A stretch of 62,945 nt of DNA from positions 1 to 62,945 of the forward strand of contig JAEUUZ010000061.1 of NCBI GenBank assembly GCA_016786765.1, given 5' to 3'. Made by a program: the position numbers and the translations under genes. The notes under the pieces are model-generated. The model searched no databases. It was not told the origin of the DNA and saw only the letters and a list, made by a program, of their open reading frames with translations. The DNA comes from Chitinophagales bacterium. Lineage in GTDB: Bacteria; Bacteroidota; Bacteroidia; Chitinophagales; LD1. Positions 1-62,945 of this stretch are shown in pieces (the stretch's first letter is position 1; each line of letters starts with the position of its first letter).

Positions 1-22
1 TTCTATTTGAGATTTTGATGAA

Positions 23-90
23 AAAGTGTTTAAGTCTTTATCCCTAAATGAGTTTTACTCAGATTGAAGCGTAGTTTACTTAAACACTTT
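23..90 (+). repeat. Large dyad with nested hairpin at window edge
   Basis: A perfect 13-bp inverted repeat (arms 23-35 and 78-90, AAAGTGTTTAAGT and its complement) encloses 42 bases that hold a second small hairpin (TGAGT at 49-53, ACTCA at 57-61). The right arm is followed by a pyrimidine-rich CTCTTTT. It could be the terminator of a plus-strand gene lying left of the window, but the loop is long for an ordinary intrinsic terminator. No gene is visible in bases 1-495. Confidence 0.55.
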
Positions 91-132
91 CTCTTTTAGC
101 TAAATTCAATATTTCTATTCAAATACGAACCT

Positions 133-203
133 AAAGGATTGGAGCGAAAATCCTTTTGTGAGGCACGAACAAAAGATTGTAGCGGAAAGCCCGTTAAAAC
201 GCC
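133..203 (+). repeat. Structured dispersed repeat, copy 1 (degenerate)
   Basis: Two related cores, GATTGGAGCGAAAATCC (137-153) and GATTGTAGCGGAAAGC (175-190), flank a variable hairpin (TTTTGT 154-159, ACAAAA 169-174). The same order, AAATCC then a 21-22 base hairpin then GATTGnAGCG, recurs at 8469-8563 and, on the other strand, at 42040-42138. This copy is the most decayed: the right-hand part after the second core is not clearly recognisable. It lies beyond the 3' end of the lipoprotein gene at 496-1074. Confidence 0.6.
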
Positions 204-212
204 AAAGAAGTT

Positions 213-333
213 GAGGGATGTTGGTTGGGAGTTGAGGGTGGGGATAGAGGAGGGTTGGGAGTTGAGGGTTGAGGGTTGAGAGGTGGATAGAGTTGGGGGT
301 TGGGAGTTGAGGGTTGGGGGGAGGAAGGGGGTT
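213..333. repeat. G-rich minisatellite
   Basis: A strongly strand-asymmetric, G-rich tract built from imperfect units. The 16-mer GGTTGGGAGTTGAGGG occurs identically at 223-238, 253-268 and 298-313, separated by degenerate GAGGGTTG and GGATAGAG units. The tract has many runs of three or more G on the plus strand, so it could form G-quadruplexes. No credible reading frame crosses it. Confidence 0.8.
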
Positions 334-382
334 CTTGTTTTGATTTTCGGGTCTTTTACCTTATGTATATTTTAACATCTGT

Positions 383-470
383 GGAGATTTCTCCGCCTCT
401 GGCGGACTCGTTCGAAAAGACGGAAAATAATTCTTTCGAATACGTTTAGCCGGAATGTCCACCGAGGACA
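383..470. repeat. Cluster of short inverted repeats
   Basis: Four small dyads sit side by side: GGAG/CTCC (383-394), CCGCC/GGCGG (393-405), TTCGAA/TTCGAA (411-416 and 435-440) and TGTCC/GGACA (456-470). The opening GAGATTTCTCC followed by GAAAAGACGG looks like a type of intergenic repeat common in Bacteroidota, which I infer from memory and could not check. It lies just past the 3' end of the lipoprotein gene at 496 and may contribute to 3' end formation. Confidence 0.45.
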
Positions 471-495
471 AAATTTTCAATTTATGCGTGGCAGA

Positions 496-1074
496 TTACT
501 TTGCCGTTATTATTTGGTCGAGCCTTAAGTACCTTTTTTTTATTCCTAGCTTTTTAAGCATAGGATTGTCTGCATCTTCTTTCGAAACTAAGTTGCGCTC
601 AAATTGAAAGATACTTTGCTTTAAGGTTAAGAATGAGTTTACTGCTGTGCCTTGTGCTTCTATGTCGTATTCAGCCTTGATTTTCACATTGCCAATTTTA
701 TGTAAGTGCGAAAAAATAGCTTTAGCATCGTTTTGTGATAAAACCCAAAATGAAGTTAATCCTTCTTGCTGCGTTTCACTGAATGCTGTATTAATAGATT
801 GAACAATGGTTTTACCTGATGTAAAGGATTGAAGACTATCTGCCGATTTATTAAGCTTAACAGCCACCAAACAATATTCTTCTCGATTTTTATAGTCAAC
901 TATTTTGTTGATGAGAATACCAAATTCCGGGAGGCTGTCGATATTGAAACAATCGCCAACTCGTACCGGATAGTATAGACTTGTAGGTACTTCATGCCCA
1001 ACTTCACCTTTCTCCTCCGATTCACAAGCATTTAAACCAATGGTAACAAACAGGAGAAAAGAAATACGGTACAT
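496..1074 (-). CDS. Putative lipoprotein, unknown function
   Basis: A 192-residue protein with an N-terminal lipoprotein signal: a short positive start, a hydrophobic stretch and LNAC, giving a lipidated Cys at residue 17. It is therefore predicted to be anchored in a cell membrane facing the periplasm or surface. I chose the ATG at 1074 over an upstream start at 1089 because it puts the signal at residue 1. The mature part is mixed charged and hydrophobic with no motif I recognise. It follows mtaB on the same strand with a gap of about 35 bases, so the two may be cotranscribed, but nothing suggests a shared function. Existence of the gene is fairly sure, function unknown. Confidence 0.75.
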   Translation of the reverse strand: MYRISFLLFVTIGLNACESEEKGEVGHEVPTSLYYPVRVGDCFNIDSLPEFGILINKIVDYKNREEYCLVAVKLNKSADSLQSFTSGKTIVQSINTAFSETQQEGLTSFWVLSQNDAKAIFSHLHKIGNVKIKAEYDIEAQGTAVNSFLTLKQSIFQFERNLVSKEDADNPMLKKLGIKKRYLRLDQIITAK

Positions 1075-1109
1075 ACAACGAAGAATCATTTCCTATTCAT
1101 ATTTAAGGA

Positions 1110-2438
1110 TTACGCCAATGCCGGCATATCGTTCTCCACGCGCACGTGCGAGCCGGTGACTTTGGCTAAGGTGGTGGAGGTGATGGTGTTCACCAGATCG
1201 GGATTGAAGGTTTGCGCTACTTTGATATAGTTATCGGTGAAGCCGTACATCAATCCTAAATCGTTTTCGGCTTCCCACAACACGTTGAAGGTAGCGCCTA
1301 TTTGGCTTTCGTAAAAGGCATTGCGTTTTTTCTCGGATAAATTCCGCAGTTGCTCGTTGCGTTTTTTACGTTCGTCTTTGGGCACCACAGGCGTGATGTC
1401 TAACGCACGGGTATTGGCGCGCTCGGAGTACGTGAACACGTGCAAATACGACACATCGAGCGAATGAATAAAATTAAAGGTCTCCATAAAGGCCTCATCG
1501 GTTTCGCCCGGGAAGCCCACAATTACATCTACACCAATACAGGCATGGGGCATTACTGCTTTTATTTTTTCTACTCTTTCGCGATATAATTTGGTGAGGT
1601 ATTTTCTGCGCATGAATTTCAAAATGCGGTCGGAACCCGATTGCAAAGGAATATGAAAATGCGGCATGAACTTTTTGGAAGCGGCTACAAAATCGATGAT
1701 TTCGTTCGTGAGCAAGTTCGGTTCTATGGAAGAAATTCGATAGCGCTCAATGCCTTCTACTTTTTCTAATGCCTGTATCAACTCGAAAAAAGTTTCTGCT
1801 GTGCGTTCGTTGCCGTCTTCGGTTTTCCCGAAATCGCCAATGTTTACGCCTGTGAGCACCACTTCTTTGACGCCTGTTTTGGCTACTTCTTGCGCTACTT
1901 TTATAGTATCGGCAATGCTGGTACTTCGGCTTGCGCCACGCGCCAAGGGAATAGTGCAAAACGAGCACATATAATCGCAACCGTCTTGCACTTTCAAAAA
2001 GGCACGGGTACGTTCGCCATACGAAAAAGCCGACTTGAAGGAATTCACGGCTTCAATGTCGGAATTCAATACTATAGGGGAAGTGGCGTCATCCAAAGCA
2101 TTCAAATGTTCGTGCAGATTGAATTTCTCTTTCGCCCCTAACACCATACTTACGCCCGGCATGGCGGCAATGGCTTCGGGTTTCAACTGCGCAAAGCAGC
2201 CAATGATAATAATCTTGGCATCTGGGTTGGTTTTCAAAGCCGACTTGATAATGGACTTGGTTTGTTTATCGGCATTCTCGGTAACCGAGCAGGTGTTAAT
2301 CACATAATAATCGGCCCGATCGGAAAAGTCGACTTTCAGGTAACCGTTTTCCACCAAATTGCGGGCAATCTGAGAGGTCTCGGAATAGTTCAGCTTACAG
2401 CCCAGTGTGGTGAATGCAACTTTTCGGTTATAATACAT
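1110..2438 (-). CDS. mtaB: tRNA (N(6)-threonylcarbamoyladenosine(37)-C(2))-methylthiotransferase
   Basis: A radical-SAM methylthiotransferase that converts t6A at position 37 of tRNAs into ms2t6A. The 442-residue protein has the three-part family layout: an N-terminal UPF0004 domain with cluster-binding Cys at 14, 50 and 81, a radical-SAM core with CDYMCSFC (Cys 154, 158, 161), and a C-terminal TRAM-like RNA-binding region. The opening TLGCKLNYSET and the sequence around the radical-SAM cysteines fit MtaB better than MiaB or RimO. Length is normal and all six expected cysteines are present. It precedes the small lipoprotein gene on the same strand. Confidence 0.93.
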   Translation of the reverse strand: MYYNRKVAFTTLGCKLNYSETSQIARNLVENGYLKVDFSDRADYYVINTCSVTENADKQTKSIIKSALKTNPDAKIIIIGCFAQLKPEAIAAMPGVSMVLGAKEKFNLHEHLNALDDATSPIVLNSDIEAVNSFKSAFSYGERTRAFLKVQDGCDYMCSFCTIPLARGASRSTSIADTIKVAQEVAKTGVKEVVLTGVNIGDFGKTEDGNERTAETFFELIQALEKVEGIERYRISSIEPNLLTNEIIDFVAASKKFMPHFHIPLQSGSDRILKFMRRKYLTKLYRERVEKIKAVMPHACIGVDVIVGFPGETDEAFMETFNFIHSLDVSYLHVFTYSERANTRALDITPVVPKDERKKRNEQLRNLSEKKRNAFYESQIGATFNVLWEAENDLGLMYGFTDNYIKVAQTFNPDLVNTITSTTLAKVTGSHVRVENDMPALA

Positions 2439-2542
2439 GAGGGGGCGAAACTACATATTTTTGTGGAAATGGGGGGAATGGGATGAGGGCAAAGCAAAAG
2501 CCACTCCGCTCGTGCAGAGTAAAACAATACCGGAATTTCGGC

Positions 2543-2872
2543 TTACGCGTTGTCTTCTACTGTAGCGTCCGATGCGTTTTTCTTCACCGATTCGATACCA
2601 TTGTCGCGCGAGGCTTCTGTTTCATACATCTCGCTGCTGCCAATGATTTGTCCGTTTGACGCTTTCAAATTGAAGAATGCTTTGCCGTTGGATGAGGTCT
2701 TGCGTTCAAAACGACCATCATTCGCAGCATTTTTCTTCACCGATTCTACACCATTCAAGCAAGCTGCTTTGGTAGCATAACCTTCGCTGGTTAGAATTAC
2801 TTGTCCGTTGCCGGCTTTCAAATTGAATTGAAACTCGCCATTTTTTCTAGTTGTGATTTCAAATTTTCCCAT
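2543..2872 (-). CDS. DUF1508 (YegP-like) double-repeat protein
   Basis: A 109-residue cytoplasmic protein made of two tandem DUF1508 repeats of roughly 50 residues. Each begins with a GKFE or GRFE strand, has the FNLKAxNGQ(V/I)I core and ends with GxESVKKNA. The molecular role of this family is not well established. An upstream start at 2905 is possible, but the ATG at 2872 opens directly on the domain (MGKFEI) and lies 6 bases after a good promoter element. No partner gene is evident: mtaB lies downstream on the same strand and a secreted hydrolase diverges upstream. Confidence 0.88.
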   Translation of the reverse strand: MGKFEITTRKNGEFQFNLKAGNGQVILTSEGYATKAACLNGVESVKKNAANDGRFERKTSSNGKAFFNLKASNGQIIGSSEMYETEASRDNGIESVKKNASDATVEDNA

Positions 2873-2877
2873 AGCAC

Positions 2878-2906
2878 CAAAATAGCCTGAATTTATGACA
2901 GACAAA
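2878..2906 (-). promoter_or_regulatory. Bacteroidota-type promoter of the DUF1508 gene
   Basis: On the minus strand, TTTG (2906-2903), an 18-base spacer and TATTTTG (2884-2878) match the Bacteroidota -33/-7 pattern. The G of the -7 box is only 6 bases from the ATG at 2872, so transcription should start at or next to the start codon, giving a leaderless or near-leaderless mRNA. Confidence 0.6.
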
Positions 2907-3061
2907 AGATTTCAAACGTTTTTTGTCGCTTGATGTCACATACAAAAAAAGCCCAATATTGCTTTGATTGAGGAATAACCTCCTTTAATAGAAAAATATC
3001 GGTCGCTAAGGTCTATTGCATCAAATTTGCATGTCTTCACACAAAAAACAGCACATACTTT

Positions 3062-4300
3062 ATGAACAAACATTTCCCCCTGATTCTGGCATTTTGCACC
3101 CTTTGCATCAGCTCTTCAGTGCATGCAACCGGCAAACTACTGAGCTATCAGTTGGTAAAATCTTACACTACAGCCGAATTGGCTGACTTCTGGCGCAAAA
3201 ACCATGTGCCGAAAATGATTATCAGCGCTAAAGATTCCGTAGATGTATATGAAATTACTTACGAAACGCAGTTCATGGAATGTAATCCGCAACCGGTGAT
3301 TGCTTCCGGTTTGTTTTTCTTGCCTCATCACAAACGAACCAACTTGCCTTTGCTGTGCTACGATCACGGCACGGAAATCAGAAGGGAGCGCGAAATTACC
3401 ATGAATGGCGAACAAACGCTGTGCTTAGGCTTTGCAACGGATGGTTACGCGGTGGCTTTCCCGGATTATGTGGGTTTGGGCATTGGCGAAAAAGATCAAT
3501 TGTATTTGAACGCGGAAAGTGAAGCACGTTCATCGGTAGATATGTTGCGTGCCGTGAAAGATTTGAGCATTATTTTAAGTTACAACTTAAACGACAAACT
3601 CTTTATTACCGGTTATTCGCAAGGCGGACATGCAGCCATGGCTACGCACAAATTGATTCAGGAAAAATTTGGCGATGAGTTTCAGGTAACGGCTTCTTCA
3701 CCGATGTCGGGCCCTTACGATGTGTATTTCACCGTTGATAATGGCAAAGACCGAGAATATACCTACCCTGGGTTTTTGATGATGTTGGTGAAATCGTATT
3801 ACGATACCAAAAAGCCGGGGGTAAATATGAAAGAGGCATTGAAGGCGCCTTACGATTCTATTATTCCTCCACTTTTAGATGGCTGTTCTTCGTTATCGCA
3901 ATTGGATCAATACCTTCCATCTATTCCTTACAAAGCACTCACCGATGAATTTGTGAATGATTATTTACACAATCCAAATTCTGGATTCAAACAATACTTG
4001 AAAGAAAACAGTGTGTACAATTGGAAACCGGAAGCGCCTATGCAATTGTGCTATTGCAATAGCGATGAAGAGGTGAACTACCAAAACTCATTAACGGCAT
4101 ACGAAACCATGACCAAAAACGGCAGCACCAATGTGAAGTTGCGTATGTCGGGTAAAAAATTCAAACACGTGAACTGCGCTTTGTTTGCAGCTGTTTACAC
4201 CAAAATGTTTTTCGATGCGCATTTGAAAGGCGGCAACAAAAACGGTCCGTTGATGAAACGCATGTTGATTGATATCGGGAAGTTGGCGGTGAAACCTTGA
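3062..4300 (+). CDS. Secreted alpha/beta hydrolase (secretory-lipase-like)
   Basis: A 412-residue exported serine hydrolase. Residues 1-22 form a signal peptide ending in HAT. The nucleophile elbow GYSQGG (184-189, Ser186) and a C-terminal histidine region (KFKHVNC) supply two parts of the catalytic triad; an Asp in CNSDEEV is a likely third. The DHGT and DYVGLG segments resemble the oxyanion and cap region of secretory lipases and large esterases. Substrate cannot be told from sequence. It is transcribed alone; a 23-base direct repeat follows its stop codon. No T9SS tail is seen, so a periplasmic location is likely. Confidence 0.8.
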   Translation: MNKHFPLILAFCTLCISSSVHATGKLLSYQLVKSYTTAELADFWRKNHVPKMIISAKDSVDVYEITYETQFMECNPQPVIASGLFFLPHHKRTNLPLLCYDHGTEIRREREITMNGEQTLCLGFATDGYAVAFPDYVGLGIGEKDQLYLNAESEARSSVDMLRAVKDLSIILSYNLNDKLFITGYSQGGHAAMATHKLIQEKFGDEFQVTASSPMSGPYDVYFTVDNGKDREYTYPGFLMMLVKSYYDTKKPGVNMKEALKAPYDSIIPPLLDGCSSLSQLDQYLPSIPYKALTDEFVNDYLHNPNSGFKQYLKENSVYNWKPEAPMQLCYCNSDEEVNYQNSLTAYETMTKNGSTNVKLRMSGKKFKHVNCALFAAVYTKMFFDAHLKGGNKNGPLMKRMLIDIGKLAVKP

Positions 4301-4304
4301 GCCG

Positions 4305-4364
4305 TTTAAGATTTGTTGATTTAAGATTTATTCATTTAGGATTTAGGATTTGTTGATTTAAGAT
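4305..4364. repeat. Direct repeat, two 23-base copies
   Basis: Copies at 4305-4327 and 4342-4364 differ at one base (TTTAAGATTT versus TTTAGGATTT at their starts) and share GTTGATTTAAGAT. The spacer carries further partial units. The tract fills the convergent gap between the hydrolase and the T9SS cargo gene. Confidence 0.75.
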
Positions 4365-4376
4365 GTTAAACTCAAA

Positions 4377-5045
4377 TCATTCCAACAAAAACCGCACTAC
4401 CTTTCGCGTATTGTTTTTCCAAAGTATTTCGCATAAGTAAATACCTGATTGTTTTTCTTGCAAAGGAATTTCTAAAGGAATTTTCCCTGTATTTTCATAC
4501 AGAACCGACCCGATTAAAGCGTAAATTCTTACGCGTTGAGCGTTCTCTTTGCTATCGCCTAAATCCAATTTTAGGGTATTCCCTTGCATATAAGCGGTGA
4601 AATTATCCGCTATTTCATTATCTACACCCAAAGGATAACGCACGAAAACGGTTTTACTTATATTGTCCTTTGGAGGTTTTGCATAATATGGCCAAATAAT
4701 AACAACATCAGGCCCAATCTTAAAGAGGGGAGCGCTTACAGGTATGCTAAAAAACACATTCCTACTTCCGTTGGCAGGGATTATATAATTCGCTGTATCA
4801 GGAAAAATCACCTGTGTGCTATCGGCATTGATAAATGTTCTAAATTGAACTCGTCCTGCAAATCCAACCGTATCGTAGTTGAATAAAGAAGCAGAGATAT
4901 AAATACTATCGCCAAAACTGAGGGTGTCGGGCGATGAGAACGTTACATTTTTAAAGCCTAATTGTGCCTTGGTATCGCTGTTTACAGCAAATAACAATAC
5001 AATAAAGAGGGATAATTTAATTAGAAGTTTGCGACAGCTTTTCAT
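4377..5045 (-). CDS. Secreted protein with T9SS type A sorting domain
   Basis: A 222-residue protein with an N-terminal signal peptide (hydrophobic 9-22, ending near TKAQ) and a C-terminal module of about 70 residues with the beta-sandwich pattern of T9SS type A tails: VRIYALIGSVLYE, then an LEIPL segment, then SGIYLCEI and a basic KVVRFLLE end. It should be exported by Sec and then carried across the outer membrane by T9SS. The middle of about 130 residues resembles a small immunoglobulin-like domain (VQFRTFINAD, NVFFSIPVS) with no enzymatic motif. It stands alone, divergent from the helical protein at 5132. Exact role unknown. Confidence 0.75.
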   Translation of the reverse strand: MKSCRKLLIKLSLFIVLLFAVNSDTKAQLGFKNVTFSSPDTLSFGDSIYISASLFNYDTVGFAGRVQFRTFINADSTQVIFPDTANYIIPANGSRNVFFSIPVSAPLFKIGPDVVIIWPYYAKPPKDNISKTVFVRYPLGVDNEIADNFTAYMQGNTLKLDLGDSKENAQRVRIYALIGSVLYENTGKIPLEIPLQEKQSGIYLCEILWKNNTRKVVRFLLE

Positions 5046-5131
5046 ACTCGGAATTTTATAAAATGAATGTACATAAATACTTACTTATTTTTTACTAATT
5101 TCAAAAAAACTTACGCATTCAAACTGGCTAT

Positions 5132-6616
5132 ATGAATACATTATCGGAACTCATTCTGAGTATGAACAAAGAAGAAATTCGGCATTACAAGCTCTATACC
5201 GGTAGGTTTGGCGATAATGAAGAACGAAAAGATGTTGCACTCTTTGACTTTCTAAAAAAAGAAGGAATTGAGGCCGATGAAGAAGATATCTTTCAGCAAT
5301 TGTATGCCACAGACGATAAAAACGCATACTACAGACTGAAGAACCGACTACAACAAGAACTAGGCTGTGCCTTGTCGCTGTTACATATCGATAAGAACGA
5401 TACGAATAATTTGCTTTGGATTTTGAGTTTGTACGAAATTTTGCGCGCCAAAGAAAAATGGGAACTCGCACACTACTTTTTACGAAAGGCTGAAAAGAAA
5501 GCATTGGAAATTGAAAACTTAGAGTTGTTAGACTTAATCTATGCTAAGTTTATATTGCTATCGAACGAGGTGATGGACATCAACCCCGAGATATACATCA
5601 GCAAGCGCGATGAGAATGCCGTAAAACTCAACAAAACCAGAAATATAGACCAAGTACTGGCGGCATTAAACTACCGAATCAAAGTGTCGCAAAACTTCGC
5701 CCGGCAGGATAAAAACTTGCTAAAAATAGTAGACAAAACACTCAAAGAGTTTTCTACCGACAACAGCATTAAAAACAACAAAACCTTTCAAACGAAGGTA
5801 TATCGATTGATTAGTCAGACCTTGGTACAGCGACATAGTTTTGAAGAACTAGAAAAATTTATGCTTGATACCTATGATCAGTTTGAAAGTAACAACTGGT
5901 TTGAGAAAGCCAATCACGATACTAAACTGCAAATGTTGGTGTACATTATTAATGCAAAGCACTTCAATTCGAATTTCCAAGAAGCCCTGCAGTACGCGAG
6001 TATTTTAGGCAAAGAGATTACGCGATTCGACAATTTGTTTTACGACAAATACTTGTTTTTCTATTACAATTCATTGGTGGCCAATTATGCCAAATTGAAC
6101 TTTGCCAAAGCCATCGAATCGCTCGATGCGTTTGAAGCGTTGATGCGCAAACGCAAAAACAATTATTACGATCAGTTTATTTATTTGAACAGAGCAACGC
6201 TATCTTATGAACGCGGCAAGTTCAACGATGGTATTCGGGCCTTAGTAAAATTTTACTTAAATGATTCGTTTCAGAAAGCAGATGCAGCTTTTCAATTAAA
6301 AATTGAAGTCACGGAATTAATTATGCAATACGAATCGAAAGATTTCGCCAGCACCAAAAAACGAATTGAGCAGGTAAGAAAAAAACACCTCACGCGATTA
6401 AAGCAATCCGGCTTTTACAGAGAAGCGAAGGTCATTCACTTTATTGAACAGATGATGATAACTCCGTTAAAAGAAAAAGATGCAGCGCTGTATAAAGAAA
6501 TCCAAAGTTTTGTCAACAAGAAGATTAGTGCAGCGGAAGAAGACGGGGAAATCAAAAAATACAGAACTTGGCTGGCTCCGAAAGTGGGGATACGGGTGGA
6601 CAGTTTGAAGGGCTGA
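5132..6616 (+). CDS. All-helical cytoplasmic protein, unknown function
   Basis: A 494-residue protein with no signal peptide or membrane segment. It is rich in Lys, Glu, Leu and Asn and predicted almost wholly helical, with repeating helix-turn-helix spacing like degenerate TPR repeats, and many aromatic residues in YY and FF pairs (YFLRKAEKKA, YDKYLFFYYN). I do not recognise a named family. Proteins of this look are frequent in Bacteroidota, which is an inference from general familiarity. It starts at the first ATG after a promoter-length gap from the divergent T9SS cargo, and the next gene follows after about 105 bases. Confidence 0.7.
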   Translation: MNTLSELILSMNKEEIRHYKLYTGRFGDNEERKDVALFDFLKKEGIEADEEDIFQQLYATDDKNAYYRLKNRLQQELGCALSLLHIDKNDTNNLLWILSLYEILRAKEKWELAHYFLRKAEKKALEIENLELLDLIYAKFILLSNEVMDINPEIYISKRDENAVKLNKTRNIDQVLAALNYRIKVSQNFARQDKNLLKIVDKTLKEFSTDNSIKNNKTFQTKVYRLISQTLVQRHSFEELEKFMLDTYDQFESNNWFEKANHDTKLQMLVYIINAKHFNSNFQEALQYASILGKEITRFDNLFYDKYLFFYYNSLVANYAKLNFAKAIESLDAFEALMRKRKNNYYDQFIYLNRATLSYERGKFNDGIRALVKFYLNDSFQKADAAFQLKIEVTELIMQYESKDFASTKKRIEQVRKKHLTRLKQSGFYREAKVIHFIEQMMITPLKEKDAALYKEIQSFVNKKISAAEEDGEIKKYRTWLAPKVGIRVDSLKG

Positions 6617-6722
6617 CCCCTCCTTGGTCCTCCCCTTTTCTATACAATCCACACTCCTTCGTGAACGGTTTAAATTGTGAAAAGTCAATTTGCTATATCG
6701 GCAATACTACATTAGCCAACGA

Positions 6723-7715
6723 ATGAGCAAAAAAGTGAAAATCGGACTATTTGGGGTTGGGCATCTGGGGAAAATCCATCTGAAGTTATTGCAGGAAATT
6801 GAGGGCTTTGACGTTATAGGCTTTTACGATACGGACGAGAAGATACGTGCTGAAGTGGCGGAGAAATTTGGCGTGAAACCTTATGAATCGGCTGAAAGCT
6901 TAGTGATGGCCAGCGAGGCGATTGATATTGTTGCCCCAACTACCTTCCACTACCCTTTGGCTGTTTTAGCGGCCAAGAAGTTTAAGCATGTATTTATTGA
7001 AAAACCCCTTTGTACCACTGTTTCGGAAGCCAAAAAACTGGTTGACTTAGTGGAAGAAGCCCGAATAAAGGCGATGGTAGGCCATGTGGAGCGTTTTAAT
7101 CCGGCTTTGTTGAGTTTGAAAGGACAGCATATTGATCCACTGTTTATTGAAGTGCATCGATTGGCGCAATTCAACCCAAGAGGAACGGATGTTTCGGTGG
7201 TGTTGGATTTGATGATTCACGACATTGATATTATTCTCAGTTTAGTGAAAGGCAATGTGCGCAGAATCCACGCGAGCGGTGTGGCGATTGTGAGCGGAAC
7301 GCCTGATATTGCCAATGCCCGCATCGAATTCGATAATGGTTGTGTAGCGAATTTAACGGCCAGCCGAATCTCAGTAAAGAATATGCGTAAAATGCGCATC
7401 TTCCAACAAGGCGCATATATTTCGCTCGATTTTTTAAAGAAGAAATCGGAAGTATTTACGATTCACGATCAGCCGTTGTTAGACGAAAATTTCTTTGAAT
7501 TGGAGTTGAACAACAAGAACAAAAAATACATTCAGTTTACGACTTCCGAGCCGCAAGATATCAATGCCATTAAAATGGAATTGGAATTATTTTTGGCGAG
7601 CATCAAAAACAACACCCCCGTACCCGTGAGTATTCACGATGGTTTGCGGGCCATGGAAGTTTCGCAAATGATTATTGAAAAAATTAAAAAACAGTTACTC
7701 CTAAAAGAACTGTAA
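6723..7715 (+). CDS. Gfo/Idh/MocA-family NAD(P)-dependent oxidoreductase
   Basis: A 330-residue oxidoreductase of the sugar and cyclitol dehydrogenase superfamily. The dinucleotide-binding loop GLFGVGHLGKIH is at residues 8-19, and the family's EKP motif (FIEKPLCTT) supplies the catalytic Lys. The C-terminal half is the alpha/beta substrate domain, including the HDIDIIL segment whose His/Asp pair is typical. An in-frame upstream ATG at 6690 exists, but MSKKVKIG at 6723 puts the Rossmann fold at the N-terminus as in relatives. Substrate is not predictable; several Bacteroidota members act in nucleotide-sugar pathways. No sugar genes adjoin it. Confidence 0.88.
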   Translation: MSKKVKIGLFGVGHLGKIHLKLLQEIEGFDVIGFYDTDEKIRAEVAEKFGVKPYESAESLVMASEAIDIVAPTTFHYPLAVLAAKKFKHVFIEKPLCTTVSEAKKLVDLVEEARIKAMVGHVERFNPALLSLKGQHIDPLFIEVHRLAQFNPRGTDVSVVLDLMIHDIDIILSLVKGNVRRIHASGVAIVSGTPDIANARIEFDNGCVANLTASRISVKNMRKMRIFQQGAYISLDFLKKKSEVFTIHDQPLLDENFFELELNNKNKKYIQFTTSEPQDINAIKMELELFLASIKNNTPVPVSIHDGLRAMEVSQMIIEKIKKQLLLKEL

Positions 7716-7807
7716 GCAAAACGCTTCCCCTTATTCCGATAAAAAATTGTTAAGTCCCACAATAAAATGTGCGACAAATGAGTTGTGTTAGTATTAACCT
7801 GCTCTAT

Positions 7808-8431
7808 ATGAGAACGCCCATTGTCATATCTATTCTAATGCTTGTTCTAGCATTTGAATTTGCGGCTAAGTGTAACAACAGTAAAACCGCATCGGCACCT
7901 GCTGCCGCACCTGAAGTGGCTCTTAAAAAGAGAACCATTACAACAGCAAACACTGTAAAATCATACCTTTCAGCACACAGCGAGTATAACGATGAATTGG
8001 TTTTTCTGGTGGACATGCGCATTGAATCGGGTAAAAACAGATTTTTTGTATACAACTTGAAAGACAACAAAATTGTGGATGAAGGTTTGGTGGCGCATGG
8101 CTATGGCTCGGAAACCGGTGAGCCCGGTAAACTGAAATTCAGCAACGTAAAAAATTCGTACTGCACCTCGTTAGGAAAATACGCCATTGGTAAAAGTTAT
8201 ATGGGGCAGTTTGGGAAAGGCTACCAACTGCATGGCTTAGATGCCACCAACAACAATGCGTTGGAGCGTTACATTGTATTGCACACCTACAAAAGTGTGC
8301 CGTATGAGGAGCAAGATGGTCCGATTGTGAATAGCTTAGGTTGCCCGATGGTGAACAGTGTTTTCTTTGAGCGACTGCAAACAATACTGGATAATAGCGA
8401 CAAAAAAATATTGATGTATATCTATTATTGA
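7808..8431 (+). CDS. YkuD_2-type murein L,D-transpeptidase-like protein
   Basis: A 207-residue exported protein with an N-terminal hydrophobic signal (residues 5-20), a low-complexity Ala/Pro linker, then a catalytic domain with HG (His142) and NSLGCPMV (Cys179), matching the His and Cys of the YkuD_2 branch of L,D-transpeptidases. These are thought to act on peptidoglycan peptides in the periplasm. I chose ATG 7808 over 7769 because it starts the signal peptide directly. A Cys22 after the hydrophobic stretch lacks a proper lipobox. The usual SxGC(I/V)R ending reads SLGCPM here, as is normal for YkuD_2. Confidence 0.8.
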   Translation: MRTPIVISILMLVLAFEFAAKCNNSKTASAPAAAPEVALKKRTITTANTVKSYLSAHSEYNDELVFLVDMRIESGKNRFFVYNLKDNKIVDEGLVAHGYGSETGEPGKLKFSNVKNSYCTSLGKYAIGKSYMGQFGKGYQLHGLDATNNNALERYIVLHTYKSVPYEEQDGPIVNSLGCPMVNSVFFERLQTILDNSDKKILMYIYY

Positions 8432-8468
8432 TTCGCTTTACATCGGAATTTATGATCGAAGCAACATG

Positions 8469-8563
8469 TTTGCGAGAGCGATGGCAGCGGAAATCCTCCG
8501 GCAATTCCTATTGACGGAGATTGCAGCGAACAGCGCGGTTCCGATTCCTAGAGGAACTCGCCC
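8469..8563 (+). repeat. Structured dispersed repeat, copy 2
   Basis: The best-preserved copy of the element. Order: GCGAGAGCGATGGCAGCGG (8472-8490) and AAATCC, a hairpin (TCCG-CAA 8497-8504 with TTG-CGGA 8511-8518, one G/A mismatch), core GATTGCAGCGAAC (8519-8531), then a second hairpin (GTTCC 8538-8542, GGAAC 8553-8557) and CTCGCCC. Copies lie at 133-203 and, inverted, at 42040-42138. It sits in the 170-base convergent gap between the YkuD_2 gene and the PurF-like gene, so it would be part of a 3' untranslated region. Confidence 0.75.
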
Positions 8564-8601
8564 AAATCTTAAATCATAAATAAAAAAATCGCAAACGCCT
8601 T

Positions 8602-10500
8602 TTAATAGGCTCTTTCGTTTTTGCCTTCCATGTAGTTGATGAATGCCTTGTTGGCTACGCGATTGCCACCAGGTGTTGGGTAATCGCCCGTGAAGTACCA
8701 ATCGCCAAGGTTTTTCGGACAAGCGATATGCAAGTTTTCGATGGTTTGATAGATCACTTGTACATCGGCAAAAATTTGTGGCGGACGAACAATCTCGGAG
8801 ATTTTCGCAGAAATTTCATCTACAGAAAACAGCTTGTACAATTGTTTTACATGGTTGATGTTTTCGGCTACCGGCTTAGCCAATTCGGCTTTGCAGAGTT
8901 CATACACGCGCTGCAATTCGCTTTCTTTTCCGTTCTCTTTGATGAGGGCAATCAATGCGCGGAAGGCAATAAAATCGTTCATGCGCGACATATCGATACC
9001 GTAACAATCGGGGAAACGAATTTGTGGAGCAGATGAAACAATGATGATGCGTTTCGGACTCAAACGGTCTAAAATACGAAGAATACTTTTTTGCAAAGTG
9101 GTACCGCGAACGATGGAATCGTCAATGACAACGAGCGTGTCTTGATTGGCGCGAACGCTGCCGTAGGTAATATCGTAGACATGCGACACCATTTCATCGC
9201 GCGAAGAATCATCGGTAATAAAGGTGCGCATTTTCACATCTTTCACCGCTATTTTTTCGATGCGCAGTTTCCAACGAATGAGTTTTTGTAATTCTTCGGA
9301 AGACAAGTGTGGATTGGCTTTGATGGCATCCACTTTTTGTTTAGTAAGATTATCTTCTACTCCTTTTATCAATCCGTAAAAGGCTACTTCCGCTGTGTTT
9401 GGGATGAAAGAGAACACCGTATTATCTACATCACCTTTTATACTTTCGAAAATTTGAGGTACTAATAATTCGCCCAATTTTTTACGCTCTTCGTAAATTT
9501 CGGCATCGGTACCGCGCGAGAAATAAATGCGTTCGAAGCTGCACGACTTGCGTTCACCGGGTTCTATGATTTTATCTTCTTTTACTCGTCCGTCTTTTTT
9601 TATCACCAACGCATGGCCCGGTGTAATTTCTTTGATTTGATCGAAGCGTACATTGAAGGCCGTTTGAATACAAGGGCGCTCGGAAGCTACTACCACAATT
9701 TCATCATCGGCATAATAGTAAGCCGGACGAATGCCGTTCGGGTCGCGCAATACAAAGGCATCGCCATGTCCGAACATACCTGCCATTGTAAAACCTCCAT
9801 CGAAATTTCGAGCGGCACGCGAAAGAATTCTACGCACGCTCAATTCCTTCACAATAAAATCGGTAATCTCTTTATTGCTGTAGCCTTGATCTTTGTATTT
9901 ATCGAAAATCACTTGCACTTCGGCATCCAAAAAGTGTCCGATTTTTTCCATTACCGTAATGGTATCGCTGCGTTCGATGGGGTGTTGGCCGAGGGTGATC
10001 AGGTTATCGAAGAGTTCATCTACATTCGTCATGTTGAAATTACCCGCCACGACTAGGTTTCGGGTCATCCAATTGTTTTCACGTAAGAAGGGATGGCAAT
10101 AGGAATCGTTATTTTTCCCGTAGGTGCCATAGCGTAAATGCCCTAATAGCAATTCACCCACGAATGGCACGTTGGCTTTGTACCAATCGGATTCGGCTTT
10201 TGGATTATCTAAAGGCTTTCGGTTCTTCGGAAAATGCGAAAACACATTATCGAAAATATCGACAATGGGCTGCTGTTTTACGGAACGGTAACGATTGATA
10301 AAAGGAGTTCCCGGAATTGGGTCGAGTTTAATCACCGCTGCACCGGCACCGTCTTGTCCGCGGTTGTGCTGCTTCTCCATCAACAAATACAGCTTGTTCA
10401 GCCCGTATGCCGGAGTACGGTATTTTTCTACATAATAATCTAAGGGCTTTAACAATCGGATAAGTGCGATTCCACACTCATGTTTTATTGCGTCACTCAT
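8602..10500 (-). CDS. purF: PurF-like amidophosphoribosyltransferase, long Bacteroidota form
   Basis: A class II glutamine amidotransferase joined to a phosphoribosyltransferase; the classical reaction is PRPP plus glutamine to 5-phosphoribosylamine, the first step of purine synthesis. The nucleophile Cys9 (HECGIAL) would be exposed after removal of eight residues. NRGQDGAG (46-53), GHLRYGTYG (120-128) and the PRPP loop LVVIDDSIVRGTT (456-468) are all intact. At 632 residues it exceeds the usual PurF of about 470-510; the extra length includes a charged helical insert near 380-420 and a C-terminal extension after about 550. Many Bacteroidota carry this long form besides a normal PurF, so it may be a paralogue; the symbol is therefore tentative. 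Confidence 0.82.
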   Translation of the reverse strand: MSDAIKHECGIALIRLLKPLDYYVEKYRTPAYGLNKLYLLMEKQHNRGQDGAGAAVIKLDPIPGTPFINRYRSVKQQPIVDIFDNVFSHFPKNRKPLDNPKAESDWYKANVPFVGELLLGHLRYGTYGKNNDSYCHPFLRENNWMTRNLVVAGNFNMTNVDELFDNLITLGQHPIERSDTITVMEKIGHFLDAEVQVIFDKYKDQGYSNKEITDFIVKELSVRRILSRAARNFDGGFTMAGMFGHGDAFVLRDPNGIRPAYYYADDEIVVVASERPCIQTAFNVRFDQIKEITPGHALVIKKDGRVKEDKIIEPGERKSCSFERIYFSRGTDAEIYEERKKLGELLVPQIFESIKGDVDNTVFSFIPNTAEVAFYGLIKGVEDNLTKQKVDAIKANPHLSSEELQKLIRWKLRIEKIAVKDVKMRTFITDDSSRDEMVSHVYDITYGSVRANQDTLVVIDDSIVRGTTLQKSILRILDRLSPKRIIIVSSAPQIRFPDCYGIDMSRMNDFIAFRALIALIKENGKESELQRVYELCKAELAKPVAENINHVKQLYKLFSVDEISAKISEIVRPPQIFADVQVIYQTIENLHIACPKNLGDWYFTGDYPTPGGNRVANKAFINYMEGKNERAY

Positions 10501-10519
10501 AGGATAGGTAGGTAAGGTG

Positions 10520-10549
10520 CGAAGTTAGCTTTTCAAACGGTACTGCAAA
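10520..10549 (-). promoter_or_regulatory. Promoter of the PurF-like gene
   Basis: Minus-strand TTTG (10549-10546), an 18-base spacer and TAACTTCG (10527-10520), one mismatch from TAnnTTTG. Transcription would start about 15 bases before the ATG at 10500. Confidence 0.5.
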
Positions 10550-10584
10550 AAATTAAAAAAATTTTGTAGTCTTAGGGTAGAAAT

Positions 10585-12273
10585 ATGGCTATTAACCAAA
10601 CCTTTAAGAACCTAAACCGTACGCGGGAAATCATTGGAGTACTCATTAAATGGGGCTTTGAAGATGTGGTGATTAATTCTACCCTGCGAAATCTAGTACC
10701 TGAGTCGACCCGCTTGAAATGGCTTAGAGATGACAAGCCTATTGAGCAGTACACCCGCTACGAACGTATCAGAATGGCCACTGTAGAGCTAGGGCCTACG
10801 TTTGTGAAGCTGGCACAGATTCTCAGCAACCGCCCCGATATTATTCCGGAGGGATTAGTTAAAGAATTCGAAAAACTACAAGATAAGGTACCGCCTGTTC
10901 CATTTAGCGAGGCGAAAGTGATTATTGAGCGCGAAACGGGCAAAAAAATTGAGGAATTGTTCGAGGAATTTAACGAAACGCCTTTGGCTTCGGCTTCGAT
11001 CGGACAAGTTTATAGAGCAAAATTGCGAACGGGTGAAGATGTGGTGGTGAAAGTACAACGCCCAACGGTAGCCGAGGTGATTGAGCAAGATTTGAACATC
11101 ATTAAAGATGCGGTGCGCAGAGCCGATCGGTATTTGCGTAAGCAGGGCTTTATTAATGCAGAAGATGTGGTGGCGGTGTTTGATCGCTCACTCACTAAAG
11201 AGTTGGATTACCGTAACGAAGCGCGAAATATTGATCGTTTTAGAACTACATACCGACATCGAAGAGATTTTTACATACCAAAAGCGTATCGCGAATATTC
11301 CACCGACAAAATTCTAATTATGGAATTTGTGAGTGGTTGCAAAATCACTGATATTGAGCAATTGAACAAGTGGGGCATTTCGGCAAAAGATGTGGTGGAG
11401 CGTGGAATGGATATTTACCTCACACAAATTTTTGAATTTGGTTATTTCCATGGCGATCCGCATCCGGGTAATATTTTGGTGCGTGAAGATGGAACTATTG
11501 TGTTGCTTGACTTTGGAATGATTGGTCAGTTGATGCCGAAAGATAAATATGCTTTTGCGGGTATTTTTATTTCGATGGCGCGCCATGATGCGCATGAAAT
11601 GGCGATGCAAATGCGAAAATTGGCCATTGAGGATAACATCACGGATATGCGTCAGTTCACCTACGACCTAAACGATTTGATTGAAGATTACGCATCGCTC
11701 GATGTGAGCGAAGCCAGTATACAAGACGTGATTACACGATTGCAAAAAATCATGTACGATTATCACATCACCGTGCCGGGTGGCGTATTTATTGTGTTCC
11801 GTGCCTTTGCCATTCTGGAAGGGATTGGAAAACTAATGTACCCGGGCTTTAAAACCTACGATTTTATTCGTCCGTATGGCCAACGCTTATTAACCGAGCA
11901 GTTGAAACCGGAGAATTTAATGAACGAATCGGTATCGAAATTTTCGAGCATTTATTCGTTCTTGAGTTCTTTGCCTGCCGATATCAAAAACATCTTGCAA
12001 AAAACGAACAATGGAAAAATCCATTTCGAAATTGAATTGCAAGGCTATGGTTACGCCCTCAAAAAATGGGACAGTATCACCAATAGAATGGTGATTACCT
12101 ATATTGTTTGTGCCTTGATAATAGGCTCTTCTATCGCATTACTGGGCAACTATGGCAATGAAATGAAATACTACTACGGCATTAATGCATGGAGTTTTAT
12201 TGGCTATAGTATTGCCGGTGGATTGTTTGTAGTGTTGTTGTACACGATTTTGCGAAGGAGGATTTACAAGTAG
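10585..12273 (+). CDS. UbiB/ABC1/ADCK-family protein kinase-like protein
   Basis: A 562-residue membrane-associated atypical kinase of the UbiB family, linked in other bacteria to isoprenoid quinone or lipid homeostasis. Seen in order: the N-terminal family motif GPTFVKLAQILSNRPD (canonical KxGQ, here KLAQ), the ATP-binding segment LASASIGQVYRAKL, VVVKVQRP with the Lys, catalytic HGDPHPGN and metal-binding LLDFGM. Two C-terminal transmembrane helices follow (about 505-525 and 535-555). The Gly-to-Ala change in KxGQ affects the motif that restrains activity in studied homologues. It diverges from the PurF-like gene with an 84-base gap. Confidence 0.9.
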   Translation: MAINQTFKNLNRTREIIGVLIKWGFEDVVINSTLRNLVPESTRLKWLRDDKPIEQYTRYERIRMATVELGPTFVKLAQILSNRPDIIPEGLVKEFEKLQDKVPPVPFSEAKVIIERETGKKIEELFEEFNETPLASASIGQVYRAKLRTGEDVVVKVQRPTVAEVIEQDLNIIKDAVRRADRYLRKQGFINAEDVVAVFDRSLTKELDYRNEARNIDRFRTTYRHRRDFYIPKAYREYSTDKILIMEFVSGCKITDIEQLNKWGISAKDVVERGMDIYLTQIFEFGYFHGDPHPGNILVREDGTIVLLDFGMIGQLMPKDKYAFAGIFISMARHDAHEMAMQMRKLAIEDNITDMRQFTYDLNDLIEDYASLDVSEASIQDVITRLQKIMYDYHITVPGGVFIVFRAFAILEGIGKLMYPGFKTYDFIRPYGQRLLTEQLKPENLMNESVSKFSSIYSFLSSLPADIKNILQKTNNGKIHFEIELQGYGYALKKWDSITNRMVITYIVCALIIGSSIALLGNYGNEMKYYYGINAWSFIGYSIAGGLFVVLLYTILRRRIYK

Positions 12274-12374
12274 TAGATTTCTTCAAACCAATCGCTCCGA
12301 CTTTATGATTTATTCCCAAAGTACAATCAATAGATTTTTGCTTATTTTTATACATCTACATAAATAAAAATCCT

Positions 12375-14216
12375 ATGCGCCTACTTTTATTCCTCTCTAT
12401 GTTATGTGTGGTAACCGTTGGAAAATCTTCCGGCAATCAAAACGAAAAAACACTTTCGTTGCTTATGAACGTCAATAAAGAGTGGATTAAACAATCGGAA
12501 TGGCAAAGCTCTATTGCAACGATAAAGGATAACAGCAACACAACATTCAACGATTGGATAGCAACACATTTAATGCTGGTTGAAAAAGTATTGCGCCACA
12601 GAGATGTGAGCAAACTCAATAAGGCTCAACAAGAAAACAGAACAAAATGTCTTAATGCTTTAAACGGTTATTGGAAAACCGGCAGCTTTCCCGTAAATGA
12701 TTATCTACTCTACAAAAACCCGGTGTTTATCGACAAAAAAGGAACACATTGTGCAGTAGGTTATTTAATGCAGCAAAGCAATGCAGAATGGCTCGCTCAA
12801 AAAATAGATGCGCAACAAAAATTTGCATATGTCAGCGAAATTAAAGCCCCTGAAGTTATAACATGGGCGAATGAAAATGGTTTTACAATTGATGAATTAG
12901 CATGGATTCAACCCGGCTATCCGCCAACAATTCCGGTTGAAGATTTAGATGAAGGCCTCGACAGCACTGTTAACTGTATGGTTGCCGACCCTACCGGACA
13001 ACGGATTTTTGTTGGTGGAACGTTTACATCTACAACCAAAGGACTTTCCTGTAATGGAATTGGAGTTTGGCAAAGTGGCTTTGCGGGTTGGAGCTGGACT
13101 AATTTAGGAAGTGGAGTAAATGGTGAAGTAAAAGCCATGAAAATCCACAATAACATCTTATATGTGGGTGGTACATTTACACAAGCCGGAGGAAAAAGCG
13201 CTACCAATATTGCTACCTACAACTTAACCACAAATGTTTGGAGTGCATTAGGCAGCTTAGATAGCACAGTCAATGCCATCGAAGTGTTTAATGGTGAAAT
13301 TTATGCGGGGGGGCAATTCACCGGACTACTATCGAAGTGGAATGGAGCGAATTGGGTGAACATCAACACAGGATTAATTTATGGAAACGAAGTAAGAGCG
13401 CTTAAAGCGTGGAATAACGAATTACAAATTGGAGGCGACTTGGAATTAGCTACTGGAGCACTTCGAAGATACGCAGCGACCTTTGACGGCAACTATATTG
13501 GACCTTCCGGCTTTGGGACTTTAACGCCCGTGAATAGTTTTGAAATCCATAATGGAGAACTTTTTGCGGGTTGCGACTTTGTTGCGGGTAACGATACTTG
13601 TCCATTGGCTTATTTTGATGGCGCTGATTGGAAGAAAGCAAATCTACCGATAAATTCACCATCACTTTTGTCCTACATGAATGGGAAATCAATCCATAAA
13701 TTATTATCGGTTGGCAATGCACTAATTTGTGGTGGCGATTTTGATGCCGGTTGGGGAATGACAGGTGGTAGTCACTTACTTTCGCTAACATGGACAACAA
13801 CGGGAACCGATAGAGATTACACCTTCGCCCCTTTAACCGCTTTGAACAAGCCTGTACATGCTATTGCTGTGTTTAATAATACGATTTTTTTGGGTGGAGC
13901 ATTTGACAAAAACATAATGCAACCTGTCCGCCACATTGCAAAGTTAGCCTATAATCCAAGCAGTATTGTATCGCCAACGAATGCTAAGCTAGAAGTATCA
14001 ATTGTTCCAAATCCTGCCGCTCACTTCATTTCATTTCAACTGGATAAAAATGCGCTAATTGATAAAGTGGAGGTTTATGATATGCAAGGTAAATTGGTTA
14101 GATCGGAAAACAACACAAAAAACACTTTAGATATCTCCACTCTTTCAACAGGAACTTATTTGGTGAATATTCATTCGGGCTTAACTATTTATCAAAACAA
14201 GTTTGTGAAGGAATAA
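12375..14216 (+). CDS. Secreted repeat protein with T9SS type A sorting domain
   Basis: A 613-residue secreted protein. A signal peptide (1-18) is followed by a distinctive N-terminal region of about 175 residues ending in GTHCAVGYLMQQS and later ELAWIQPGYPP. Next comes a beta-propeller-like array whose units carry the phrase (Y/F)(V/A)GG.F (LYVGGTFTQAGG, IYAGGQFTG, IFVGGTFTS, LICGGDFDA, IFLGGAFDK). The C-terminus is a standard T9SS type A tail (VPNPAAHFISFQL, VYDMQGKLV, LSTGTYLVNI, KFVKE). It is therefore predicted to be displayed on or released from the cell surface. Target and activity unknown. Confidence 0.88.
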   Translation: MRLLLFLSMLCVVTVGKSSGNQNEKTLSLLMNVNKEWIKQSEWQSSIATIKDNSNTTFNDWIATHLMLVEKVLRHRDVSKLNKAQQENRTKCLNALNGYWKTGSFPVNDYLLYKNPVFIDKKGTHCAVGYLMQQSNAEWLAQKIDAQQKFAYVSEIKAPEVITWANENGFTIDELAWIQPGYPPTIPVEDLDEGLDSTVNCMVADPTGQRIFVGGTFTSTTKGLSCNGIGVWQSGFAGWSWTNLGSGVNGEVKAMKIHNNILYVGGTFTQAGGKSATNIATYNLTTNVWSALGSLDSTVNAIEVFNGEIYAGGQFTGLLSKWNGANWVNINTGLIYGNEVRALKAWNNELQIGGDLELATGALRRYAATFDGNYIGPSGFGTLTPVNSFEIHNGELFAGCDFVAGNDTCPLAYFDGADWKKANLPINSPSLLSYMNGKSIHKLLSVGNALICGGDFDAGWGMTGGSHLLSLTWTTTGTDRDYTFAPLTALNKPVHAIAVFNNTIFLGGAFDKNIMQPVRHIAKLAYNPSSIVSPTNAKLEVSIVPNPAAHFISFQLDKNALIDKVEVYDMQGKLVRSENNTKNTLDISTLSTGTYLVNIHSGLTIYQNKFVKE

Positions 14217-14301
14217 TGTGTTTTTTTGGAGCTTAAATTTTATACAAATTACGCTTACGGACAATGTCATCAAAGTAGTTAACCCATCCCTCGCTATTAC
14301 A

Positions 14302-14865
14302 ATGAATAAGCAACTTTACGAACGATACAACAAATACAACAAAGAAGACCTCTTTGCCATTATGCTTACGCAACACCATTATGAACCGGAAGCGGTAGAA
14401 ACAGCGCGACAAGTGATTATAGAAAAAAATTGGTTGGATGAATTAAACGCATTATTCAATCAAGCAGACGAAGAAGATACACAGAAAAGTGAAGCGTTTG
14501 CAGAATTTCTAGCCAAGCGCGAAGAAGAAAAACGAAAGGCAGCAGAATATGCAGCCGATAAAAATGAATACTATATCCGTATTTCAGATTCCGCCATTTT
14601 TGAACAAGCGCTCACTACTGAAGGGATAGGTTTTTATAGTCCGGAAAGTGATACTGTTTTGATGGTAAACAATATTCCTTCTTATGCCTATTACATCAAA
14701 AATGAAAATGTGATACGCGTGGATGCTTTGTTGCAGGAATTAACATTAACACCCCCTGAAGCCGACAATACGTCAAGTGTAGCTGCAAGAAATTTTAAAA
14801 CCATGTTGAAGTTTATAATGGCAGGTATTATTGCCTATTTTTTGTATAAAAAATTCAACACTTAA
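14302..14865 (+). CDS. Hypothetical tail-anchored protein
   Basis: A 187-residue protein counted from MNKQLYERYNKY. An in-frame ATG at 14218 would add 28 residues right at the preceding stop codon, but those look like noncoding sequence. An N-terminal helical segment (YEPEAVETARQVIIEKNWL) and a long charged helix (FLAKREEEKRKAAEYAADK) lead to a small alpha/beta region (YYIRISDSAIFEQAL, YYIKNENVIRV) and one C-terminal transmembrane helix (about 165-182) ending in KKFNT. The middle loosely resembles small DUF2007-like signal-transducing domains, which I do not press. It is cotranscribed or merely downstream of the T9SS cargo. Confidence 0.6.
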   Translation: MNKQLYERYNKYNKEDLFAIMLTQHHYEPEAVETARQVIIEKNWLDELNALFNQADEEDTQKSEAFAEFLAKREEEKRKAAEYAADKNEYYIRISDSAIFEQALTTEGIGFYSPESDTVLMVNNIPSYAYYIKNENVIRVDALLQELTLTPPEADNTSSVAARNFKTMLKFIMAGIIAYFLYKKFNT

Positions 14866-14897
14866 CTAATTGCTTGGTAATCTTTCCTTATCTCATG

Positions 14898-15728
14898 CTA
14901 ACACGGATACTTCACATTCACATTCGTTTTAGAGGTATTTGCCCCAGACTGAACATCATACATCACTTTTGTAACTCGCCCATATTTATCAACTTCATAA
15001 CTGTAGGTGTAAGTAGCAGAAGAATTACGCGATGGAGTAGCCGGATATTCACTTGTAAATTTTTGTGTTTTCACTCTATTCTTGGAAGTGGGTTGTGTAG
15101 GTATCACTTCCATATAGCCTTGGAATCCGGCAAAGTAAGTTTGTGACTCATCGTATGTATATTCGATTAATTGCGTGTAATCGTCATTTAAAGTTCGCAC
15201 TCCGGTGAGGTAGTCAAAACTGAAATCTGTAATATACGTGCGAACACGCATCAAATTCTGATTATAAATACTTACTTGATTATCGCGTGTTACCTCGCGG
15301 ATAACATTTCCGTTGGCATGATACCCTTTGTAAACCGATTGCACCACATAGTTTTGCGCATTACGTGTAAAGGTTTCAATACCGGCAACAAGATTCGAGG
15401 TATTGTAGCTGGTTCGTTTAATCACATAGCCTGCAGCATTCAACTCATACACGGTTGTTTTCCGGTTAGTAGCAGGATCATAAAGATTGATAACGTTTCC
15501 TATATACTCGAACTTTTCATTATACCCGTTGGAGTATAAAGAGCTTTGCACTTGTCCGGATGCGGTATAGGTAAAATCGGTTGAAGAATAGAATGCGTTA
15601 GTTTGTGCATTAAACGAAGCTAATTGCTCAAAATTCCTACACTTGCTATCGAGGCTATCTTCTTTTTTACAAGATGCAATAGTTATTAGCATCGTTACTG
15701 CCACAATACATTTCATTAGCGTTTTCAT
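14898..15728 (-). CDS. Putative lipoprotein with YD-repeat-like strands
   Basis: A 276-residue protein starting at MKTLMKCIVAV, with a lipoprotein signal ending in IASC (Cys20) and then the KKEDS linker common to Bacteroidota lipoproteins. A longer frame start at 15770 would bury that signal. The mature part is beta-rich with spaced aromatic strands, such as FTYTASGQVQSSLYSNG, KFEYIGNVINLYD and TYTYSYEVDKYGRVTKV, which read like a degenerate RHS/YD-repeat wrap. It probably sits in the outer membrane facing the surface. It stands alone, convergent with the previous gene, and a 426-base gap follows on its 5' side. Confidence 0.72.
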   Translation of the reverse strand: MKTLMKCIVAVTMLITIASCKKEDSLDSKCRNFEQLASFNAQTNAFYSSTDFTYTASGQVQSSLYSNGYNEKFEYIGNVINLYDPATNRKTTVYELNAAGYVIKRTSYNTSNLVAGIETFTRNAQNYVVQSVYKGYHANGNVIREVTRDNQVSIYNQNLMRVRTYITDFSFDYLTGVRTLNDDYTQLIEYTYDESQTYFAGFQGYMEVIPTQPTSKNRVKTQKFTSEYPATPSRNSSATYTYSYEVDKYGRVTKVMYDVQSGANTSKTNVNVKYPC

Positions 15729-16154
15729 AATCCATTCATTTTTGTGTACAAGAAGTTGTTTACCCCACAAATGTTTTCATTATACCCTCAACAATGAAGT
15801 GGAATTAGTGTTATTTGTCATTCAAAAACAATCGTATTTCACAAAAAAATACAGCCTATCCTATTGATTTTATGCCTTTTACAATTTTACTATTGTAATT
15901 TTTTTGTGCGTGGTTATAACCCAAAGTTTACAATTCGATTCCAACAGCATTTCCAGATAGGCATTCATTTTTTGCCTTGCTTCAAGAATGGGCTATATTA
16001 AATGGATTGCTTCGAGTGGTTATCATCGAGTCCAGCCATTCATTTCGGCAACAATTAGTGCACAATTACACTTTAACAATTAAGCAGTTGATTTAAAAAC
16101 AATTACAATATTTTCCTTTTCAACTAATTCTCCATTTATTGAAATAAAAAAACT
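15729..16154. other. 426-base intergenic region, nothing definite
   Basis: This divergent gap must hold the promoters of the lipoprotein (left) and of the YjgN-M48 pair (right). The only structure I see is an AT-rich dyad (TTACAAT 15879-15885, ATTGTAA 15892-15898) followed by seven T. It has one G-C pair per stem and no transcript to terminate. No consensus -7 box was convincing, and no coding or RNA gene is visible. Confidence 0.5.
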
Positions 16155-17117
16155 ATGGAAGCAATAACACCTGCATCAAACCACAAATTTCGCTTTAATG
16201 GCGAAGGAGGCACTTATTTTGGAATCGTTTTTATTAATTGGGTCTTCACCGTTCTTAGTTTGGGATTATATTATCCTTGGGCAAAAGCAAAGAAACTGCA
16301 CTACCTTTATGGCGAAACAGAACTAGCGGATAGCCGTTTCAGTTTCACGGGTACCGGGGCAGAGATGTTCAAAGGCTTTATTAAAGCTGTATTGATGTTC
16401 GGTGCCCTTTATGCCATCTATTTTGGAGCCATTTTATCTAAAAAGCCGGCTATTATTTTTACAGGACTGTTTATTTTCTTGATTGGCTTTATGATTTTGA
16501 TTCCGATAGCCATCCATGGATCATTACGCTATCGTATGGCTAAAACCGAATATCGTGGTATTAGTTTCAGCTATACTGGAGACTTGAAAACCTTAGTAAA
16601 GCTCTATTGGAAGGGTATTTTCTTTTCCATTATTACGTTAGGTATCTATGGATCTTGGTTTCAAGTTACCATTCAAAAATATACTGCCGAGCATATTAAA
16701 TGGGGTGATAACAGTTTAGGCTTCAGTGGCGAAGGGTCGGATCTGTTTGTTACCAATTTAGTAGGCAGTATTCTGACAATTTTCACTATATATATTTATT
16801 CGTTTTGGTACATCAGAAACCTACATCAATTTTATATTAACAACCTTTACGTTCAACAAGGAGACTATCAGTACGCAATCCATACCAATATTACTGCAGG
16901 AGATTGTTTTAAAATAGCTATGTTTTATTTACTAGGATTGTTTACAGTGGGTATAATGATTCCGTTTGCTTCTATTTACGAAATGCGTGTTATGCTCGAG
17001 AACATTGAAATAGATGGCAACTTGAATTTGAACAACAGCAATAGAAGCGAAAATGCAACTAACGATGCAACCGGAGAAGATTTAGCCGATATGCTCGATT
17101 TAGATTTGACGTTGTAA
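16155..17117 (+). CDS. YjgN family (DUF898) membrane protein
   Basis: A 320-residue inner-membrane protein of the DUF898/YjgN family, whose function is not established. Family marks are FRFNGEGGTYFGI at the N-terminus and LSLGLYYPWAKAKKLHYLYG, repeated in related form as TLGIYGSWFQVTIQKYTAEH, an internal duplication with G(L/I)Y.(P/S)W. About six transmembrane segments can be drawn between residues 24 and 280. The tail is Asn-rich and acidic. It precedes an M48 metalloprotease by 20 bases on the same strand, so the two form an operon and probably act together in the membrane, which is inference from context. Confidence 0.9.
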   Translation: MEAITPASNHKFRFNGEGGTYFGIVFINWVFTVLSLGLYYPWAKAKKLHYLYGETELADSRFSFTGTGAEMFKGFIKAVLMFGALYAIYFGAILSKKPAIIFTGLFIFLIGFMILIPIAIHGSLRYRMAKTEYRGISFSYTGDLKTLVKLYWKGIFFSIITLGIYGSWFQVTIQKYTAEHIKWGDNSLGFSGEGSDLFVTNLVGSILTIFTIYIYSFWYIRNLHQFYINNLYVQQGDYQYAIHTNITAGDCFKIAMFYLLGLFTVGIMIPFASIYEMRVMLENIEIDGNLNLNNSNRSENATNDATGEDLADMLDLDLTL

Positions 17118-17137
17118 ATTGCATTTCAATTTAAGCT

Positions 17138-18265
17138 ATGTATAGCACCGATGCAAATTTTTATGACGGACTTTCCTCTGTAAAGCACAATGTACGCGTG
17201 TTTTTTTTGGAACACCAGATAGCTATAGAAGTATGGCAGGATGGTGATATGCTCCATCAATACTTATGGAACCCCAACAATGTATCCAAAGTTGATATTG
17301 GAAACAGTGCAGTTGTGAGGCTTTATTATACATACAACAACGCTAAACAAGTTTTAGAAATAAATAATCCGAACACCCAAGAGTGGTTAAGATTAATGTA
17401 TCCGGGGTCTCTTCTTACTAAAGAACATTTTGGCACTATTCACAGTAAAAATATTTATGTATTAGGAGGAGCCTTCGTTGTTGTGGTGTGTTTTTTGGCC
17501 TTCCTTTACTTTTGGGGACTTCCATTTGCGTCAGACCTTGTTGCTAAAATGATTCCCGACTCGATAGAAAGAGAGTACGGACAAGGCATAACCAATACCT
17601 ATTTAACTACGGAAACAATCGATAGCGCTGCATCTGAAAGTCTAAACGAATTTTTCGATGCAATGCATATCGAAAAAAACAATGAGGTACAATTATATGT
17701 GGTAAAAAGCGATGTAGTAAACGCTTTTGCCTTCCCTGGAAAAACAATTATTGTATTCGATGAAATCATCAGAAGAACTACAAATAAAGAGCAATTGGCG
17801 GCTTTACTTGCGCACGAATATGCGCACGTAAAGCAAAGACATGCTATCCGAGCGATGGCTGCAGGAATGTCGAGCGGGATTTTATTGTCGATTGTTATAG
17901 GCGATGCATCCGGTGCACTTGGAGGTTTGGCGCAAAATGCCGACCAGTTGCGCCTTTTAAAATACTCACGCGATTTTGAAACAGAAGCTGATAATATTGG
18001 ATTAGACATGCTGGAAGAAAGCAAAATTAACCCCACTGGAATGGCTGAGTTATTTCAACTTTTACAAACGGAAGAAAAAGCTGTACTAGGCAATTCAAAC
18101 ATTATGGATAAACTTGAGTTTCTAAGTACACACCCACTTACAAAAGAGCGAATCAAAAACGCTGAACATGCGATTAAGCAAAAAAGCCATACCGTTGAAG
18201 AAAACAACAAGATGCAAACTCACTACGAACAATTGAAAAAAGAAATTGATTCCGTTATCTTTTAG
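17138..18265 (+). CDS. M48-family membrane metalloprotease
   Basis: A 375-residue zinc metalloprotease. One transmembrane segment (about 107-127) separates an N-terminal beta-rich domain of about 100 residues from the catalytic domain, which holds HEYAH (226-230) and a downstream ETEAD with the third zinc ligand. The segment FAFPGKTIIVFDEI is typical of M48C/BepA-like peptidases, which act in envelope protein quality control. It lacks the TPR tail of BepA. It is the second gene of a two-gene operon behind the YjgN protein, which fits an envelope maintenance role. Substrate unknown. Confidence 0.88.
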   Translation: MYSTDANFYDGLSSVKHNVRVFFLEHQIAIEVWQDGDMLHQYLWNPNNVSKVDIGNSAVVRLYYTYNNAKQVLEINNPNTQEWLRLMYPGSLLTKEHFGTIHSKNIYVLGGAFVVVVCFLAFLYFWGLPFASDLVAKMIPDSIEREYGQGITNTYLTTETIDSAASESLNEFFDAMHIEKNNEVQLYVVKSDVVNAFAFPGKTIIVFDEIIRRTTNKEQLAALLAHEYAHVKQRHAIRAMAAGMSSGILLSIVIGDASGALGGLAQNADQLRLLKYSRDFETEADNIGLDMLEESKINPTGMAELFQLLQTEEKAVLGNSNIMDKLEFLSTHPLTKERIKNAEHAIKQKSHTVEENNKMQTHYEQLKKEIDSVIF

Positions 18266-18266
18266 A

Positions 18267-19367
18267 TTACACCAACTTGTAACGCTTACCCGGCAAGGAA
18301 TGTATAATATCATTCATTTCCATTTCCAATAATATTTCTGCAATTTTTCCGGAAGGCATACCACTGATAGCTACCAATCGGTCGATTTCAATTTCTTTGC
18401 ACTCGGCAAGAATAGCGTAAATCTTTTGTTCATCTTTTGACAACGAAAGCGCTAATTGCAATTTCTCCGGTTTCTTTGTAACGCCTTGATTGGCCTCGCT
18501 TTCCCAGAGCATAGCATCCATAATATCTTTGCCGGTTTCTACCATTTGTGCCTTGTATGTCTTCACCAAAAAATTACAACCTGTACTGTATTTGTCGTGC
18601 ACTCTGCCGGGCACAGCAAATACATCTTTATTATAAGAATTGGCAATGTTGACAGTAATTACAGCACCTCCCTTAATCGCAGACTCGACAACAACTACTG
18701 CATCGCACATGCCGGCAACAATGCGATTACGTTGCGGAAAATTATGCGGGGTAAATTCATCTTGCGAATTATATTCGGTGAGTAATCCCCCTTGCTCTAC
18801 CATCCGTTTGGCAAGACTTCTATGTCTATCCGGATAAATCCTGTTCAAGCCATGTCCCAATACGCCAACGGTAGGCAAACCAACATCAATGGCTGTTTGA
18901 TGCGCATGATAATCTACCCCATAAGCCAATCCGCTTAATACCATAACATTCGCCATGCGCAAATCTTCTACAATATGCTTTGTACGTTCTTTACCGTACT
19001 CTGTTATATTGCGTGTGCCAACTACAGCAATAATGCGTGCTGCATTCAAATCGGTATTCCCTTTGTAATACAGTAAAATAGGGGCATCGTTGCAATCCTT
19101 CAAACGCTTAGGGAAAAGTGTATCGGTAAAAAATAAGGGTTGAATTTTATAATCGGCCATAAACTTCAATTCCACTTCAGCTTTCTTCAACAAATCTTTG
19201 GAATCTATAATCGACTGTGCACGCTCGTTGCCAATTAAAGGAATCTTTATCAATCTGGCTTTAGGGGCTTTAAAAACAGCTTCGGCACTGCCACAATAAG
19301 CAATTAAATTTTTAGCTAATGATGCACCAATAGTGGGTATCATAGTAAGCGCAATCTCGTGTAACAT
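18267..19367 (-). CDS. dprA: DNA-processing protein DprA
   Basis: A 366-residue protein that protects incoming single-stranded DNA and loads RecA in natural transformation. Seen: an N-terminal SAM-like helical region (IALTMIPTIGASLAKNLIAYCG), the Rossmann-like core with the family motif SGLAYGVDYHAH, the PQRNRIVAGM segment, and a C-terminal winged-helix domain (LAECKEIEIDRLVAISGMP). The frame runs open to 19577, but the ATG at 19367 begins exactly where DprA homology begins; the upstream part would overlap the promoter of the divergent peptidase. It converges with the M48 gene, the two stop codons being one base apart. Confidence 0.92.
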   Translation of the reverse strand: MLHEIALTMIPTIGASLAKNLIAYCGSAEAVFKAPKARLIKIPLIGNERAQSIIDSKDLLKKAEVELKFMADYKIQPLFFTDTLFPKRLKDCNDAPILLYYKGNTDLNAARIIAVVGTRNITEYGKERTKHIVEDLRMANVMVLSGLAYGVDYHAHQTAIDVGLPTVGVLGHGLNRIYPDRHRSLAKRMVEQGGLLTEYNSQDEFTPHNFPQRNRIVAGMCDAVVVVESAIKGGAVITVNIANSYNKDVFAVPGRVHDKYSTGCNFLVKTYKAQMVETGKDIMDAMLWESEANQGVTKKPEKLQLALSLSKDEQKIYAILAECKEIEIDRLVAISGMPSGKIAEILLEMEMNDIIHSLPGKRYKLV

Positions 19368-19419
19368 GGGGTGTGGGGTTTGAGTAGCAATTTTAATAGA
19401 AAATAAACACAGAAATGAA

Positions 19420-19449
19420 TTTACTGTAATATTTTCTTTGTGTACTTTG
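19420..19449 (+). promoter_or_regulatory. Promoter of the M1 peptidase gene
   Basis: TTTA (19420-19423), a 19-base spacer and TACTTTG (19443-19449) approximate the Bacteroidota consensus. The start codon follows 28 bases after the box. Confidence 0.5.
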
Positions 19450-19477
19450 CACCAATCGAGAATCAAAATCACGAAGA

Positions 19478-22400
19478 ATGAAAAAGTTACTGTTACTTCT
19501 TTTACCGATAAGCTTGTTCGCTCAAAATACATTTCGCAACGCCAACAATAAAATGTATTGGAAAAACAAATTGCCATTTGCCGGCTATTGGCAACAAGAT
19601 GTAGCCTATAAAATCAAAGCTAATATTGACGAAACTACCGACATTATTACCGGTGAAGAGCAATTGACTTACTTCAACAATTCTCCGGACACTTTGTATT
19701 TCGTGTATTTCAACCTTTATCAAAACGCCTTTCAACCCGGCTCCTATCTCGACAAACTTCAACAGAGCAACGATTTTCATCCAAAATATGGAAAATACGA
19801 AGCCTCAAAACAAGGAACTGTTGTTGAATCTATTCAAACCAAAGGAACCGAATTAGAAACACAGTTAGACAATACGATTTTGAAAGTAATATTATCAAAA
19901 CCAATAGCGCCAAACGATTCCACCTCGTTCTCGATTCGATTCAGAACATTTTACGATAGTGGTTCTACGCGCAGAAGAATGAAAAAATATGGCGCCTATG
20001 GCTATAAGCATTACAATGGTTGCCAATGGTACCCGAAAATGTGTGTGTACGACCGTAAGAGCGGCTGGAATACCGATCAACATTTAAACAGAGAGTTCTA
20101 TGGCGATTTTGGCAGTTGGGATGTGGAACTAACTTTTGCTTCGAATTTTGTAGTTGAAGCTACAGGTATACTGCAAAATGAAAGGGAAGTATTGCCCGAT
20201 TCTTTGAAACAAAAACTGCAGATCAAAAATTTCAAAGACAAAAAATGGGAAGATAAACCAAGTGTGATAACGCCTTATAAAAAAGGACAAACGAAAACAT
20301 GGAAGTACCATGCCGATAATGTGCACGACTTTGCCTTTACTGCTGATCCAACGTATCGCATAGAAGAACAAATGTGGAACGGAATTAAATGTGTAGCCAT
20401 TGTGCAAGAGCCCCACGCTGCAGGTTGGCAGAATGCTGCAGACTATTGCGCCAAAATTATCCGTTGCTTTTCGCAAGATATAGGGATGTACGAATACCCG
20501 AAAATGGTGGTAGCTGATGCGCAGGATGGCATGGAATATCCAATGCTCACATTAGATGCAGGGCGTGATCCGGGGTATCGCGGTTTATTGGTGCATGAAA
20601 TTGGACACAATTGGTTCTACGGCATGTTGGGCAACAACGAAACCTATAGAGCAATGCTGGATGAAGGCTTTACACAGTTTTTAACGGCTTGGGGACAAGA
20701 ACACATCGATGGTATTTACCCAATAAGCGACACATCTAAAAACAAATACATCCGCAAATTTGCTGAGCCGGTAACTGTGCGTGAGTCGCGCGTGTATTAT
20801 GGTTACTTATCGGATGCCACCATATACAACGATGAACCGCTAAACACACACTCCGATGGTTTCAATGGAGCATTAGGACAAGGTGGAGGATACCGCCATG
20901 TGTATTCGAAAACGGCAACAATGTTGTATAATTTGCAATATGTATTGGGCGATTCGTTGTTTCAATCCGCATTGCAACATTATGTAGCACAATGGAAAAT
21001 GTGTCATCCTTATCCGGAAGATTTTCGCAACAGCATCATACAATTCACGCATACTGATCTGAATTGGTTTTTTGATGAATGGTTAGAAACCACAAAAAAT
21101 GTAGACTATAAAATTGCATCCATTCGCAAAACAGAAATGACAGATGTGTTCGACATCAAACTAAAACGCGAAGGTAGAATGCAGATGCCTATTGACTTTC
21201 GTGTGACAAGCAAAAACGATTCAGTGTATGATTACCATATTCCGAATACCTGGTTCGAAAAAGATTTCTCGCAACAAAACGATTCATTCACGTTGTATGC
21301 TATGCAACGCAATACAACAATACTTCCTAAATGGTATGGCTGGGATAAATTACAACCCACCTATACTGCAAGAGTTACCATACCTAAAGGAGTTAAAAAC
21401 GTTACGATAGATCCTTCTGAGCGATTAGCGGATATCAACAACCACAACAACAGCAAAAGAGGAAACATTGAATGGAAGTTTGATTCGCGCATTCCATTAT
21501 TCCCTTCTACAAAAAAATATAGAGTTTGGCTTCGTCCGGATGTCTGGTACAACGCCTACGATGGGGTAAAAATCGGTTTGTTTGCCCGAGGCAACTATAT
21601 GAATGTAAAAAATGTGTTCTCGCTTAATTTATGGCTGAATACGCATTTGGGACAAGGGGGCAACTATAGCTATACCAAAGCGGAAAAGAAAAAAGCGGAT
21701 TGGTTCTCCTACCAATTCAATTACTCGACCTCTTTGGATAAATGGTTGAAGAAAACAACATTCTATTTTCACAGCCGTTGGTTAGATGGCGTTGAAATGT
21801 ATAAAGCAGGTTTGAACAAAAAAATTACGGATAACTTTTCAATGGATGTACATTTCAAAATATTCAGTTTACCACGACAAGTGTCCGCAAACTATTTAGT
21901 GCATCAAAACGAATGGAGTACCTTTATTGAGAACAACAAAAGTTTCAATTCTTCTGTTAATGTTGGATTGAAATATGTAGTCAATAAAACAAAATTTGAT
22001 GGTGTTTTAAATGTGCATCTACGATCAGCCACATTGCTGAACGCTAATAGCTATCATTATATAGAAGCATCCTACAAACAAATAACACACCTTTGGAAAC
22101 TGGATTTGCGTACACGATTATTTGGCAGAGCAGGAACAGGCAATAATGTACCTTCTGAATCGGCATTGTTTTTTGCAGGTGCAAATCCAGAAGAGATGCT
22201 CGACAATAAATACATGCGTGCGGCCGGCTTCTTCCCTGAATCGTGGAGTGGCTATCAAACCAATGTGAGTCATTTACAATACGGTGGCGGATTGAATTTG
22301 AGAGGCTATAATGGTTACCTGATGAGTGAATTGGATAAATACGGCAATCAAGTTCTCGTGTATAAAGGAAATTCAGGGTTGGCACTTAATGCCGAGTTAG

Positions 22401-22702
22401 ACTTTAATAGAATTGTACATTTCAAAAAGAATAAACTCCGCGAATGGTTTGATTTGAATACTTATCTTTTCGGAGACATGGGAAGCATTGTGTATCGCAA
22501 TTCGAAAAACGAAAATCAATTTTCGAAATTGAGAATAGATGCCGGAGTAGGTGCGGCACTTACGATAAAAAAATGGTGGTTCTTACAAGATGTAAAACCG
22601 CTGACTATTCGTTTTGATATCCCTTTCTTCCTTTCCGGTGCACCAGCAGGAACAAAGAATGTAGAATGGCGATGGTTGATTGGCATCAGTAGAGCGTTTT
22701 AA
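19478..22702 (+). CDS. M1 metallopeptidase fused to an Omp85-like outer-membrane barrel
   Basis: A 1074-residue protein. After a signal peptide (1-15) comes a gluzincin M1 domain: the N-terminal beta-saddle, the exopeptidase-like MEYPML segment, then zinc site HEIGH (373-377) with a second Glu in LDEGFTQ. Residues from about 690 to the end are not peptidase. They are amphipathic strands with alternating aromatic residues, contain LRGY (941-944) and FGDMG (998-1002), and end ...WLIGISRAF with a terminal Phe. LRGY and FxDxG are the two hallmark motifs of Omp85/BamA-type barrels. The protein would thus carry its peptidase on a barrel in the outer membrane. The GreA-like gene follows 8 bases later. 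Confidence 0.85.
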   Translation: MKKLLLLLLPISLFAQNTFRNANNKMYWKNKLPFAGYWQQDVAYKIKANIDETTDIITGEEQLTYFNNSPDTLYFVYFNLYQNAFQPGSYLDKLQQSNDFHPKYGKYEASKQGTVVESIQTKGTELETQLDNTILKVILSKPIAPNDSTSFSIRFRTFYDSGSTRRRMKKYGAYGYKHYNGCQWYPKMCVYDRKSGWNTDQHLNREFYGDFGSWDVELTFASNFVVEATGILQNEREVLPDSLKQKLQIKNFKDKKWEDKPSVITPYKKGQTKTWKYHADNVHDFAFTADPTYRIEEQMWNGIKCVAIVQEPHAAGWQNAADYCAKIIRCFSQDIGMYEYPKMVVADAQDGMEYPMLTLDAGRDPGYRGLLVHEIGHNWFYGMLGNNETYRAMLDEGFTQFLTAWGQEHIDGIYPISDTSKNKYIRKFAEPVTVRESRVYYGYLSDATIYNDEPLNTHSDGFNGALGQGGGYRHVYSKTATMLYNLQYVLGDSLFQSALQHYVAQWKMCHPYPEDFRNSIIQFTHTDLNWFFDEWLETTKNVDYKIASIRKTEMTDVFDIKLKREGRMQMPIDFRVTSKNDSVYDYHIPNTWFEKDFSQQNDSFTLYAMQRNTTILPKWYGWDKLQPTYTARVTIPKGVKNVTIDPSERLADINNHNNSKRGNIEWKFDSRIPLFPSTKKYRVWLRPDVWYNAYDGVKIGLFARGNYMNVKNVFSLNLWLNTHLGQGGNYSYTKAEKKKADWFSYQFNYSTSLDKWLKKTTFYFHSRWLDGVEMYKAGLNKKITDNFSMDVHFKIFSLPRQVSANYLVHQNEWSTFIENNKSFNSSVNVGLKYVVNKTKFDGVLNVHLRSATLLNANSYHYIEASYKQITHLWKLDLRTRLFGRAGTGNNVPSESALFFAGANPEEMLDNKYMRAAGFFPESWSGYQTNVSHLQYGGGLNLRGYNGYLMSELDKYGNQVLVYKGNSGLALNAELDFNRIVHFKKNKLREWFDLNTYLFGDMGSIVYRNSKNENQFSKLRIDAGVGAALTIKKWWFLQDVKPLTIRFDIPFFLSGAPAGTKNVEWRWLIGISRAF

Positions 22703-22710
22703 TCTTCAAC

Positions 22711-23160
22711 ATGCAGAACAAAGAAAAACTAATTCAGTGTTTACTTAATCTTGTTGAAGAAAAAATAACCACAGCAAAAGCGGAAATTGAATCGGCACGC
22801 GAGGCGCAACAAAACGAAACCAAAAGTAGCGCAGGCGATAAGTATGAAACTTCACGCGAAATGATGACCCAAGAAATTGAGAAACATTCGAAATCACTTG
22901 CCGATGCTGAAGGACAAAGAAATTTACTATTCCATGTAAGCACTTTAAAATCCTCAAGCGATGTAGAATTAGGAAGTTGGGTGGAAACAAATCATGGCTG
23001 CTATTTCTTAGCCACAGGCATGGGAAGCATTAAAACAGATGCCTTTACAATACAAACTATCTCCTTGCAGTCGCCTATCGGGAAAGCATTGCTCAACAAA
23101 AAGTGCGGAGATCGTTTTGAATTCAATGGGAGGCAATACACGATTCTCAATGTAGATTAG
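22711..23160 (+). CDS. GreA/GreB-like elongation-factor family protein
   Basis: A 149-residue protein with the two-part shape of transcript-cleavage factors: an N-terminal coiled coil (residues 1-75) and a C-terminal FKBP-like domain. The latter includes ISLQSPIGKALLNKKCGDRFEF, which matches the GreA C-terminal signature SPIGRALLGKKVGD in spacing and residues. At the coiled-coil tip the usual GDLSENAEY is replaced by AGDKYETS, which keeps acidic residues. Members in this phylum are often mislabelled as 3-oxoacyl-ACP synthase, which the sequence does not support. It may act at RNA polymerase, but catalytic activity is uncertain. Cotranscribed with the M1-barrel gene. Confidence 0.72.
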   Translation: MQNKEKLIQCLLNLVEEKITTAKAEIESAREAQQNETKSSAGDKYETSREMMTQEIEKHSKSLADAEGQRNLLFHVSTLKSSSDVELGSWVETNHGCYFLATGMGSIKTDAFTIQTISLQSPIGKALLNKKCGDRFEFNGRQYTILNVD

Positions 23161-23166
23161 CCAATA

Positions 23167-23676
23167 TCAATCTTTATTGGCTTTATTGGCGCGTATCATT
23201 TCAGGATAGCCCCATTTATGCATAAAAGCATCGATAGCCATTGTAATACGTTTAGCTTTGGTTACATCCGTTTTTGCACTTGTTATCCAATTCGTAAAAT
23301 AACGTTGGTGTGAAAGGGTGAGAGAAAGAAAAAAATCTTTTGCATCCGGATAATCGTCCAAACATTCCATTAATTCTACGGATGGAGAAAATGGCGTATC
23401 ATCTACTTCCATTTTAATTTTCACTTTCATACCGGCTTTACGTTTTGATGCTTTACGCAAATCGGCATTCACCGGAAAAATAAAATTACCGTCACCCATC
23501 GGCATCACAGCCACTTGTTGAAATGGTATATTATCTATGAAACCTCTCACACGAAACGATTGTCGGTTATTCGGTTTCAATTGCTCAGCCATTGCTGTAT
23601 CAATAGCAAGGTAGGTCCAGCCGGTTTTTTCTCCCTGTTTATTGAATTGCAATAATGTTGTTTCAAACGAAAGCAT
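23167..23676 (-). CDS. DUF1905 plus YdeI-like domain protein
   Basis: A 169-residue cytoplasmic protein with an N-terminal DUF1905 beta-barrel-like domain (residues 1-90, with FRVRGFIDNIPFQQVAVMPMG) and a C-terminal YdeI/OmpD-associated helical region (PDAKDFFLSLTLSHQRYFTNWI, KAKRITMAIDAF). The family is linked by name to bacteriocin protection, but its biochemistry is unclear. A GTG at 23691 is in frame but overlaps the putative -7 box, so I chose ATG 23676. It converges with the GreA-like gene, 6 bases apart. Confidence 0.82.
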   Translation of the reverse strand: MLSFETTLLQFNKQGEKTGWTYLAIDTAMAEQLKPNNRQSFRVRGFIDNIPFQQVAVMPMGDGNFIFPVNADLRKASKRKAGMKVKIKMEVDDTPFSPSVELMECLDDYPDAKDFFLSLTLSHQRYFTNWITSAKTDVTKAKRITMAIDAFMHKWGYPEMIRANKANKD

Positions 23677-23690
23677 AATCTGATTTTCCA

Positions 23691-23698
23691 CAAAAATA
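23691..23698 (-). promoter_or_regulatory. -7 box of the DUF1905/YdeI gene
   Basis: TATTTTTG on the minus strand is a full match to TAnnTTTG, 14 bases before the ATG at 23676. No good -33 box lies at the right distance, because the preceding terminator hairpin occupies that place. Confidence 0.4.
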
Positions 23699-23699
23699 A

Positions 23700-23730
23700 A
23701 AATGGCTACTCAAAAACTGAGTAGCCATTT
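23700..23730 (-). terminator. Intrinsic terminator of the 66-residue gene
   Basis: A perfect 13-bp stem (23700-23712 with 23718-23730, AAATGGCTACTCA) with a 5-base loop, followed on the minus strand by TTTATTTTTG. It lies 18 bases past the stop codon at 23749. Confidence 0.85.
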
Positions 23731-23748
23731 CGAATAAGTGGAAATTAA

Positions 23749-23949
23749 TTACCAACCTTTTTTGGCAACACCATCTTTAACTGCTTCCAATGCACGAGCT
23801 TCGCCCAACATGGTAGTCATTTTATTACCTTTACCATCGTTGCCTTGAGCCATATAACCTCCTCTAGCAGTTTTAGTAATTACCGCATCTTTCATCGGCA
23901 CATCTTTTTCTTTTGTTTTCATGCAGTATGCAGTTAGCATTTTTGACAT
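23749..23949 (-). CDS. Small DUF5679-like protein lacking most zinc ligands
   Basis: A 66-residue protein. MLTAYCMKTKEKDVPMKDA followed by TARGGYMAQGNDGKGNKMTTML lines up with the small zinc-ribbon family DUF5679 (GYC.KC..K..MKDA...GRPA..G.CP.CGTKM), but only the first of the four expected cysteines is kept. The others read Thr, Asp and Gly or nearby. A helical C-terminus (GEARALEAVKDGVAKKGW) is added. It has its own strong terminator and is transcribed alone, which argues for a real, expressed gene. Function unknown; loss of zinc binding is inferred from sequence. Confidence 0.7.
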   Translation of the reverse strand: MSKMLTAYCMKTKEKDVPMKDAVITKTARGGYMAQGNDGKGNKMTTMLGEARALEAVKDGVAKKGW

Positions 23950-24092
23950 AGTTTTGAATTTTATGGGTTATTAAAAAATTGCAGCGAACACATATGTACA
24001 GCTACAAAGGCTAAAGTATAAAAATAGCAGTACTGAACAAGCTCTACCCTGTTGACAACTTGTTTCTTTTAAGATATTTAAGAAAAAAAATA

Positions 24093-25448
24093 TCAGTGAA
24101 CTACTTTACCGTTTAAACTTTGCAGCAATGCAGCACGCTTTAAAATAATTTCATCGTATTCTTGTTCAGGAACAGAATCGTACGTGATTGCTCCTCCTGT
24201 TCGTATCACAATTTTTTGCTTTACCGAATCGTACAAAACACTACGTATTACTACGTTTGAATCAAAATCACCATCACCATCGAAGTACCCTACAGTACCC
24301 GAAAATAAGCCCCGATTAAAGCGTTCATTGTTTGCAATATACTTGCGCACTTCGAGTTTTGGCGCTCCTGTCATACTCCCCATTGGGAATGCATTTTGTA
24401 TAGCTTTAACAACATTTTCATCATGGGAAAGTGAGGCTGAAATTGTGGAAATCATTTGATGAACCGTCTTGAAAGTGTACACGCCAAATAACTCATCAAC
24501 ACAAATAGAACCGGTTTCAGCATACAATGTCAAATCGTTTCGAACTAAATCCACAATCATTACATTCTCTGCCCGCTCTTTTTCAGAATGGAATAATTCA
24601 CTTTTCAAGTTTTCATCTTCGGCAACATTTCGTCCTCTGCGGATAGTGCCTTTGATTGGTTGGCTTATCATTTTATTGCCCCGCTTACATAAAAAACGCT
24701 CCGGACTCGCACACAACAAATAGCTGTCATTAAACTTCACAAAACAACTGAAAGGTGCTTCCGCATTAACGTTTAATTGCTCAAAAACAGCAACGGGAGC
24801 AATACTTGATTGCGCTGCTACAACTTCTGTACAATAATTTAATTCATAAAAATCACCTTCTTCAATATGTTGCTTGATCTGATTGACTTGCTGAATATAA
24901 TCGTGCTTTGACGTTCGCTCTGTGAAAATAATTTCACTTTTTTCTGCTTCTGACTCAATTTCAACAGCTTGAATCCGTTCAATAATTTCAAAAGTTTCCG
25001 GATAGTTTCTATTCACCGTTAAGGTATCTCCTTTTAACTCAAAAATGTAACGTGGCTGAAAATAGAAAAGTGCCGGAAATCCAAGCACATCAATAGCTTC
25101 AACCTCTCGTTGAATAGCTCCGTCCATCACATCATAACGCCAAAAGCCGCAAATAAATTCGTTTGCATGTTGCTGCTTAAAGTCTTCTAATGCTGAAAAA
25201 TAATTTCCTGAAGGTTGAACAAAATCTATAGCATCAACAGCCAATGTCCATTCCATTTTACTGTATCGATCTAACGAATAATGATTCGAATCAAATAAGA
25301 TAACATGATTAAACTGCGAAGACCATCGCAATGCTTTTTGCTTAAATTCCTGAACGTTGGATAATGTTATTGTTGTTGTTTGTGATGTAAGCACAACACT
25401 ATTTTGATGAATTCTCAATCCATTGAAAATCGTTTGGCTTTGGTGCAT
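24093..25448 (-). CDS. pabB: Aminodeoxychorismate synthase component I
   Basis: A chorismate-utilising enzyme that makes 4-amino-4-deoxychorismate for folate synthesis. The 451-residue protein has the anthranilate-synthase component I fold. In it, PIKGT (catalytic Lys266) marks aminodeoxychorismate synthase where anthranilate synthases have PIAGT. Other family marks are the CASPERFL segment, ERAENVMIVDLVRNDL, GSMTGAPK and IRTGGAITYDS. No glutamine amidotransferase or lyase gene adjoins it here. ATG 25448 is preferred to the GTG at 25454; either way it overlaps the end of the thioesterase gene by about 50 bases, showing translational linkage in the operon. Confidence 0.9.
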   Translation of the reverse strand: MHQSQTIFNGLRIHQNSVVLTSQTTTITLSNVQEFKQKALRWSSQFNHVILFDSNHYSLDRYSKMEWTLAVDAIDFVQPSGNYFSALEDFKQQHANEFICGFWRYDVMDGAIQREVEAIDVLGFPALFYFQPRYIFELKGDTLTVNRNYPETFEIIERIQAVEIESEAEKSEIIFTERTSKHDYIQQVNQIKQHIEEGDFYELNYCTEVVAAQSSIAPVAVFEQLNVNAEAPFSCFVKFNDSYLLCASPERFLCKRGNKMISQPIKGTIRRGRNVAEDENLKSELFHSEKERAENVMIVDLVRNDLTLYAETGSICVDELFGVYTFKTVHQMISTISASLSHDENVVKAIQNAFPMGSMTGAPKLEVRKYIANNERFNRGLFSGTVGYFDGDGDFDSNVVIRSVLYDSVKQKIVIRTGGAITYDSVPEQEYDEIILKRAALLQSLNGKVVH

Positions 25449-25848
25449 TATCACACATGTCGATAATGTATTGCGGAGGCGTAATCAACTTGCGCTGAAT
25501 AGTATCCATCCATGCTCCATCAACAGTTAGTATGGCACATAATGTTCCATCCTCTTTTGTAATCTCGTGTAGAAAAGTAAAGCGCGAATAATCTTTTCGA
25601 AGCTTTGCCACTTTAACCGACATAAAAATCACATCGCCATATTTTACTTCCTTTCTGAACGTACATTCTTCGCGAAATAAAATAGGACCAAAATGATCTT
25701 GCTGAAAACTTGCCATTGGAATACCTTGGCTTAAGATATAATCCATACGCAACTTTGCCCCAAAATCATAATATACAGAATGGCGTAAATGAAAATTCGG
25801 ATCTAAATCAGACCATCGCAAATCTACTTGCCGTTTGAAATCAAGCAT
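25399..25848 (-). CDS. Acyl-CoA thioesterase, hotdog fold
   Basis: A 149-residue 4HBT-type thioesterase. The active-site stretch VDLRWSDLDPNFHLRHSVYYDF has the (R/D)W.D.D...H....Y pattern of the family, with Asp and His near residues 15 and 20. The rest follows the hotdog strand order (EVKYGDVIFMSVKVAKL, TLCAILTVDGAWM). It would hydrolyse an acyl-CoA in the cytoplasm; the acyl chain is not predictable. It lies between purA (1 base upstream) and pabB (overlapping) on the same strand. Confidence 0.85.
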   Translation of the reverse strand: MLDFKRQVDLRWSDLDPNFHLRHSVYYDFGAKLRMDYILSQGIPMASFQQDHFGPILFREECTFRKEVKYGDVIFMSVKVAKLRKDYSRFTFLHEITKEDGTLCAILTVDGAWMDTIQRKLITPPQYIIDMCDNAPKPNDFQWIENSSK

Positions 25849-25849
25849 A

Positions 25850-27115
25850 CTATTTTACAATCAATTTTTCGCGCTGTGGACCGGTAGATAACATACTCAC
25901 CGGAGCGCCTAAGTGTTTCTCAATTAAACCTAAATAATTTGTTACAGTTGCAGGTAACGCAGAAAAATCTTTGTATGGCGATAAATCTTGATTCCACCCC
26001 GGTACTGTTTCGTACACAGGCTCAATCGTTACTCTATCAATATCAAAAGGAATAGAGGTGGTTTGTTCACCATTCACATTGTAGGATGTACAAAAATCAA
26101 TAGTTTCAAATTCATTCAAAATATCGGCCTTCGTAATTACAATTTGTGTAACACCATTCAACATGGTTGCATATTTCAGGGCCACTAAATCAATCCATCC
26201 TGTTCTGCGCGGTCGGCCTGTTGTTGCGCCAAACTCTCCACCAATCTGACGAATACGCTCGCCCATTGCATTATCCAATTCTGTTGGGAATGGTCCACTT
26301 CCAACGCGTGTGCAATAGGCTTTAGCAATACCAATTACTTCGCGAATTTTTGTAGGAGCAACGCCTAAACCAATACAAGCACCCGAAGAAATAGTATTAG
26401 AAGACGTTACATATGGATACGTGCCGAAGTCAATATCCAACATGGTTCCCTGTGCACCTTCTGCTAAAATTTTCTTACCATTGCTCAACGCTTCATTCAA
26501 ATAATATTCAGAATCCACTAATTTAAAACCACGAATAATTTCAATACTTTCCATCCACTCTTTCTCTGCCGCCTCTACATTAAACTCGAAGTCGTATTGC
26601 TTCAATAAATGCAAATGCTTTTCTTTCACTTTCGTGTATTGCTCTTGAAAATCGGCATTTAAAATATCTCCAACACGCAAACCATTACGTCCGGTTTTAT
26701 CCATATAGGTTGGCGAAATTCCTCTCAAGGTTGAACCAATTTTTGATTTCCCTTTGGCCGCTTCGGAAGCAGCATCCAATACTTTGTGCGTTGGTAATAT
26801 GAAATGCGCTTTCTTAGAAATCAGCAAATTCCCTTTTACATCAATCCCTTTAGCAGTAAGCGTTGTAATCTCTTTCACTAATGTAACCGGATCAATCACA
26901 ACACCATTGCCAATTACATTCACAACACCCTTTTGCATGATACCACTTGGAATAGTATGCAATACTGTTTTCTCCCCATCAATCACCAACGTGTGCCCTG
27001 CATTTGGTCCGCCCTGGAAACGAGCAATGATGTCGTATTTCGGAGCTAAATAATCAACAATCTTTCCCTTTCCTTCATCGCCCCATTGCAATCCAAGTAA
27101 AATATCTACGTACAT
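25850..27115 (-). CDS. purA: Adenylosuccinate synthase
   Basis: Joins IMP and aspartate with GTP to make adenylosuccinate, the first committed step to AMP. The 421-residue sequence is canonical: GLQWGDEGKGKIVD at the N-terminus (P-loop and catalytic Asp), GGPNAGHT, ISPTYMDKTGRNGLR, EGAQGTMLDIDFGTYPYVTSS, and the C-terminal GRPRRTGWIDL and GPQREKLIV. Slightly shorter than the roughly 430 residues common elsewhere, with nothing missing. It stands in the middle of the fur-like to pabB minus-strand operon, about 40 bases after the STAS gene. Confidence 0.97.
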   Translation of the reverse strand: MYVDILLGLQWGDEGKGKIVDYLAPKYDIIARFQGGPNAGHTLVIDGEKTVLHTIPSGIMQKGVVNVIGNGVVIDPVTLVKEITTLTAKGIDVKGNLLISKKAHFILPTHKVLDAASEAAKGKSKIGSTLRGISPTYMDKTGRNGLRVGDILNADFQEQYTKVKEKHLHLLKQYDFEFNVEAAEKEWMESIEIIRGFKLVDSEYYLNEALSNGKKILAEGAQGTMLDIDFGTYPYVTSSNTISSGACIGLGVAPTKIREVIGIAKAYCTRVGSGPFPTELDNAMGERIRQIGGEFGATTGRPRRTGWIDLVALKYATMLNGVTQIVITKADILNEFETIDFCTSYNVNGEQTTSIPFDIDRVTIEPVYETVPGWNQDLSPYKDFSALPATVTNYLGLIEKHLGAPVSMLSTGPQREKLIVK

Positions 27116-27158
27116 AATTTATCTGTCAGTTTTCAAAAAATAGAATCTGTCTTATCTG

Positions 27159-27506
27159 TTACTTCAACAACTTTAAACGCTCCAATGCATCCGCTTCTGA
27201 ATCAGAAATAAAGAACACGGCATCTAATTTCATCATCTTTAAAAGTGCTAGAACTTTCTCGGGTACTTCTGCCAAAATAAGTTCACCGCCAACGTTGCGT
27301 AAGCGAGCCATTGCGCTCATAAACATACCAAAGCCTGTACTGTTAATAAACTTAAGGTCTTTCAAATTAAACACAATACGTTTATTTCCGGCATCGATGG
27401 AGTGTTTTACCTCATCAAGAATGGGTCCATTTACATGCTCTCCCAATAAATTTCCGGTGAAGTAAATCACCAAAACACCATCTTTAATTTCCTTAAGTGT
27501 ATCCAT
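27159..27506 (-). CDS. STAS-domain anti-anti-sigma-factor-like protein
   Basis: A 115-residue single STAS domain, the fold of SpoIIAA and RsbV. The strand-helix pattern is complete and includes FNLKDLKFINSTGFGMFMSA, where the Ser of NSTG is the position phosphorylated in anti-anti-sigma factors. It would bind an anti-sigma kinase or another partner, none of which is encoded in this window. It lies 4 bases after the fur-like gene and about 40 before purA, on the same strand. Confidence 0.88.
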   Translation of the reverse strand: MDTLKEIKDGVLVIYFTGNLLGEHVNGPILDEVKHSIDAGNKRIVFNLKDLKFINSTGFGMFMSAMARLRNVGGELILAEVPEKVLALLKMMKLDAVFFISDSEADALERLKLLK

Positions 27507-27510
27507 ATCT

Positions 27511-27966
27511 TTAGCTGTTTTTATGTTGACAATTTCCGCAAATTCCGTAGCAATTTAATGAATGATGCGTGATTTTAAAATTCAACAAATCGCCCACCAT
27601 TGTCTTAATTTGCTGAATGCGGGGATCGCAAAACTCTACTACCTTTTTACATTCAATACAAATAACATGATCGTGCTGTTTGTATCCGTAAGACTTTTCA
27701 TATTGCGCTTGATTTCTGCCAAACTGATGCTTTTTTACCAAATCACATGAAATCAACAGATCAAGCGTATTGTAAACAGTGGCTCTACTTACGTTCACCT
27801 TCTTTTCCTTCAAATCCAAATACAATTGTTCGGCCTCAAAATGATCGGTGCGCGAATAAATTTCCTCAAGTATGGCGAAGCGTTCTGCTGTTTTGCGGAG
27901 TTCCCTCTGCTCTAAGTGAGCAGAAAATATCTTTTTGACAAAGTCTAAGGTTTCAGTAGTAACCAC
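27511..27966 (-). CDS. Fur/PerR-family transcriptional regulator
   Basis: A 151-residue metal-dependent regulator. An N-terminal winged-helix DNA-binding domain (residues 20-85, with HFEAEQLYLDLKEKKVNVSRATVYNTLDLL) is followed by a dimerisation domain with HDHVICIECKKVVEF and CGNCQHK. These form two CxxC pairs, the structural zinc site. Whether it senses iron (Fur), peroxide (PerR) or zinc cannot be decided from sequence. The frame begins with GTG; no closer ATG fits. It heads the operon leading to STAS, purA, thioesterase and pabB, which suggests a conserved linkage to purine synthesis rather than a direct regulatory one. Confidence 0.92.
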   Translation of the reverse strand: MVTTETLDFVKKIFSAHLEQRELRKTAERFAILEEIYSRTDHFEAEQLYLDLKEKKVNVSRATVYNTLDLLISCDLVKKHQFGRNQAQYEKSYGYKQHDHVICIECKKVVEFCDPRIQQIKTMVGDLLNFKITHHSLNCYGICGNCQHKNS

Positions 27967-28028
27967 ACGTAAATATAAGGCTTTAACAATTACCGTTCGA
28001 ATATATATTCACCTAGTGTGGACAAAAG

Positions 28029-31000
28029 CTATTTATAGTTTTCCTTGTAGAAATTAAGGTAGTTCCCTAATCGCTTGGTGGAAATGAGTGTGGTGTAATT
28101 TAACGTTGAAATAGCAAAAACATAAACCTCTTCACTTTGCACTCCAATAGCTTCAATTATACCGGTTTGCAAGGTTTTCGCTGCAGCTAAAGCCTCTGTT
28201 TTATTAACAAATGACTTCACTAAAATCAATTTGTTTTTACTATCCAATATCACTGAACGATTAGTAAGTGTTGAACCCGTAAACTTCAACTGCTCAAAGG
28301 TTTCCAACTTGGTCACCATAGTGGATGAATACTTGTCGCCATTTTTAAAATAAATCACAATTTGATGCGGTGCTGCATCGCTTAAACCGTAAATCGATTC
28401 TTTATCGTTACTGTCTACAACCACACTATTAGTAGAAACATTCGGCTGGGGCACTTTAACAGTATCGACATTCGTTGGTTTTGGGGTTACTTTTTGCTTT
28501 ACAGTGTCCGCTTTTACAATAGGTTTAGCTGCAGGTTTCTCAACCGACTTCGACTTTACGGTATCTGCTTTCACTGTAGTTGCCTTTTTTAATGTGTCTT
28601 TAGGCGCTGGAACTGGTTTTGTTTTAATCGTATCCGTTTTTACCACCGGCTTAGGCTGAGGTTTTACCGTATTTTTGTTCTTGGATGAATCTACTTTTGC
28701 AGCCGGCACTTTCTTCACTGAGTCTTTAGAGGCTGCAGTTGGCTTGACCAAAGTGTCGGTTTTTGGTGTTGCCGAAGTTGGCTGTGGTGTTGGTTTTGCC
28801 GGAGCTTTCTTGGCAGCTTTCATAATGCTGTCGAGCCGCTCCGATTTTGACAAAGGCTTATAATCCGATTTTACTGTATCTTGTTTTGCAACCGGTGTAG
28901 GCACTTCCGTTTTTGTTGGGGTTACGGTAGACGGTACAGGCTTAGGATTTTTTTGCGCTTTCATAATACTGTCTAATCGCTCCGATTTAGAAAGTGGTTT
29001 ATACTCCGACTTAACGTCCTTCTTCGTTTTCTCGATAGAGTCATTTACAAACTTCGCAAGTGCTTCGCCAAATTTAGTCTTGCTCGTCTCTAGAGTAGCT
29101 TTCATGGCAGAAATGTCAGCCGTTGAGGGAACTGGCGCCTCAGGTGTTTTAGCCGCTACAGTATCAACAATAGTGGTATCTACCACTTGTTTGCTCAAAT
29201 CCAACATAGGTAATTTGGACTTATTCAAATCGGCTAATAATTTTTTAGCCATTTCTTGTTCAGGTGTACCATTATGTTTTGCAATGATTTTATTCAACGA
29301 TTGCACATAATCATCTAATCGGTTTTGCTTTGCTTCTATCATTGCATTCAACAAGTCAAACTTCGGTTTAAATGTATTTGGCGTAAACTTCACATCCGCC
29401 AACTTACATTTTTCTATTGCTTCAGCATAAAGGCCTTTGGAATAATCATTATAGGTAGATTGATAATAATTTGCCACTGCATTTTCCGATTCTTTAAGCT
29501 TATTCAAGTAGTCCGGATCTTGTATGTATTTGGCAATTTTGCTATCCGGATACTCGGCAATAATTTTAGCTTTATACTCTTCTGCACGGGGCTGATTTTT
29601 GGTTTTCTGCGCAATCAAATAAAGCTGATAATAGGATTCCAAATTCAACTTGCTTTTTGGGAATTTTCGCACCAATTCATCAAACATCTGATTGGCTTTA
29701 CGATAACTATTTAAATCATCTTTATAAATCGTCCCTGCATTATAATATGCATCCACTAATTTATCATTTGATTGAGCAAGCTGCTCTGCTGTAAGCGGTA
29801 ATCCAACTAAATATTTGCTTTCATCTGTTGCTGCAACATCTTTATCGTCCTGTAATTTAGCGGTGTCTGCCTCAGCAGTATTATCGGAAGAGGAAGATGT
29901 TTTGTCTTTTCTTCGCCAATTGTCTTCAAACTTTCTTTTTCCCCACTTACGAACGAACTCATTATAACCATTCCCCCGTAGCATTGGGTTATAGAAATAC
30001 CAAGCGACCTCCCCATTGTCTGAACCCGTTATAGAAGTTGGAATATTTGCAGAAGGCAAATTATTGTTATTTTGAATAGGCTGATTTTTCTCCCGCTCCT
30101 TTTTTTCCAATTCCTTTTCTTGCTGAGCAATTAACTTCTTGATGAATTTAGAGCGTTCGGTCTCCGACATTTTGGCTACACGTTGCAAACTGTCTTGCGT
30201 TGCAATTACATCTAAATTTTCGATTAGTCTTCCAAGCACTTTTCCTCGCTTAACTGTAGTTTCGTATAGGGTATCTTTTGCCGACATACCTATAATGGCA
30301 CTGTCGTAATTAAACTTTGAAGCGCGATAAATTTCTTCTTCAAAATCCATTTGGGCTAAACGCAAAAAAGATTGCGATTTTTGCACCGTGTTGGATGTAG
30401 AGTTGTTGATGGACTTACGATACCATTCCCGAGCAACCGATCGGTTATTCTCGCCAAGAGTAATTTCCCCCAATTCATAAAAAATCTGATCAAGATACTC
30501 TTTGTACTTACCGTCATGCGACATCTTCACCAAAATCTTTTTCACTTCCTCTAAGTTCACTTTGCCTTTACGACTCAAACGTGTTTGCTGCATTTTGGCG
30601 AAAAACTCCATATCGTAACCGGGATTGCTTTTCAACGCCATTTTATAAAAGCCGGCCGATTGAGCATGATTGCCCAATTTTTCGTGGATTTGAGCCAGTG
30701 CCAATAATGGACGAAGACGTTGCTTCTTCTTTTTCGTCATGGTCAAAAACTTCTCGAGTGGAGCTATCGCTTGCGCATATTCCTTTTTCTGAATGTAGAC
30801 ATTCGCTTCTGTGAGCAACAGTTCTTTATCAAGATTTTTGTAAAACTTATCATCGTTCTTAGCATACTGAATCACACTTATCGCTTCTGAATATTTTGCT
30901 TGAGCCGTATACGTTTTAGCCAACCATAACAATGCTTCAGCACGAGCGGGTTCATGTTCAAATAAAGTGTACTTAGGCCGTTCATCGATTTTGTTAAGCA

Positions 31001-31544
31001 CTAAATTTCCTTTGGCATCTAAAACCTTTTCAAACTTCGCTTTTTTGGCAGGCTTTTTCTTTTTTGAGGCTTTCACCGTTTTGCCTTTCAAGCGTTTCAT
31101 CTCCTTTACATAATCAACGCCCTCTTTATATTCGGTGGTAACAAACTTGAAATTTGTCAATGCTTTTTCGTAATCCCCTTTGTAATAATTTGCTTTCCCA
31201 ATCAATAAAAAATGATCGTCAACATAATTGGCAATAGTATGAATCTGTAATGAACGCGTACATCGCTTTTCAATATCTTCTAATTCTCCGGTACTTGAAG
31301 CAAAATCTTTTGGATTGGAGTAATAGAAAACAGAAATAACCTCGTCATAATTATCTTTATGTGATTTCTCTACGGTTTGTAATACCGCTTTTTCCTTCTC
31401 TTTCGCATTAAAATAGGCATTAAAACGCGAGGTCAAATCCTGATATTGTTGTTTAGGGAATGGGGCTTGATTGGTAGTAGCGCAACCACTAACTAGAAGA
31501 ACAAGAAGCAGTGAAAAAAAATGATATTGTTTAAATTGTTGCAA
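28029..31544 (-). CDS. porW: T9SS periplasmic lipoprotein PorW/SprE
   Basis: A 1171-residue lipoprotein of the PorW/SprE family, a TPR component needed for type IX secretion and gliding in relatives. A signal ends in LVSGC (Cys21). The family start follows (YQDLTSRFNAYFNAKEK), then about 15 TPR-like units (SEAISVIQYAKN, AQAIAPLEKFL, RKANQMFDELVRKFPKSKLN). Residues about 820-1060 are a Pro/Lys/Thr/Val-rich low-complexity linker in which SERLDSIMKA occurs three times. A C-terminal SPOR-like module (HQIVIYFKNGDKYSSTMV) ends the protein. The start codon is TTG, the only one before a stop. The protein is longer than known SprE because of the linker. Confidence 0.88.
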   Translation of the reverse strand: MQQFKQYHFFSLLLVLLVSGCATTNQAPFPKQQYQDLTSRFNAYFNAKEKEKAVLQTVEKSHKDNYDEVISVFYYSNPKDFASSTGELEDIEKRCTRSLQIHTIANYVDDHFLLIGKANYYKGDYEKALTNFKFVTTEYKEGVDYVKEMKRLKGKTVKASKKKKPAKKAKFEKVLDAKGNLVLNKIDERPKYTLFEHEPARAEALLWLAKTYTAQAKYSEAISVIQYAKNDDKFYKNLDKELLLTEANVYIQKKEYAQAIAPLEKFLTMTKKKKQRLRPLLALAQIHEKLGNHAQSAGFYKMALKSNPGYDMEFFAKMQQTRLSRKGKVNLEEVKKILVKMSHDGKYKEYLDQIFYELGEITLGENNRSVAREWYRKSINNSTSNTVQKSQSFLRLAQMDFEEEIYRASKFNYDSAIIGMSAKDTLYETTVKRGKVLGRLIENLDVIATQDSLQRVAKMSETERSKFIKKLIAQQEKELEKKEREKNQPIQNNNNLPSANIPTSITGSDNGEVAWYFYNPMLRGNGYNEFVRKWGKRKFEDNWRRKDKTSSSSDNTAEADTAKLQDDKDVAATDESKYLVGLPLTAEQLAQSNDKLVDAYYNAGTIYKDDLNSYRKANQMFDELVRKFPKSKLNLESYYQLYLIAQKTKNQPRAEEYKAKIIAEYPDSKIAKYIQDPDYLNKLKESENAVANYYQSTYNDYSKGLYAEAIEKCKLADVKFTPNTFKPKFDLLNAMIEAKQNRLDDYVQSLNKIIAKHNGTPEQEMAKKLLADLNKSKLPMLDLSKQVVDTTIVDTVAAKTPEAPVPSTADISAMKATLETSKTKFGEALAKFVNDSIEKTKKDVKSEYKPLSKSERLDSIMKAQKNPKPVPSTVTPTKTEVPTPVAKQDTVKSDYKPLSKSERLDSIMKAAKKAPAKPTPQPTSATPKTDTLVKPTAASKDSVKKVPAAKVDSSKNKNTVKPQPKPVVKTDTIKTKPVPAPKDTLKKATTVKADTVKSKSVEKPAAKPIVKADTVKQKVTPKPTNVDTVKVPQPNVSTNSVVVDSNDKESIYGLSDAAPHQIVIYFKNGDKYSSTMVTKLETFEQLKFTGSTLTNRSVILDSKNKLILVKSFVNKTEALAAAKTLQTGIIEAIGVQSEEVYVFAISTLNYTTLISTKRLGNYLNFYKENYK

Positions 31545-31584
31545 CGGTTTCTTTTTTTTGAATTATTATTAAACTCATTATCGA

Positions 31585-31614
31585 CAAATTTATTGTTTTG
31601 TACCGTAAATAAAA
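31585..31614 (-). promoter_or_regulatory. Promoter of porW/sprE
   Basis: TAAATTTG (31592-31585, minus strand) is a perfect -7 box. TTTT at 31614-31611 lies 18 bases upstream as a weak -33. The start codon is 40 bases downstream. The region also serves the divergent M23 gene. Confidence 0.5.
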
Positions 31615-31637
31615 CCAACTAACCATAAATCTTACGC

Positions 31638-32516
31638 ATGCCTGATAGGGTAAAAACGAATTTAAACAAAACCATCAAAAGCAAATTCAGGTTTGTGGTG
31701 CTGAATGATGCCACTTTCGAGGAAAAATTCTCTTTAGTGCTCTCCAGAACAAACGTTTGGGTTTTCTTGAGTACAGTTGCTTTTGTGCTTATCGTACTTA
31801 CTGCCAGTGCTATTATCTATACACCCCTTAAATATTACATTCCCGGATTTGGCGATTATAATTACAGAAGTCAAATTATTGCTCTTTCGCTTCGAACCGA
31901 TTCATTAGAGAGTTTGCTATTGGCCAAAAATCTAAAAATTGGCAGTGTGGAAAATATCCTCAACGGGAATATTGATTCGATGAGTAATATCGACAAAGCC
32001 ACTAAACCCATTACAACCGACAAAAATACGGCACCAGAGGTGGCTAGTGAACAAGAATTGCAGTTGAGAAAAGAAGTAGAAGACATTGAACGGTTTTCGA
32101 TTAATTACCGAAAAGACAGCAAAAATGACGTACGGACTATTTTGAACGAATATAATTTCTTATCACCTGTTGCGGGGATTCCTACTGATGATTTCAACTC
32201 GAATACTGAACATTTCGGAATTGATATTGCTGCAAAAACGGATGAACCGGTTAAAGCAACATTAGATGGCGTGGTAATCGCAACCACCTTTGATGTAGAA
32301 ACCGGTTATAGTATTTTTGTTCAACACAAAGACAACTTGATTTCAGTGTACAAACACAACAACAAACTCTTTAAAAGCAACGGTAACTTTGTAAAATGTG
32401 GCGATGTAATAGCTGCTGTTGGCAACTCTGGCACTCTTTCCACGGGTCCGCACCTACATTTCGAAATATGGCATCAAGGCAAGCCATTGAATCCAAAGGA
32501 TTTTATTGTATTTTAG
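31638..32516 (+). CDS. M23 (LytM) peptidoglycan endopeptidase-like protein
   Basis: A 292-residue protein with one N-terminal transmembrane helix (about 38-62), a coiled-coil or linker region (about 80-165) and a C-terminal LytM domain. Zinc-site motifs are present: HFGIDIAAK (H..(D) pair) and GPHLHFEIW (HxH). It would cleave peptidoglycan crosslinks in the periplasm or regulate such cleavage. It is the first of three tightly spaced genes (M23, bactofilin, atpZ) facing away from porW/sprE. This grouping is conserved in Bacteroidota, normally leading into the ATP synthase genes, which are missing here. Confidence 0.93.
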   Translation: MPDRVKTNLNKTIKSKFRFVVLNDATFEEKFSLVLSRTNVWVFLSTVAFVLIVLTASAIIYTPLKYYIPGFGDYNYRSQIIALSLRTDSLESLLLAKNLKIGSVENILNGNIDSMSNIDKATKPITTDKNTAPEVASEQELQLRKEVEDIERFSINYRKDSKNDVRTILNEYNFLSPVAGIPTDDFNSNTEHFGIDIAAKTDEPVKATLDGVVIATTFDVETGYSIFVQHKDNLISVYKHNNKLFKSNGNFVKCGDVIAAVGNSGTLSTGPHLHFEIWHQGKPLNPKDFIVF

Positions 32517-32534
32517 CGAACTAAATATTCCGTT

Positions 32535-32945
32535 ATGAGTATGTTCACTAAAAAAGAAGAGACCACCGCCACCCCGAAAACTATGAACCAATTGGGTTCA
32601 GGCACTTCTATTACCGGAGATATCCGTTCGGAGTCTGATATCCGTATTGATGGAAAGGTGCAGGGTAACGTGTCTACTAAATCGAAATTGGTGTTGGGTA
32701 GCTCGGGGGTAATAGACGGAGACGTTGTTTGCCAAAATGCCTTTATTGAAGGTCGAATTAACGGTAAAATTGATGCCACCGAACTATTGATTTTAAGTAA
32801 ATCAGCATTCGTGTCAGGCGACATTTCAATTAAACGATTAGTGGTTGAAGAAGGCGCAAAATTCAACGGAAAATGCACCATGGGTATACAACCGGTGCGC
32901 ACCAAAGAGCTAGAAGAAAACGCTTCTGTAAACGCTGGTAAGTAA
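32535..32945 (+). CDS. Bactofilin (polymer-forming cytoskeletal protein)
   Basis: A 136-residue bactofilin. A disordered N-terminal tail with Thr/Lys (1-22) precedes a right-handed beta-helix made of short repeats: TSITGDIRSESDIRIDGKVQGNV, SKLVLGSSGVIDGDV and ELLILSKSAFVSGDI, each ending in a Gly-Asp/Asn turn. Bactofilins polymerise without nucleotides and often guide local peptidoglycan enzymes. The M23 peptidase 18 bases upstream fits that pairing and is a likely partner. Length and fold are typical. Confidence 0.94.
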   Translation: MSMFTKKEETTATPKTMNQLGSGTSITGDIRSESDIRIDGKVQGNVSTKSKLVLGSSGVIDGDVVCQNAFIEGRINGKIDATELLILSKSAFVSGDISIKRLVVEEGAKFNGKCTMGIQPVRTKELEENASVNAGK

Positions 32946-32972
32946 TTTCAGCTTCCGATATTACATGCGCTC

Positions 32973-33164
32973 ATGAACAATAAATTTCTGCAATACAGTG
33001 CTATGGCTTTTGAGTTGGCCGCTTACATTGGTGTTGGCGTTTTGCTTGGCAATTTGCTTGATAAAAAATTCACTTTCGATAAGCCTTATTTTACAGCAGG
33101 ACTTGCACTGTTAGGCGTTTGCGGAGGAATGTATAAGTTTATTCGGGCTTCCCTGAAAGATTAA
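32973..33164 (+). CDS. atpZ: AtpZ/AtpI-family small membrane protein
   Basis: A 63-residue protein with two transmembrane helices (about 11-28 and 38-56) and the small loop DKKFTFDKPYFT, matching the AtpZ/AtpI family. This family precedes F1Fo ATP synthase operons and helps assemble the c-ring or supply magnesium. Here no atpB follows; the next gene runs the opposite way and its stop overlaps this stop by four bases. The gene is intact but separated from its usual partners. Confidence 0.85.
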   Translation: MNNKFLQYSAMAFELAAYIGVGVLLGNLLDKKFTFDKPYFTAGLALLGVCGGMYKFIRASLKD

Positions 33165-33526
33165 TTGTTTTTCAACAACATCCGCACTGCTACAATAATG
33201 AGCAGCACTGCAAATACCTTTTCCATCACTTCCTTCTTTATCGCATAATTGGTTTTCGCCCCCAAATAAGCGCCAAGTATGAATCCTGTTGCAATCATGG
33301 CAGCCACTTTTATGTTCAGATTTCCATTCTGATAAAAAGTATAAGCCGCTAAAAACCCCACAGGTGGCATAATTGCAGCCAGCGAAGTGCCTTGTGCATC
33401 ACGCAGCGAAAATCCGAAAATCATCATCAACGCAGGTACAATAATGATGCCGCCACCAACGCCCATCATACCACTCAGCCAACCGGCCGCTACACCTAAC
33501 AAAAGAAAAGTATATACAGAATTCAT
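33161..33526 (-). CDS. TauE/SafE-family transporter, half-size
   Basis: A 121-residue TSUP-family membrane protein with about four transmembrane helices. The family signature GMMGVGGGIIIVPALMMI is near the N-terminus (residues 19-36). Full-length members have about 250 residues and two such repeats; here there is one, so a dimer is likely. The family exports or imports sulfite, sulfoacetate or related anions. Its start lies 4 bases after the stop of the superoxide dismutase gene on the same strand, so the two are an operon. Confidence 0.85.
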   Translation of the reverse strand: MNSVYTFLLLGVAAGWLSGMMGVGGGIIIVPALMMIFGFSLRDAQGTSLAAIMPPVGFLAAYTFYQNGNLNIKVAAMIATGFILGAYLGAKTNYAIKKEVMEKVFAVLLIIVAVRMLLKNN

Positions 33527-33530
33527 TTGA

Positions 33531-34265
33531 TTATTGTATTGCAGATAAATAACGTTGTTCCACTTCAGTCCAATTCACCACATTCCAAAACGCTGAAATA
33601 TAGTCTACACGCTTGTTTTGGTAGTTCAAATAATATGCATGTTCCCACACATCTAAGGCAAGTATCGGATATCCGGATTCTCGTACAATTTTAACCATCA
33701 GGGGATTCTCTTGATTTTGTGTGGAAGAAATAAATAACTCTTTTTTACTATTTACACTTAACCATGCCCATCCGGAACCAAAACGTGTTTTCGCCTCTGC
33801 TGCAAACAACTCTTTGAACTTATCGAATGAGCCAAACGTTGCTTCAATTGCTTTCAATAATTCGCCTCCAGGCGTTTTACTTGATTTAGGAGTCAACAAC
33901 TTCCAAAACAGAGTATGATTGTAATGCCCGCCACCATTGTTTTTTAGCGCATTGTCTTTAGCCGAAATGTAAGTCAAAATAGCTTCAATATCTTTACCCT
34001 CTAATTCCGTTCCTTTGGTAGCTTCATTTAAATTTTTGACATAAGTGGCATGGTGTTTTGTATAATGAATTTCCATCGTCCGCTTATCTATATGAGGTTC
34101 CAGCTCATCATATCCTAACCCCAATTCAGGTAATTTAAAACCGCCAAACCCATTATCCAAGGATTGCTTTCCGGTAAATACAGGTGCGTTACCTGCAAAT
34201 GAGAATTTAGATACCGATGCAAACCCAATCAATGAAAGGGTTTTAATAAAATCACGTTTGTTCAT
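33531..34265 (-). CDS. sod: Exported Fe/Mn superoxide dismutase
   Basis: A 244-residue Fe/Mn-type superoxide dismutase that turns superoxide into hydrogen peroxide and oxygen. Metal ligands are His67 ([12 protein letters not shown]), His in YNHTLFW, and Asp and His in [10 protein letters not shown]. It begins with [20 protein letters not shown], a Tat-like signal (KR-DF) that would send the enzyme out of the cytoplasm. The ATG at 34265 is preferred to the upstream start at 34301 because it opens that signal. Choice between iron and manganese is not clear. Cotranscribed with the half-size TauE. Confidence 0.9.
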
Positions 34266-34337
34266 AGCATTTATTTGAAAATGGAAATTAGCAAAAAGCA
34301 ATATCTATTCCGATTAAAAAAAGCTAAATGCATAAAA

Positions 34338-34367
34338 AAAGCCTCACTGCATAGGCAATGAGGCTTT
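34338..34367 (-). terminator. Intrinsic terminator after rpoB
   Basis: A 9-bp stem (AAAGCCTCA 34338-34346, TGAGGCTTT 34359-34367) with a 12-base loop, followed on the minus strand by TTTTATG. It ends the rplL-rpoB transcript 20 bases after the rpoB stop, where rpoC would normally continue. Confidence 0.85.
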
Positions 34368-34386
34368 ACTATTTGAGTTAAAGTAA

Positions 34387-38205
<3,819 letters not shown>

Positions 38206-38307
38206 ATCAGGATTTATTTTTTTATTGAATAGAACTCTGAAGTTTAGAACTTTTAGACCGGTTTACTTCAGAAAACTGCTTACAAAACCTGTTCGTTTTA
38301 TAAACAG

Positions 38308-38349
38308 TTTAAGGCACGCATGCTCTTTCGAGCATTTCCGTGCCTTAAA
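38308..38349 (-). promoter_or_regulatory. Hairpin in the rplL-rpoB spacer
   Basis: A perfect 11-bp outer stem (TTTAAGGCACG 38308-38318, CGTGCCTTAAA 38339-38349) with a 6-bp inner stem (ATGCTC 38320-38325, GAGCAT 38330-38335). On the transcribed minus strand no T-run follows, so it is not a simple terminator. Just beyond, AAACTG (38273-38278) and CAGTTT (38305-38310) with inner AAAAC/GTTTT form another stem that overlaps the first by three bases. This suggests an attenuator or RNase processing site that sets the rplL to rpoB ratio, by analogy with E. coli. Confidence 0.65.
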
Positions 38350-38368
38350 CCGATTATTATGGAGTAAA

Positions 38369-38740
38369 TTACTTTACTTCTACTTCAGCACCAGCCTCAG
38401 TCAATTGTTTAGCTAAGTCTTCAGCTGTAGCTTTATCCACACCTTCTTTAATAGGTTTTGGAGCGCCATCAACTAGATCTTTAGCTTCTTTCAAACCTAG
38501 ACCAGTTAAGTCTTTAACGATTTTAACTACGTTCAATTTTTGAGCTCCAGCGCTTTTCAAGATTACATCGAAAGATGTCTTCTCAGCAGCAGCAGCAGCA
38601 CCTGCAGGAGCAGCAGCAACAGCTACAGCAGCAGCAGCAGGTTCGATTCCGTACTCAGATTTCAAGATATCTGCTAATTCTTTTACTTCCTTAACCGTAA
38701 GGTTTACAAGGGTTTCAGCTAGTGATTTTACGTCAGCCAT
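38369..38740 (-). CDS. rplL: 50S ribosomal protein L7/L12
   Basis: A 123-residue L7/L12, the multi-copy stalk protein that recruits translation factors. N-terminal dimerisation helices ([26 protein letters not shown]), an Ala-rich hinge ([19 protein letters not shown]) and the C-terminal domain with [30 protein letters not shown] are all present. The hinge is encoded by a GCA/GCT run. It has its own promoter and no rplJ upstream, unlike the near-universal rplJL order. It leads into rpoB. Confidence 0.97.
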
Positions 38741-39043
38741 GATGAATTTAATTTAATTTTATGGTATAATAAATAATCCGTATTTGGAAGCCCTTTCGGA
38801 AAACGGAATGCAAACTTAGAAATAATTCTCAACAAAAAAAGTGTGGAAACAAAAAAAATCTGTCCAATTTGCCCTTTTTGGGAAAAATTTGTATTGGTGT
38901 TGAAAATGGTCGGTTTTTGTTAAAACTTCTTTTGCCAAGCACAATTGAGTAAACCGACTTGATTTACAGCAAAAGCTAGCTAAAATTAGAGAAAAAAGTA
39001 CGGACGCCTTACGCATCCGCACTTAACCTTTAAACACAAAACA
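38741..39043 (-). promoter_or_regulatory. rplL promoter and leader, 303-base gap
   Basis: On the minus strand TAAGTTTG (38818-38811) is a perfect -7 box, preceded by a T-rich tract (TTTTTTTG, 38840-38833) in the -33 area. The leader before rplL is about 65 bases. The remaining upstream part (38842-39043) is AT-rich with no convincing gene; a 68-codon open frame there looks random in composition. No rplJ remnant is seen. Confidence 0.6.
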
Positions 39044-40231
39044 CTATTTTATTACCATTATCTTACCTGTAGAAACAATCTTAGCCGCATCATCCTGTAA
39101 CGAGAACCAATAAAAGCCCTCCGCTAATTTGTTGTTCATCTGTACTTCCAATATGTTGCCCTTATTTGTTGGCACTACAGTCTCAATTATTCTACCGGAA
39201 ACATCACGCAAAATTACGGCACTTACATTGCAGTGCTTCCCCATTGCAACACTGAACCGATTCTCTGTTACCGGGTTGGGGTAAGTGCTCCAATTGTTTC
39301 CAACTGCATCTTCGTTCGTTATCCCAGTGGGTAAGGTAGGTAGAGCAGTGGAAATAAAGGACGTAGTCATGTTGGTGAATAATGGACTCGAAAAATTGAC
39401 AGCCATTTGATAGTTATTTAACCCCTCTCTATAAAAATTATATCTGAAGGAAGTGGGACTTGATTGCTGCCATTGAGACATACCAAAGCCCGAAAGCAGG
39501 GCACTTGGAGCTGGACTACCCCCTAAATAGAAGCTATCTCTGCAAGCGGCTAACGTTTTTACTTGCAGCACGGGAACATCACTGTTAAAAACTGTTTGCG
39601 GAGGGAGTTTCAATATTCCATACCCAATTACGCTATCTAATCGTAAAAAATAGAAGGCCTGCTGTAAGGATGCTTTTGAAAGCCCTGCAGAAGCCACTGT
39701 TAATTCCATATTGACAACATTTCTCCTTTGACTACTCCAGGTAGAATCCATGGATGCAGGGAAAGCAATTAACGGTCGAGGATCAGTAGGATAGTAAATG
39801 ATATTGTCTAATATAATCAGACTATCGGCAGTATTTCCCGTCAACGCACCTAATCCGTAACGTTGTTCAGGCACATGAATCCCAATAGCATTCGCCCCCG
39901 AAGCTGTAATCGCATAATATTGATCAAAATTATAGCCCAGAGAAGAGGTTAGTCCTTTGTACAAACTGGTTAGCTTATATTGAGCGTCAGGAAAATTTGG
40001 ATCGCCACTCAAAAGTGTAACATCATTGGTAGAGGGGGAAACAGGTGTCGCAGTACTATAATCCCAAACCTGTGCGGCTCCTCTACTGGGTATCGAACTT
40101 ACATTAGCCGTTATTTCTGCAACAGGTGTAGAGGCAAGGGGAAACGGATAATTACTTTGATCTAAAACAATTTGGCTAAATGCCGAAACATAACAGCCTA
40201 AAAACGCAAAATTGGTAATGAGCTTTTTCAT
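39044..40231 (-). CDS. Secreted protein with T9SS type A sorting domain
   Basis: A 395-residue protein with a signal peptide (1-19, ending SAFSQ) and a T9SS type A tail from about residue 310. The tail shows NWSTYPNPVTENRFSVAM, VILRDVSGRIIETV, KLAEGFYWFSLQD and an ending KIMVIK. The middle is beta-rich, with repeated aromatic and Asp-Ser segments and no catalytic motif; fragments such as WDYSTATPV and SLGYNFDQYYAITASG resemble surface proteins of unknown function in this phylum. It is read away from rplL's promoter region and diverges from the TPR-LuxR regulator. Confidence 0.85.
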   Translation of the reverse strand: MKKLITNFAFLGCYVSAFSQIVLDQSNYPFPLASTPVAEITANVSSIPSRGAAQVWDYSTATPVSPSTNDVTLLSGDPNFPDAQYKLTSLYKGLTSSLGYNFDQYYAITASGANAIGIHVPEQRYGLGALTGNTADSLIILDNIIYYPTDPRPLIAFPASMDSTWSSQRRNVVNMELTVASAGLSKASLQQAFYFLRLDSVIGYGILKLPPQTVFNSDVPVLQVKTLAACRDSFYLGGSPAPSALLSGFGMSQWQQSSPTSFRYNFYREGLNNYQMAVNFSSPLFTNMTTSFISTALPTLPTGITNEDAVGNNWSTYPNPVTENRFSVAMGKHCNVSAVILRDVSGRIIETVVPTNKGNILEVQMNNKLAEGFYWFSLQDDAAKIVSTGKIMVIK

Positions 40232-40378
40232 ATTAGTATTTATTTAGTTATTTAATGACGCAAATGAAAAGAATAGGTACGAGTGGATAAGTACTAATAA
40301 ACTACTAAGCCCCTGAAACCAATAGGATAATCCACTAGTTTTGAATCATTAAAGGGGGATTAGTTTCACTACAATAAG

Positions 40379-41992
40379 ATGAAAAAAAAAGAGAAAGAGC
40401 ACACTATAAATATACTGATTGACAATACTATGCCCTTTTTCCAAGCGCAGAAAACACTTTCTGAGCTGTTAAGCGATAAGAAAAAGAAGCTCACCCAAAA
40501 AGAGACCATGTCGTATAGCCTGCAATTGGCTATGGCAGAACTAGCCATTGGCAATACAGCTATATCACTACAACTTTTAGCTGATTGTGAAAAGCATATT
40601 CTCTCCCATGGACTACCCATTGAAAAAGGCACACTCTGGCTACTTCGTTCCATGCACCTTTCTGCACAAGCCAAATACGAAGAGGCCTTACAGTTGGCAC
40701 AACGTGCTTTAAACACGGCTCAACAATTAAATATTAATGCATTTACATTCCGCTGTTTAATTAATTGTGGTCGTATTTGTTTACGGCTGTTATTGAATAC
40801 AGAATCGTTAGCCTATTTGAATAGCGCATTGGAGTTAGCCCGAAAACTAAACAACAAACACCAAATTATTGTATGCATGTATCAGCAAAACGAAGTGCGA
40901 AAAGATTTGGTGAGTCCGGAGGAAAACCTCCGAAATGCAGAAGAATTATTAGCGTACAGAACTCGACCAAAACCAGCAACTGAAGATATAAGCGATGTGC
41001 ATATTTATGAAGCCGCAGCACGTGCAGCCTTAGCTTGTGGCGATATCGAAAAAACAAAACAATATAACCAAGCTGCCACCGAAATAAAAAATCGGATAGC
41101 GCCTAATTCGGTGATGCAAATTGATAGATTTTTACTCTTAGCCAACATTGCAGTATTGGAAAAAGATGAAAATGAGATGTTGTATCAAACAACTTTATGC
41201 ATTGACACCACTCAAAAAGGAACAACACCACTGAGCAGTTTATTGGCCTATGAAGTTCGGTTTGAATATTACTTACGCCACAACAACATTAAAAAAGCAA
41301 AGCAAAATTTAGATGCATTAAATGCTTGTACGGTTAAAATAGGGAGCCAAATGAGCATCAACAAGTTGAATAAATGCTTTGTAAAATATTATCAAAAAAC
41401 AGAAAATGCGGCAAAAGAACTGGAGTACATCAAAAAAATAAATGAGCATGAAACGCAGGCTCAGCAAGAGATAATGGCTTACCGATTGAAACACATTACT
41501 GCTTTACACCAGTTAGAAATTGCCGAAAAAGAAAACAAACTCATCACCCAAGACTTACACCTAAAATCTCAAGAATTAAGTATGGCGAATCACTATCTAC
41601 AACAACGCAACGAGCTGCTTTCCGATTTGAAAGGCAGTATAAACTTATTGAAAAAAGAAAATGCGCAACGCGAACAAATCTTTCAAACCCTTTTCAAAAA
41701 GATTGATGCAGCGTTTAACAAGGAAGATGCCGAAAAAGAAATTTTCAAGGAAAAATTCGACAAAACCCACGCACATTTTATTCAAGCTTTAACCCGGCAA
41801 TATTCTACACTTAGCCCTACAGAAAGCAGAATCTGCGCCCTTTTGCACTCAGGTTTTAACACCAAAGAAATTGCTACTTTGCTCTCTACTAGCGAAAGAA
41901 ACATAGAAACCCATCGGCTCCACATTCGCAAAAAACTAGGACTAAAACAGGGTGCAAATTTGAACATGACGTTAGCGGCAATAAAAGTGTAA
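40379..41992 (+). CDS. Cytoplasmic TPR protein with C-terminal LuxR-type DNA-binding domain
   Basis: A 537-residue putative transcription factor without a signal peptide. Residues about 30-330 are TPR-like repeats (YEEALQLAQRALNTAQQL, SLAYLNSALELARKLNN). A coiled coil (about 370-440) follows, then a LuxR-type helix-turn-helix (LSPTESRICALLHSGFNTKEIATLLSTSERNIETHRLHIRKKLGL). Related Bacteroidota proteins usually have an extracytoplasmic TPR part and a membrane helix before the coil; here I see none, so sensing would be cytoplasmic. It lies between surface-protein genes and may control them, which is inference from position. Confidence 0.83.
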   Translation: MKKKEKEHTINILIDNTMPFFQAQKTLSELLSDKKKKLTQKETMSYSLQLAMAELAIGNTAISLQLLADCEKHILSHGLPIEKGTLWLLRSMHLSAQAKYEEALQLAQRALNTAQQLNINAFTFRCLINCGRICLRLLLNTESLAYLNSALELARKLNNKHQIIVCMYQQNEVRKDLVSPEENLRNAEELLAYRTRPKPATEDISDVHIYEAAARAALACGDIEKTKQYNQAATEIKNRIAPNSVMQIDRFLLLANIAVLEKDENEMLYQTTLCIDTTQKGTTPLSSLLAYEVRFEYYLRHNNIKKAKQNLDALNACTVKIGSQMSINKLNKCFVKYYQKTENAAKELEYIKKINEHETQAQQEIMAYRLKHITALHQLEIAEKENKLITQDLHLKSQELSMANHYLQQRNELLSDLKGSINLLKKENAQREQIFQTLFKKIDAAFNKEDAEKEIFKEKFDKTHAHFIQALTRQYSTLSPTESRICALLHSGFNTKEIATLLSTSERNIETHRLHIRKKLGLKQGANLNMTLAAIKV

Positions 41993-42039
41993 CCGATACG
42001 AATTAGTAATTACAACGAGCGCATGGAGTTTCTCATTTA

Positions 42040-42138
42040 GGCGAGTCCCGCTCGGAATCGGGATTGGGTGTTGCGTTCCAATCTTTGCCATTGGAATTGG
42101 CAAAGGATTTCCACTTCACCCCCGCTCGCGAGATAGCG
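42040..42138 (-). repeat. Structured dispersed repeat, copy 3
   Basis: Read on the minus strand this is GCGAGCGGGGGTGAAGTGG, then AAATCC, a perfect 7-bp hairpin (TTTGCCA/TGGCAAA, plus-strand 42084-42104), GATTGGAACGCAAC, then a second hairpin (TCCC/GGGA, plus-strand 42046-42063) and ACTCGCC. Order and spacing equal copy 2 at 8469-8563, while stem sequences differ. The 342-base gap 41993-42334 is otherwise empty of genes. A 71-codon open frame that crosses it is this repeat read as protein. Confidence 0.72.
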
Positions 42139-42334
42139 ATTGAATTATATTTTAGTTGTCTTTGTGCTTCAGGCTTGGCGTAGTTTTCGACTACATTAAA
42201 GTGTAAGTGAACCTCCGCTTTAGTGTGCAAATAACGTAGATAATACATACTGAAGGTATCTTGGCAAAGAATACGATAGCAAATATGAAAGATGGATCAG
42301 CATTTCACCTGTGTAAAAAGTACGCTGTGATTGG

Positions 42335-42784
42335 TTACAACTTAACAACGCTAAAGGTTTTCTTCCCTTCTTTGTTTGAAACAACAACAAAACAAACACC
42401 TCTTTCAAAAGCAGCTATGTCTATTTTTTTATTATCTATTGCAACCTCTAGCTTTTGCCCAAGACTGTTAGTTATATAAATATCTAAGTTTTGGATATCG
42501 CCCTTAAACTTAACCGTGTTTATGGTTGGATTTGGGAAGACTTCTATTTGTTCAATTTGGCTTTCATTAATAGCATTGACAACTATTGCAGCCGGCACCT
42601 GAATAGACCTTTTGAATACTATATTCGAATTGTTTGATCGATTTGGATTGCAATCGTTGCTAGGATAGCAAACAACCATATACTCCATGTTGGTAGAAAA
42701 AGGAGCATTGTCACCTATCAAAACAGGCGTTGTATTGAAATATTTCCTGAAGAATTGCCAATTTGAACCAATTACTCTTCGCAA
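42335..42784 (-). pseudogene. Orphan T9SS C-terminal-domain fragment
   Basis: An open frame of 149 codons whose second half is a good T9SS type A tail (VFPNPTINTVKFKGDIQNLDIYITNSLGQKLEV, FERGVCFVVVSNKEGKKTFSVVKL). The first half has a Cys pair (VVCYPSNDC) but no signal peptide, and the frame opens with TTG only six codons after an in-frame stop. It begins 22 bases after the TonB-receptor stop. Without a signal peptide the sorting tail cannot work, so I read this as the remnant of a larger secreted protein, cut by deletion or rearrangement. Confidence 0.65.
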
Positions 42785-42805
42785 TAGAACTATTAATATT
42801 CCTTA

Positions 42806-45196
42806 TTAAAAATACAATCGATACTGAGGCAGCGGAAATAAACCCTGCTGATACTCTGTAGCAATGGAGTTAGTACGCACATTATACACTAAACGAAATA
42901 CGTTTCTATGGTTGGTTAAATTTTGAGCATCAATAGAGAATTCGTGCGTAATTTTTTTCATGCTCAAGCGATAACTAAATTTCAAATCTAAACGATAATA
43001 TACAGGATATTGAGAGGTAAACGCTTCAGCATCTTTACGAATTTCCTGTTGCAACTGGGCACTTTTTTCAAAATCAATTGGCGTGTAGAATCGGCCGCCT
43101 GCCACCGTAAACTTCCCATCGATGGCCACGGAATGACGCTTGGTCTTATTTTTTCTGCCTCCGAACTTATACTCGTACCCGCCCAACATATTTACCACAT
43201 ACAAACCATTGAAAGCCGTGTTGCGCCATACATTATCGCTGCCCTTGTAGCGCGATTGAAAAATAGAAGCGGTGGTCAATAAATAATAACCTTTACTGAA
43301 AAATTTCTCCATTGTTATCTCTACGCCATAGTTCATACCAACGCCTTTGTTGGTAAGGTTGGTGTTGTTTGGCGTAGAAAATTCGGCACCGGCATTGAGC
43401 ATACTGAACGAGCTGCTGAATTTTTCCACCGGCACTTTATCGATATACTGAAAATAGGTTTCGGCTTTAAAGTGAAAATCTTTTTTGAACGTTAAATCGT
43501 AGCCCAACACCAAGTGGTTACTGCGACTGAAACCCATGTTCAAATTGGTTGGTTTGCCATTCCCCAATGCGGTGACTTCGGCATTGTAATAGGTGGGTAG
43601 CGGTTGAATTTGATGATGCAATCCATAGCCAAAACTTACGTACTGATTTTCTTTAAACTGATAGCGCAAACCCACACGCGGAGCGGGTGCTGTGGTACTT
43701 CTGCTCAACGAAAAATGTTGAATGTGAATACCGGTATTCAAGACCAACTGATCGGAAAATTTGTGTTGCCATTGCGCATATACTTGAGCCAAGGCACTGT
43801 ACCCTTTAGCATATTTCATAGGTACGAATTTCCCTTCATAGGAAATACTATCCGAGAAAAACAAATCGTATACATTGGTAATTACACCTGCGGTAATAGT
43901 GTTTTTGGCATTTAACTTAGTGTTATAGAAAATATGAGCGGTATATTTATTCTGCCGAAGTATAACCTTGTTGTAACGTGCGATATTACTTCGATTGAAC
44001 ACATCTATTGTGTCAATATCGGCTAGTTGACGTTGGTGTGAGGCACCTAATGCAATTTTGTAATACGATTTTGGAGTTATAAAATAGGTATGCGAAAAAC
44101 CAACAATACCTGTTTGTACTCGATTGTAAATATCTTGGTTCTCATTAATAAATAGGTTCGTACCCGAAGTACTTGGATCGGTTTTAGAACTTAATAACTC
44201 AATTTTACTTAAACCGCCTAACCCCCACAAGCGGAATATACCTGCCTTTTTGGTAGGCACATCTATCTTAAACGATAAATCTTGATACTCGGGCACTGCC
44301 GTTCCTGTTCCAAAATTTGCTTTCAAAAGTTTAAACAACGCCAACGTAGAGTAGCGATAATTTATCATGAAAGATGCTTGACTTTTCTTTTTGGCAAAAG
44401 GCCCCTCCGCCCCTATTTCTAAACCATTGAACCCAATTTGTGCCAAGAACTCATATTTGTTTTTATTGCCACTGCGCATTTTTAAATCAAAGGCTCCGGC
44501 CAAAGCATTTCCGTATTCTGCAGGGAAAGCAGATGTCATAAAATCGCTGCGGGAAAGGGTGTTGTTATTCAACATACTTACCGGCCCACCTGTGCTGCCA
44601 AAACTGGCAAAGTGATTCGGGCTTGGGATATCTATACCTTCTAAACGCCATAATAAGCCCATAGGCGAGTTACCGCGAATAATAATATCGTTGCGAGCAT
44701 CGTTGGCCCCACTTACTCCGGCAAAGTTAGACGCCATACGGGCCGGATCGTTTCGACTGCCACTAAACTTGTTGGTTTGCTCTACTTCAAACGAACGGGC
44801 ACTTACCGTAGCGAACTCGTTTTTGGGGCGCGACTTATCGCTATTACCCATCACCACCACTTCTTTGATTTCGCTGATCTTTTCTTCTAATTCAATGTTC
44901 AATTGGGTTTCCTTACCCGACATAACTAACACATCATTCGCAAATGCATCCTTATACCCTATATAACTTACTTTAATTGAGGCTCGGCCCAGTGGCACCT
45001 GTGGCAAAACAAAATTTCCGTTCACATCAGTAGTGGTACCCATGAAAGGTTTTGAACCAACCACTACCACACTCGCCCCAAAAATGGGATATTTAGAGTC
45101 TTTATCAACTACCAATCCACGTACATTCTTACCATCCTGTGCTGTAAGGGATAGGGTGAGAACAAACTGTAAAAGCAAAAAAGTAAAAAATCGCAT
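42806..45196 (-). CDS. TonB-dependent receptor with carboxypeptidase-regulatory-like domain
   Basis: A 796-residue outer-membrane transporter. Signal peptide 1-19; a carboxypeptidase-regulatory-like beta-sandwich follows (VRGLVVDKDSKYPIFGASVVV, VNGNFVLPQVPLG). Then comes a plug domain (about 120-230, with FAGVSGANDARNDIIIRGN) and a 22-strand-type barrel ending in LPQYRLYF with a terminal Phe. No SusD partner is adjacent, so polysaccharide uptake is not indicated; substrate unknown. The RGNSP and NPARMASNFAGV parts match Bacteroidota receptors of the non-SusC kind. A truncated T9SS tail lies directly downstream. Confidence 0.92.
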   Translation of the reverse strand: MRFFTFLLLQFVLTLSLTAQDGKNVRGLVVDKDSKYPIFGASVVVVGSKPFMGTTTDVNGNFVLPQVPLGRASIKVSYIGYKDAFANDVLVMSGKETQLNIELEEKISEIKEVVVMGNSDKSRPKNEFATVSARSFEVEQTNKFSGSRNDPARMASNFAGVSGANDARNDIIIRGNSPMGLLWRLEGIDIPSPNHFASFGSTGGPVSMLNNNTLSRSDFMTSAFPAEYGNALAGAFDLKMRSGNKNKYEFLAQIGFNGLEIGAEGPFAKKKSQASFMINYRYSTLALFKLLKANFGTGTAVPEYQDLSFKIDVPTKKAGIFRLWGLGGLSKIELLSSKTDPSTSGTNLFINENQDIYNRVQTGIVGFSHTYFITPKSYYKIALGASHQRQLADIDTIDVFNRSNIARYNKVILRQNKYTAHIFYNTKLNAKNTITAGVITNVYDLFFSDSISYEGKFVPMKYAKGYSALAQVYAQWQHKFSDQLVLNTGIHIQHFSLSRSTTAPAPRVGLRYQFKENQYVSFGYGLHHQIQPLPTYYNAEVTALGNGKPTNLNMGFSRSNHLVLGYDLTFKKDFHFKAETYFQYIDKVPVEKFSSSFSMLNAGAEFSTPNNTNLTNKGVGMNYGVEITMEKFFSKGYYLLTTASIFQSRYKGSDNVWRNTAFNGLYVVNMLGGYEYKFGGRKNKTKRHSVAIDGKFTVAGGRFYTPIDFEKSAQLQQEIRKDAEAFTSQYPVYYRLDLKFSYRLSMKKITHEFSIDAQNLTNHRNVFRLVYNVRTNSIATEYQQGLFPLPQYRLYF

Positions 45197-45498
45197 GGTT
45201 TAACTTTTGCTATTCAACAAAAAATGGAGCGTAAAGTTAGAAAAGCAGCAAAAAATATCAGAAAAAAATGATGGTAATCAGTAAGAAATCCATTGAATTG
45301 GGCGAATTTCATGACCAAAGTCCTATTTAGTGAAATTAAAATTGGGATTAACATGTAATCCCTTGTAGTAGTCTCATATTACAAAGCAAGAAACGTGAAA
45401 TGCCCTTACTTTCACAAAAAAACACAATATTTCCCTGTCTTATTTCGTTACCCTAACAAATACTTCCTTTATGCGAAAGAACTACTTCACCAAAACAC
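45197..45498. promoter_or_regulatory. 302-base divergent promoter region
   Basis: The gap serves the TonB receptor (left) and the two barrel genes (right). For the receptor, TATTTTTTG (45257-45249, minus strand) is a possible -7 box with a 3-base n spacing, about 55 bases before the start. For the right-hand genes I found no convincing box. No gene or RNA is visible. Confidence 0.35.
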
Positions 45499-46188
45499 AT
45501 GCTTATGCAATACAACATCAGGCAGGTAGTTCTTTGTATTTCAGTGCTGCTGCCGGCACTTCAACTTCATGCACTTGGTGACACCACTGCACATCTTCGC
45601 TTGGGCGACAGAATTTTTTACGAAAAACAAGGCGGTAATTTTTCGCTGGGTATGCGCAACACCATTAGCTTTTTTAATGATGGCGACCCAAAAGCGATTG
45701 GCACCGGTATAGGCGGACATTTTCGTCTTCAGGTTGCCAACCGTGTAAACACTGAATTTTATGCCGATGTATTTTCCAGTAACATTCGCAACAAAGCCCA
45801 TCGCTACGATTACCATATTGGATGGAGCGTGATGTACTATTTTATTGACCCCAAAGCCTTTGAACGAAAATTCACACCTTATGTTTTAGCCGGACATTGC
45901 TTCGACCAAACCGTAATTACCATTAACGGACCGAATGGTAAAAGCGGAAGTCGCTTCAGTTCTGAAGTACAGGGTGGTCTAGGACTTAGCTATAATGTTA
46001 CGCCTAAGTTCGACATCTCACTCACCACACAATATGGTTTCCATTTGGGTAAAGAATTAGAATTGGAAGAACATGCCGATGGTACCATGACCATCGAAAC
46101 ACAGCGAAATACAGGCTGGCAAGGCCATTTAATGATCAGTATTAGTGCTAACTATAAAATCTTTAAGCTATGGAACCGAAAAAAATAA
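45499..46188 (+). CDS. Outer-membrane beta-barrel protein
   Basis: A 229-residue protein with a signal peptide (about 1-26, ending LHAL) and a body of amphipathic strands with aromatic girdle residues, such as NFSLGMRNTISFFND, HFRLQVANRVNTEFYADVF and DISLTTQYGFHL. Gly-rich turns lie between them, the pattern of a small eight-strand outer-membrane barrel. No specific family recognised. Its TAA stop shares the A with the ATG of the next gene (TAATG), so the two are translationally coupled and likely make a pair. ATG 45505 is an alternative start two codons in. Confidence 0.75.
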   Translation: MLMQYNIRQVVLCISVLLPALQLHALGDTTAHLRLGDRIFYEKQGGNFSLGMRNTISFFNDGDPKAIGTGIGGHFRLQVANRVNTEFYADVFSSNIRNKAHRYDYHIGWSVMYYFIDPKAFERKFTPYVLAGHCFDQTVITINGPNGKSGSRFSSEVQGGLGLSYNVTPKFDISLTTQYGFHLGKELELEEHADGTMTIETQRNTGWQGHLMISISANYKIFKLWNRKK

Positions 46189-46784
46189 TGACCACTATAA
46201 CAGTACTTATATTGGTCATCACACCACTGAATGCGCAACGTGTTTGGGAAACCAGAAAAGGCATCATCCGCACACAAGGCAATTTAGGGGGTGGATATAT
46301 GATTAAACAGAAAACAGTATCGGCCTACTGTAATGGTGAAATGGAACTCTTTATTGACGACCGTTTTGCTTATACCGGTGCTATTTGCTTCTCTTTTGTT
46401 ACGCTAAAGAAGAATCAAACTGGAGTGAAATCCAATCATGCTATATTTGCCGGAGCCAACTACCACTTCCTGAAACCACAACGTTTCGATCCTTACATTG
46501 GTCTAACCCCCGGTGCAGGTCTAGTACAGGCGCGATATATTGATGGTGAAGAATTAAAAACTACCGCATATACGGTTGTTCCGCTTCTTTCTATGCAAAT
46601 TGGGTGTAACTATTATGTGGCTTCGTTTATGCATTTCTTTTTGAAAGTACAGGGCGTAACGGGGCAAATGTTCAGCACCCTTTCCACTCCCCAACGCCTC
46701 GATGAAATCAAGTTTATGGGCGGTATGGGATGGAACCTGCGCTTGTGGAAACCGAAGGTGCGCGATACATGGAAGAACATCTAA
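46188..46784 (+). CDS. Second outer-membrane beta-barrel protein of a coupled pair
   Basis: A 198-residue protein starting at MTTITVLILVITPLNAQ, a clean signal peptide. An upstream ATG at 46170 lies inside the previous gene. The mature part has barrel-like strands (MELFIDDRFAYTGAICFSFVTL, NHAIFAGANYHFL, FDPYIGLTPGAGLVQARYI). It ends RLWKPKVRDTWKNI, so the terminal aromatic signal common to barrel proteins is not perfect. It is similar in size and style to the gene before it, and joined to it by a one-base stop-start overlap. Function unknown. Confidence 0.72.
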   Translation: MTTITVLILVITPLNAQRVWETRKGIIRTQGNLGGGYMIKQKTVSAYCNGEMELFIDDRFAYTGAICFSFVTLKKNQTGVKSNHAIFAGANYHFLKPQRFDPYIGLTPGAGLVQARYIDGEELKTTAYTVVPLLSMQIGCNYYVASFMHFFLKVQGVTGQMFSTLSTPQRLDEIKFMGGMGWNLRLWKPKVRDTWKNI

Positions 46785-47013
46785 ACTGTTGCTACTCAAA
46801 TTATGAGCATAGAAAAACTGAGCGACATGTTGTACAGCTAGATTTAAAATATGCCTTAGCTTTCCAACTTAATTAGCCAATTGAGCTGCAAGGAAATCGT
46901 GTAAATTAGAAAACGGTTTTACTTCTCTAGATAGGATAAATACTGTTTTGATAAAAAAAGAATACGTCATGTATTGCTGCATGACGTATTCTTACATTTT
47001 AAATCGAAAAATC
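46785..47013. other. 229-base convergent gap
   Basis: Between the barrel pair and clpP. It holds the strong clpP terminator at 46958-46993. The remaining part has no gene or repeat that I recognise. Confidence 0.6.
46958..46993 (-). terminator. Intrinsic terminator of clpP
   Basis: A perfect 14-bp stem (AAGAATACGTCATG 46958-46971, CATGACGTATTCTT 46980-46993) with an 8-base loop, followed on the minus strand by a run of T. It lies 20 bases past the clpP stop. The stem is also symmetric for plus-strand reading, but no T-run follows there. Confidence 0.9.
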
Positions 47014-47619
47014 TTAAATAAGCTTATCTGCAATGCCATCGCAAATGCCGTAGGCTACTGCTTCTTGTGCACTCATCCAAAAATCACGATCGAAATCTTT
47101 CATCACTTTCTCGTAGGTTTGTCCGCAGTTATCGGCCAACAATTTGGCGCTCATTTCTTTGGTTTTTTGGATTTCCAAAGCTGTGATTTCGATATCGGTG
47201 GCTTGTCCGTACATACCGCCAATAGAGGGTTGATGAATCATTACTCGTCCGCTTGGCCAAATCAAACGCTTGCCTTTCACGCCACCGCTCAACAATATAG
47301 AACCCATAGAAGCTGCTAAACCCATACAAATGGTATTAACAGGAGACGAAATCATCTTCATGGCATCGTAAATTACCATGCCGGATGTTACCACCCCGCC
47401 TGGAGAGTTGATGTAGAAGTTGATTTCTTTACCCGGTTCGTTGGCATCCAAAAACAGTAGGCGATTAACTACACGCTCGGCCGAATCGTCTGTAACCGCG
47501 CCCCATAAGAACACTCTGCGTTGCTCGAGAAACTTGTTGTCGAATTTATTCATGCCACCGGCAAATTTCTCAATTACTTCTTCTGTACCACCTTCCATAT
47601 ATTTTCCCAAATTATTCAT
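47014..47619 (-). CDS. clpP: ATP-dependent Clp protease proteolytic subunit
   Basis: A 201-residue serine peptidase subunit that forms a tetradecameric chamber with ClpX or ClpA. The active site is intact: Ser in GLAASMGSILLSGG, His in RVMIHQPSIGG, and Asp in the TDIEI or DRDFWM region. FYINSPGGVVTSGM is the family's substrate-channel block. The open frame extends to 47679, but MNNLGKYM at 47619 is the better start. Upstream lies a -7-like box TAGGTTTTG (47669-47661). No clpX follows; the gene ends in a strong terminator and is monocistronic. Confidence 0.93.
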   Translation of the reverse strand: MNNLGKYMEGGTEEVIEKFAGGMNKFDNKFLEQRRVFLWGAVTDDSAERVVNRLLFLDANEPGKEINFYINSPGGVVTSGMVIYDAMKMISSPVNTICMGLAASMGSILLSGGVKGKRLIWPSGRVMIHQPSIGGMYGQATDIEITALEIQKTKEMSAKLLADNCGQTYEKVMKDFDRDFWMSAQEAVAYGICDGIADKLI

Positions 47620-47660
47620 TTCCGCTATTTTCTTCAAACCTAATTGAATTTTGAGAATTG

Positions 47661-47669
47661 CAAAACCTA
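47661..47669 (-). promoter_or_regulatory. -7 box of clpP
   Basis: TAGGTTTTG on the minus strand, about 41 bases before the ATG at 47619. It supports the start at 47619 over the longer frame at 47679, which would begin upstream of the promoter. The -33 element is weak. Confidence 0.4.
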
Positions 47670-47758
47670 GGTTATTCAAAAAACGTTAACGGTGGTTGAA
47701 AAGGAAGAAAATTTCAACTTCCGGCTAAAAAACTGAAACTTACATCTATGAAATTTAG

Positions 47759-47766
47759 TATGTTTG
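47759..47766 (+). promoter_or_regulatory. -7 box directly before the peptidoglycan-binding gene
   Basis: TATGTTTG is a full match to TAnnTTTG and ends only 5 bases before the ATG at 47771, so the transcript should begin at the start codon. The -33 area is not consensus. Confidence 0.45.
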
Positions 47767-47770
47767 GGAC

Positions 47771-48469
47771 ATGAGTAATGAACAGTACATTTTACCGACC
47801 AAAAAGAAAAGCAGCCCGCTTAAAACGATTGCTATTGTTGTACTTGTTGGTTTGCTTTTGCTGTTTTTGTATAAACGATTTCAGCACTATCAGCGCACAT
47901 CGCATTTAGCCGATGTGTTGGTGTTGACCAACGATAGCATCGACTATAATTATCACGACAAAGAATTATTGCACAATTACATCACCGAAGCGGCTCAGTA
48001 CAATAAAATTGCGCAGCATCTTTGGATGGAAAAGGGAATTAATCCTAAAAAAATAGAAGGGGATAAAGTGAGTGCTGCTCAATTGCAGGCAACAAGTTTG
48101 TTAAAGTCAATTCAACTGAAAGAAATAAAACTCAAAGAATCTACTTTACTTAAATCGATTGGTTTAGGCGATGATGATATTCATATTATACAAGAGAAAG
48201 AAATTACTCCAGGTGTTTTGATTGAAGCGAAAGAAAAAGAAAAATTTTCGGCTTTATTGAAAGGTAAAAATGTGGGTGTGGGGTCAAGACCGGAAGATAT
48301 TTGGATTGCACAAAAACTCATCAACTATCATGAATACAACATTCCGGTAGATGGTATTTACAATTCCATTACAGACAGTGCCGTATCTGATTTTCAGGTG
48401 CGTAACGGATTGTTCAAAAGCCACAAGGTGGATGATTTCACTTTGGAAAAGTTGAGTGAAGACGAATAA
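47771..48469 (+). CDS. Membrane-anchored peptidoglycan-binding protein
   Basis: A 232-residue protein: a short basic cytoplasmic N-terminus (KKKSSPLK), one transmembrane helix (about 19-38), a long charged helical stalk, and a C-terminal PG_binding_1-type domain (about 175-232: DIWIAQKLINYHEYNIPVDGIYNSITDSAVSDFQVRNGL). The DG.Y...T..AV..FQ pattern is the hallmark of that domain. It would link the inner membrane to the cell wall. No catalytic domain is present. uvrC follows 42 bases later on the same strand but has no evident functional link. Confidence 0.78.
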   Translation: MSNEQYILPTKKKSSPLKTIAIVVLVGLLLLFLYKRFQHYQRTSHLADVLVLTNDSIDYNYHDKELLHNYITEAAQYNKIAQHLWMEKGINPKKIEGDKVSAAQLQATSLLKSIQLKEIKLKESTLLKSIGLGDDDIHIIQEKEITPGVLIEAKEKEKFSALLKGKNVGVGSRPEDIWIAQKLINYHEYNIPVDGIYNSITDSAVSDFQVRNGLFKSHKVDDFTLEKLSEDE

Positions 48470-48499
48470 TCGTTTTTCGATGTCAAACCTTTTTTAATG

Positions 48500-48507
48500 T
48501 AAATTCG
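48500..48507 (+). promoter_or_regulatory. -7-like box directly before uvrC
   Basis: TAAATTCG, one mismatch from TAnnTTTG, ends 4 bases before the GTG start codon at 48512. This again predicts a leaderless transcript, but the -33 area is weak and the gene could also be read through from upstream. Confidence 0.35.
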
Positions 48508-48511
48508 CCCG

Positions 48512-50317
48512 GTGAATCAGGAAGAATTTATTGCGCAATACAGAGATGGTGTACCTCACGACCCGGGGGTTTACAAATACTACGATGCCGAAAATGAAAT
48601 CTTGTACATCGGCAAAGCGAAGAACCTCAAAAAACGAGTAAGTTCTTATTTCCTTAAGAATGATCACAGCTACCGTATTTCAAGAATGGTGCGATTGATC
48701 GCCCGTATTGAATTTACGATTGTGGATACAGAACAGGATGCGCTGTTGCTGGAAAACAACCTCATCAAAAAGTATCAGCCGAGGTATAATATTTTGTTGA
48801 AAGACGATAAAACGTTTCCGTATATCGTTATCAAAAAGGAAGATTTTCCGCGTGTGTTTTTTACCCGAAAAATTGAAAAAGATGGCTCGGAATATTTAGG
48901 TCCTTACACTTCGGTGATGAGTGCAAAAGATATTCTATCGTTACTCGTTTACATTTTTCCGCTGCGCAGTTGCACTCTTCCGCTCACTCCGAAAACCATA
49001 GAACAAGGCAAATACAAAGTGTGTTTGGAGTATCATTTGAAGAACTGCATGGGGCCTTGTCAGGGTTTGCAAACCCTCGAAGAATACGATGAATCGATTG
49101 AACAAATACGTTCGATATTGAAACGCAATTTCGGCAGTGTGGTATTTTACTTGAAAAAGAAAATGAATGAATATGCCGCCAACATGGAGTTTGAAAAGGC
49201 ACAGGAATTCAAAGAAAAAATCAATGCGCTCGATACGTTCCAAAGTAGGTCTACCATTGTAAATCCGAACTTATCGAATTTGGATGTGTATGGCTTTGCA
49301 GAAACGGATAGCTTGGCCTTTATCAGTTATTTCAGAATTGCGAGTGGTTCGATTGTACAGGCCAAATCGTTTGAAATTAAAAAGGTGTTAGACGAATCGA
49401 AAGAAGAAATTATTCTGACGACCATTATTCAAACTAGCGAGTTAGAAGAGAATAAACACATTGAACTTCTTCTTCCGTTTCCAATTGAATTACCTTTCCC
49501 ACAAGTGAAGGTAACAGTGCCATTGATGGGTGATAAAAAGAAGCTGATTGACTTGGCTACCAAAAATGCGTTGTATGCAAAGCAAGAACGCGTGAATCAG
49601 AATTTAACTTCGGAAGAAAAGAATCCATCGTTCCGCATTATGCGTACGCTGAAGCAAGATTTGAAATTGCAAGAAATTCCGCGTCACATCGAATGTTTTG
49701 ATAACTCGAACTTTCAAGGAACAAATGCCGTGTCATCGATTGTAGTATTCCGCGATGCAAAGCCTTCAAAAAAAGATTATCGTTTTTTTAATGTAAAAAC
49801 GGTGGTGGGCCCCGATGATTTTGCAACCATGGAAGAGGCGGTATACAGACGTTACAAGCGCATGACGGAAGAAGGAAATCCGTTGCCGAATCTCATTATC
49901 ATAGATGGTGGCAAAGGACAATTATCGAGTGCGGTAAACAGTTTAAAAAAACTCGACATCTATGGCAAAGTCCCTATAATAGGCATTGCAAAACGATTAG
50001 AGGAAATTTATTTCCCGGAAGATGAGCTACCGTTGTATATCAATAAAAAATCGGAGAGTTTAAAACTGATTCAAAAACTGCGCGATGAAGCGCACCGATT
50101 TGGCATTACTGCACATAGAAATAAACGCAGTAAAAACTTTACTACGTCTGAATTAGAAAGCATTAAAGGCGTTGGACCAAAGACAATTGAAATGTTGCTC
50201 ACTCATTTTAAATCGATCAAGAAACTGCGCGAAGCAAAAGAAGAAGAGATTGTTGCCATTGTGGGTGTTGCCAAAACAAAAATTGTGTTAGCGCATTTGC
50301 AACAAAGCGAACAATAA
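48512..50317 (+). CDS. uvrC: UvrABC system protein C
   Basis: A 601-residue excision nuclease subunit that makes the 3' and 5' cuts in nucleotide excision repair. Domains in order: GIY-YIG nuclease (PGVYKYYDAENEILYIGKAKNLKKRV, residues 18-43), the UvrB-binding UVR helix (about 205-235), the RNase-H-like domain with ECFDNSNFQGTNAVSSIVVF, and a C-terminal double helix-hairpin-helix (TSELESIKGVGPKTIEMLL, AIVGVAKTKIV). The gene starts with GTG; the first in-frame ATG is much later, and MNQEEFIAQYRDGVPHDPGVY fits the family start. Confidence 0.95.
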   Translation: MNQEEFIAQYRDGVPHDPGVYKYYDAENEILYIGKAKNLKKRVSSYFLKNDHSYRISRMVRLIARIEFTIVDTEQDALLLENNLIKKYQPRYNILLKDDKTFPYIVIKKEDFPRVFFTRKIEKDGSEYLGPYTSVMSAKDILSLLVYIFPLRSCTLPLTPKTIEQGKYKVCLEYHLKNCMGPCQGLQTLEEYDESIEQIRSILKRNFGSVVFYLKKKMNEYAANMEFEKAQEFKEKINALDTFQSRSTIVNPNLSNLDVYGFAETDSLAFISYFRIASGSIVQAKSFEIKKVLDESKEEIILTTIIQTSELEENKHIELLLPFPIELPFPQVKVTVPLMGDKKKLIDLATKNALYAKQERVNQNLTSEEKNPSFRIMRTLKQDLKLQEIPRHIECFDNSNFQGTNAVSSIVVFRDAKPSKKDYRFFNVKTVVGPDDFATMEEAVYRRYKRMTEEGNPLPNLIIIDGGKGQLSSAVNSLKKLDIYGKVPIIGIAKRLEEIYFPEDELPLYINKKSESLKLIQKLRDEAHRFGITAHRNKRSKNFTTSELESIKGVGPKTIEMLLTHFKSIKKLREAKEEEIVAIVGVAKTKIVLAHLQQSEQ

Positions 50318-50320
50318 ATT

Positions 50321-50350
50321 TTTGCGTGTAAAAGTTTTCGTTTAACTTCG
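50321..50350 (+). promoter_or_regulatory. Promoter of the comF-like gene
   Basis: TTTG (50321-50324), an 18-base spacer and TAACTTCG (50343-50350), one mismatch from the Bacteroidota -7 consensus. The start codon is 23 bases downstream. Confidence 0.5.
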
Positions 50351-50373
50351 GGAACTAAACACCCCAATACCCA

Positions 50374-51069
50374 ATGTTACAATATCTTCGCGATGTATTT
50401 GAATTGGCATTCCCGAATAACTGTGTGGAATGCAGAAAGACATTATTCAATTTTGAAACTACTATTTGCAGTTCGTGTCTGGAATCGTTGCCCCGCACTC
50501 ACTTTGAAAAACAGGCAGACAATACCATTGTTCGTCTCTTTTGGGGACGATGCGAATTAGAGATGGCGACCTCCTTATTTTATATCAATAAACACAACAA
50601 GGTGCACCATTTGATGCATCAATTAAAGTACAAAAACAAGCCACTTATTGGACAACGTTTAGGCAAAACACTAGGATTAAAATTGATAGAGGAGGGAAGT
50701 TTATTTTCTGAAATCGATATGATTGTTCCTGTTCCGCTGTATTGGAAAAAAGAACAACAACGCGGATACAATCAAGCGCTCCAAATTGCTTTGGGTATCC
50801 AACAAGCCACGCAATGGAAAGTGGAAGAGAATAATTTGGTGCGCGTTATAGAAAATATTTCGCAAACCAAAAGAACGAAATACGAGCGCTGGGAAAATGT
50901 ATCCGAAATCTTTGAAGTGAAAAATCCGGAGGCCATCCAACACAAACACATTCTTTTAGTGGACGATGTGATTACCACCGGTGCAACGCTAGAAGCTTGT
51001 GTTCATGCACTAAAAAAAGTGGAAGGCGTGAAAGTGAGTGTGGCGAGTTTGGCAACGGTGGAGCGGTAA
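50374..51069 (+). CDS. comF: ComF-family phosphoribosyltransferase-like protein
   Basis: A 231-residue protein with an N-terminal four-cysteine zinc ribbon (NNCVECRKTLFNFETTICSSC) and a C-terminal type I phosphoribosyltransferase fold ending in LLVDDVITTGATLEAC. This is the arrangement of ComFC/GntX. Members take part in DNA uptake or processing; together with dprA in this window it hints at natural competence, though both are widespread in non-competent species. It lies after uvrC on the same strand but has its own promoter. Convergent with the mannosidase, 6 bases apart. Confidence 0.88.
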   Translation: MLQYLRDVFELAFPNNCVECRKTLFNFETTICSSCLESLPRTHFEKQADNTIVRLFWGRCELEMATSLFYINKHNKVHHLMHQLKYKNKPLIGQRLGKTLGLKLIEEGSLFSEIDMIVPVPLYWKKEQQRGYNQALQIALGIQQATQWKVEENNLVRVIENISQTKRTKYERWENVSEIFEVKNPEAIQHKHILLVDDVITTGATLEACVHALKKVEGVKVSVASLATVER

Positions 51070-51075
51070 TTCGTT

Positions 51076-52503
51076 TTACAATTTCAACATTGAAGGCTTT
51101 TCTCTATACACTTTCCACAGCATTTCTCCAAACAAACTATTCGCCCAAGCAAACCAATGGCGGGTGAAATTTTGCGGATTATCTTTCTTGAAACTCTCGT
51201 GCATAAAGCCTTTGCCTGCATGTGTTGCTTTCAACATCTGTAAACATTTGCGAATTTCTTGCTCATCAATAGATGTCATTGCTCTGGCTACAATACCGAT
51301 ATGCCAAATCATTTCGCCTTTGGTTTCGGTATGTGGACTACCATTCCCTTCAGCGATAGCAGATGAATAAAAATATGGGTTGCTTGGGCTCAAGGCAAAT
51401 CGTCTGGTACCTTGATACAGCTCATCTTCTACCCTACCGTAACCTAGATATGGAATAGTAACTAACCCTGGAATACCTGCATCTTCAATCAATACATAAT
51501 GACCTAATCCATCACACTCGTAGGCATATATCTTCCCGAATTTTTCGTGATCTACAATGCCGTGTGCTTGTACCGCCTGCTCTACTTCATTCGCCAAAGT
51601 CAAAGATTCCTGAGCTAATGTATTGTTGGTCTTTAATGCTGATAATATTTCCGCCAATTGACGAAGTGAAACAACTGCAAATAAATTTTCAGGTATGTTG
51701 AACAAATACGCAGTGGCATCATCGCTGTTTCTAAACGCGGAACATATCATGCCAGTTGGCTTCCAGGGATGTCCGTAACCCCCACCGGCTTGCGTATCGG
51801 TATGGCGAACATGTTTACGTTGAAAATGGTAATTTCCTTTTCCAGTTTTACGTTGTTGCTCCTTCATGGTATCCACCGCCAACTGCATGGCGCTTTCCCA
51901 TGTAGCATCAAACATGGCGATGTTGCCGGTTTCCTTCCAATATTGATGCGCTAATCGAATGCAATAACACAACGAATCCAACTCCCATTTGCGTTCGTGT
52001 ACACCGGGTTTCATCTCCGTTTTGTCGGTCCGCCATCCACTTTTGCGGTTGCTGTCTTTATAGAATGCATTCGCATACGGATCGAGCAAAATGCATTGCG
52101 TTTGCCTTCGAATTAACCCTTCAATCATCAACGATAATGGCTTATCTTCAGCACACAAAGGCAAGTAGGGATTCACTTGCGCGGAAGAATCGCGAAGCCA
52201 CATAGCATCAATATCTCCGGTAATCACATAGGTGTCGGGCAGACCATCTTTCATTTCAAAAAAAACGGTAGTATCGAGTGTGTTTGGGAAACAATTTTCG
52301 AATAACCAACCCAGCTCCTCGTCTTTGCAATTAGATTTAATTTCGGCTATTAGTTTCTCAACCGATTCGCTTTTGAATTTCCGTTGGGCTAAAGGAGGCC
52401 GTTGAGCAACAAATGCATTTACAGGAAATGCTTTTAATGTAGGTGATACGATTGTACCTCCTCCAAGTAATAGTAAAAACCGATTAAACTCTTTTCGTGT
52501 CAT
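51076..52503 (-). CDS. GH125 exo-alpha-1,6-mannosidase
   Basis: A 475-residue glycoside hydrolase of family 125, metal-independent inverting exo-alpha-1,6-mannosidases. Typical blocks are DTYVITGDIDAMWLRDSSAQVNPYLPL, with catalytic acidic residues nearby, WRTDKTEMKPGVHERKWELDSLCYCIRLA, HPWKPTGMICSAFRNSDDA and LCYCIRL. The N-terminus MTRKEFNRFLLLLGGGTIVSPTLKA is a Tat-like signal, so it should be exported to the periplasm. It is alone, with no susCD or other glycoside hydrolase nearby. Host-like N-glycan or yeast-type mannan would be usual substrates, here only inferred from the family. Confidence 0.92.
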   Translation of the reverse strand: MTRKEFNRFLLLLGGGTIVSPTLKAFPVNAFVAQRPPLAQRKFKSESVEKLIAEIKSNCKDEELGWLFENCFPNTLDTTVFFEMKDGLPDTYVITGDIDAMWLRDSSAQVNPYLPLCAEDKPLSLMIEGLIRRQTQCILLDPYANAFYKDSNRKSGWRTDKTEMKPGVHERKWELDSLCYCIRLAHQYWKETGNIAMFDATWESAMQLAVDTMKEQQRKTGKGNYHFQRKHVRHTDTQAGGGYGHPWKPTGMICSAFRNSDDATAYLFNIPENLFAVVSLRQLAEILSALKTNNTLAQESLTLANEVEQAVQAHGIVDHEKFGKIYAYECDGLGHYVLIEDAGIPGLVTIPYLGYGRVEDELYQGTRRFALSPSNPYFYSSAIAEGNGSPHTETKGEMIWHIGIVARAMTSIDEQEIRKCLQMLKATHAGKGFMHESFKKDNPQNFTRHWFAWANSLFGEMLWKVYREKPSMLKL

Positions 52504-52544
52504 TATTAAAACTAATGCATTTCAAATTAGCAATAGGAATGTAG

Positions 52545-52844
52545 TTACCGAAACTTCTTAAACAATGGAAGTAGTACATAGGTTAATGGAATAGAAACAC
52601 TAATTACAACTGCTCCAAAATAAACTAGCATCCAATTACCGCAACGCGTTTTAGCAGAAGCATCCATACTGACTTTCGTTGAAAGAAAAGACAGATAAAC
52701 CACTATAAAATACAATAATACATGAACGACAAACACAACTCTTCTTATGCTAGGTTGTTGGTATTTGTTAGCCAAATATCGACCAATAGCTTGTGGCAAC
52801 ATATAAACCACAAAAAACAGTATAACGATTATAAACATTTGCAT
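52545..52844 (-). CDS. Small membrane protein, unknown function
   Basis: A 99-residue protein with three likely transmembrane helices (about 3-17, 34-55, 71-94). I do not recognise the family. It follows the ICMT-like gene by 9 bases on the same strand and probably belongs to that operon (ABA4-like, ICMT-like, this gene). Short, hydrophobic, with a double Arg/Lys loop (KYQQPSIRR) and no conserved polar residue inside helices that would suggest transport. Confidence 0.65.
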   Translation of the reverse strand: MQMFIIVILFFVVYMLPQAIGRYLANKYQQPSIRRVVFVVHVLLYFIVVYLSFLSTKVSMDASAKTRCGNWMLVYFGAVVISVSIPLTYVLLPLFKKFR

Positions 52845-52853
52845 TGTCTCAAA

Positions 52854-53456
52854 TTAAAACACAAACGGAAACAACATTTTCACTTCCCGCTGATAGGTTA
52901 GATACTGCGCTCCAAACTCAGCTACTAATTTTCGTTCCTCAAGTGTTACCCCTATCGGCAAATACACCAAGGAAACAGCAACAAATAATAACATTGGTAG
53001 ATTCGGCAAAAATAAAACTGCGCCTAACAACATAAGTATTACACCAAAATATAAAGGATGTCGAACGTAGCCGTACAAACCTGTTTTCAATAGTTTCTTT
53101 TCCGCTATAACTGTTGGCTGTTTAATTTCATCTAACTGTTCCAAACCAATAAATTCGCGTTTATTGAACGATGAGAATGCGACATTCAAAACAATTACGC
53201 CAAGCAGAAACACAATAGCACCAAGCACTTCAAGCACTATACTTTTTGCAACTACTAATGCTTGCGATAAAGAAAACTGATAATACACCAATGCTACAAA
53301 CAACAATACACTGAACAGATTATAGCCAATGCGATAATATGGAAAATAGGATTGGAATGCTTTTTTTGCGAATGCTTTCATACTGTCTAACGCTAAAATG
53401 CTATGCATGGCGTAAAAGAAAGCCCATCCTGTAATCAAAGCGACATACTGCATCAT
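52854..53456 (-). CDS. Isoprenylcysteine carboxyl methyltransferase-like membrane protein
   Basis: A 200-residue inner-membrane protein with about five helices, ending in the ICMT/NnrU-like core KTGLYGYVRHPLYFGVILMLLG and EERKLVAEFGAQYLTYQREVKMLFPF. The RHP and E.. EEx pattern is the S-adenosylmethionine-binding site of integral-membrane methyltransferases. Bacteria lack prenylated CAAX proteins, so the substrate is probably a lipid or small hydrophobic molecule. Its ATG overlaps the stop of the ABA4-like gene (ATGA), indicating translational coupling. Confidence 0.82.
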   Translation of the reverse strand: MMQYVALITGWAFFYAMHSILALDSMKAFAKKAFQSYFPYYRIGYNLFSVLLFVALVYYQFSLSQALVVAKSIVLEVLGAIVFLLGVIVLNVAFSSFNKREFIGLEQLDEIKQPTVIAEKKLLKTGLYGYVRHPLYFGVILMLLGAVLFLPNLPMLLFVAVSLVYLPIGVTLEERKLVAEFGAQYLTYQREVKMLFPFVF

Positions 53457-53887
53457 TGGTTCTGTTTTTGTGCAGTTAATCCTTTAATCGATTTCATTAC
53501 CACGAATAATAAATATCCCATCGGTCCAAACATAAAAGTGAGCGGCAAAGCAAACACATATAACCAACGCGGCACTTGATACAATTTTGCTTGCTCAACA
53601 ATGTGTGTTCCTATCAATAAATCGAAGGCCAAGTAATGAATCCACCCCGCCAAAACAGCATCATCATTTTGAAACAAATGCTTCACATTTTCTAACGTAC
53701 TGAAGCTCTCACCATTAAAGCCCGAAATGGAACCCAAAATTAAATAGGCATATAATGTAGCTAACACTACCACCATACCATAGCGAATCAATGGCATGGT
53801 GTATTTCCAATTCGGTACCAGCAACAATAACAGCCAGCCCGGAATGACAAAGGCATTTGCCGTTTTGAACAATATAGCTGCATCCAT
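53453..53887 (-). CDS. ABA4-like family (DUF4281) membrane protein
   Basis: A 144-residue protein with four transmembrane helices. The sequence SFSTLENVKHLFQNDDAVLAGWIHYLAFDLLIGTHIVEQA is characteristic of the ABA4-like/DUF4281 family, named for a plant protein needed in neoxanthin formation; the bacterial role is unknown. ATG 53887 is chosen over 53911. It heads a minus-strand operon with the ICMT-like protein (4-base overlap) and the small membrane protein. A carotenoid or other lipid pathway is possible but no carotenoid gene is in the window. Confidence 0.8.
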   Translation of the reverse strand: MDAAILFKTANAFVIPGWLLLLLVPNWKYTMPLIRYGMVVVLATLYAYLILGSISGFNGESFSTLENVKHLFQNDDAVLAGWIHYLAFDLLIGTHIVEQAKLYQVPRWLYVFALPLTFMFGPMGYLLFVVMKSIKGLTAQKQNQ

Positions 53888-53955
53888 ATATCGACTTTTT
53901 AGTTTTTCCAAAATACACTAATAATCCCAAAAATGATGGCATTCTACCTTCATAA

Positions 53956-53985
53956 TTTTAGCTTTAAATCAGAAACCTATCTTTG
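53956..53985 (+). promoter_or_regulatory. Promoter of the GH3-family gene
   Basis: TTTT (53956-53959), an 18-base spacer and TATCTTTG (53978-53985), a perfect -7 box. The ATG at 53991 begins 6 bases after the box, predicting a leaderless mRNA, and shows that the GTG at 53985, which overlaps the box, is not the start. Confidence 0.55.
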
Positions 53986-53990
53986 TGTTT

Positions 53991-55490
53991 ATGGGATTGA
54001 AATCTTTTCTGGCAAAAATGGCCGCATCGGTAATTGTTCCTTCGATTTATAAGGAGCAACAAGAAGGTGTTTATGTGCAACAACAGTTGCTTCGGCAATT
54101 GATTAAAAAAGGAGCACGAACTGCCTTTGGCAAACAGCACCAGTTCTTATCAATCAACACTTACGAAGATTTTAAAAAGCAAGTCCCTATCCGAGATTAC
54201 GAAGGCTTGAAAGACTATATAGAACGTATTACAGCCGGTGAACACGATGTGCTGTGGCCCGGACAACCAACTTATTTCTGTAAATCGAGCGGCACTACCT
54301 CCGGCACAAAATATATTCCGCTCACCGATGAATCAATTGCCGAGCAAATTCGTGCAGCACGAAATGCACTTTTAGCCTATACGCACGAAACGGGCAAAGC
54401 TGATTTCTTCGACTATAAAATGATTTTCTTGCAAGGTTCACCGGAGCTGGATCAACATGGTGCGATTCCATCCGGACGATTATCGGGCATTGTATATCAC
54501 CATGTACCTGCCTATTTGAATGCCAATCGCAAACCATCTTATACAACCAATTGCATTGAAGATTGGGAAACAAAAGTGGATGCCATAGTAGAAGAAACGG
54601 TGAATGAAAATATGTCGCTGATTAGCGGTATACCGCCTTGGGTGGTGATGTATTTTGAAAAATTGATTGCGAAATCGGGCAAAAAAACGATTCGCGAAAT
54701 CTTTCCAAACTTTACTGTATTTGCCTTTGGAGGAGTGAATTACGAACCCTATCGCACAAAAATCGAATCATTAATTGGCGGGAAGGTTGACTCTATTGAA
54801 ACATATCCTGCATCCGAAGGATTTATTGCTTTCCAAGATTCGCAAAAAGAAAAAGGTTTGTTGCTGAATGTAAATGGCGGCATTTTCTACGAATTTGTGA
54901 AAGCCGATGAAATTTTCAACGAAAATCCGGAGCGTATTTACTTGGCTCAGGTAGAATTGAATGTAAACTATGCCATTATCCTCAATACCAATGCGGGTTT
55001 GTGGGGCTATAATATTGGCGATACAGTGAAATTTGTTTCGCTGGAACCGTTCCGCATTGTAGTCACTGGTCGCACTAAACACTTTATCTCCGCTTTTGGC
55101 GAGCATGTTATTGGCGAAGAAGTAGAATATGCCATCTTGAAAGCGGCTGAGGAAGAAGCTGTATCTATTATTGAATTCACTGTGGCACCGAATGTAAGTC
55201 CGGAACAAGGCAAGTCGTTTCACGAATGGTTTGTGGAATTCGATAAGGAACCTATTGACATGGAACGCTTTGCAGAAAAAGTGGACAAATACTTACAAAC
55301 GAAAAACAGTTACTACTTCGATCTGCGGGAAGGCAACATTTTAGATCGCCTGAAAATCCAAAAATTGCAAAAAAACGCTTTCGCTGCCTATATGAAAAGC
55401 GAAGGAAAGCTAGGCGGGCAAAATAAAGTACCCCGTTTGGCCAACGACCGCAAAATTGCCCAAGGGCTAATTCCGTTCGTTATTGCTTAA
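53991..55490 (+). CDS. GH3-family acyl-adenylating enzyme
   Basis: A 499-residue protein of the GH3 auxin-responsive family, ANL-type enzymes that join acyl acids to amino acids through an acyl-AMP. The ATP-binding motif CKSSGTTSGTKYIPL (P-loop-like), the central YPASEGF motif (ETYPASEGFIAF) and LYRYNIGD-like NAGLWGYNIGDTVKF, followed by VVTGRTKHFISAFGEHV, are all present. Plant members modify hormones; substrates of the Bacteroidota members are not known. No amino-acid-conjugate or biosynthetic partner adjoins it. It starts at ATG 53991. Confidence 0.9.
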   Translation: MGLKSFLAKMAASVIVPSIYKEQQEGVYVQQQLLRQLIKKGARTAFGKQHQFLSINTYEDFKKQVPIRDYEGLKDYIERITAGEHDVLWPGQPTYFCKSSGTTSGTKYIPLTDESIAEQIRAARNALLAYTHETGKADFFDYKMIFLQGSPELDQHGAIPSGRLSGIVYHHVPAYLNANRKPSYTTNCIEDWETKVDAIVEETVNENMSLISGIPPWVVMYFEKLIAKSGKKTIREIFPNFTVFAFGGVNYEPYRTKIESLIGGKVDSIETYPASEGFIAFQDSQKEKGLLLNVNGGIFYEFVKADEIFNENPERIYLAQVELNVNYAIILNTNAGLWGYNIGDTVKFVSLEPFRIVVTGRTKHFISAFGEHVIGEEVEYAILKAAEEEAVSIIEFTVAPNVSPEQGKSFHEWFVEFDKEPIDMERFAEKVDKYLQTKNSYYFDLREGNILDRLKIQKLQKNAFAAYMKSEGKLGGQNKVPRLANDRKIAQGLIPFVIA

Positions 55491-55575
55491 ACTTTTTACT
55501 TTCGCAGACTAAATTAACATAAGACCTCAGCGCCTTTGGGTACTTTCCGCAACGGCATCCATTAAAAAACAAAAC

Positions 55576-56925
55576 ATGATTCGAATACTTTATCTCTTTC
55601 TTGGCCTCTCTATATTAATTACATTACATGAGCTAGGTCACTTTATTGCAGCTCGTTGGTTCAAAACACGCGTAGAAAAATTCTACTTGTTTTTCGATTT
55701 CCTTTTCCCTTTCCCGGGTGTGATGAACTTTCCACTATTCAAAAAACAAATTGGTGAAACAGAATACGGTTTAGGTTGGTTCCCTTTTGGTGGCTATGTG
55801 AAAATTGCCGGAATGATTGACGAAAGCATGGACGAAGAAGCCTTGAAATTACCGCCAAAACCGGATGAATTTCGTTCGAAACCGGCCTATCAACGTTTGA
55901 TTATTATGTTGGGGGGAATTATTGTGAATGTATTGCTCGCCTTCTTCATTTATGCCATGATCTTATGGAAAACGGGTGAAGAATCAATACCAATGAAAAA
56001 CGCACAATATGGCTTCGTATGTGATTCGTTAGCACAAAGCATTGGCTTGAAAACGGGCGATAAATTCTTGGGCTATGACAATAAAAAATTCGAAGATGCT
56101 ACTATTCCTGTAGTGAAAGATTTGTTATTAGATAACGCCAAAGTGTTGCACATCGAGCGCGAAGGAAAAACAATGGACATCAACATTCCGGAATCAGTGT
56201 ACAAAGCCATTATAGCCGGTGAAGGGAAAACTTCGTTTGTAAAACTGGCTTTCCCGAGTGAATTGGATTCCATTTTACCGGAATCGCCATTACACAACAT
56301 TGCGCAAAAAGGCGATAAAGTGATTGGTTTGGCCGGACAGCCTATTCAATTTTTCGCAGAAATGGGTAATATTTTACAACAAAATAAAAACAAAGAAATC
56401 GATATTCAATTGTTGAGAAACAACACCGATACTATTGCCAGTAAAGTAAAAATTGGCGATGATGGCTTATTAAAAGTAGCCGCTAAAGACATCACTACTT
56501 ATTTCAAAATCGAAAAGAAAGAATACAATTTGTTGACTTGCTTCCCCGCGGGCGTATTGCATTCATGGCATATTCTAAGAGATTATGTAAAACAATTCCG
56601 CATCATTTTTTCGCCTGAATTAAAAGGATATAAACAATTAGGCGGCTTTGCAGCTATTTCGAAATTGTATCCAGATACATGGAATTGGTTAGCGTTTTGG
56701 AACAGCACGGCTTTCATTTCCATTTTATTAGCCTTCATGAACCTTTTGCCAATTCCGGCATTAGATGGAGGTCATGCGCTTTTCACAGTGGTGGAAATGG
56801 TAACCGGAAGAAAACCAAGCGATAAATTTTTGGAGTATGCCCAAATGGTAGGCATGGTGCTCCTTTTTGGATTAATGATTTATGCCAACGGAAACGATTT
56901 GGTAAAATGGATTTTCCCGAAATAA
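55576..56925 (+). CDS. rseP: Site-2 protease RseP
   Basis: A 449-residue intramembrane zinc protease that cuts membrane proteins such as anti-sigma factors. HELGH (18-22) lies in the first transmembrane helix, a PDZ-like region occupies about 140-310, and the third zinc ligand is in NLLPIPALDGGH, the LDG motif, near residue 395. It opens with MIRILYLFLG. TACTTTCG about 70 bases upstream may be its -7 box. It leads a plus-strand set with pruA, an EamA protein and an S4 protein, spaced by 33, 16 and 3 bases. Confidence 0.93.
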   Translation: MIRILYLFLGLSILITLHELGHFIAARWFKTRVEKFYLFFDFLFPFPGVMNFPLFKKQIGETEYGLGWFPFGGYVKIAGMIDESMDEEALKLPPKPDEFRSKPAYQRLIIMLGGIIVNVLLAFFIYAMILWKTGEESIPMKNAQYGFVCDSLAQSIGLKTGDKFLGYDNKKFEDATIPVVKDLLLDNAKVLHIEREGKTMDINIPESVYKAIIAGEGKTSFVKLAFPSELDSILPESPLHNIAQKGDKVIGLAGQPIQFFAEMGNILQQNKNKEIDIQLLRNNTDTIASKVKIGDDGLLKVAAKDITTYFKIEKKEYNLLTCFPAGVLHSWHILRDYVKQFRIIFSPELKGYKQLGGFAAISKLYPDTWNWLAFWNSTAFISILLAFMNLLPIPALDGGHALFTVVEMVTGRKPSDKFLEYAQMVGMVLLFGLMIYANGNDLVKWIFPK

Positions 56926-56958
56926 CACAACTATTGCTTTCTCATCAAAATCAATTTT

Positions 56959-58581
56959 ATGAAAGGATTCTATCATGTACCTGTTGCTAAAAACGAACCA
57001 ATAAAACAATATGCTCCGGGAAGTGTGGAGCGAGCAGAATTACAAGAGAAATTAAAAACAATGCGTGCTGAAGTACGCGACATACCGATGTACATTGGTG
57101 GAGAAGAAGTAAGAACCGAGAACAAAGTAGCCCTTCGTCCGCCACACGACCACCAACATATTTTAGGCTATTTCTACAGAGCAGAAAAAAAACATGTAAA
57201 CGCAGCTATAGAAGCCGCTTTAGCAGCAAAAGCACAATGGAATAGTTTGAGCTGGGAACAACGCGCAGCTATCTTTTTAAAAGCGGCTGATTTAATTGCC
57301 GGACCATATCGTGCAGAGTTGAATGCCGCTACCATGTTAGGGCAGTCGAAAAATGCATTTCAAGCGGAAATTGATTCTGCTTGCGAAATCATCGACTTCT
57401 TGCGTTACAATGTGCAATTCATGACACAAATATATGCCATGCAACCCGAATCATCGGCAGGCATGTGGAATCGCACAGAATGGCGACCATTAGAGGGTTT
57501 TGTGTATGCACTTACTCCGTTTAACTTTACCGCCATTGCAGGAAACTTACCTACAAGCTGTGCCTTAATGGGCAATGTTGTGGTATGGAAACCGGCCGAT
57601 ACACAGGTATATTCAGCGCATGTATTGATGAAGATTTTTAAAGCAGCAGGTGTACCGGATGGTGTAATAAATTTAATTTACCCTGATGGACCTGAAGCAG
57701 GAGAAGTAGTATTCAACCATCCTGATTTTGCAGGGATTCACTTTACCGGATCTACAAAAGTTTTCCAAACCATTTGGCAACAAATTGGCAACAACATCCA
57801 CAAATACCGATCGTATCCGCGTATTGTGGGCGAAACAGGCGGAAAAGATTTTGTGATTGCGCATCGTTCTGCAGATCCACAGGCGGTTTCTGTTGCATTG
57901 TCGCGTGGGGCCTTTGAATATCAAGGACAAAAATGTTCTGCCGCATCTCGCGCTTACGTTCCATCGAACATTTGGGAAACCGTAAAAGCATCGATGATAG
58001 CGGACTTGAAAACCATGAAAATGGGACCTACAGAGGATTTCAGCAATTTCATTAATGCCGTAATCGATGAAAAATCGTTCGACAAATTGGCTAAATACAT
58101 TGATAATGCTAAAGCCGACAGTAATGCTGAAGTTATTGTAGGAGGTAACTACGATAAATCGAAAGGCTACTTTATAGAACCTACGGTAATCCTCGCCAAA
58201 GATCCGAAATATGTAACCATGTGTGAAGAGTTATTTGGCCCGGTGTTAACGATTTATGTGTACGATGAAAACCAATTTGAAGAAACACTAGACTTAGTTG
58301 ATTCCACTTCGATTTACGCGTTAACGGGAGCCATTCTTGCTAACGATCGCTATGCAATTGAATTAGCAACAAAGAAATTGCAGAATGCTGCGGGTAACTT
58401 CTACATCAACGATAAACCAACCGGTGCTGTGGTAGGACAACAACCATTTGGCGGAGCAAGAGGCTCAGGAACTAACGACAAAGCGGGTTCTATGATTAAC
58501 TTGTTACGTTGGGTGCAACCGCAAACCATTAAAGAAACATTTGTTTCTCCGGTAGATTATCGCTACCCGTTTTTGGGATAA
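56959..58581 (+). CDS. pruA: L-glutamate gamma-semialdehyde dehydrogenase
   Basis: A 540-residue aldehyde dehydrogenase of the 1-pyrroline-5-carboxylate type, which oxidises glutamate semialdehyde to glutamate with NAD in proline breakdown. The substrate and cofactor sites read ETGGKDFVIAH (catalytic Glu) and FEYQGQKCSAASRAYVP (catalytic Cys), with EELFGPVLTIYVY and GQQPFGGARGSGTNDKAG in the C-terminal half. It opens with MKGFYHVPVAKNEPI, matching the family's N-terminal extension. No putA is adjacent. Second gene of the rseP operon. Confidence 0.95.
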   Translation: MKGFYHVPVAKNEPIKQYAPGSVERAELQEKLKTMRAEVRDIPMYIGGEEVRTENKVALRPPHDHQHILGYFYRAEKKHVNAAIEAALAAKAQWNSLSWEQRAAIFLKAADLIAGPYRAELNAATMLGQSKNAFQAEIDSACEIIDFLRYNVQFMTQIYAMQPESSAGMWNRTEWRPLEGFVYALTPFNFTAIAGNLPTSCALMGNVVVWKPADTQVYSAHVLMKIFKAAGVPDGVINLIYPDGPEAGEVVFNHPDFAGIHFTGSTKVFQTIWQQIGNNIHKYRSYPRIVGETGGKDFVIAHRSADPQAVSVALSRGAFEYQGQKCSAASRAYVPSNIWETVKASMIADLKTMKMGPTEDFSNFINAVIDEKSFDKLAKYIDNAKADSNAEVIVGGNYDKSKGYFIEPTVILAKDPKYVTMCEELFGPVLTIYVYDENQFEETLDLVDSTSIYALTGAILANDRYAIELATKKLQNAAGNFYINDKPTGAVVGQQPFGGARGSGTNDKAGSMINLLRWVQPQTIKETFVSPVDYRYPFLG

Positions 58582-58597
58582 ATACAAAACAACAACA

Positions 58598-59017
58598 ATG
58601 GAAAACTGGGTTGTACTGGCGCTGCTTTCAATGTTCTTTGCGGGACTAACATCAGTGTTAGCTAAATTCGGCTTGAAAAATGTAAGTGGCGATATTGCCC
58701 TTGTGGTGCGAACAGCCGTGGTATTTGTTTTTGTGATTATCAATTCGTTTGTACTAAAGCAATATGGACAAATGAGTTCGCTGACCTCGCGTGATGCCCT
58801 GTTCTTAATCCTTTCAGGCATTACCACTTCTCTCTCGTGGTTGTTTTATTATCGCGCGATTAAAATTGGGAACGTGTCGTCCATTGCCGCAATCGACAAA
58901 GGAAGCATTGTGGTAACCATTATTTTATCAGCTATCTTTTTGCATGAAGTGCTAACATGGAAAGTAATTGTAGGCGCTTCGATGATTGTAGGCGGATTGT
59001 TTGTATTGATTTCATAA
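58598..59017 (+). CDS. EamA-type transporter, half-size
   Basis: A 139-residue membrane protein with about five helices and one EamA domain (FFAGLTSVLAKFGLKNVSGDIALVVRTAVVF). Most members have ten helices from two repeats; a single-repeat form like this must dimerise, as SMR proteins do. Substrate unknown; the family exports metabolites. It sits 16 bases after pruA and 3 bases before the S4 gene in one operon. Confidence 0.88.
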   Translation: MENWVVLALLSMFFAGLTSVLAKFGLKNVSGDIALVVRTAVVFVFVIINSFVLKQYGQMSSLTSRDALFLILSGITTSLSWLFYYRAIKIGNVSSIAAIDKGSIVVTIILSAIFLHEVLTWKVIVGASMIVGGLFVLIS

Positions 59018-59020
59018 CGT

Positions 59021-59413
59021 ATGGACGCGAACGAAAAATTACGATTAGATAAATACTTGTGGGCCATACGGCTTTTCAAAACACGCACACAGGCTTCAGA
59101 TGCTATTGCCAACGGAAAAGTGAAATGGAACGGAGTGGATGTGAAAGCATCCCGACAAGTGCAAATTGGCGACCAATACGAAATTAAACGCGAGGCCGGT
59201 TCTAAACAATTGATTCAAGTGGTGAGTTTGTTACACACGCGTGTACAATATGAGGACGCGATTAAATGTTACGTGGATTTGACTTCAGACGAAGAAAAAA
59301 ACAAACGTCTGCAACGCTCTGCTTTTGTGTATCACACCGGCAAACGATTAAGTAAGCAAGGCCGACCCACCAAAAAAGATAGAAGAGGTTTGGAAGAATT
59401 TGGCGAAGAATAA
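59021..59413 (+). CDS. hslR: S4-domain RNA-binding protein, Hsp15 family
   Basis: A 130-residue protein with an N-terminal S4 fold (LRLDKYLWAIRLFKTRTQASDAIANGKVKWNGVDVKASRQVQIGD), followed by a basic Lys/Arg-rich tail (GKRLSKQGRPTKKDRRGLEEFGEE). This is the build of Hsp15, which rescues stalled 50S subunits with peptidyl-tRNA attached. The symbol is by family resemblance. Its length and tail agree well. Last gene of the rseP set. Confidence 0.87.
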   Translation: MDANEKLRLDKYLWAIRLFKTRTQASDAIANGKVKWNGVDVKASRQVQIGDQYEIKREAGSKQLIQVVSLLHTRVQYEDAIKCYVDLTSDEEKNKRLQRSAFVYHTGKRLSKQGRPTKKDRRGLEEFGEE

Positions 59414-59424
59414 TTTTAGCGCCT

Positions 59425-60126
59425 TTAAAATACTGTAGCCAAAGGTTTTGCACGATTCCCTCTTTTATTTGCAGCGAATTTAAAGCCATTATTTATGGCA
59501 TACATAGGATTGAACAGACAAACAAATGTTGCTTCATACCATTTGAAACCATTCTTAGCCATTGCTGTTGTGGCAAAGTGGAATAATTCGCCTAATAGAA
59601 TTCCAGCACAAGGGGTAACCACCAAATCTTGAATACTAGGCTGCTCGAAACCCGCTTCAAGAACATATTCCCACATTACACTATGTCCAATACAAAACAG
59701 CGAAGACTGCCACACATTGGCCCCTTGCGAACGAATGGCATTATAGGTGTATGCACCCTGATAGGGATGACCCAAATAGTTGATATACCAGGCATCTTCA
59801 TCTACAACCGGTGGCCGAGTGAAGGCTCGCTTATAATTTTCGCCAAGTTGCAAATGCGATTTATCCCAATGGCTAATGTTTTCCGGCAGTACAAATAGCA
59901 ATGCAAAACTGGAAGCCTCTGCTGCGAAAACCAAACCGGAACCTCTTAAAAACTTCCTTCCGAAAGAAGCATGCGCATTACGAAGTATTATTCTGTCTTG
60001 CGTATCAATAGTAGGTAAATAGTGACGAAACACTATCCCTTTCTTGGGAATACTATCACCAAGAGCAACAGACGAGTACGAGACACATATCCATATTAAA
60101 ACAATGAAAATTCTACTCGATATCAT
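59425..60126 (-). CDS. DUF3943 exported protein
   Basis: A 233-residue protein with a signal peptide (1-23) and a DUF3943 domain: NYLGHPYQGAYTYNAIRSQGANVWQSSLFCIGHSVMWEYVLEAGFEQPSIQDLVVTPCAGILLGELF. This family is widespread in Gram-negative bacteria with no known function; the conserved GHP...A....R, W.Y and PS..D pattern is complete. The hydrophobic helices in the mature part suggest that it stays membrane-bound. It is convergent with the S4 gene and divergent from the TMEM229-like gene. Confidence 0.8.
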   Translation of the reverse strand: MISSRIFIVLIWICVSYSSVALGDSIPKKGIVFRHYLPTIDTQDRIILRNAHASFGRKFLRGSGLVFAAEASSFALLFVLPENISHWDKSHLQLGENYKRAFTRPPVVDEDAWYINYLGHPYQGAYTYNAIRSQGANVWQSSLFCIGHSVMWEYVLEAGFEQPSIQDLVVTPCAGILLGELFHFATTAMAKNGFKWYEATFVCLFNPMYAINNGFKFAANKRGNRAKPLATVF

Positions 60127-60211
60127 CCAACAAAATTGTAGTATATTTATCTATTCTAAATATGATTCTAGTCAATAGAAGCATTTTTACTTCCTATATA
60201 AACATCTTGAT

Positions 60212-60667
60212 ATGCCATTCGCTCAACACCGAAGATTACATACCTTTTTCATGATGAATGTATTTGCCTGTATGGGCTTATCTACGGAAGTAGTATTTAC
60301 GGCCCTCATGAGCGTAATCAACCAAGAACCTCATTGTGGCAAACCTTTAATTGCATTGGCCGGATATACCTACGTTTGGATGGTTTTCATTTATGCATCC
60401 ATTCCGCTGCTGGGTTATTTCTTTTTTGATAAAATAAAACACCGTCCGCTTTTTGTTCGACTTTTAACCTATACCGTATTTGTATATGTAATTGAATTTT
60501 TTTCCGGTTTATTATTGCGAACACTCACCGGAAGCTGCCCGTGGGAATACACCACAGGCTTTCATATTTTAGGATTAGTTCGTTTAGATTACTTTCCGGC
60601 CTGGATGTTCTTTACCTTCTTGGTAGAGAAGTTGTATGTGTTTATGAATGAGCGAGTGATACAGTAA
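60212..60667 (+). CDS. TMEM229-like (CmpB family) membrane protein
   Basis: A 151-residue protein with four helices. The motif GLSTEVVFTAL, the pair YTYVWMVFIYASIPLLGYF, FVIEFFSGLLLRTLTGSCPWEYTTG and IRLDYFPAWM-like LVRLDYFPAWMFF match the putative ABC transporter permease family PF06541 and its eukaryotic relative TMEM229. Biochemical role unknown. No ABC ATPase is nearby. It begins just after the promoter gap of the divergent DUF3943 gene. Confidence 0.72.
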   Translation: MPFAQHRRLHTFFMMNVFACMGLSTEVVFTALMSVINQEPHCGKPLIALAGYTYVWMVFIYASIPLLGYFFFDKIKHRPLFVRLLTYTVFVYVIEFFSGLLLRTLTGSCPWEYTTGFHILGLVRLDYFPAWMFFTFLVEKLYVFMNERVIQ

Positions 60668-60806
60668 ACGCTTACTATTCATGCTCTTGTTGGACACCTG
60701 ACTACCAAGCATATCCCTGCTTCCAAACATGGTCGGCAGGGACGTCAACCATCAACAAATAGCTCCAACTAAAGGAAAATAACTTCCGCTATTAATTTTT
60801 TACGCA

Positions 60807-62645
60807 CTATCGTATCAAGGTAATACTCCCCTTAGTTGAAGAGGTTTCACCCAACTCGTTCACCAATATAAGTTGATAGATATAAACTCCAGCCGACAAA
60901 GGAGAATCTTTGTAGCTTCCATCCCACGGCTGTTGTTCATCGGAAGAAGCGAATACTTTTTCTCCCCAGCGATTAAAAATTTGAAGTTGGTAATACTTTA
61001 GCGGGCAATTAGAAAACACTATATACTCATCATTTTTCCCATCACCGTTTGGAGAAAAGGCATTTGGCGCATAAAGACATTCGTTACAGCTCACAAAGTC
61101 TATTTTAGTTTCAGCTCGCACGGTGCCGCAGTTGTTGGATACATCACACCAATAGGCGTTTTCGTCTTTTACAAAAATAAACGGAAGTGTATCCCCTGTA
61201 TTCCATAAGTATTGAAAGGAGCTATCGGTATTTGTTTCTAGTTTTATACTAATCCCCTCGCAATGTTTTTGATTATCGCCAATATTGGCATAGGGTAAAG
61301 GGTTTATATTAACCACAATTGGCGCTCTATCACTTTCACAGCCATTGATGGTTTGCGTGGCGAAAAAGGCAAAGTGTTTTACTGTAGCGGTTGAAATAGT
61401 TGGCGGTGTATTTAGCGGAGTTGTAGCGAACAAACGATCATACCAACGGATATTATTTCCTGTGGCTGTAAGAAGAAATGCACTACTTCCTTGACAGATA
61501 GTCGTGTCTGCAACCGTAGGAGGCGAAGGAGTAGGGTAAAGTGTAACGCGAATCGAATCAACAATAGTGTCGCATATATTTGATACCGTTAAAAAATAGG
61601 TGCCCGATTGTACAAAAGAAGATGTGGGCAATGTATCGCCATTACTCCAGCTATAGTGGTTAAAACCCGGAGAGGCTGTAATGCTAACAGGAGCATTAAA
61701 AGCGCATGTGCTGCTATCGCTTAGGGCACTATATGAAGTATGATTGAACAAAGAAAAAGTAACCGCATCGTTAACTGAGCAATCGCCAAAGTAGCAGATA
61801 ACGCTATAGGTGCCAATTTGGTGGATCGCTATTTGATTGGTTATTTCCCCAGTGCTCCAGCGAACGGAATCATAAACAGCAGGCACACTGAGCAACTTTG
61901 TAAAGTTTGTGGAGTCGCAAAGAATACTATCATTACCTATGGTGAAATTCGAATAATAACTGGCAATAGGTTCTATAGATACATCATCAATGTAATAATA
62001 TGTAATGCTATCCCGCCCATCACCGAAAGGAACAATAGGAGGTATTGTTTTTGTGTTTGCAATGCTATTAAAATTACCTATTATGAAATACTTTTCTCCT
62101 CCATGTGCTTTATAGGATTGTTGCCATTTCATCCAATTGGATTCATCAGTAAAGAACTGATTGGCCGGGCTTTGGAGTTGAGGTATAAAGGGCATAGTGG
62201 AAGTGGTGAGCTGAATTGGAGTGTCAGAAAAATAGATGCCTATTTGTGAAATGGGCAAATGCAGTTTCTCAGCTAGGTTAAGAAAAAATTTTACGCAATA
62301 AATTGAGTCTTTGTTTAAAGTGCTGTTCAAATCTCCTTCAATATACTCATTGATTGTAAAATTATCACCTAATGCTACAAATGCTCCATATGCATTTCCT
62401 GTTTTCGGTGTTTGTGCCCCAAAAAATGCGGATGTTGGTTTTATTGTTGGATTTGTAGTACAAGTATTATATAAATCGGGAGTAGCCATGTTAGGATTAA
62501 TCCAATTTTTTAAAAATGGATACCGAAATTGATCTAGATTTTGTACGCAGCTATCATAATCCTCGAAACCTAGATTAAGTACTAGGTTTTGTGAATATGC
62601 ACTGTATACGAAAAGAATCATAACACAGAGGGAGAATATTTTCAT
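60807..62645 (-). CDS. Gliding-motility-associated C-terminal domain (CHU_C) protein
   Basis: A 612-residue secreted protein. Signal peptide 1-18; an N-terminal beta-sandwich of about 200 residues with LNLGFEDYDSC and IGIYFSDTPIQL, resembling carbohydrate-binding-like domains; three or more Ig-like PKD-type repeats (SVICYFGDCSVNDAVTFSLFN, YFLTVSNICDTIVDSIRVTLY, AYWCDVSNNCGTVRAET), each with a Cys pair; and a C-terminal CHU_C or type B sorting domain (NAFSPNGDGKNDEYIVF, LQIFNRWGEKVF, PWDGSYKDSPLSAGVYIYQLIL). Type B tails are routed by T9SS and often act in adhesion or gliding. It stands alone at the right end. Confidence 0.9.
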   Translation of the reverse strand: MKIFSLCVMILFVYSAYSQNLVLNLGFEDYDSCVQNLDQFRYPFLKNWINPNMATPDLYNTCTTNPTIKPTSAFFGAQTPKTGNAYGAFVALGDNFTINEYIEGDLNSTLNKDSIYCVKFFLNLAEKLHLPISQIGIYFSDTPIQLTTSTMPFIPQLQSPANQFFTDESNWMKWQQSYKAHGGEKYFIIGNFNSIANTKTIPPIVPFGDGRDSITYYYIDDVSIEPIASYYSNFTIGNDSILCDSTNFTKLLSVPAVYDSVRWSTGEITNQIAIHQIGTYSVICYFGDCSVNDAVTFSLFNHTSYSALSDSSTCAFNAPVSITASPGFNHYSWSNGDTLPTSSFVQSGTYFLTVSNICDTIVDSIRVTLYPTPSPPTVADTTICQGSSAFLLTATGNNIRWYDRLFATTPLNTPPTISTATVKHFAFFATQTINGCESDRAPIVVNINPLPYANIGDNQKHCEGISIKLETNTDSSFQYLWNTGDTLPFIFVKDENAYWCDVSNNCGTVRAETKIDFVSCNECLYAPNAFSPNGDGKNDEYIVFSNCPLKYYQLQIFNRWGEKVFASSDEQQPWDGSYKDSPLSAGVYIYQLILVNELGETSSTKGSITLIR

Positions 62646-62945
62646 TGAAACATAGGTTATTGGGGTTGCTTAATTTTTCTGCTAACGCATATATTCCATT
62701 TTTATTGAATAATTGGGAAGGTAAAAGTTTTAGGTTTTCTTTTTCCCTTCGATTCGTGCCGTCACGAAACGAAATTATTTACATAGCGCTTATGGTCCGT
62801 GGTGACACCCCAACTGTTCGGAAGACTTATGAAGAGTTGAAATTGAGAAAGTTGTCAACTTTTTTCGGGTCTCCTCCACACATTTTTACGAAATTTTTCA
62901 CTAACTCTTTCTCTAGCTCCTGCACGAATTTCAGTTTCATAATTT
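62646..62945. other. 300-base right edge with possible gene end
   Basis: A near-perfect dyad (TTCGATTCGTG 62748-62758, CACGAAACGAA 62763-62773, one mismatch) lies in the middle. The only other item is a short minus-strand frame at 62827-62940. No clear promoter of the CHU_C gene was found. Confidence 0.4.
62827..62940 (-). CDS. Short open frame or 3' end of a gene beyond the window
   Basis: A 37-codon frame, MKLKFVQELEKELVKNF then KMCGGDPKKVDNFLN, ending in TAA. Its charge-balanced, helix-like composition is more gene-like than random AT-rich sequence. The frame stays open to the edge, so it may be the C-terminus of a longer protein. Not recognised; too short to be sure. Confidence 0.3.
   Translation of the reverse strand: MKLKFVQELEKELVKNFVKMCGGDPKKVDNFLNFNSS

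What the first reader, a model, noticed from the sequence alone, without database searches (positions are those of the whole stretch)
8469..8563. A dispersed, structured intergenic element present three times
Copies at 133-203 (+), 8469-8563 (+) and 42040-42138 (-) share the order: AGCG-containing core ending AAATCC, a hairpin of 21-22 bases, then GATTGnAGCG or GATTGGAACG. Copies 2 and 3 also share GCGAG upstream and CCGATTCC plus ACTCGCC downstream. Conserved blocks around a hairpin of fixed size but variable sequence are not expected by chance and fit neither a transposon nor a CRISPR. It may be a new repeat family or a structured RNA module.
Basis: seen in the sequence. Interest (0 to 1): 0.72.

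Follow-up and report, generated by a model that had tools for sequence, protein, structure and literature searches.

The report
Flavo-1 repeats, targeted by a transposon
The three look-alike sequences are copies of a known but unexplained bacterial hairpin element called Flavo-1; in this genome it is a repeat of about 75 to 80 copies that behaves more like mobile DNA than an RNA gene, and a transposon that carries a matching predicted guide RNA has inserted into it, including into the first copy of this window.

Summary
The genome holds about 75-80 copies; related genomes range from none to over 130. Rfam's 76-nt model is incomplete: 63 complete copies show an extra covarying outer stem and, in 35 of them, a distal hairpin. 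Both 3x3 internal loops keep GNA/GNA in 121 of 126 cases. Copies lie between genes without preference for strand or gene arrangement, pair almost only by Watson-Crick pairs (1.4% G-T) and show no target duplication. I read them as non-autonomous, REP-like mobile DNA, not an sRNA. RAYT genes sit beside Flavo-1 in two genera, a suggestive but unproven mobiliser. Window copy 1 is not intact: an IS110-family element is inserted in it. All nine resolved IS ends in the genome lie inside Flavo-1 copies, and the IS left end folds into a bridge-RNA-like structure whose target guides (CGCTTCAATC, TTAGGGA) match Flavo-1. One homologous IS fully matches its own different target, another on one side only. 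Family known; extended structure, repeat biology and IS110 targeting are new.

The parts
1..136 (-). Left end (LE) of an IS110-family element, cut by the contig end; reads on the minus strand. Core dinucleotide (TC on the IS strand) at 137-138
   Evidence: Identical at six contig ends; C41 carries the full element with its ORF
62..71 (-). Predicted left target guide (LTG) of the bridge RNA, CGCTTCAATC, equal to the Flavo-1 target
41..47 (-). Predicted right target guide (RTG) of the bridge RNA, TTAGGGA, reverse complement of the right target TCCCTAA
137..202 (+). Flavo-1 copy 1, right part only (IS-interrupted, short form, ends ..CCCGTTAAAACGC)
   Evidence: RF01705 50.1 bits at 124-200; junction seen by comparison with the other IS ends
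8448..8566 (+). Flavo-1 copy 2, complete long form with its conserved 5' tail and CCCAAA 3' tail; paired structure 8472-8561
   Evidence: RF01705 49.9 bits; extended structure
8472..8476 (+). Outer stem, 5' arm GCGAG (pairs with 8557-8561 CTCGC)
   Evidence: Helix 1: 98.3% of cells paired, 4 of 5 pairs with changes on both sides
8557..8561 (+). Outer stem, 3' arm CTCGC
42036..42153 (-). Flavo-1 copy 3, complete long form; paired structure 42129-42041, tails either side
   Evidence: RF01705 37.4 bits, below the gathering score; extended structure

Best explanation
The element is Flavo-1. I propose that it works as a non-autonomous, REP-like mobile DNA repeat. One strand of it folds, when single-stranded, into a long imperfect hairpin: an outer stem, an inner stem with two GNA/GNA internal loops (sheared G-A pairs), an apical hairpin and an optional distal hairpin. 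Copies spread between genes by an enzyme acting in trans on that folded strand; the best candidate is a RAYT (Y1/HuH transposase, subclass-2.6-like), genes for which are present in this genome and sit beside Flavo-1 in two genera. The repeats are in turn the landing site of an IS110-family element whose predicted bridge RNA carries guides that match the Flavo-1 5' arm, as IS621 does with REP elements of E. coli. Shown: family membership, extended covarying structure, copy number, intergenic and strand-neutral placement, IS insertion into Flavo-1, guide-target match. Inferred: mobility itself, single-strand folding in vivo, the RAYT as mobiliser, bridge RNA activity.
For: Membership. Copy number: 58 copies over the gathering score and about 72 at E<0.01 in this 3.6-Mb genome; own models find a few more near known ones but none new in 380 kb sampled elsewhere. 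Patchiness: 71 matches here, 0 in the one congener (87% complete), 0-4 in family members, 132 in G013, present in 42 of 199 genomes of the order. Structure: 26 pairs in 35 long copies, 91.9% of cells paired against 76.7% shuffled, 130 cells changed on both sides, covariation 0.413 against 0.145, 0/500 shuffles; 20 pairs in 28 short copies likewise. DNA rather than RNA: only 19 G-T cells among 1372 paired cells; folded as DNA, the element strand is more stable than its complement for both complete window copies (-20.1 v -15.9; -20.5 v -18.0 kcal/mol). GNA/GNA in 121 of 126 internal loops. Placement: 27 codirectional, 11 convergent, 10 divergent; element strand same 16 / opposite 11. RAYT: three genes here; 39 of 42 Flavo-1 genomes of the order have Y1_Tnp against 108 of 157 others (counted by hand); Flavo-1 within about 150-320 bp upstream of RAYT genes, antisense to them, in G000:C14, G075:C22, G075:C8 and G085:C382. 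IS110.
Against: No clean empty site was found, so transposition is inferred from distribution. No target duplication is seen, which REP-type elements do not need but which leaves insertion unproven. The RAYT genes here have their own, different flanking palindromes, and G037 has at least 10 Flavo-1 copies but no Y1_Tnp match at the threshold used; the co-occurrence figure is not corrected for phylogeny. In genus g36 the four RAYT units share the stretch up to Flavo-1, so they count as about one association. No GTAG-type tetranucleotide of classical REPs is seen at the foot.
Confidence: 0.62

Rival explanations
1. Flavo-1 is what Rfam files it as, an RNA: a dispersed small RNA or a UTR element with a trans or cis regulatory role.
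For: Strong covariation fits RNA as well; Rfam type 'Gene; sRNA'; several 5' transcribed regions in F. psychrophilum coincide with Flavo-1 hits (PMC9723704).
Against: No strand or gene-arrangement preference (same conclusion in PMC9723704); 1.4% G-T pairs; copy number from 0 to more than 130 among related genomes.
Confidence: 0.2
2. Flavo-1 is a mobile repeat, but moved by something other than a RAYT (an unidentified transposase, or recombination and replication slippage at hairpins), the RAYT neighbours being chance or shared preference for intergenic sites. This shares the first half of the best explanation and contests only its mobiliser.
For: RAYT genes have their own palindromes; G037 has Flavo-1 and no Y1_Tnp match; most RAYT genes of the order have no Flavo-1 within 1.5 kb.
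Against: Same relative orientation and short distance in two families of the order; enrichment 39/42 v 108/157.
Confidence: 0.4
3. Copies are kept because the host uses them, for example as bidirectional terminators, mRNA 3'-end protectors or nucleoid or gyrase binding sites, as REPs in enterobacteria.
For: Always between genes; strong hairpin; precedent with REPs (PMC3733652, PMC2817692 abstracts).
Against: No enrichment between convergent genes (11 of 48 classed sites); absent from many relatives.
Confidence: 0.12

Closest known systems
Flavo-1 RNA motif (Rfam RF01705; Weinberg et al. 2010, PMC2864571)
   Same: All three window copies match its model over its full length; Bacteroidota; intergenic.
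   Different: Here the element is shown to be larger than the 76-nt model (outer stem, distal hairpin, tails), highly repeated and strand-neutral; Rfam calls it an sRNA gene.
REP / BIME elements with RAYT transposases (TnpA-REP), especially RAYT subclass 2.6 of Bacteroidetes with 'atypical secondary structures' (PMC6006769)
   Same: High-copy, intergenic, imperfect palindrome with internal mismatches; RAYT genes of that type in the genome (FWQ, YIHNNP, YSS motifs; NHVH in one, SHVH in the other two); target of IS110 elements.
   Different: 85-105 nt structure instead of 20-40 nt; no GTAG foot; RAYTs of this genome are flanked by other palindromes as well.
IS621 / IS110-family elements with bridge RNA that insert into REP sequences (PMC11208160)
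   Same: DEDD plus Transposase_20 domains, non-coding left end of 224 nt that folds into two stem-loops, guide-target match on both sides of a dinucleotide core, insertion into a palindromic repeat.
   Different: Target is Flavo-1 and the core is TC; transposase of a Bacteroidota subfamily. Activity not tested.

Membership tests
Flavo-1 (RF01705) | Covariance-model score at or over the gathering score (42 bits) | tested here: met
   50.1 and 49.9 bits for copies 1 and 2; copy 3 scores 37.4, under it, but shares the whole extended structure
Flavo-1 (RF01705) | Consensus pairs of the model kept | tested here: met
REP element | High copy number, dispersed between genes | tested here: met
   about 75-80 copies
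REP element | Palindrome of 20-40 bp with a GTAG/GTGG (or CGTC) tetranucleotide at the foot | tested here: not met
   85-105 nt; foot is AATGCC|GCGTG; definition from PMC3733652 and PMC6006769
REP element | Cognate RAYT gene flanked by the repeat | tested here: inconclusive
   Flavo-1 beside RAYT in G000:C14, G075, G085, but RAYTs also carry other palindromes closer by
MITE | Target-site duplication | tested here: not met
   Longest direct repeats across the ends no longer than for shuffled flank pairs
IS110 family (the element in copy 1) | DEDD_Tnp_IS110 and Transposase_20 domains | tested here: met
   E 3.8e-22 and 3.2e-22
IS110 family (the element in copy 1) | Bridge RNA with target guides that match the insertion site on both sides of the core | tested here: met
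   By sequence: LTG 10-nt match, 0/2000 shuffles; RTG 7-nt match, 27/2000; homologue in G095 matches 10 and 11 nt of its own different target; G075 homologue matches on the LTG side only
IS110 family (the element in copy 1) | Recombination activity guided by that RNA | not testable with these tools
   needs an experiment

The most novel reading that the evidence does not exclude
Flavo-1, filed since 2010 as an RNA, is a single-stranded-DNA hairpin repeat of the Bacteroidota, mobilised by subclass-2.6 RAYTs through recognition of its GNA/GNA loops, and is the natural target that a bridge-RNA-guided IS110 lineage carries guides for.
Probability: 0.3. Interest if true: 0.6.

Novelty: new member of a known kind. 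Interest (0 to 1): 0.4.

Why it matters
It would explain one of the most widespread orphan 'RNA' families of the Bacteroidota as mobile DNA, correct its boundaries in Rfam, give the atypical Bacteroidetes RAYTs a candidate substrate, and add a natural IS110 element with readable guides and a repeat target for bridge-RNA work. It also explains why this assembly breaks where it does.

Tried and rejected
CRISPR or riboswitch: no such Rfam match at the copies. rRNA operon as the cause of the repeated contig end at window 1-131: rejected, the sequence is the end of an IS110 element with its ORF on C41. Empty sites: the purF-like neighbour in relatives has no YkuD neighbour, the G005 v G002 region is rearranged, joined flanks find no undisrupted paralogue. 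RAYT as strict requirement: not supported, G037, G088 and G093 have Flavo-1 without a listed Y1_Tnp match. Target duplication: none. A scan of named genomes gave only distant relatives and no usable empty site. Literature: few papers in the held library mention Flavo-1, none on function; subscription papers are not held.

Full report
What was checked. Rfam's covariance model of Flavo-1, RF01705, which was made without this window, finds these three and no others in the window. Copies 1 and 2 pass the curated gathering score; copy 3 (37.4 bits against 42) does not, but has E = 2.3e-4 in a search of 63 kb against 4227 families.

Copy number and distribution. In the genome of the window (3.62 Mb, 66 contigs) RF01705 gives 58 places over the gathering score and about 72 with E below 0.01. 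Two models built here from long and short copies find nothing beyond an already known copy in 380 kb of other stretches (the stretches were picked at mid-contig, not at random) and a few further ones next to known copies, so about 75-80 is close to complete. [quoted passage not shown] In 199 genomes of the order 42 have it (there only the best 22 candidates per genome were scored, so counts are lower bounds).

The element is larger than the Rfam model. Parsing every copy shows an outer stem outside the Rfam model: GCGTG/CACGC, GCGAG/CTCGC, CCGTG/CACGG, GCGTT/AACGC, GCATG/CATGC, GCGCG/CGCGC, GCACT/AGTGC and more. The stretch between inner and outer stem is either 5-6 nt (short form) or about 18-24 nt (long form), and in the long form it makes a second hairpin such as CCGCTTCTTAGCGG. 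The counts of paired cells exceed all 500 shuffles and all slid controls; the structure was drawn from these sequences, so the percentage paired is flattered, but changes on both sides (130 and 58 cells) are not explained by that. Conservation reaches about 24 nt upstream (AAATAATTTTCAATGAACCnnAATGCC) and 5-8 nt downstream (CCCAAA) of the stem. Two 3x3 internal loops keep G..A opposite G..A in 121 of 126 cases while the middle base varies; such GNA/GNA loops are known to form sheared G-A pairs in DNA and RNA (own knowledge). This is also why both arms read GATTGnAGCGnAAAnCC.

RNA or DNA. Placement is between genes: 27 codirectional, 11 convergent, 10 divergent neighbours, the rest at contig edges or within short, doubtful ORFs; where genes run one way the element agrees with them 16 times and opposes them 11 times (genes from a simple ORF caller). 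The F. [quoted passage not shown] Of 1372 paired cells only 19 are G-T, low for an RNA under selection for pairing, as expected if Watson-Crick pairing in DNA matters; this is an argument, not a proof. Folded with DNA parameters the element strand is more stable than its complement for copies 2 and 3.

Mobiliser. The genome has three Y1 transposases with the FWQ, YIHNNP and SS motifs of subclass 2.6, a Bacteroidetes RAYT group said to be flanked by 'atypical secondary structures' found elsewhere in the genome (PMC6006769); the HuH motif is NHVH in one and SHVH in the other two. Their closest flanks are other palindromes (GGCGCAAGAATGCAG.., TCGCAAGTTTAGCG..). Yet a Flavo-1 copy lies about 150 bp upstream of the C14 RAYT, antisense to it, and a related repeat stands in the like place at C7. 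In genus g36 the same arrangement recurs: G075:C22, G075:C8 and G085:C382 have Flavo-1 240-320 bp upstream of the RAYT, antisense, and G085:C148 has a left-half remnant there. The stretch between is alike in these units, so they are copies of one arrangement. Y1_Tnp occurs in 39 of 42 Flavo-1 genomes and 108 of 157 others, without correction for kinship. I take RAYT mobilisation as plausible but unproven. No clean empty site was found.

IS110 in copy 1. Window 1-131 is identical to five other contig ends. On C41 the same end leads into a 327-aa ORF with DEDD_Tnp_IS110 and Transposase_20 domains. The five left ends that continue into unique sequence all join a Flavo-1 copy after GGATTG, each followed by a different copy; the four right ends found all join the left half of a Flavo-1 copy, GCGTGAGGG or GCGTTAGGG. 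Flavo-1 is about 0.2% of the genome, so nine of nine is not chance. The left end folds into two stem-loops (-38.2 kcal/mol, z -3.1). The first loop carries CGCTTCAATC, the same as the left target (0 of 2000 shuffles), then a small hairpin, then TTAGGGA, the complement of the right target (27 of 2000). Homologues of 46-47% identity in G095 and G075 are inserted in other sequences; the G095 element has guides that match its own target on both sides (10 and 11 nt), the G075 element matches on the left side (9 nt) but poorly on the right. All three fit a TC core and a left donor guide of ATAGAAAT. This is the bridge-RNA layout of IS621, which targets REP elements (PMC11208160). Activity is inferred.

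Verdict. The finding is a known family, correctly noticed by eye. What is added: its full structure, its repeat character in this genome, a candidate mobiliser, and its use as landing site by an IS110 element with a predicted guide, which accounts for copy 1 and for contig breaks of the assembly.

Noticed in passing
window 1-131; C41:11-141, C19 both ends, C6 start, C3 end: Several contig ends of the assembly are copies of one IS110 element collapsed by the assembler; right ends lie at the ends of C66, C63 and C7.
   Followed up: yes
L084:5012-5117, L085:7127-7223, L078:3954-4050, L059:4969-5065, L081:4762-4858: A second, related repeat family with the same outer ends as Flavo-1 (AATGCCCGCGTGAAGGATGCGGAGGGCTTGG...GCACGCCCAA) but a different inside; weak matches (24-28 bits) to the long-form model.
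   Followed up: partly
L084:5672-6363, L085:6357-7050, L083:5688-6370: RAYT genes flanked by their own inverted palindromes (GGCGCAAGAATGCAGCA.. and TCGCAAGTTTAGCG..), copies of which occur elsewhere in the genome.
   Followed up: partly
L026 (C7:223-300) and L002 (C48:16211-16288): Two Flavo-1 copies with the same left part and similar left flank but different tails, as if rearranged or recombined inside the element.
   Followed up: no
window 208-330: G-rich near-tandem stretch of GTTGGGAGTTGAGGGTTGAG units just after Flavo-1 copy 1; similar stretches follow some other copies (for example C3:98913).
   Followed up: no
right flanks of many short-form copies, also window 8566-8590: AT-rich words such as AAATCTTAAATCATAAATC recur beside the 3' end of several copies; no explanation.
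   Followed up: no
window 38986-39070 (-): Sub-threshold match to the L20 leader (26.5 bits against 58.7); mostly its terminator hairpin, probably chance.
   Followed up: no
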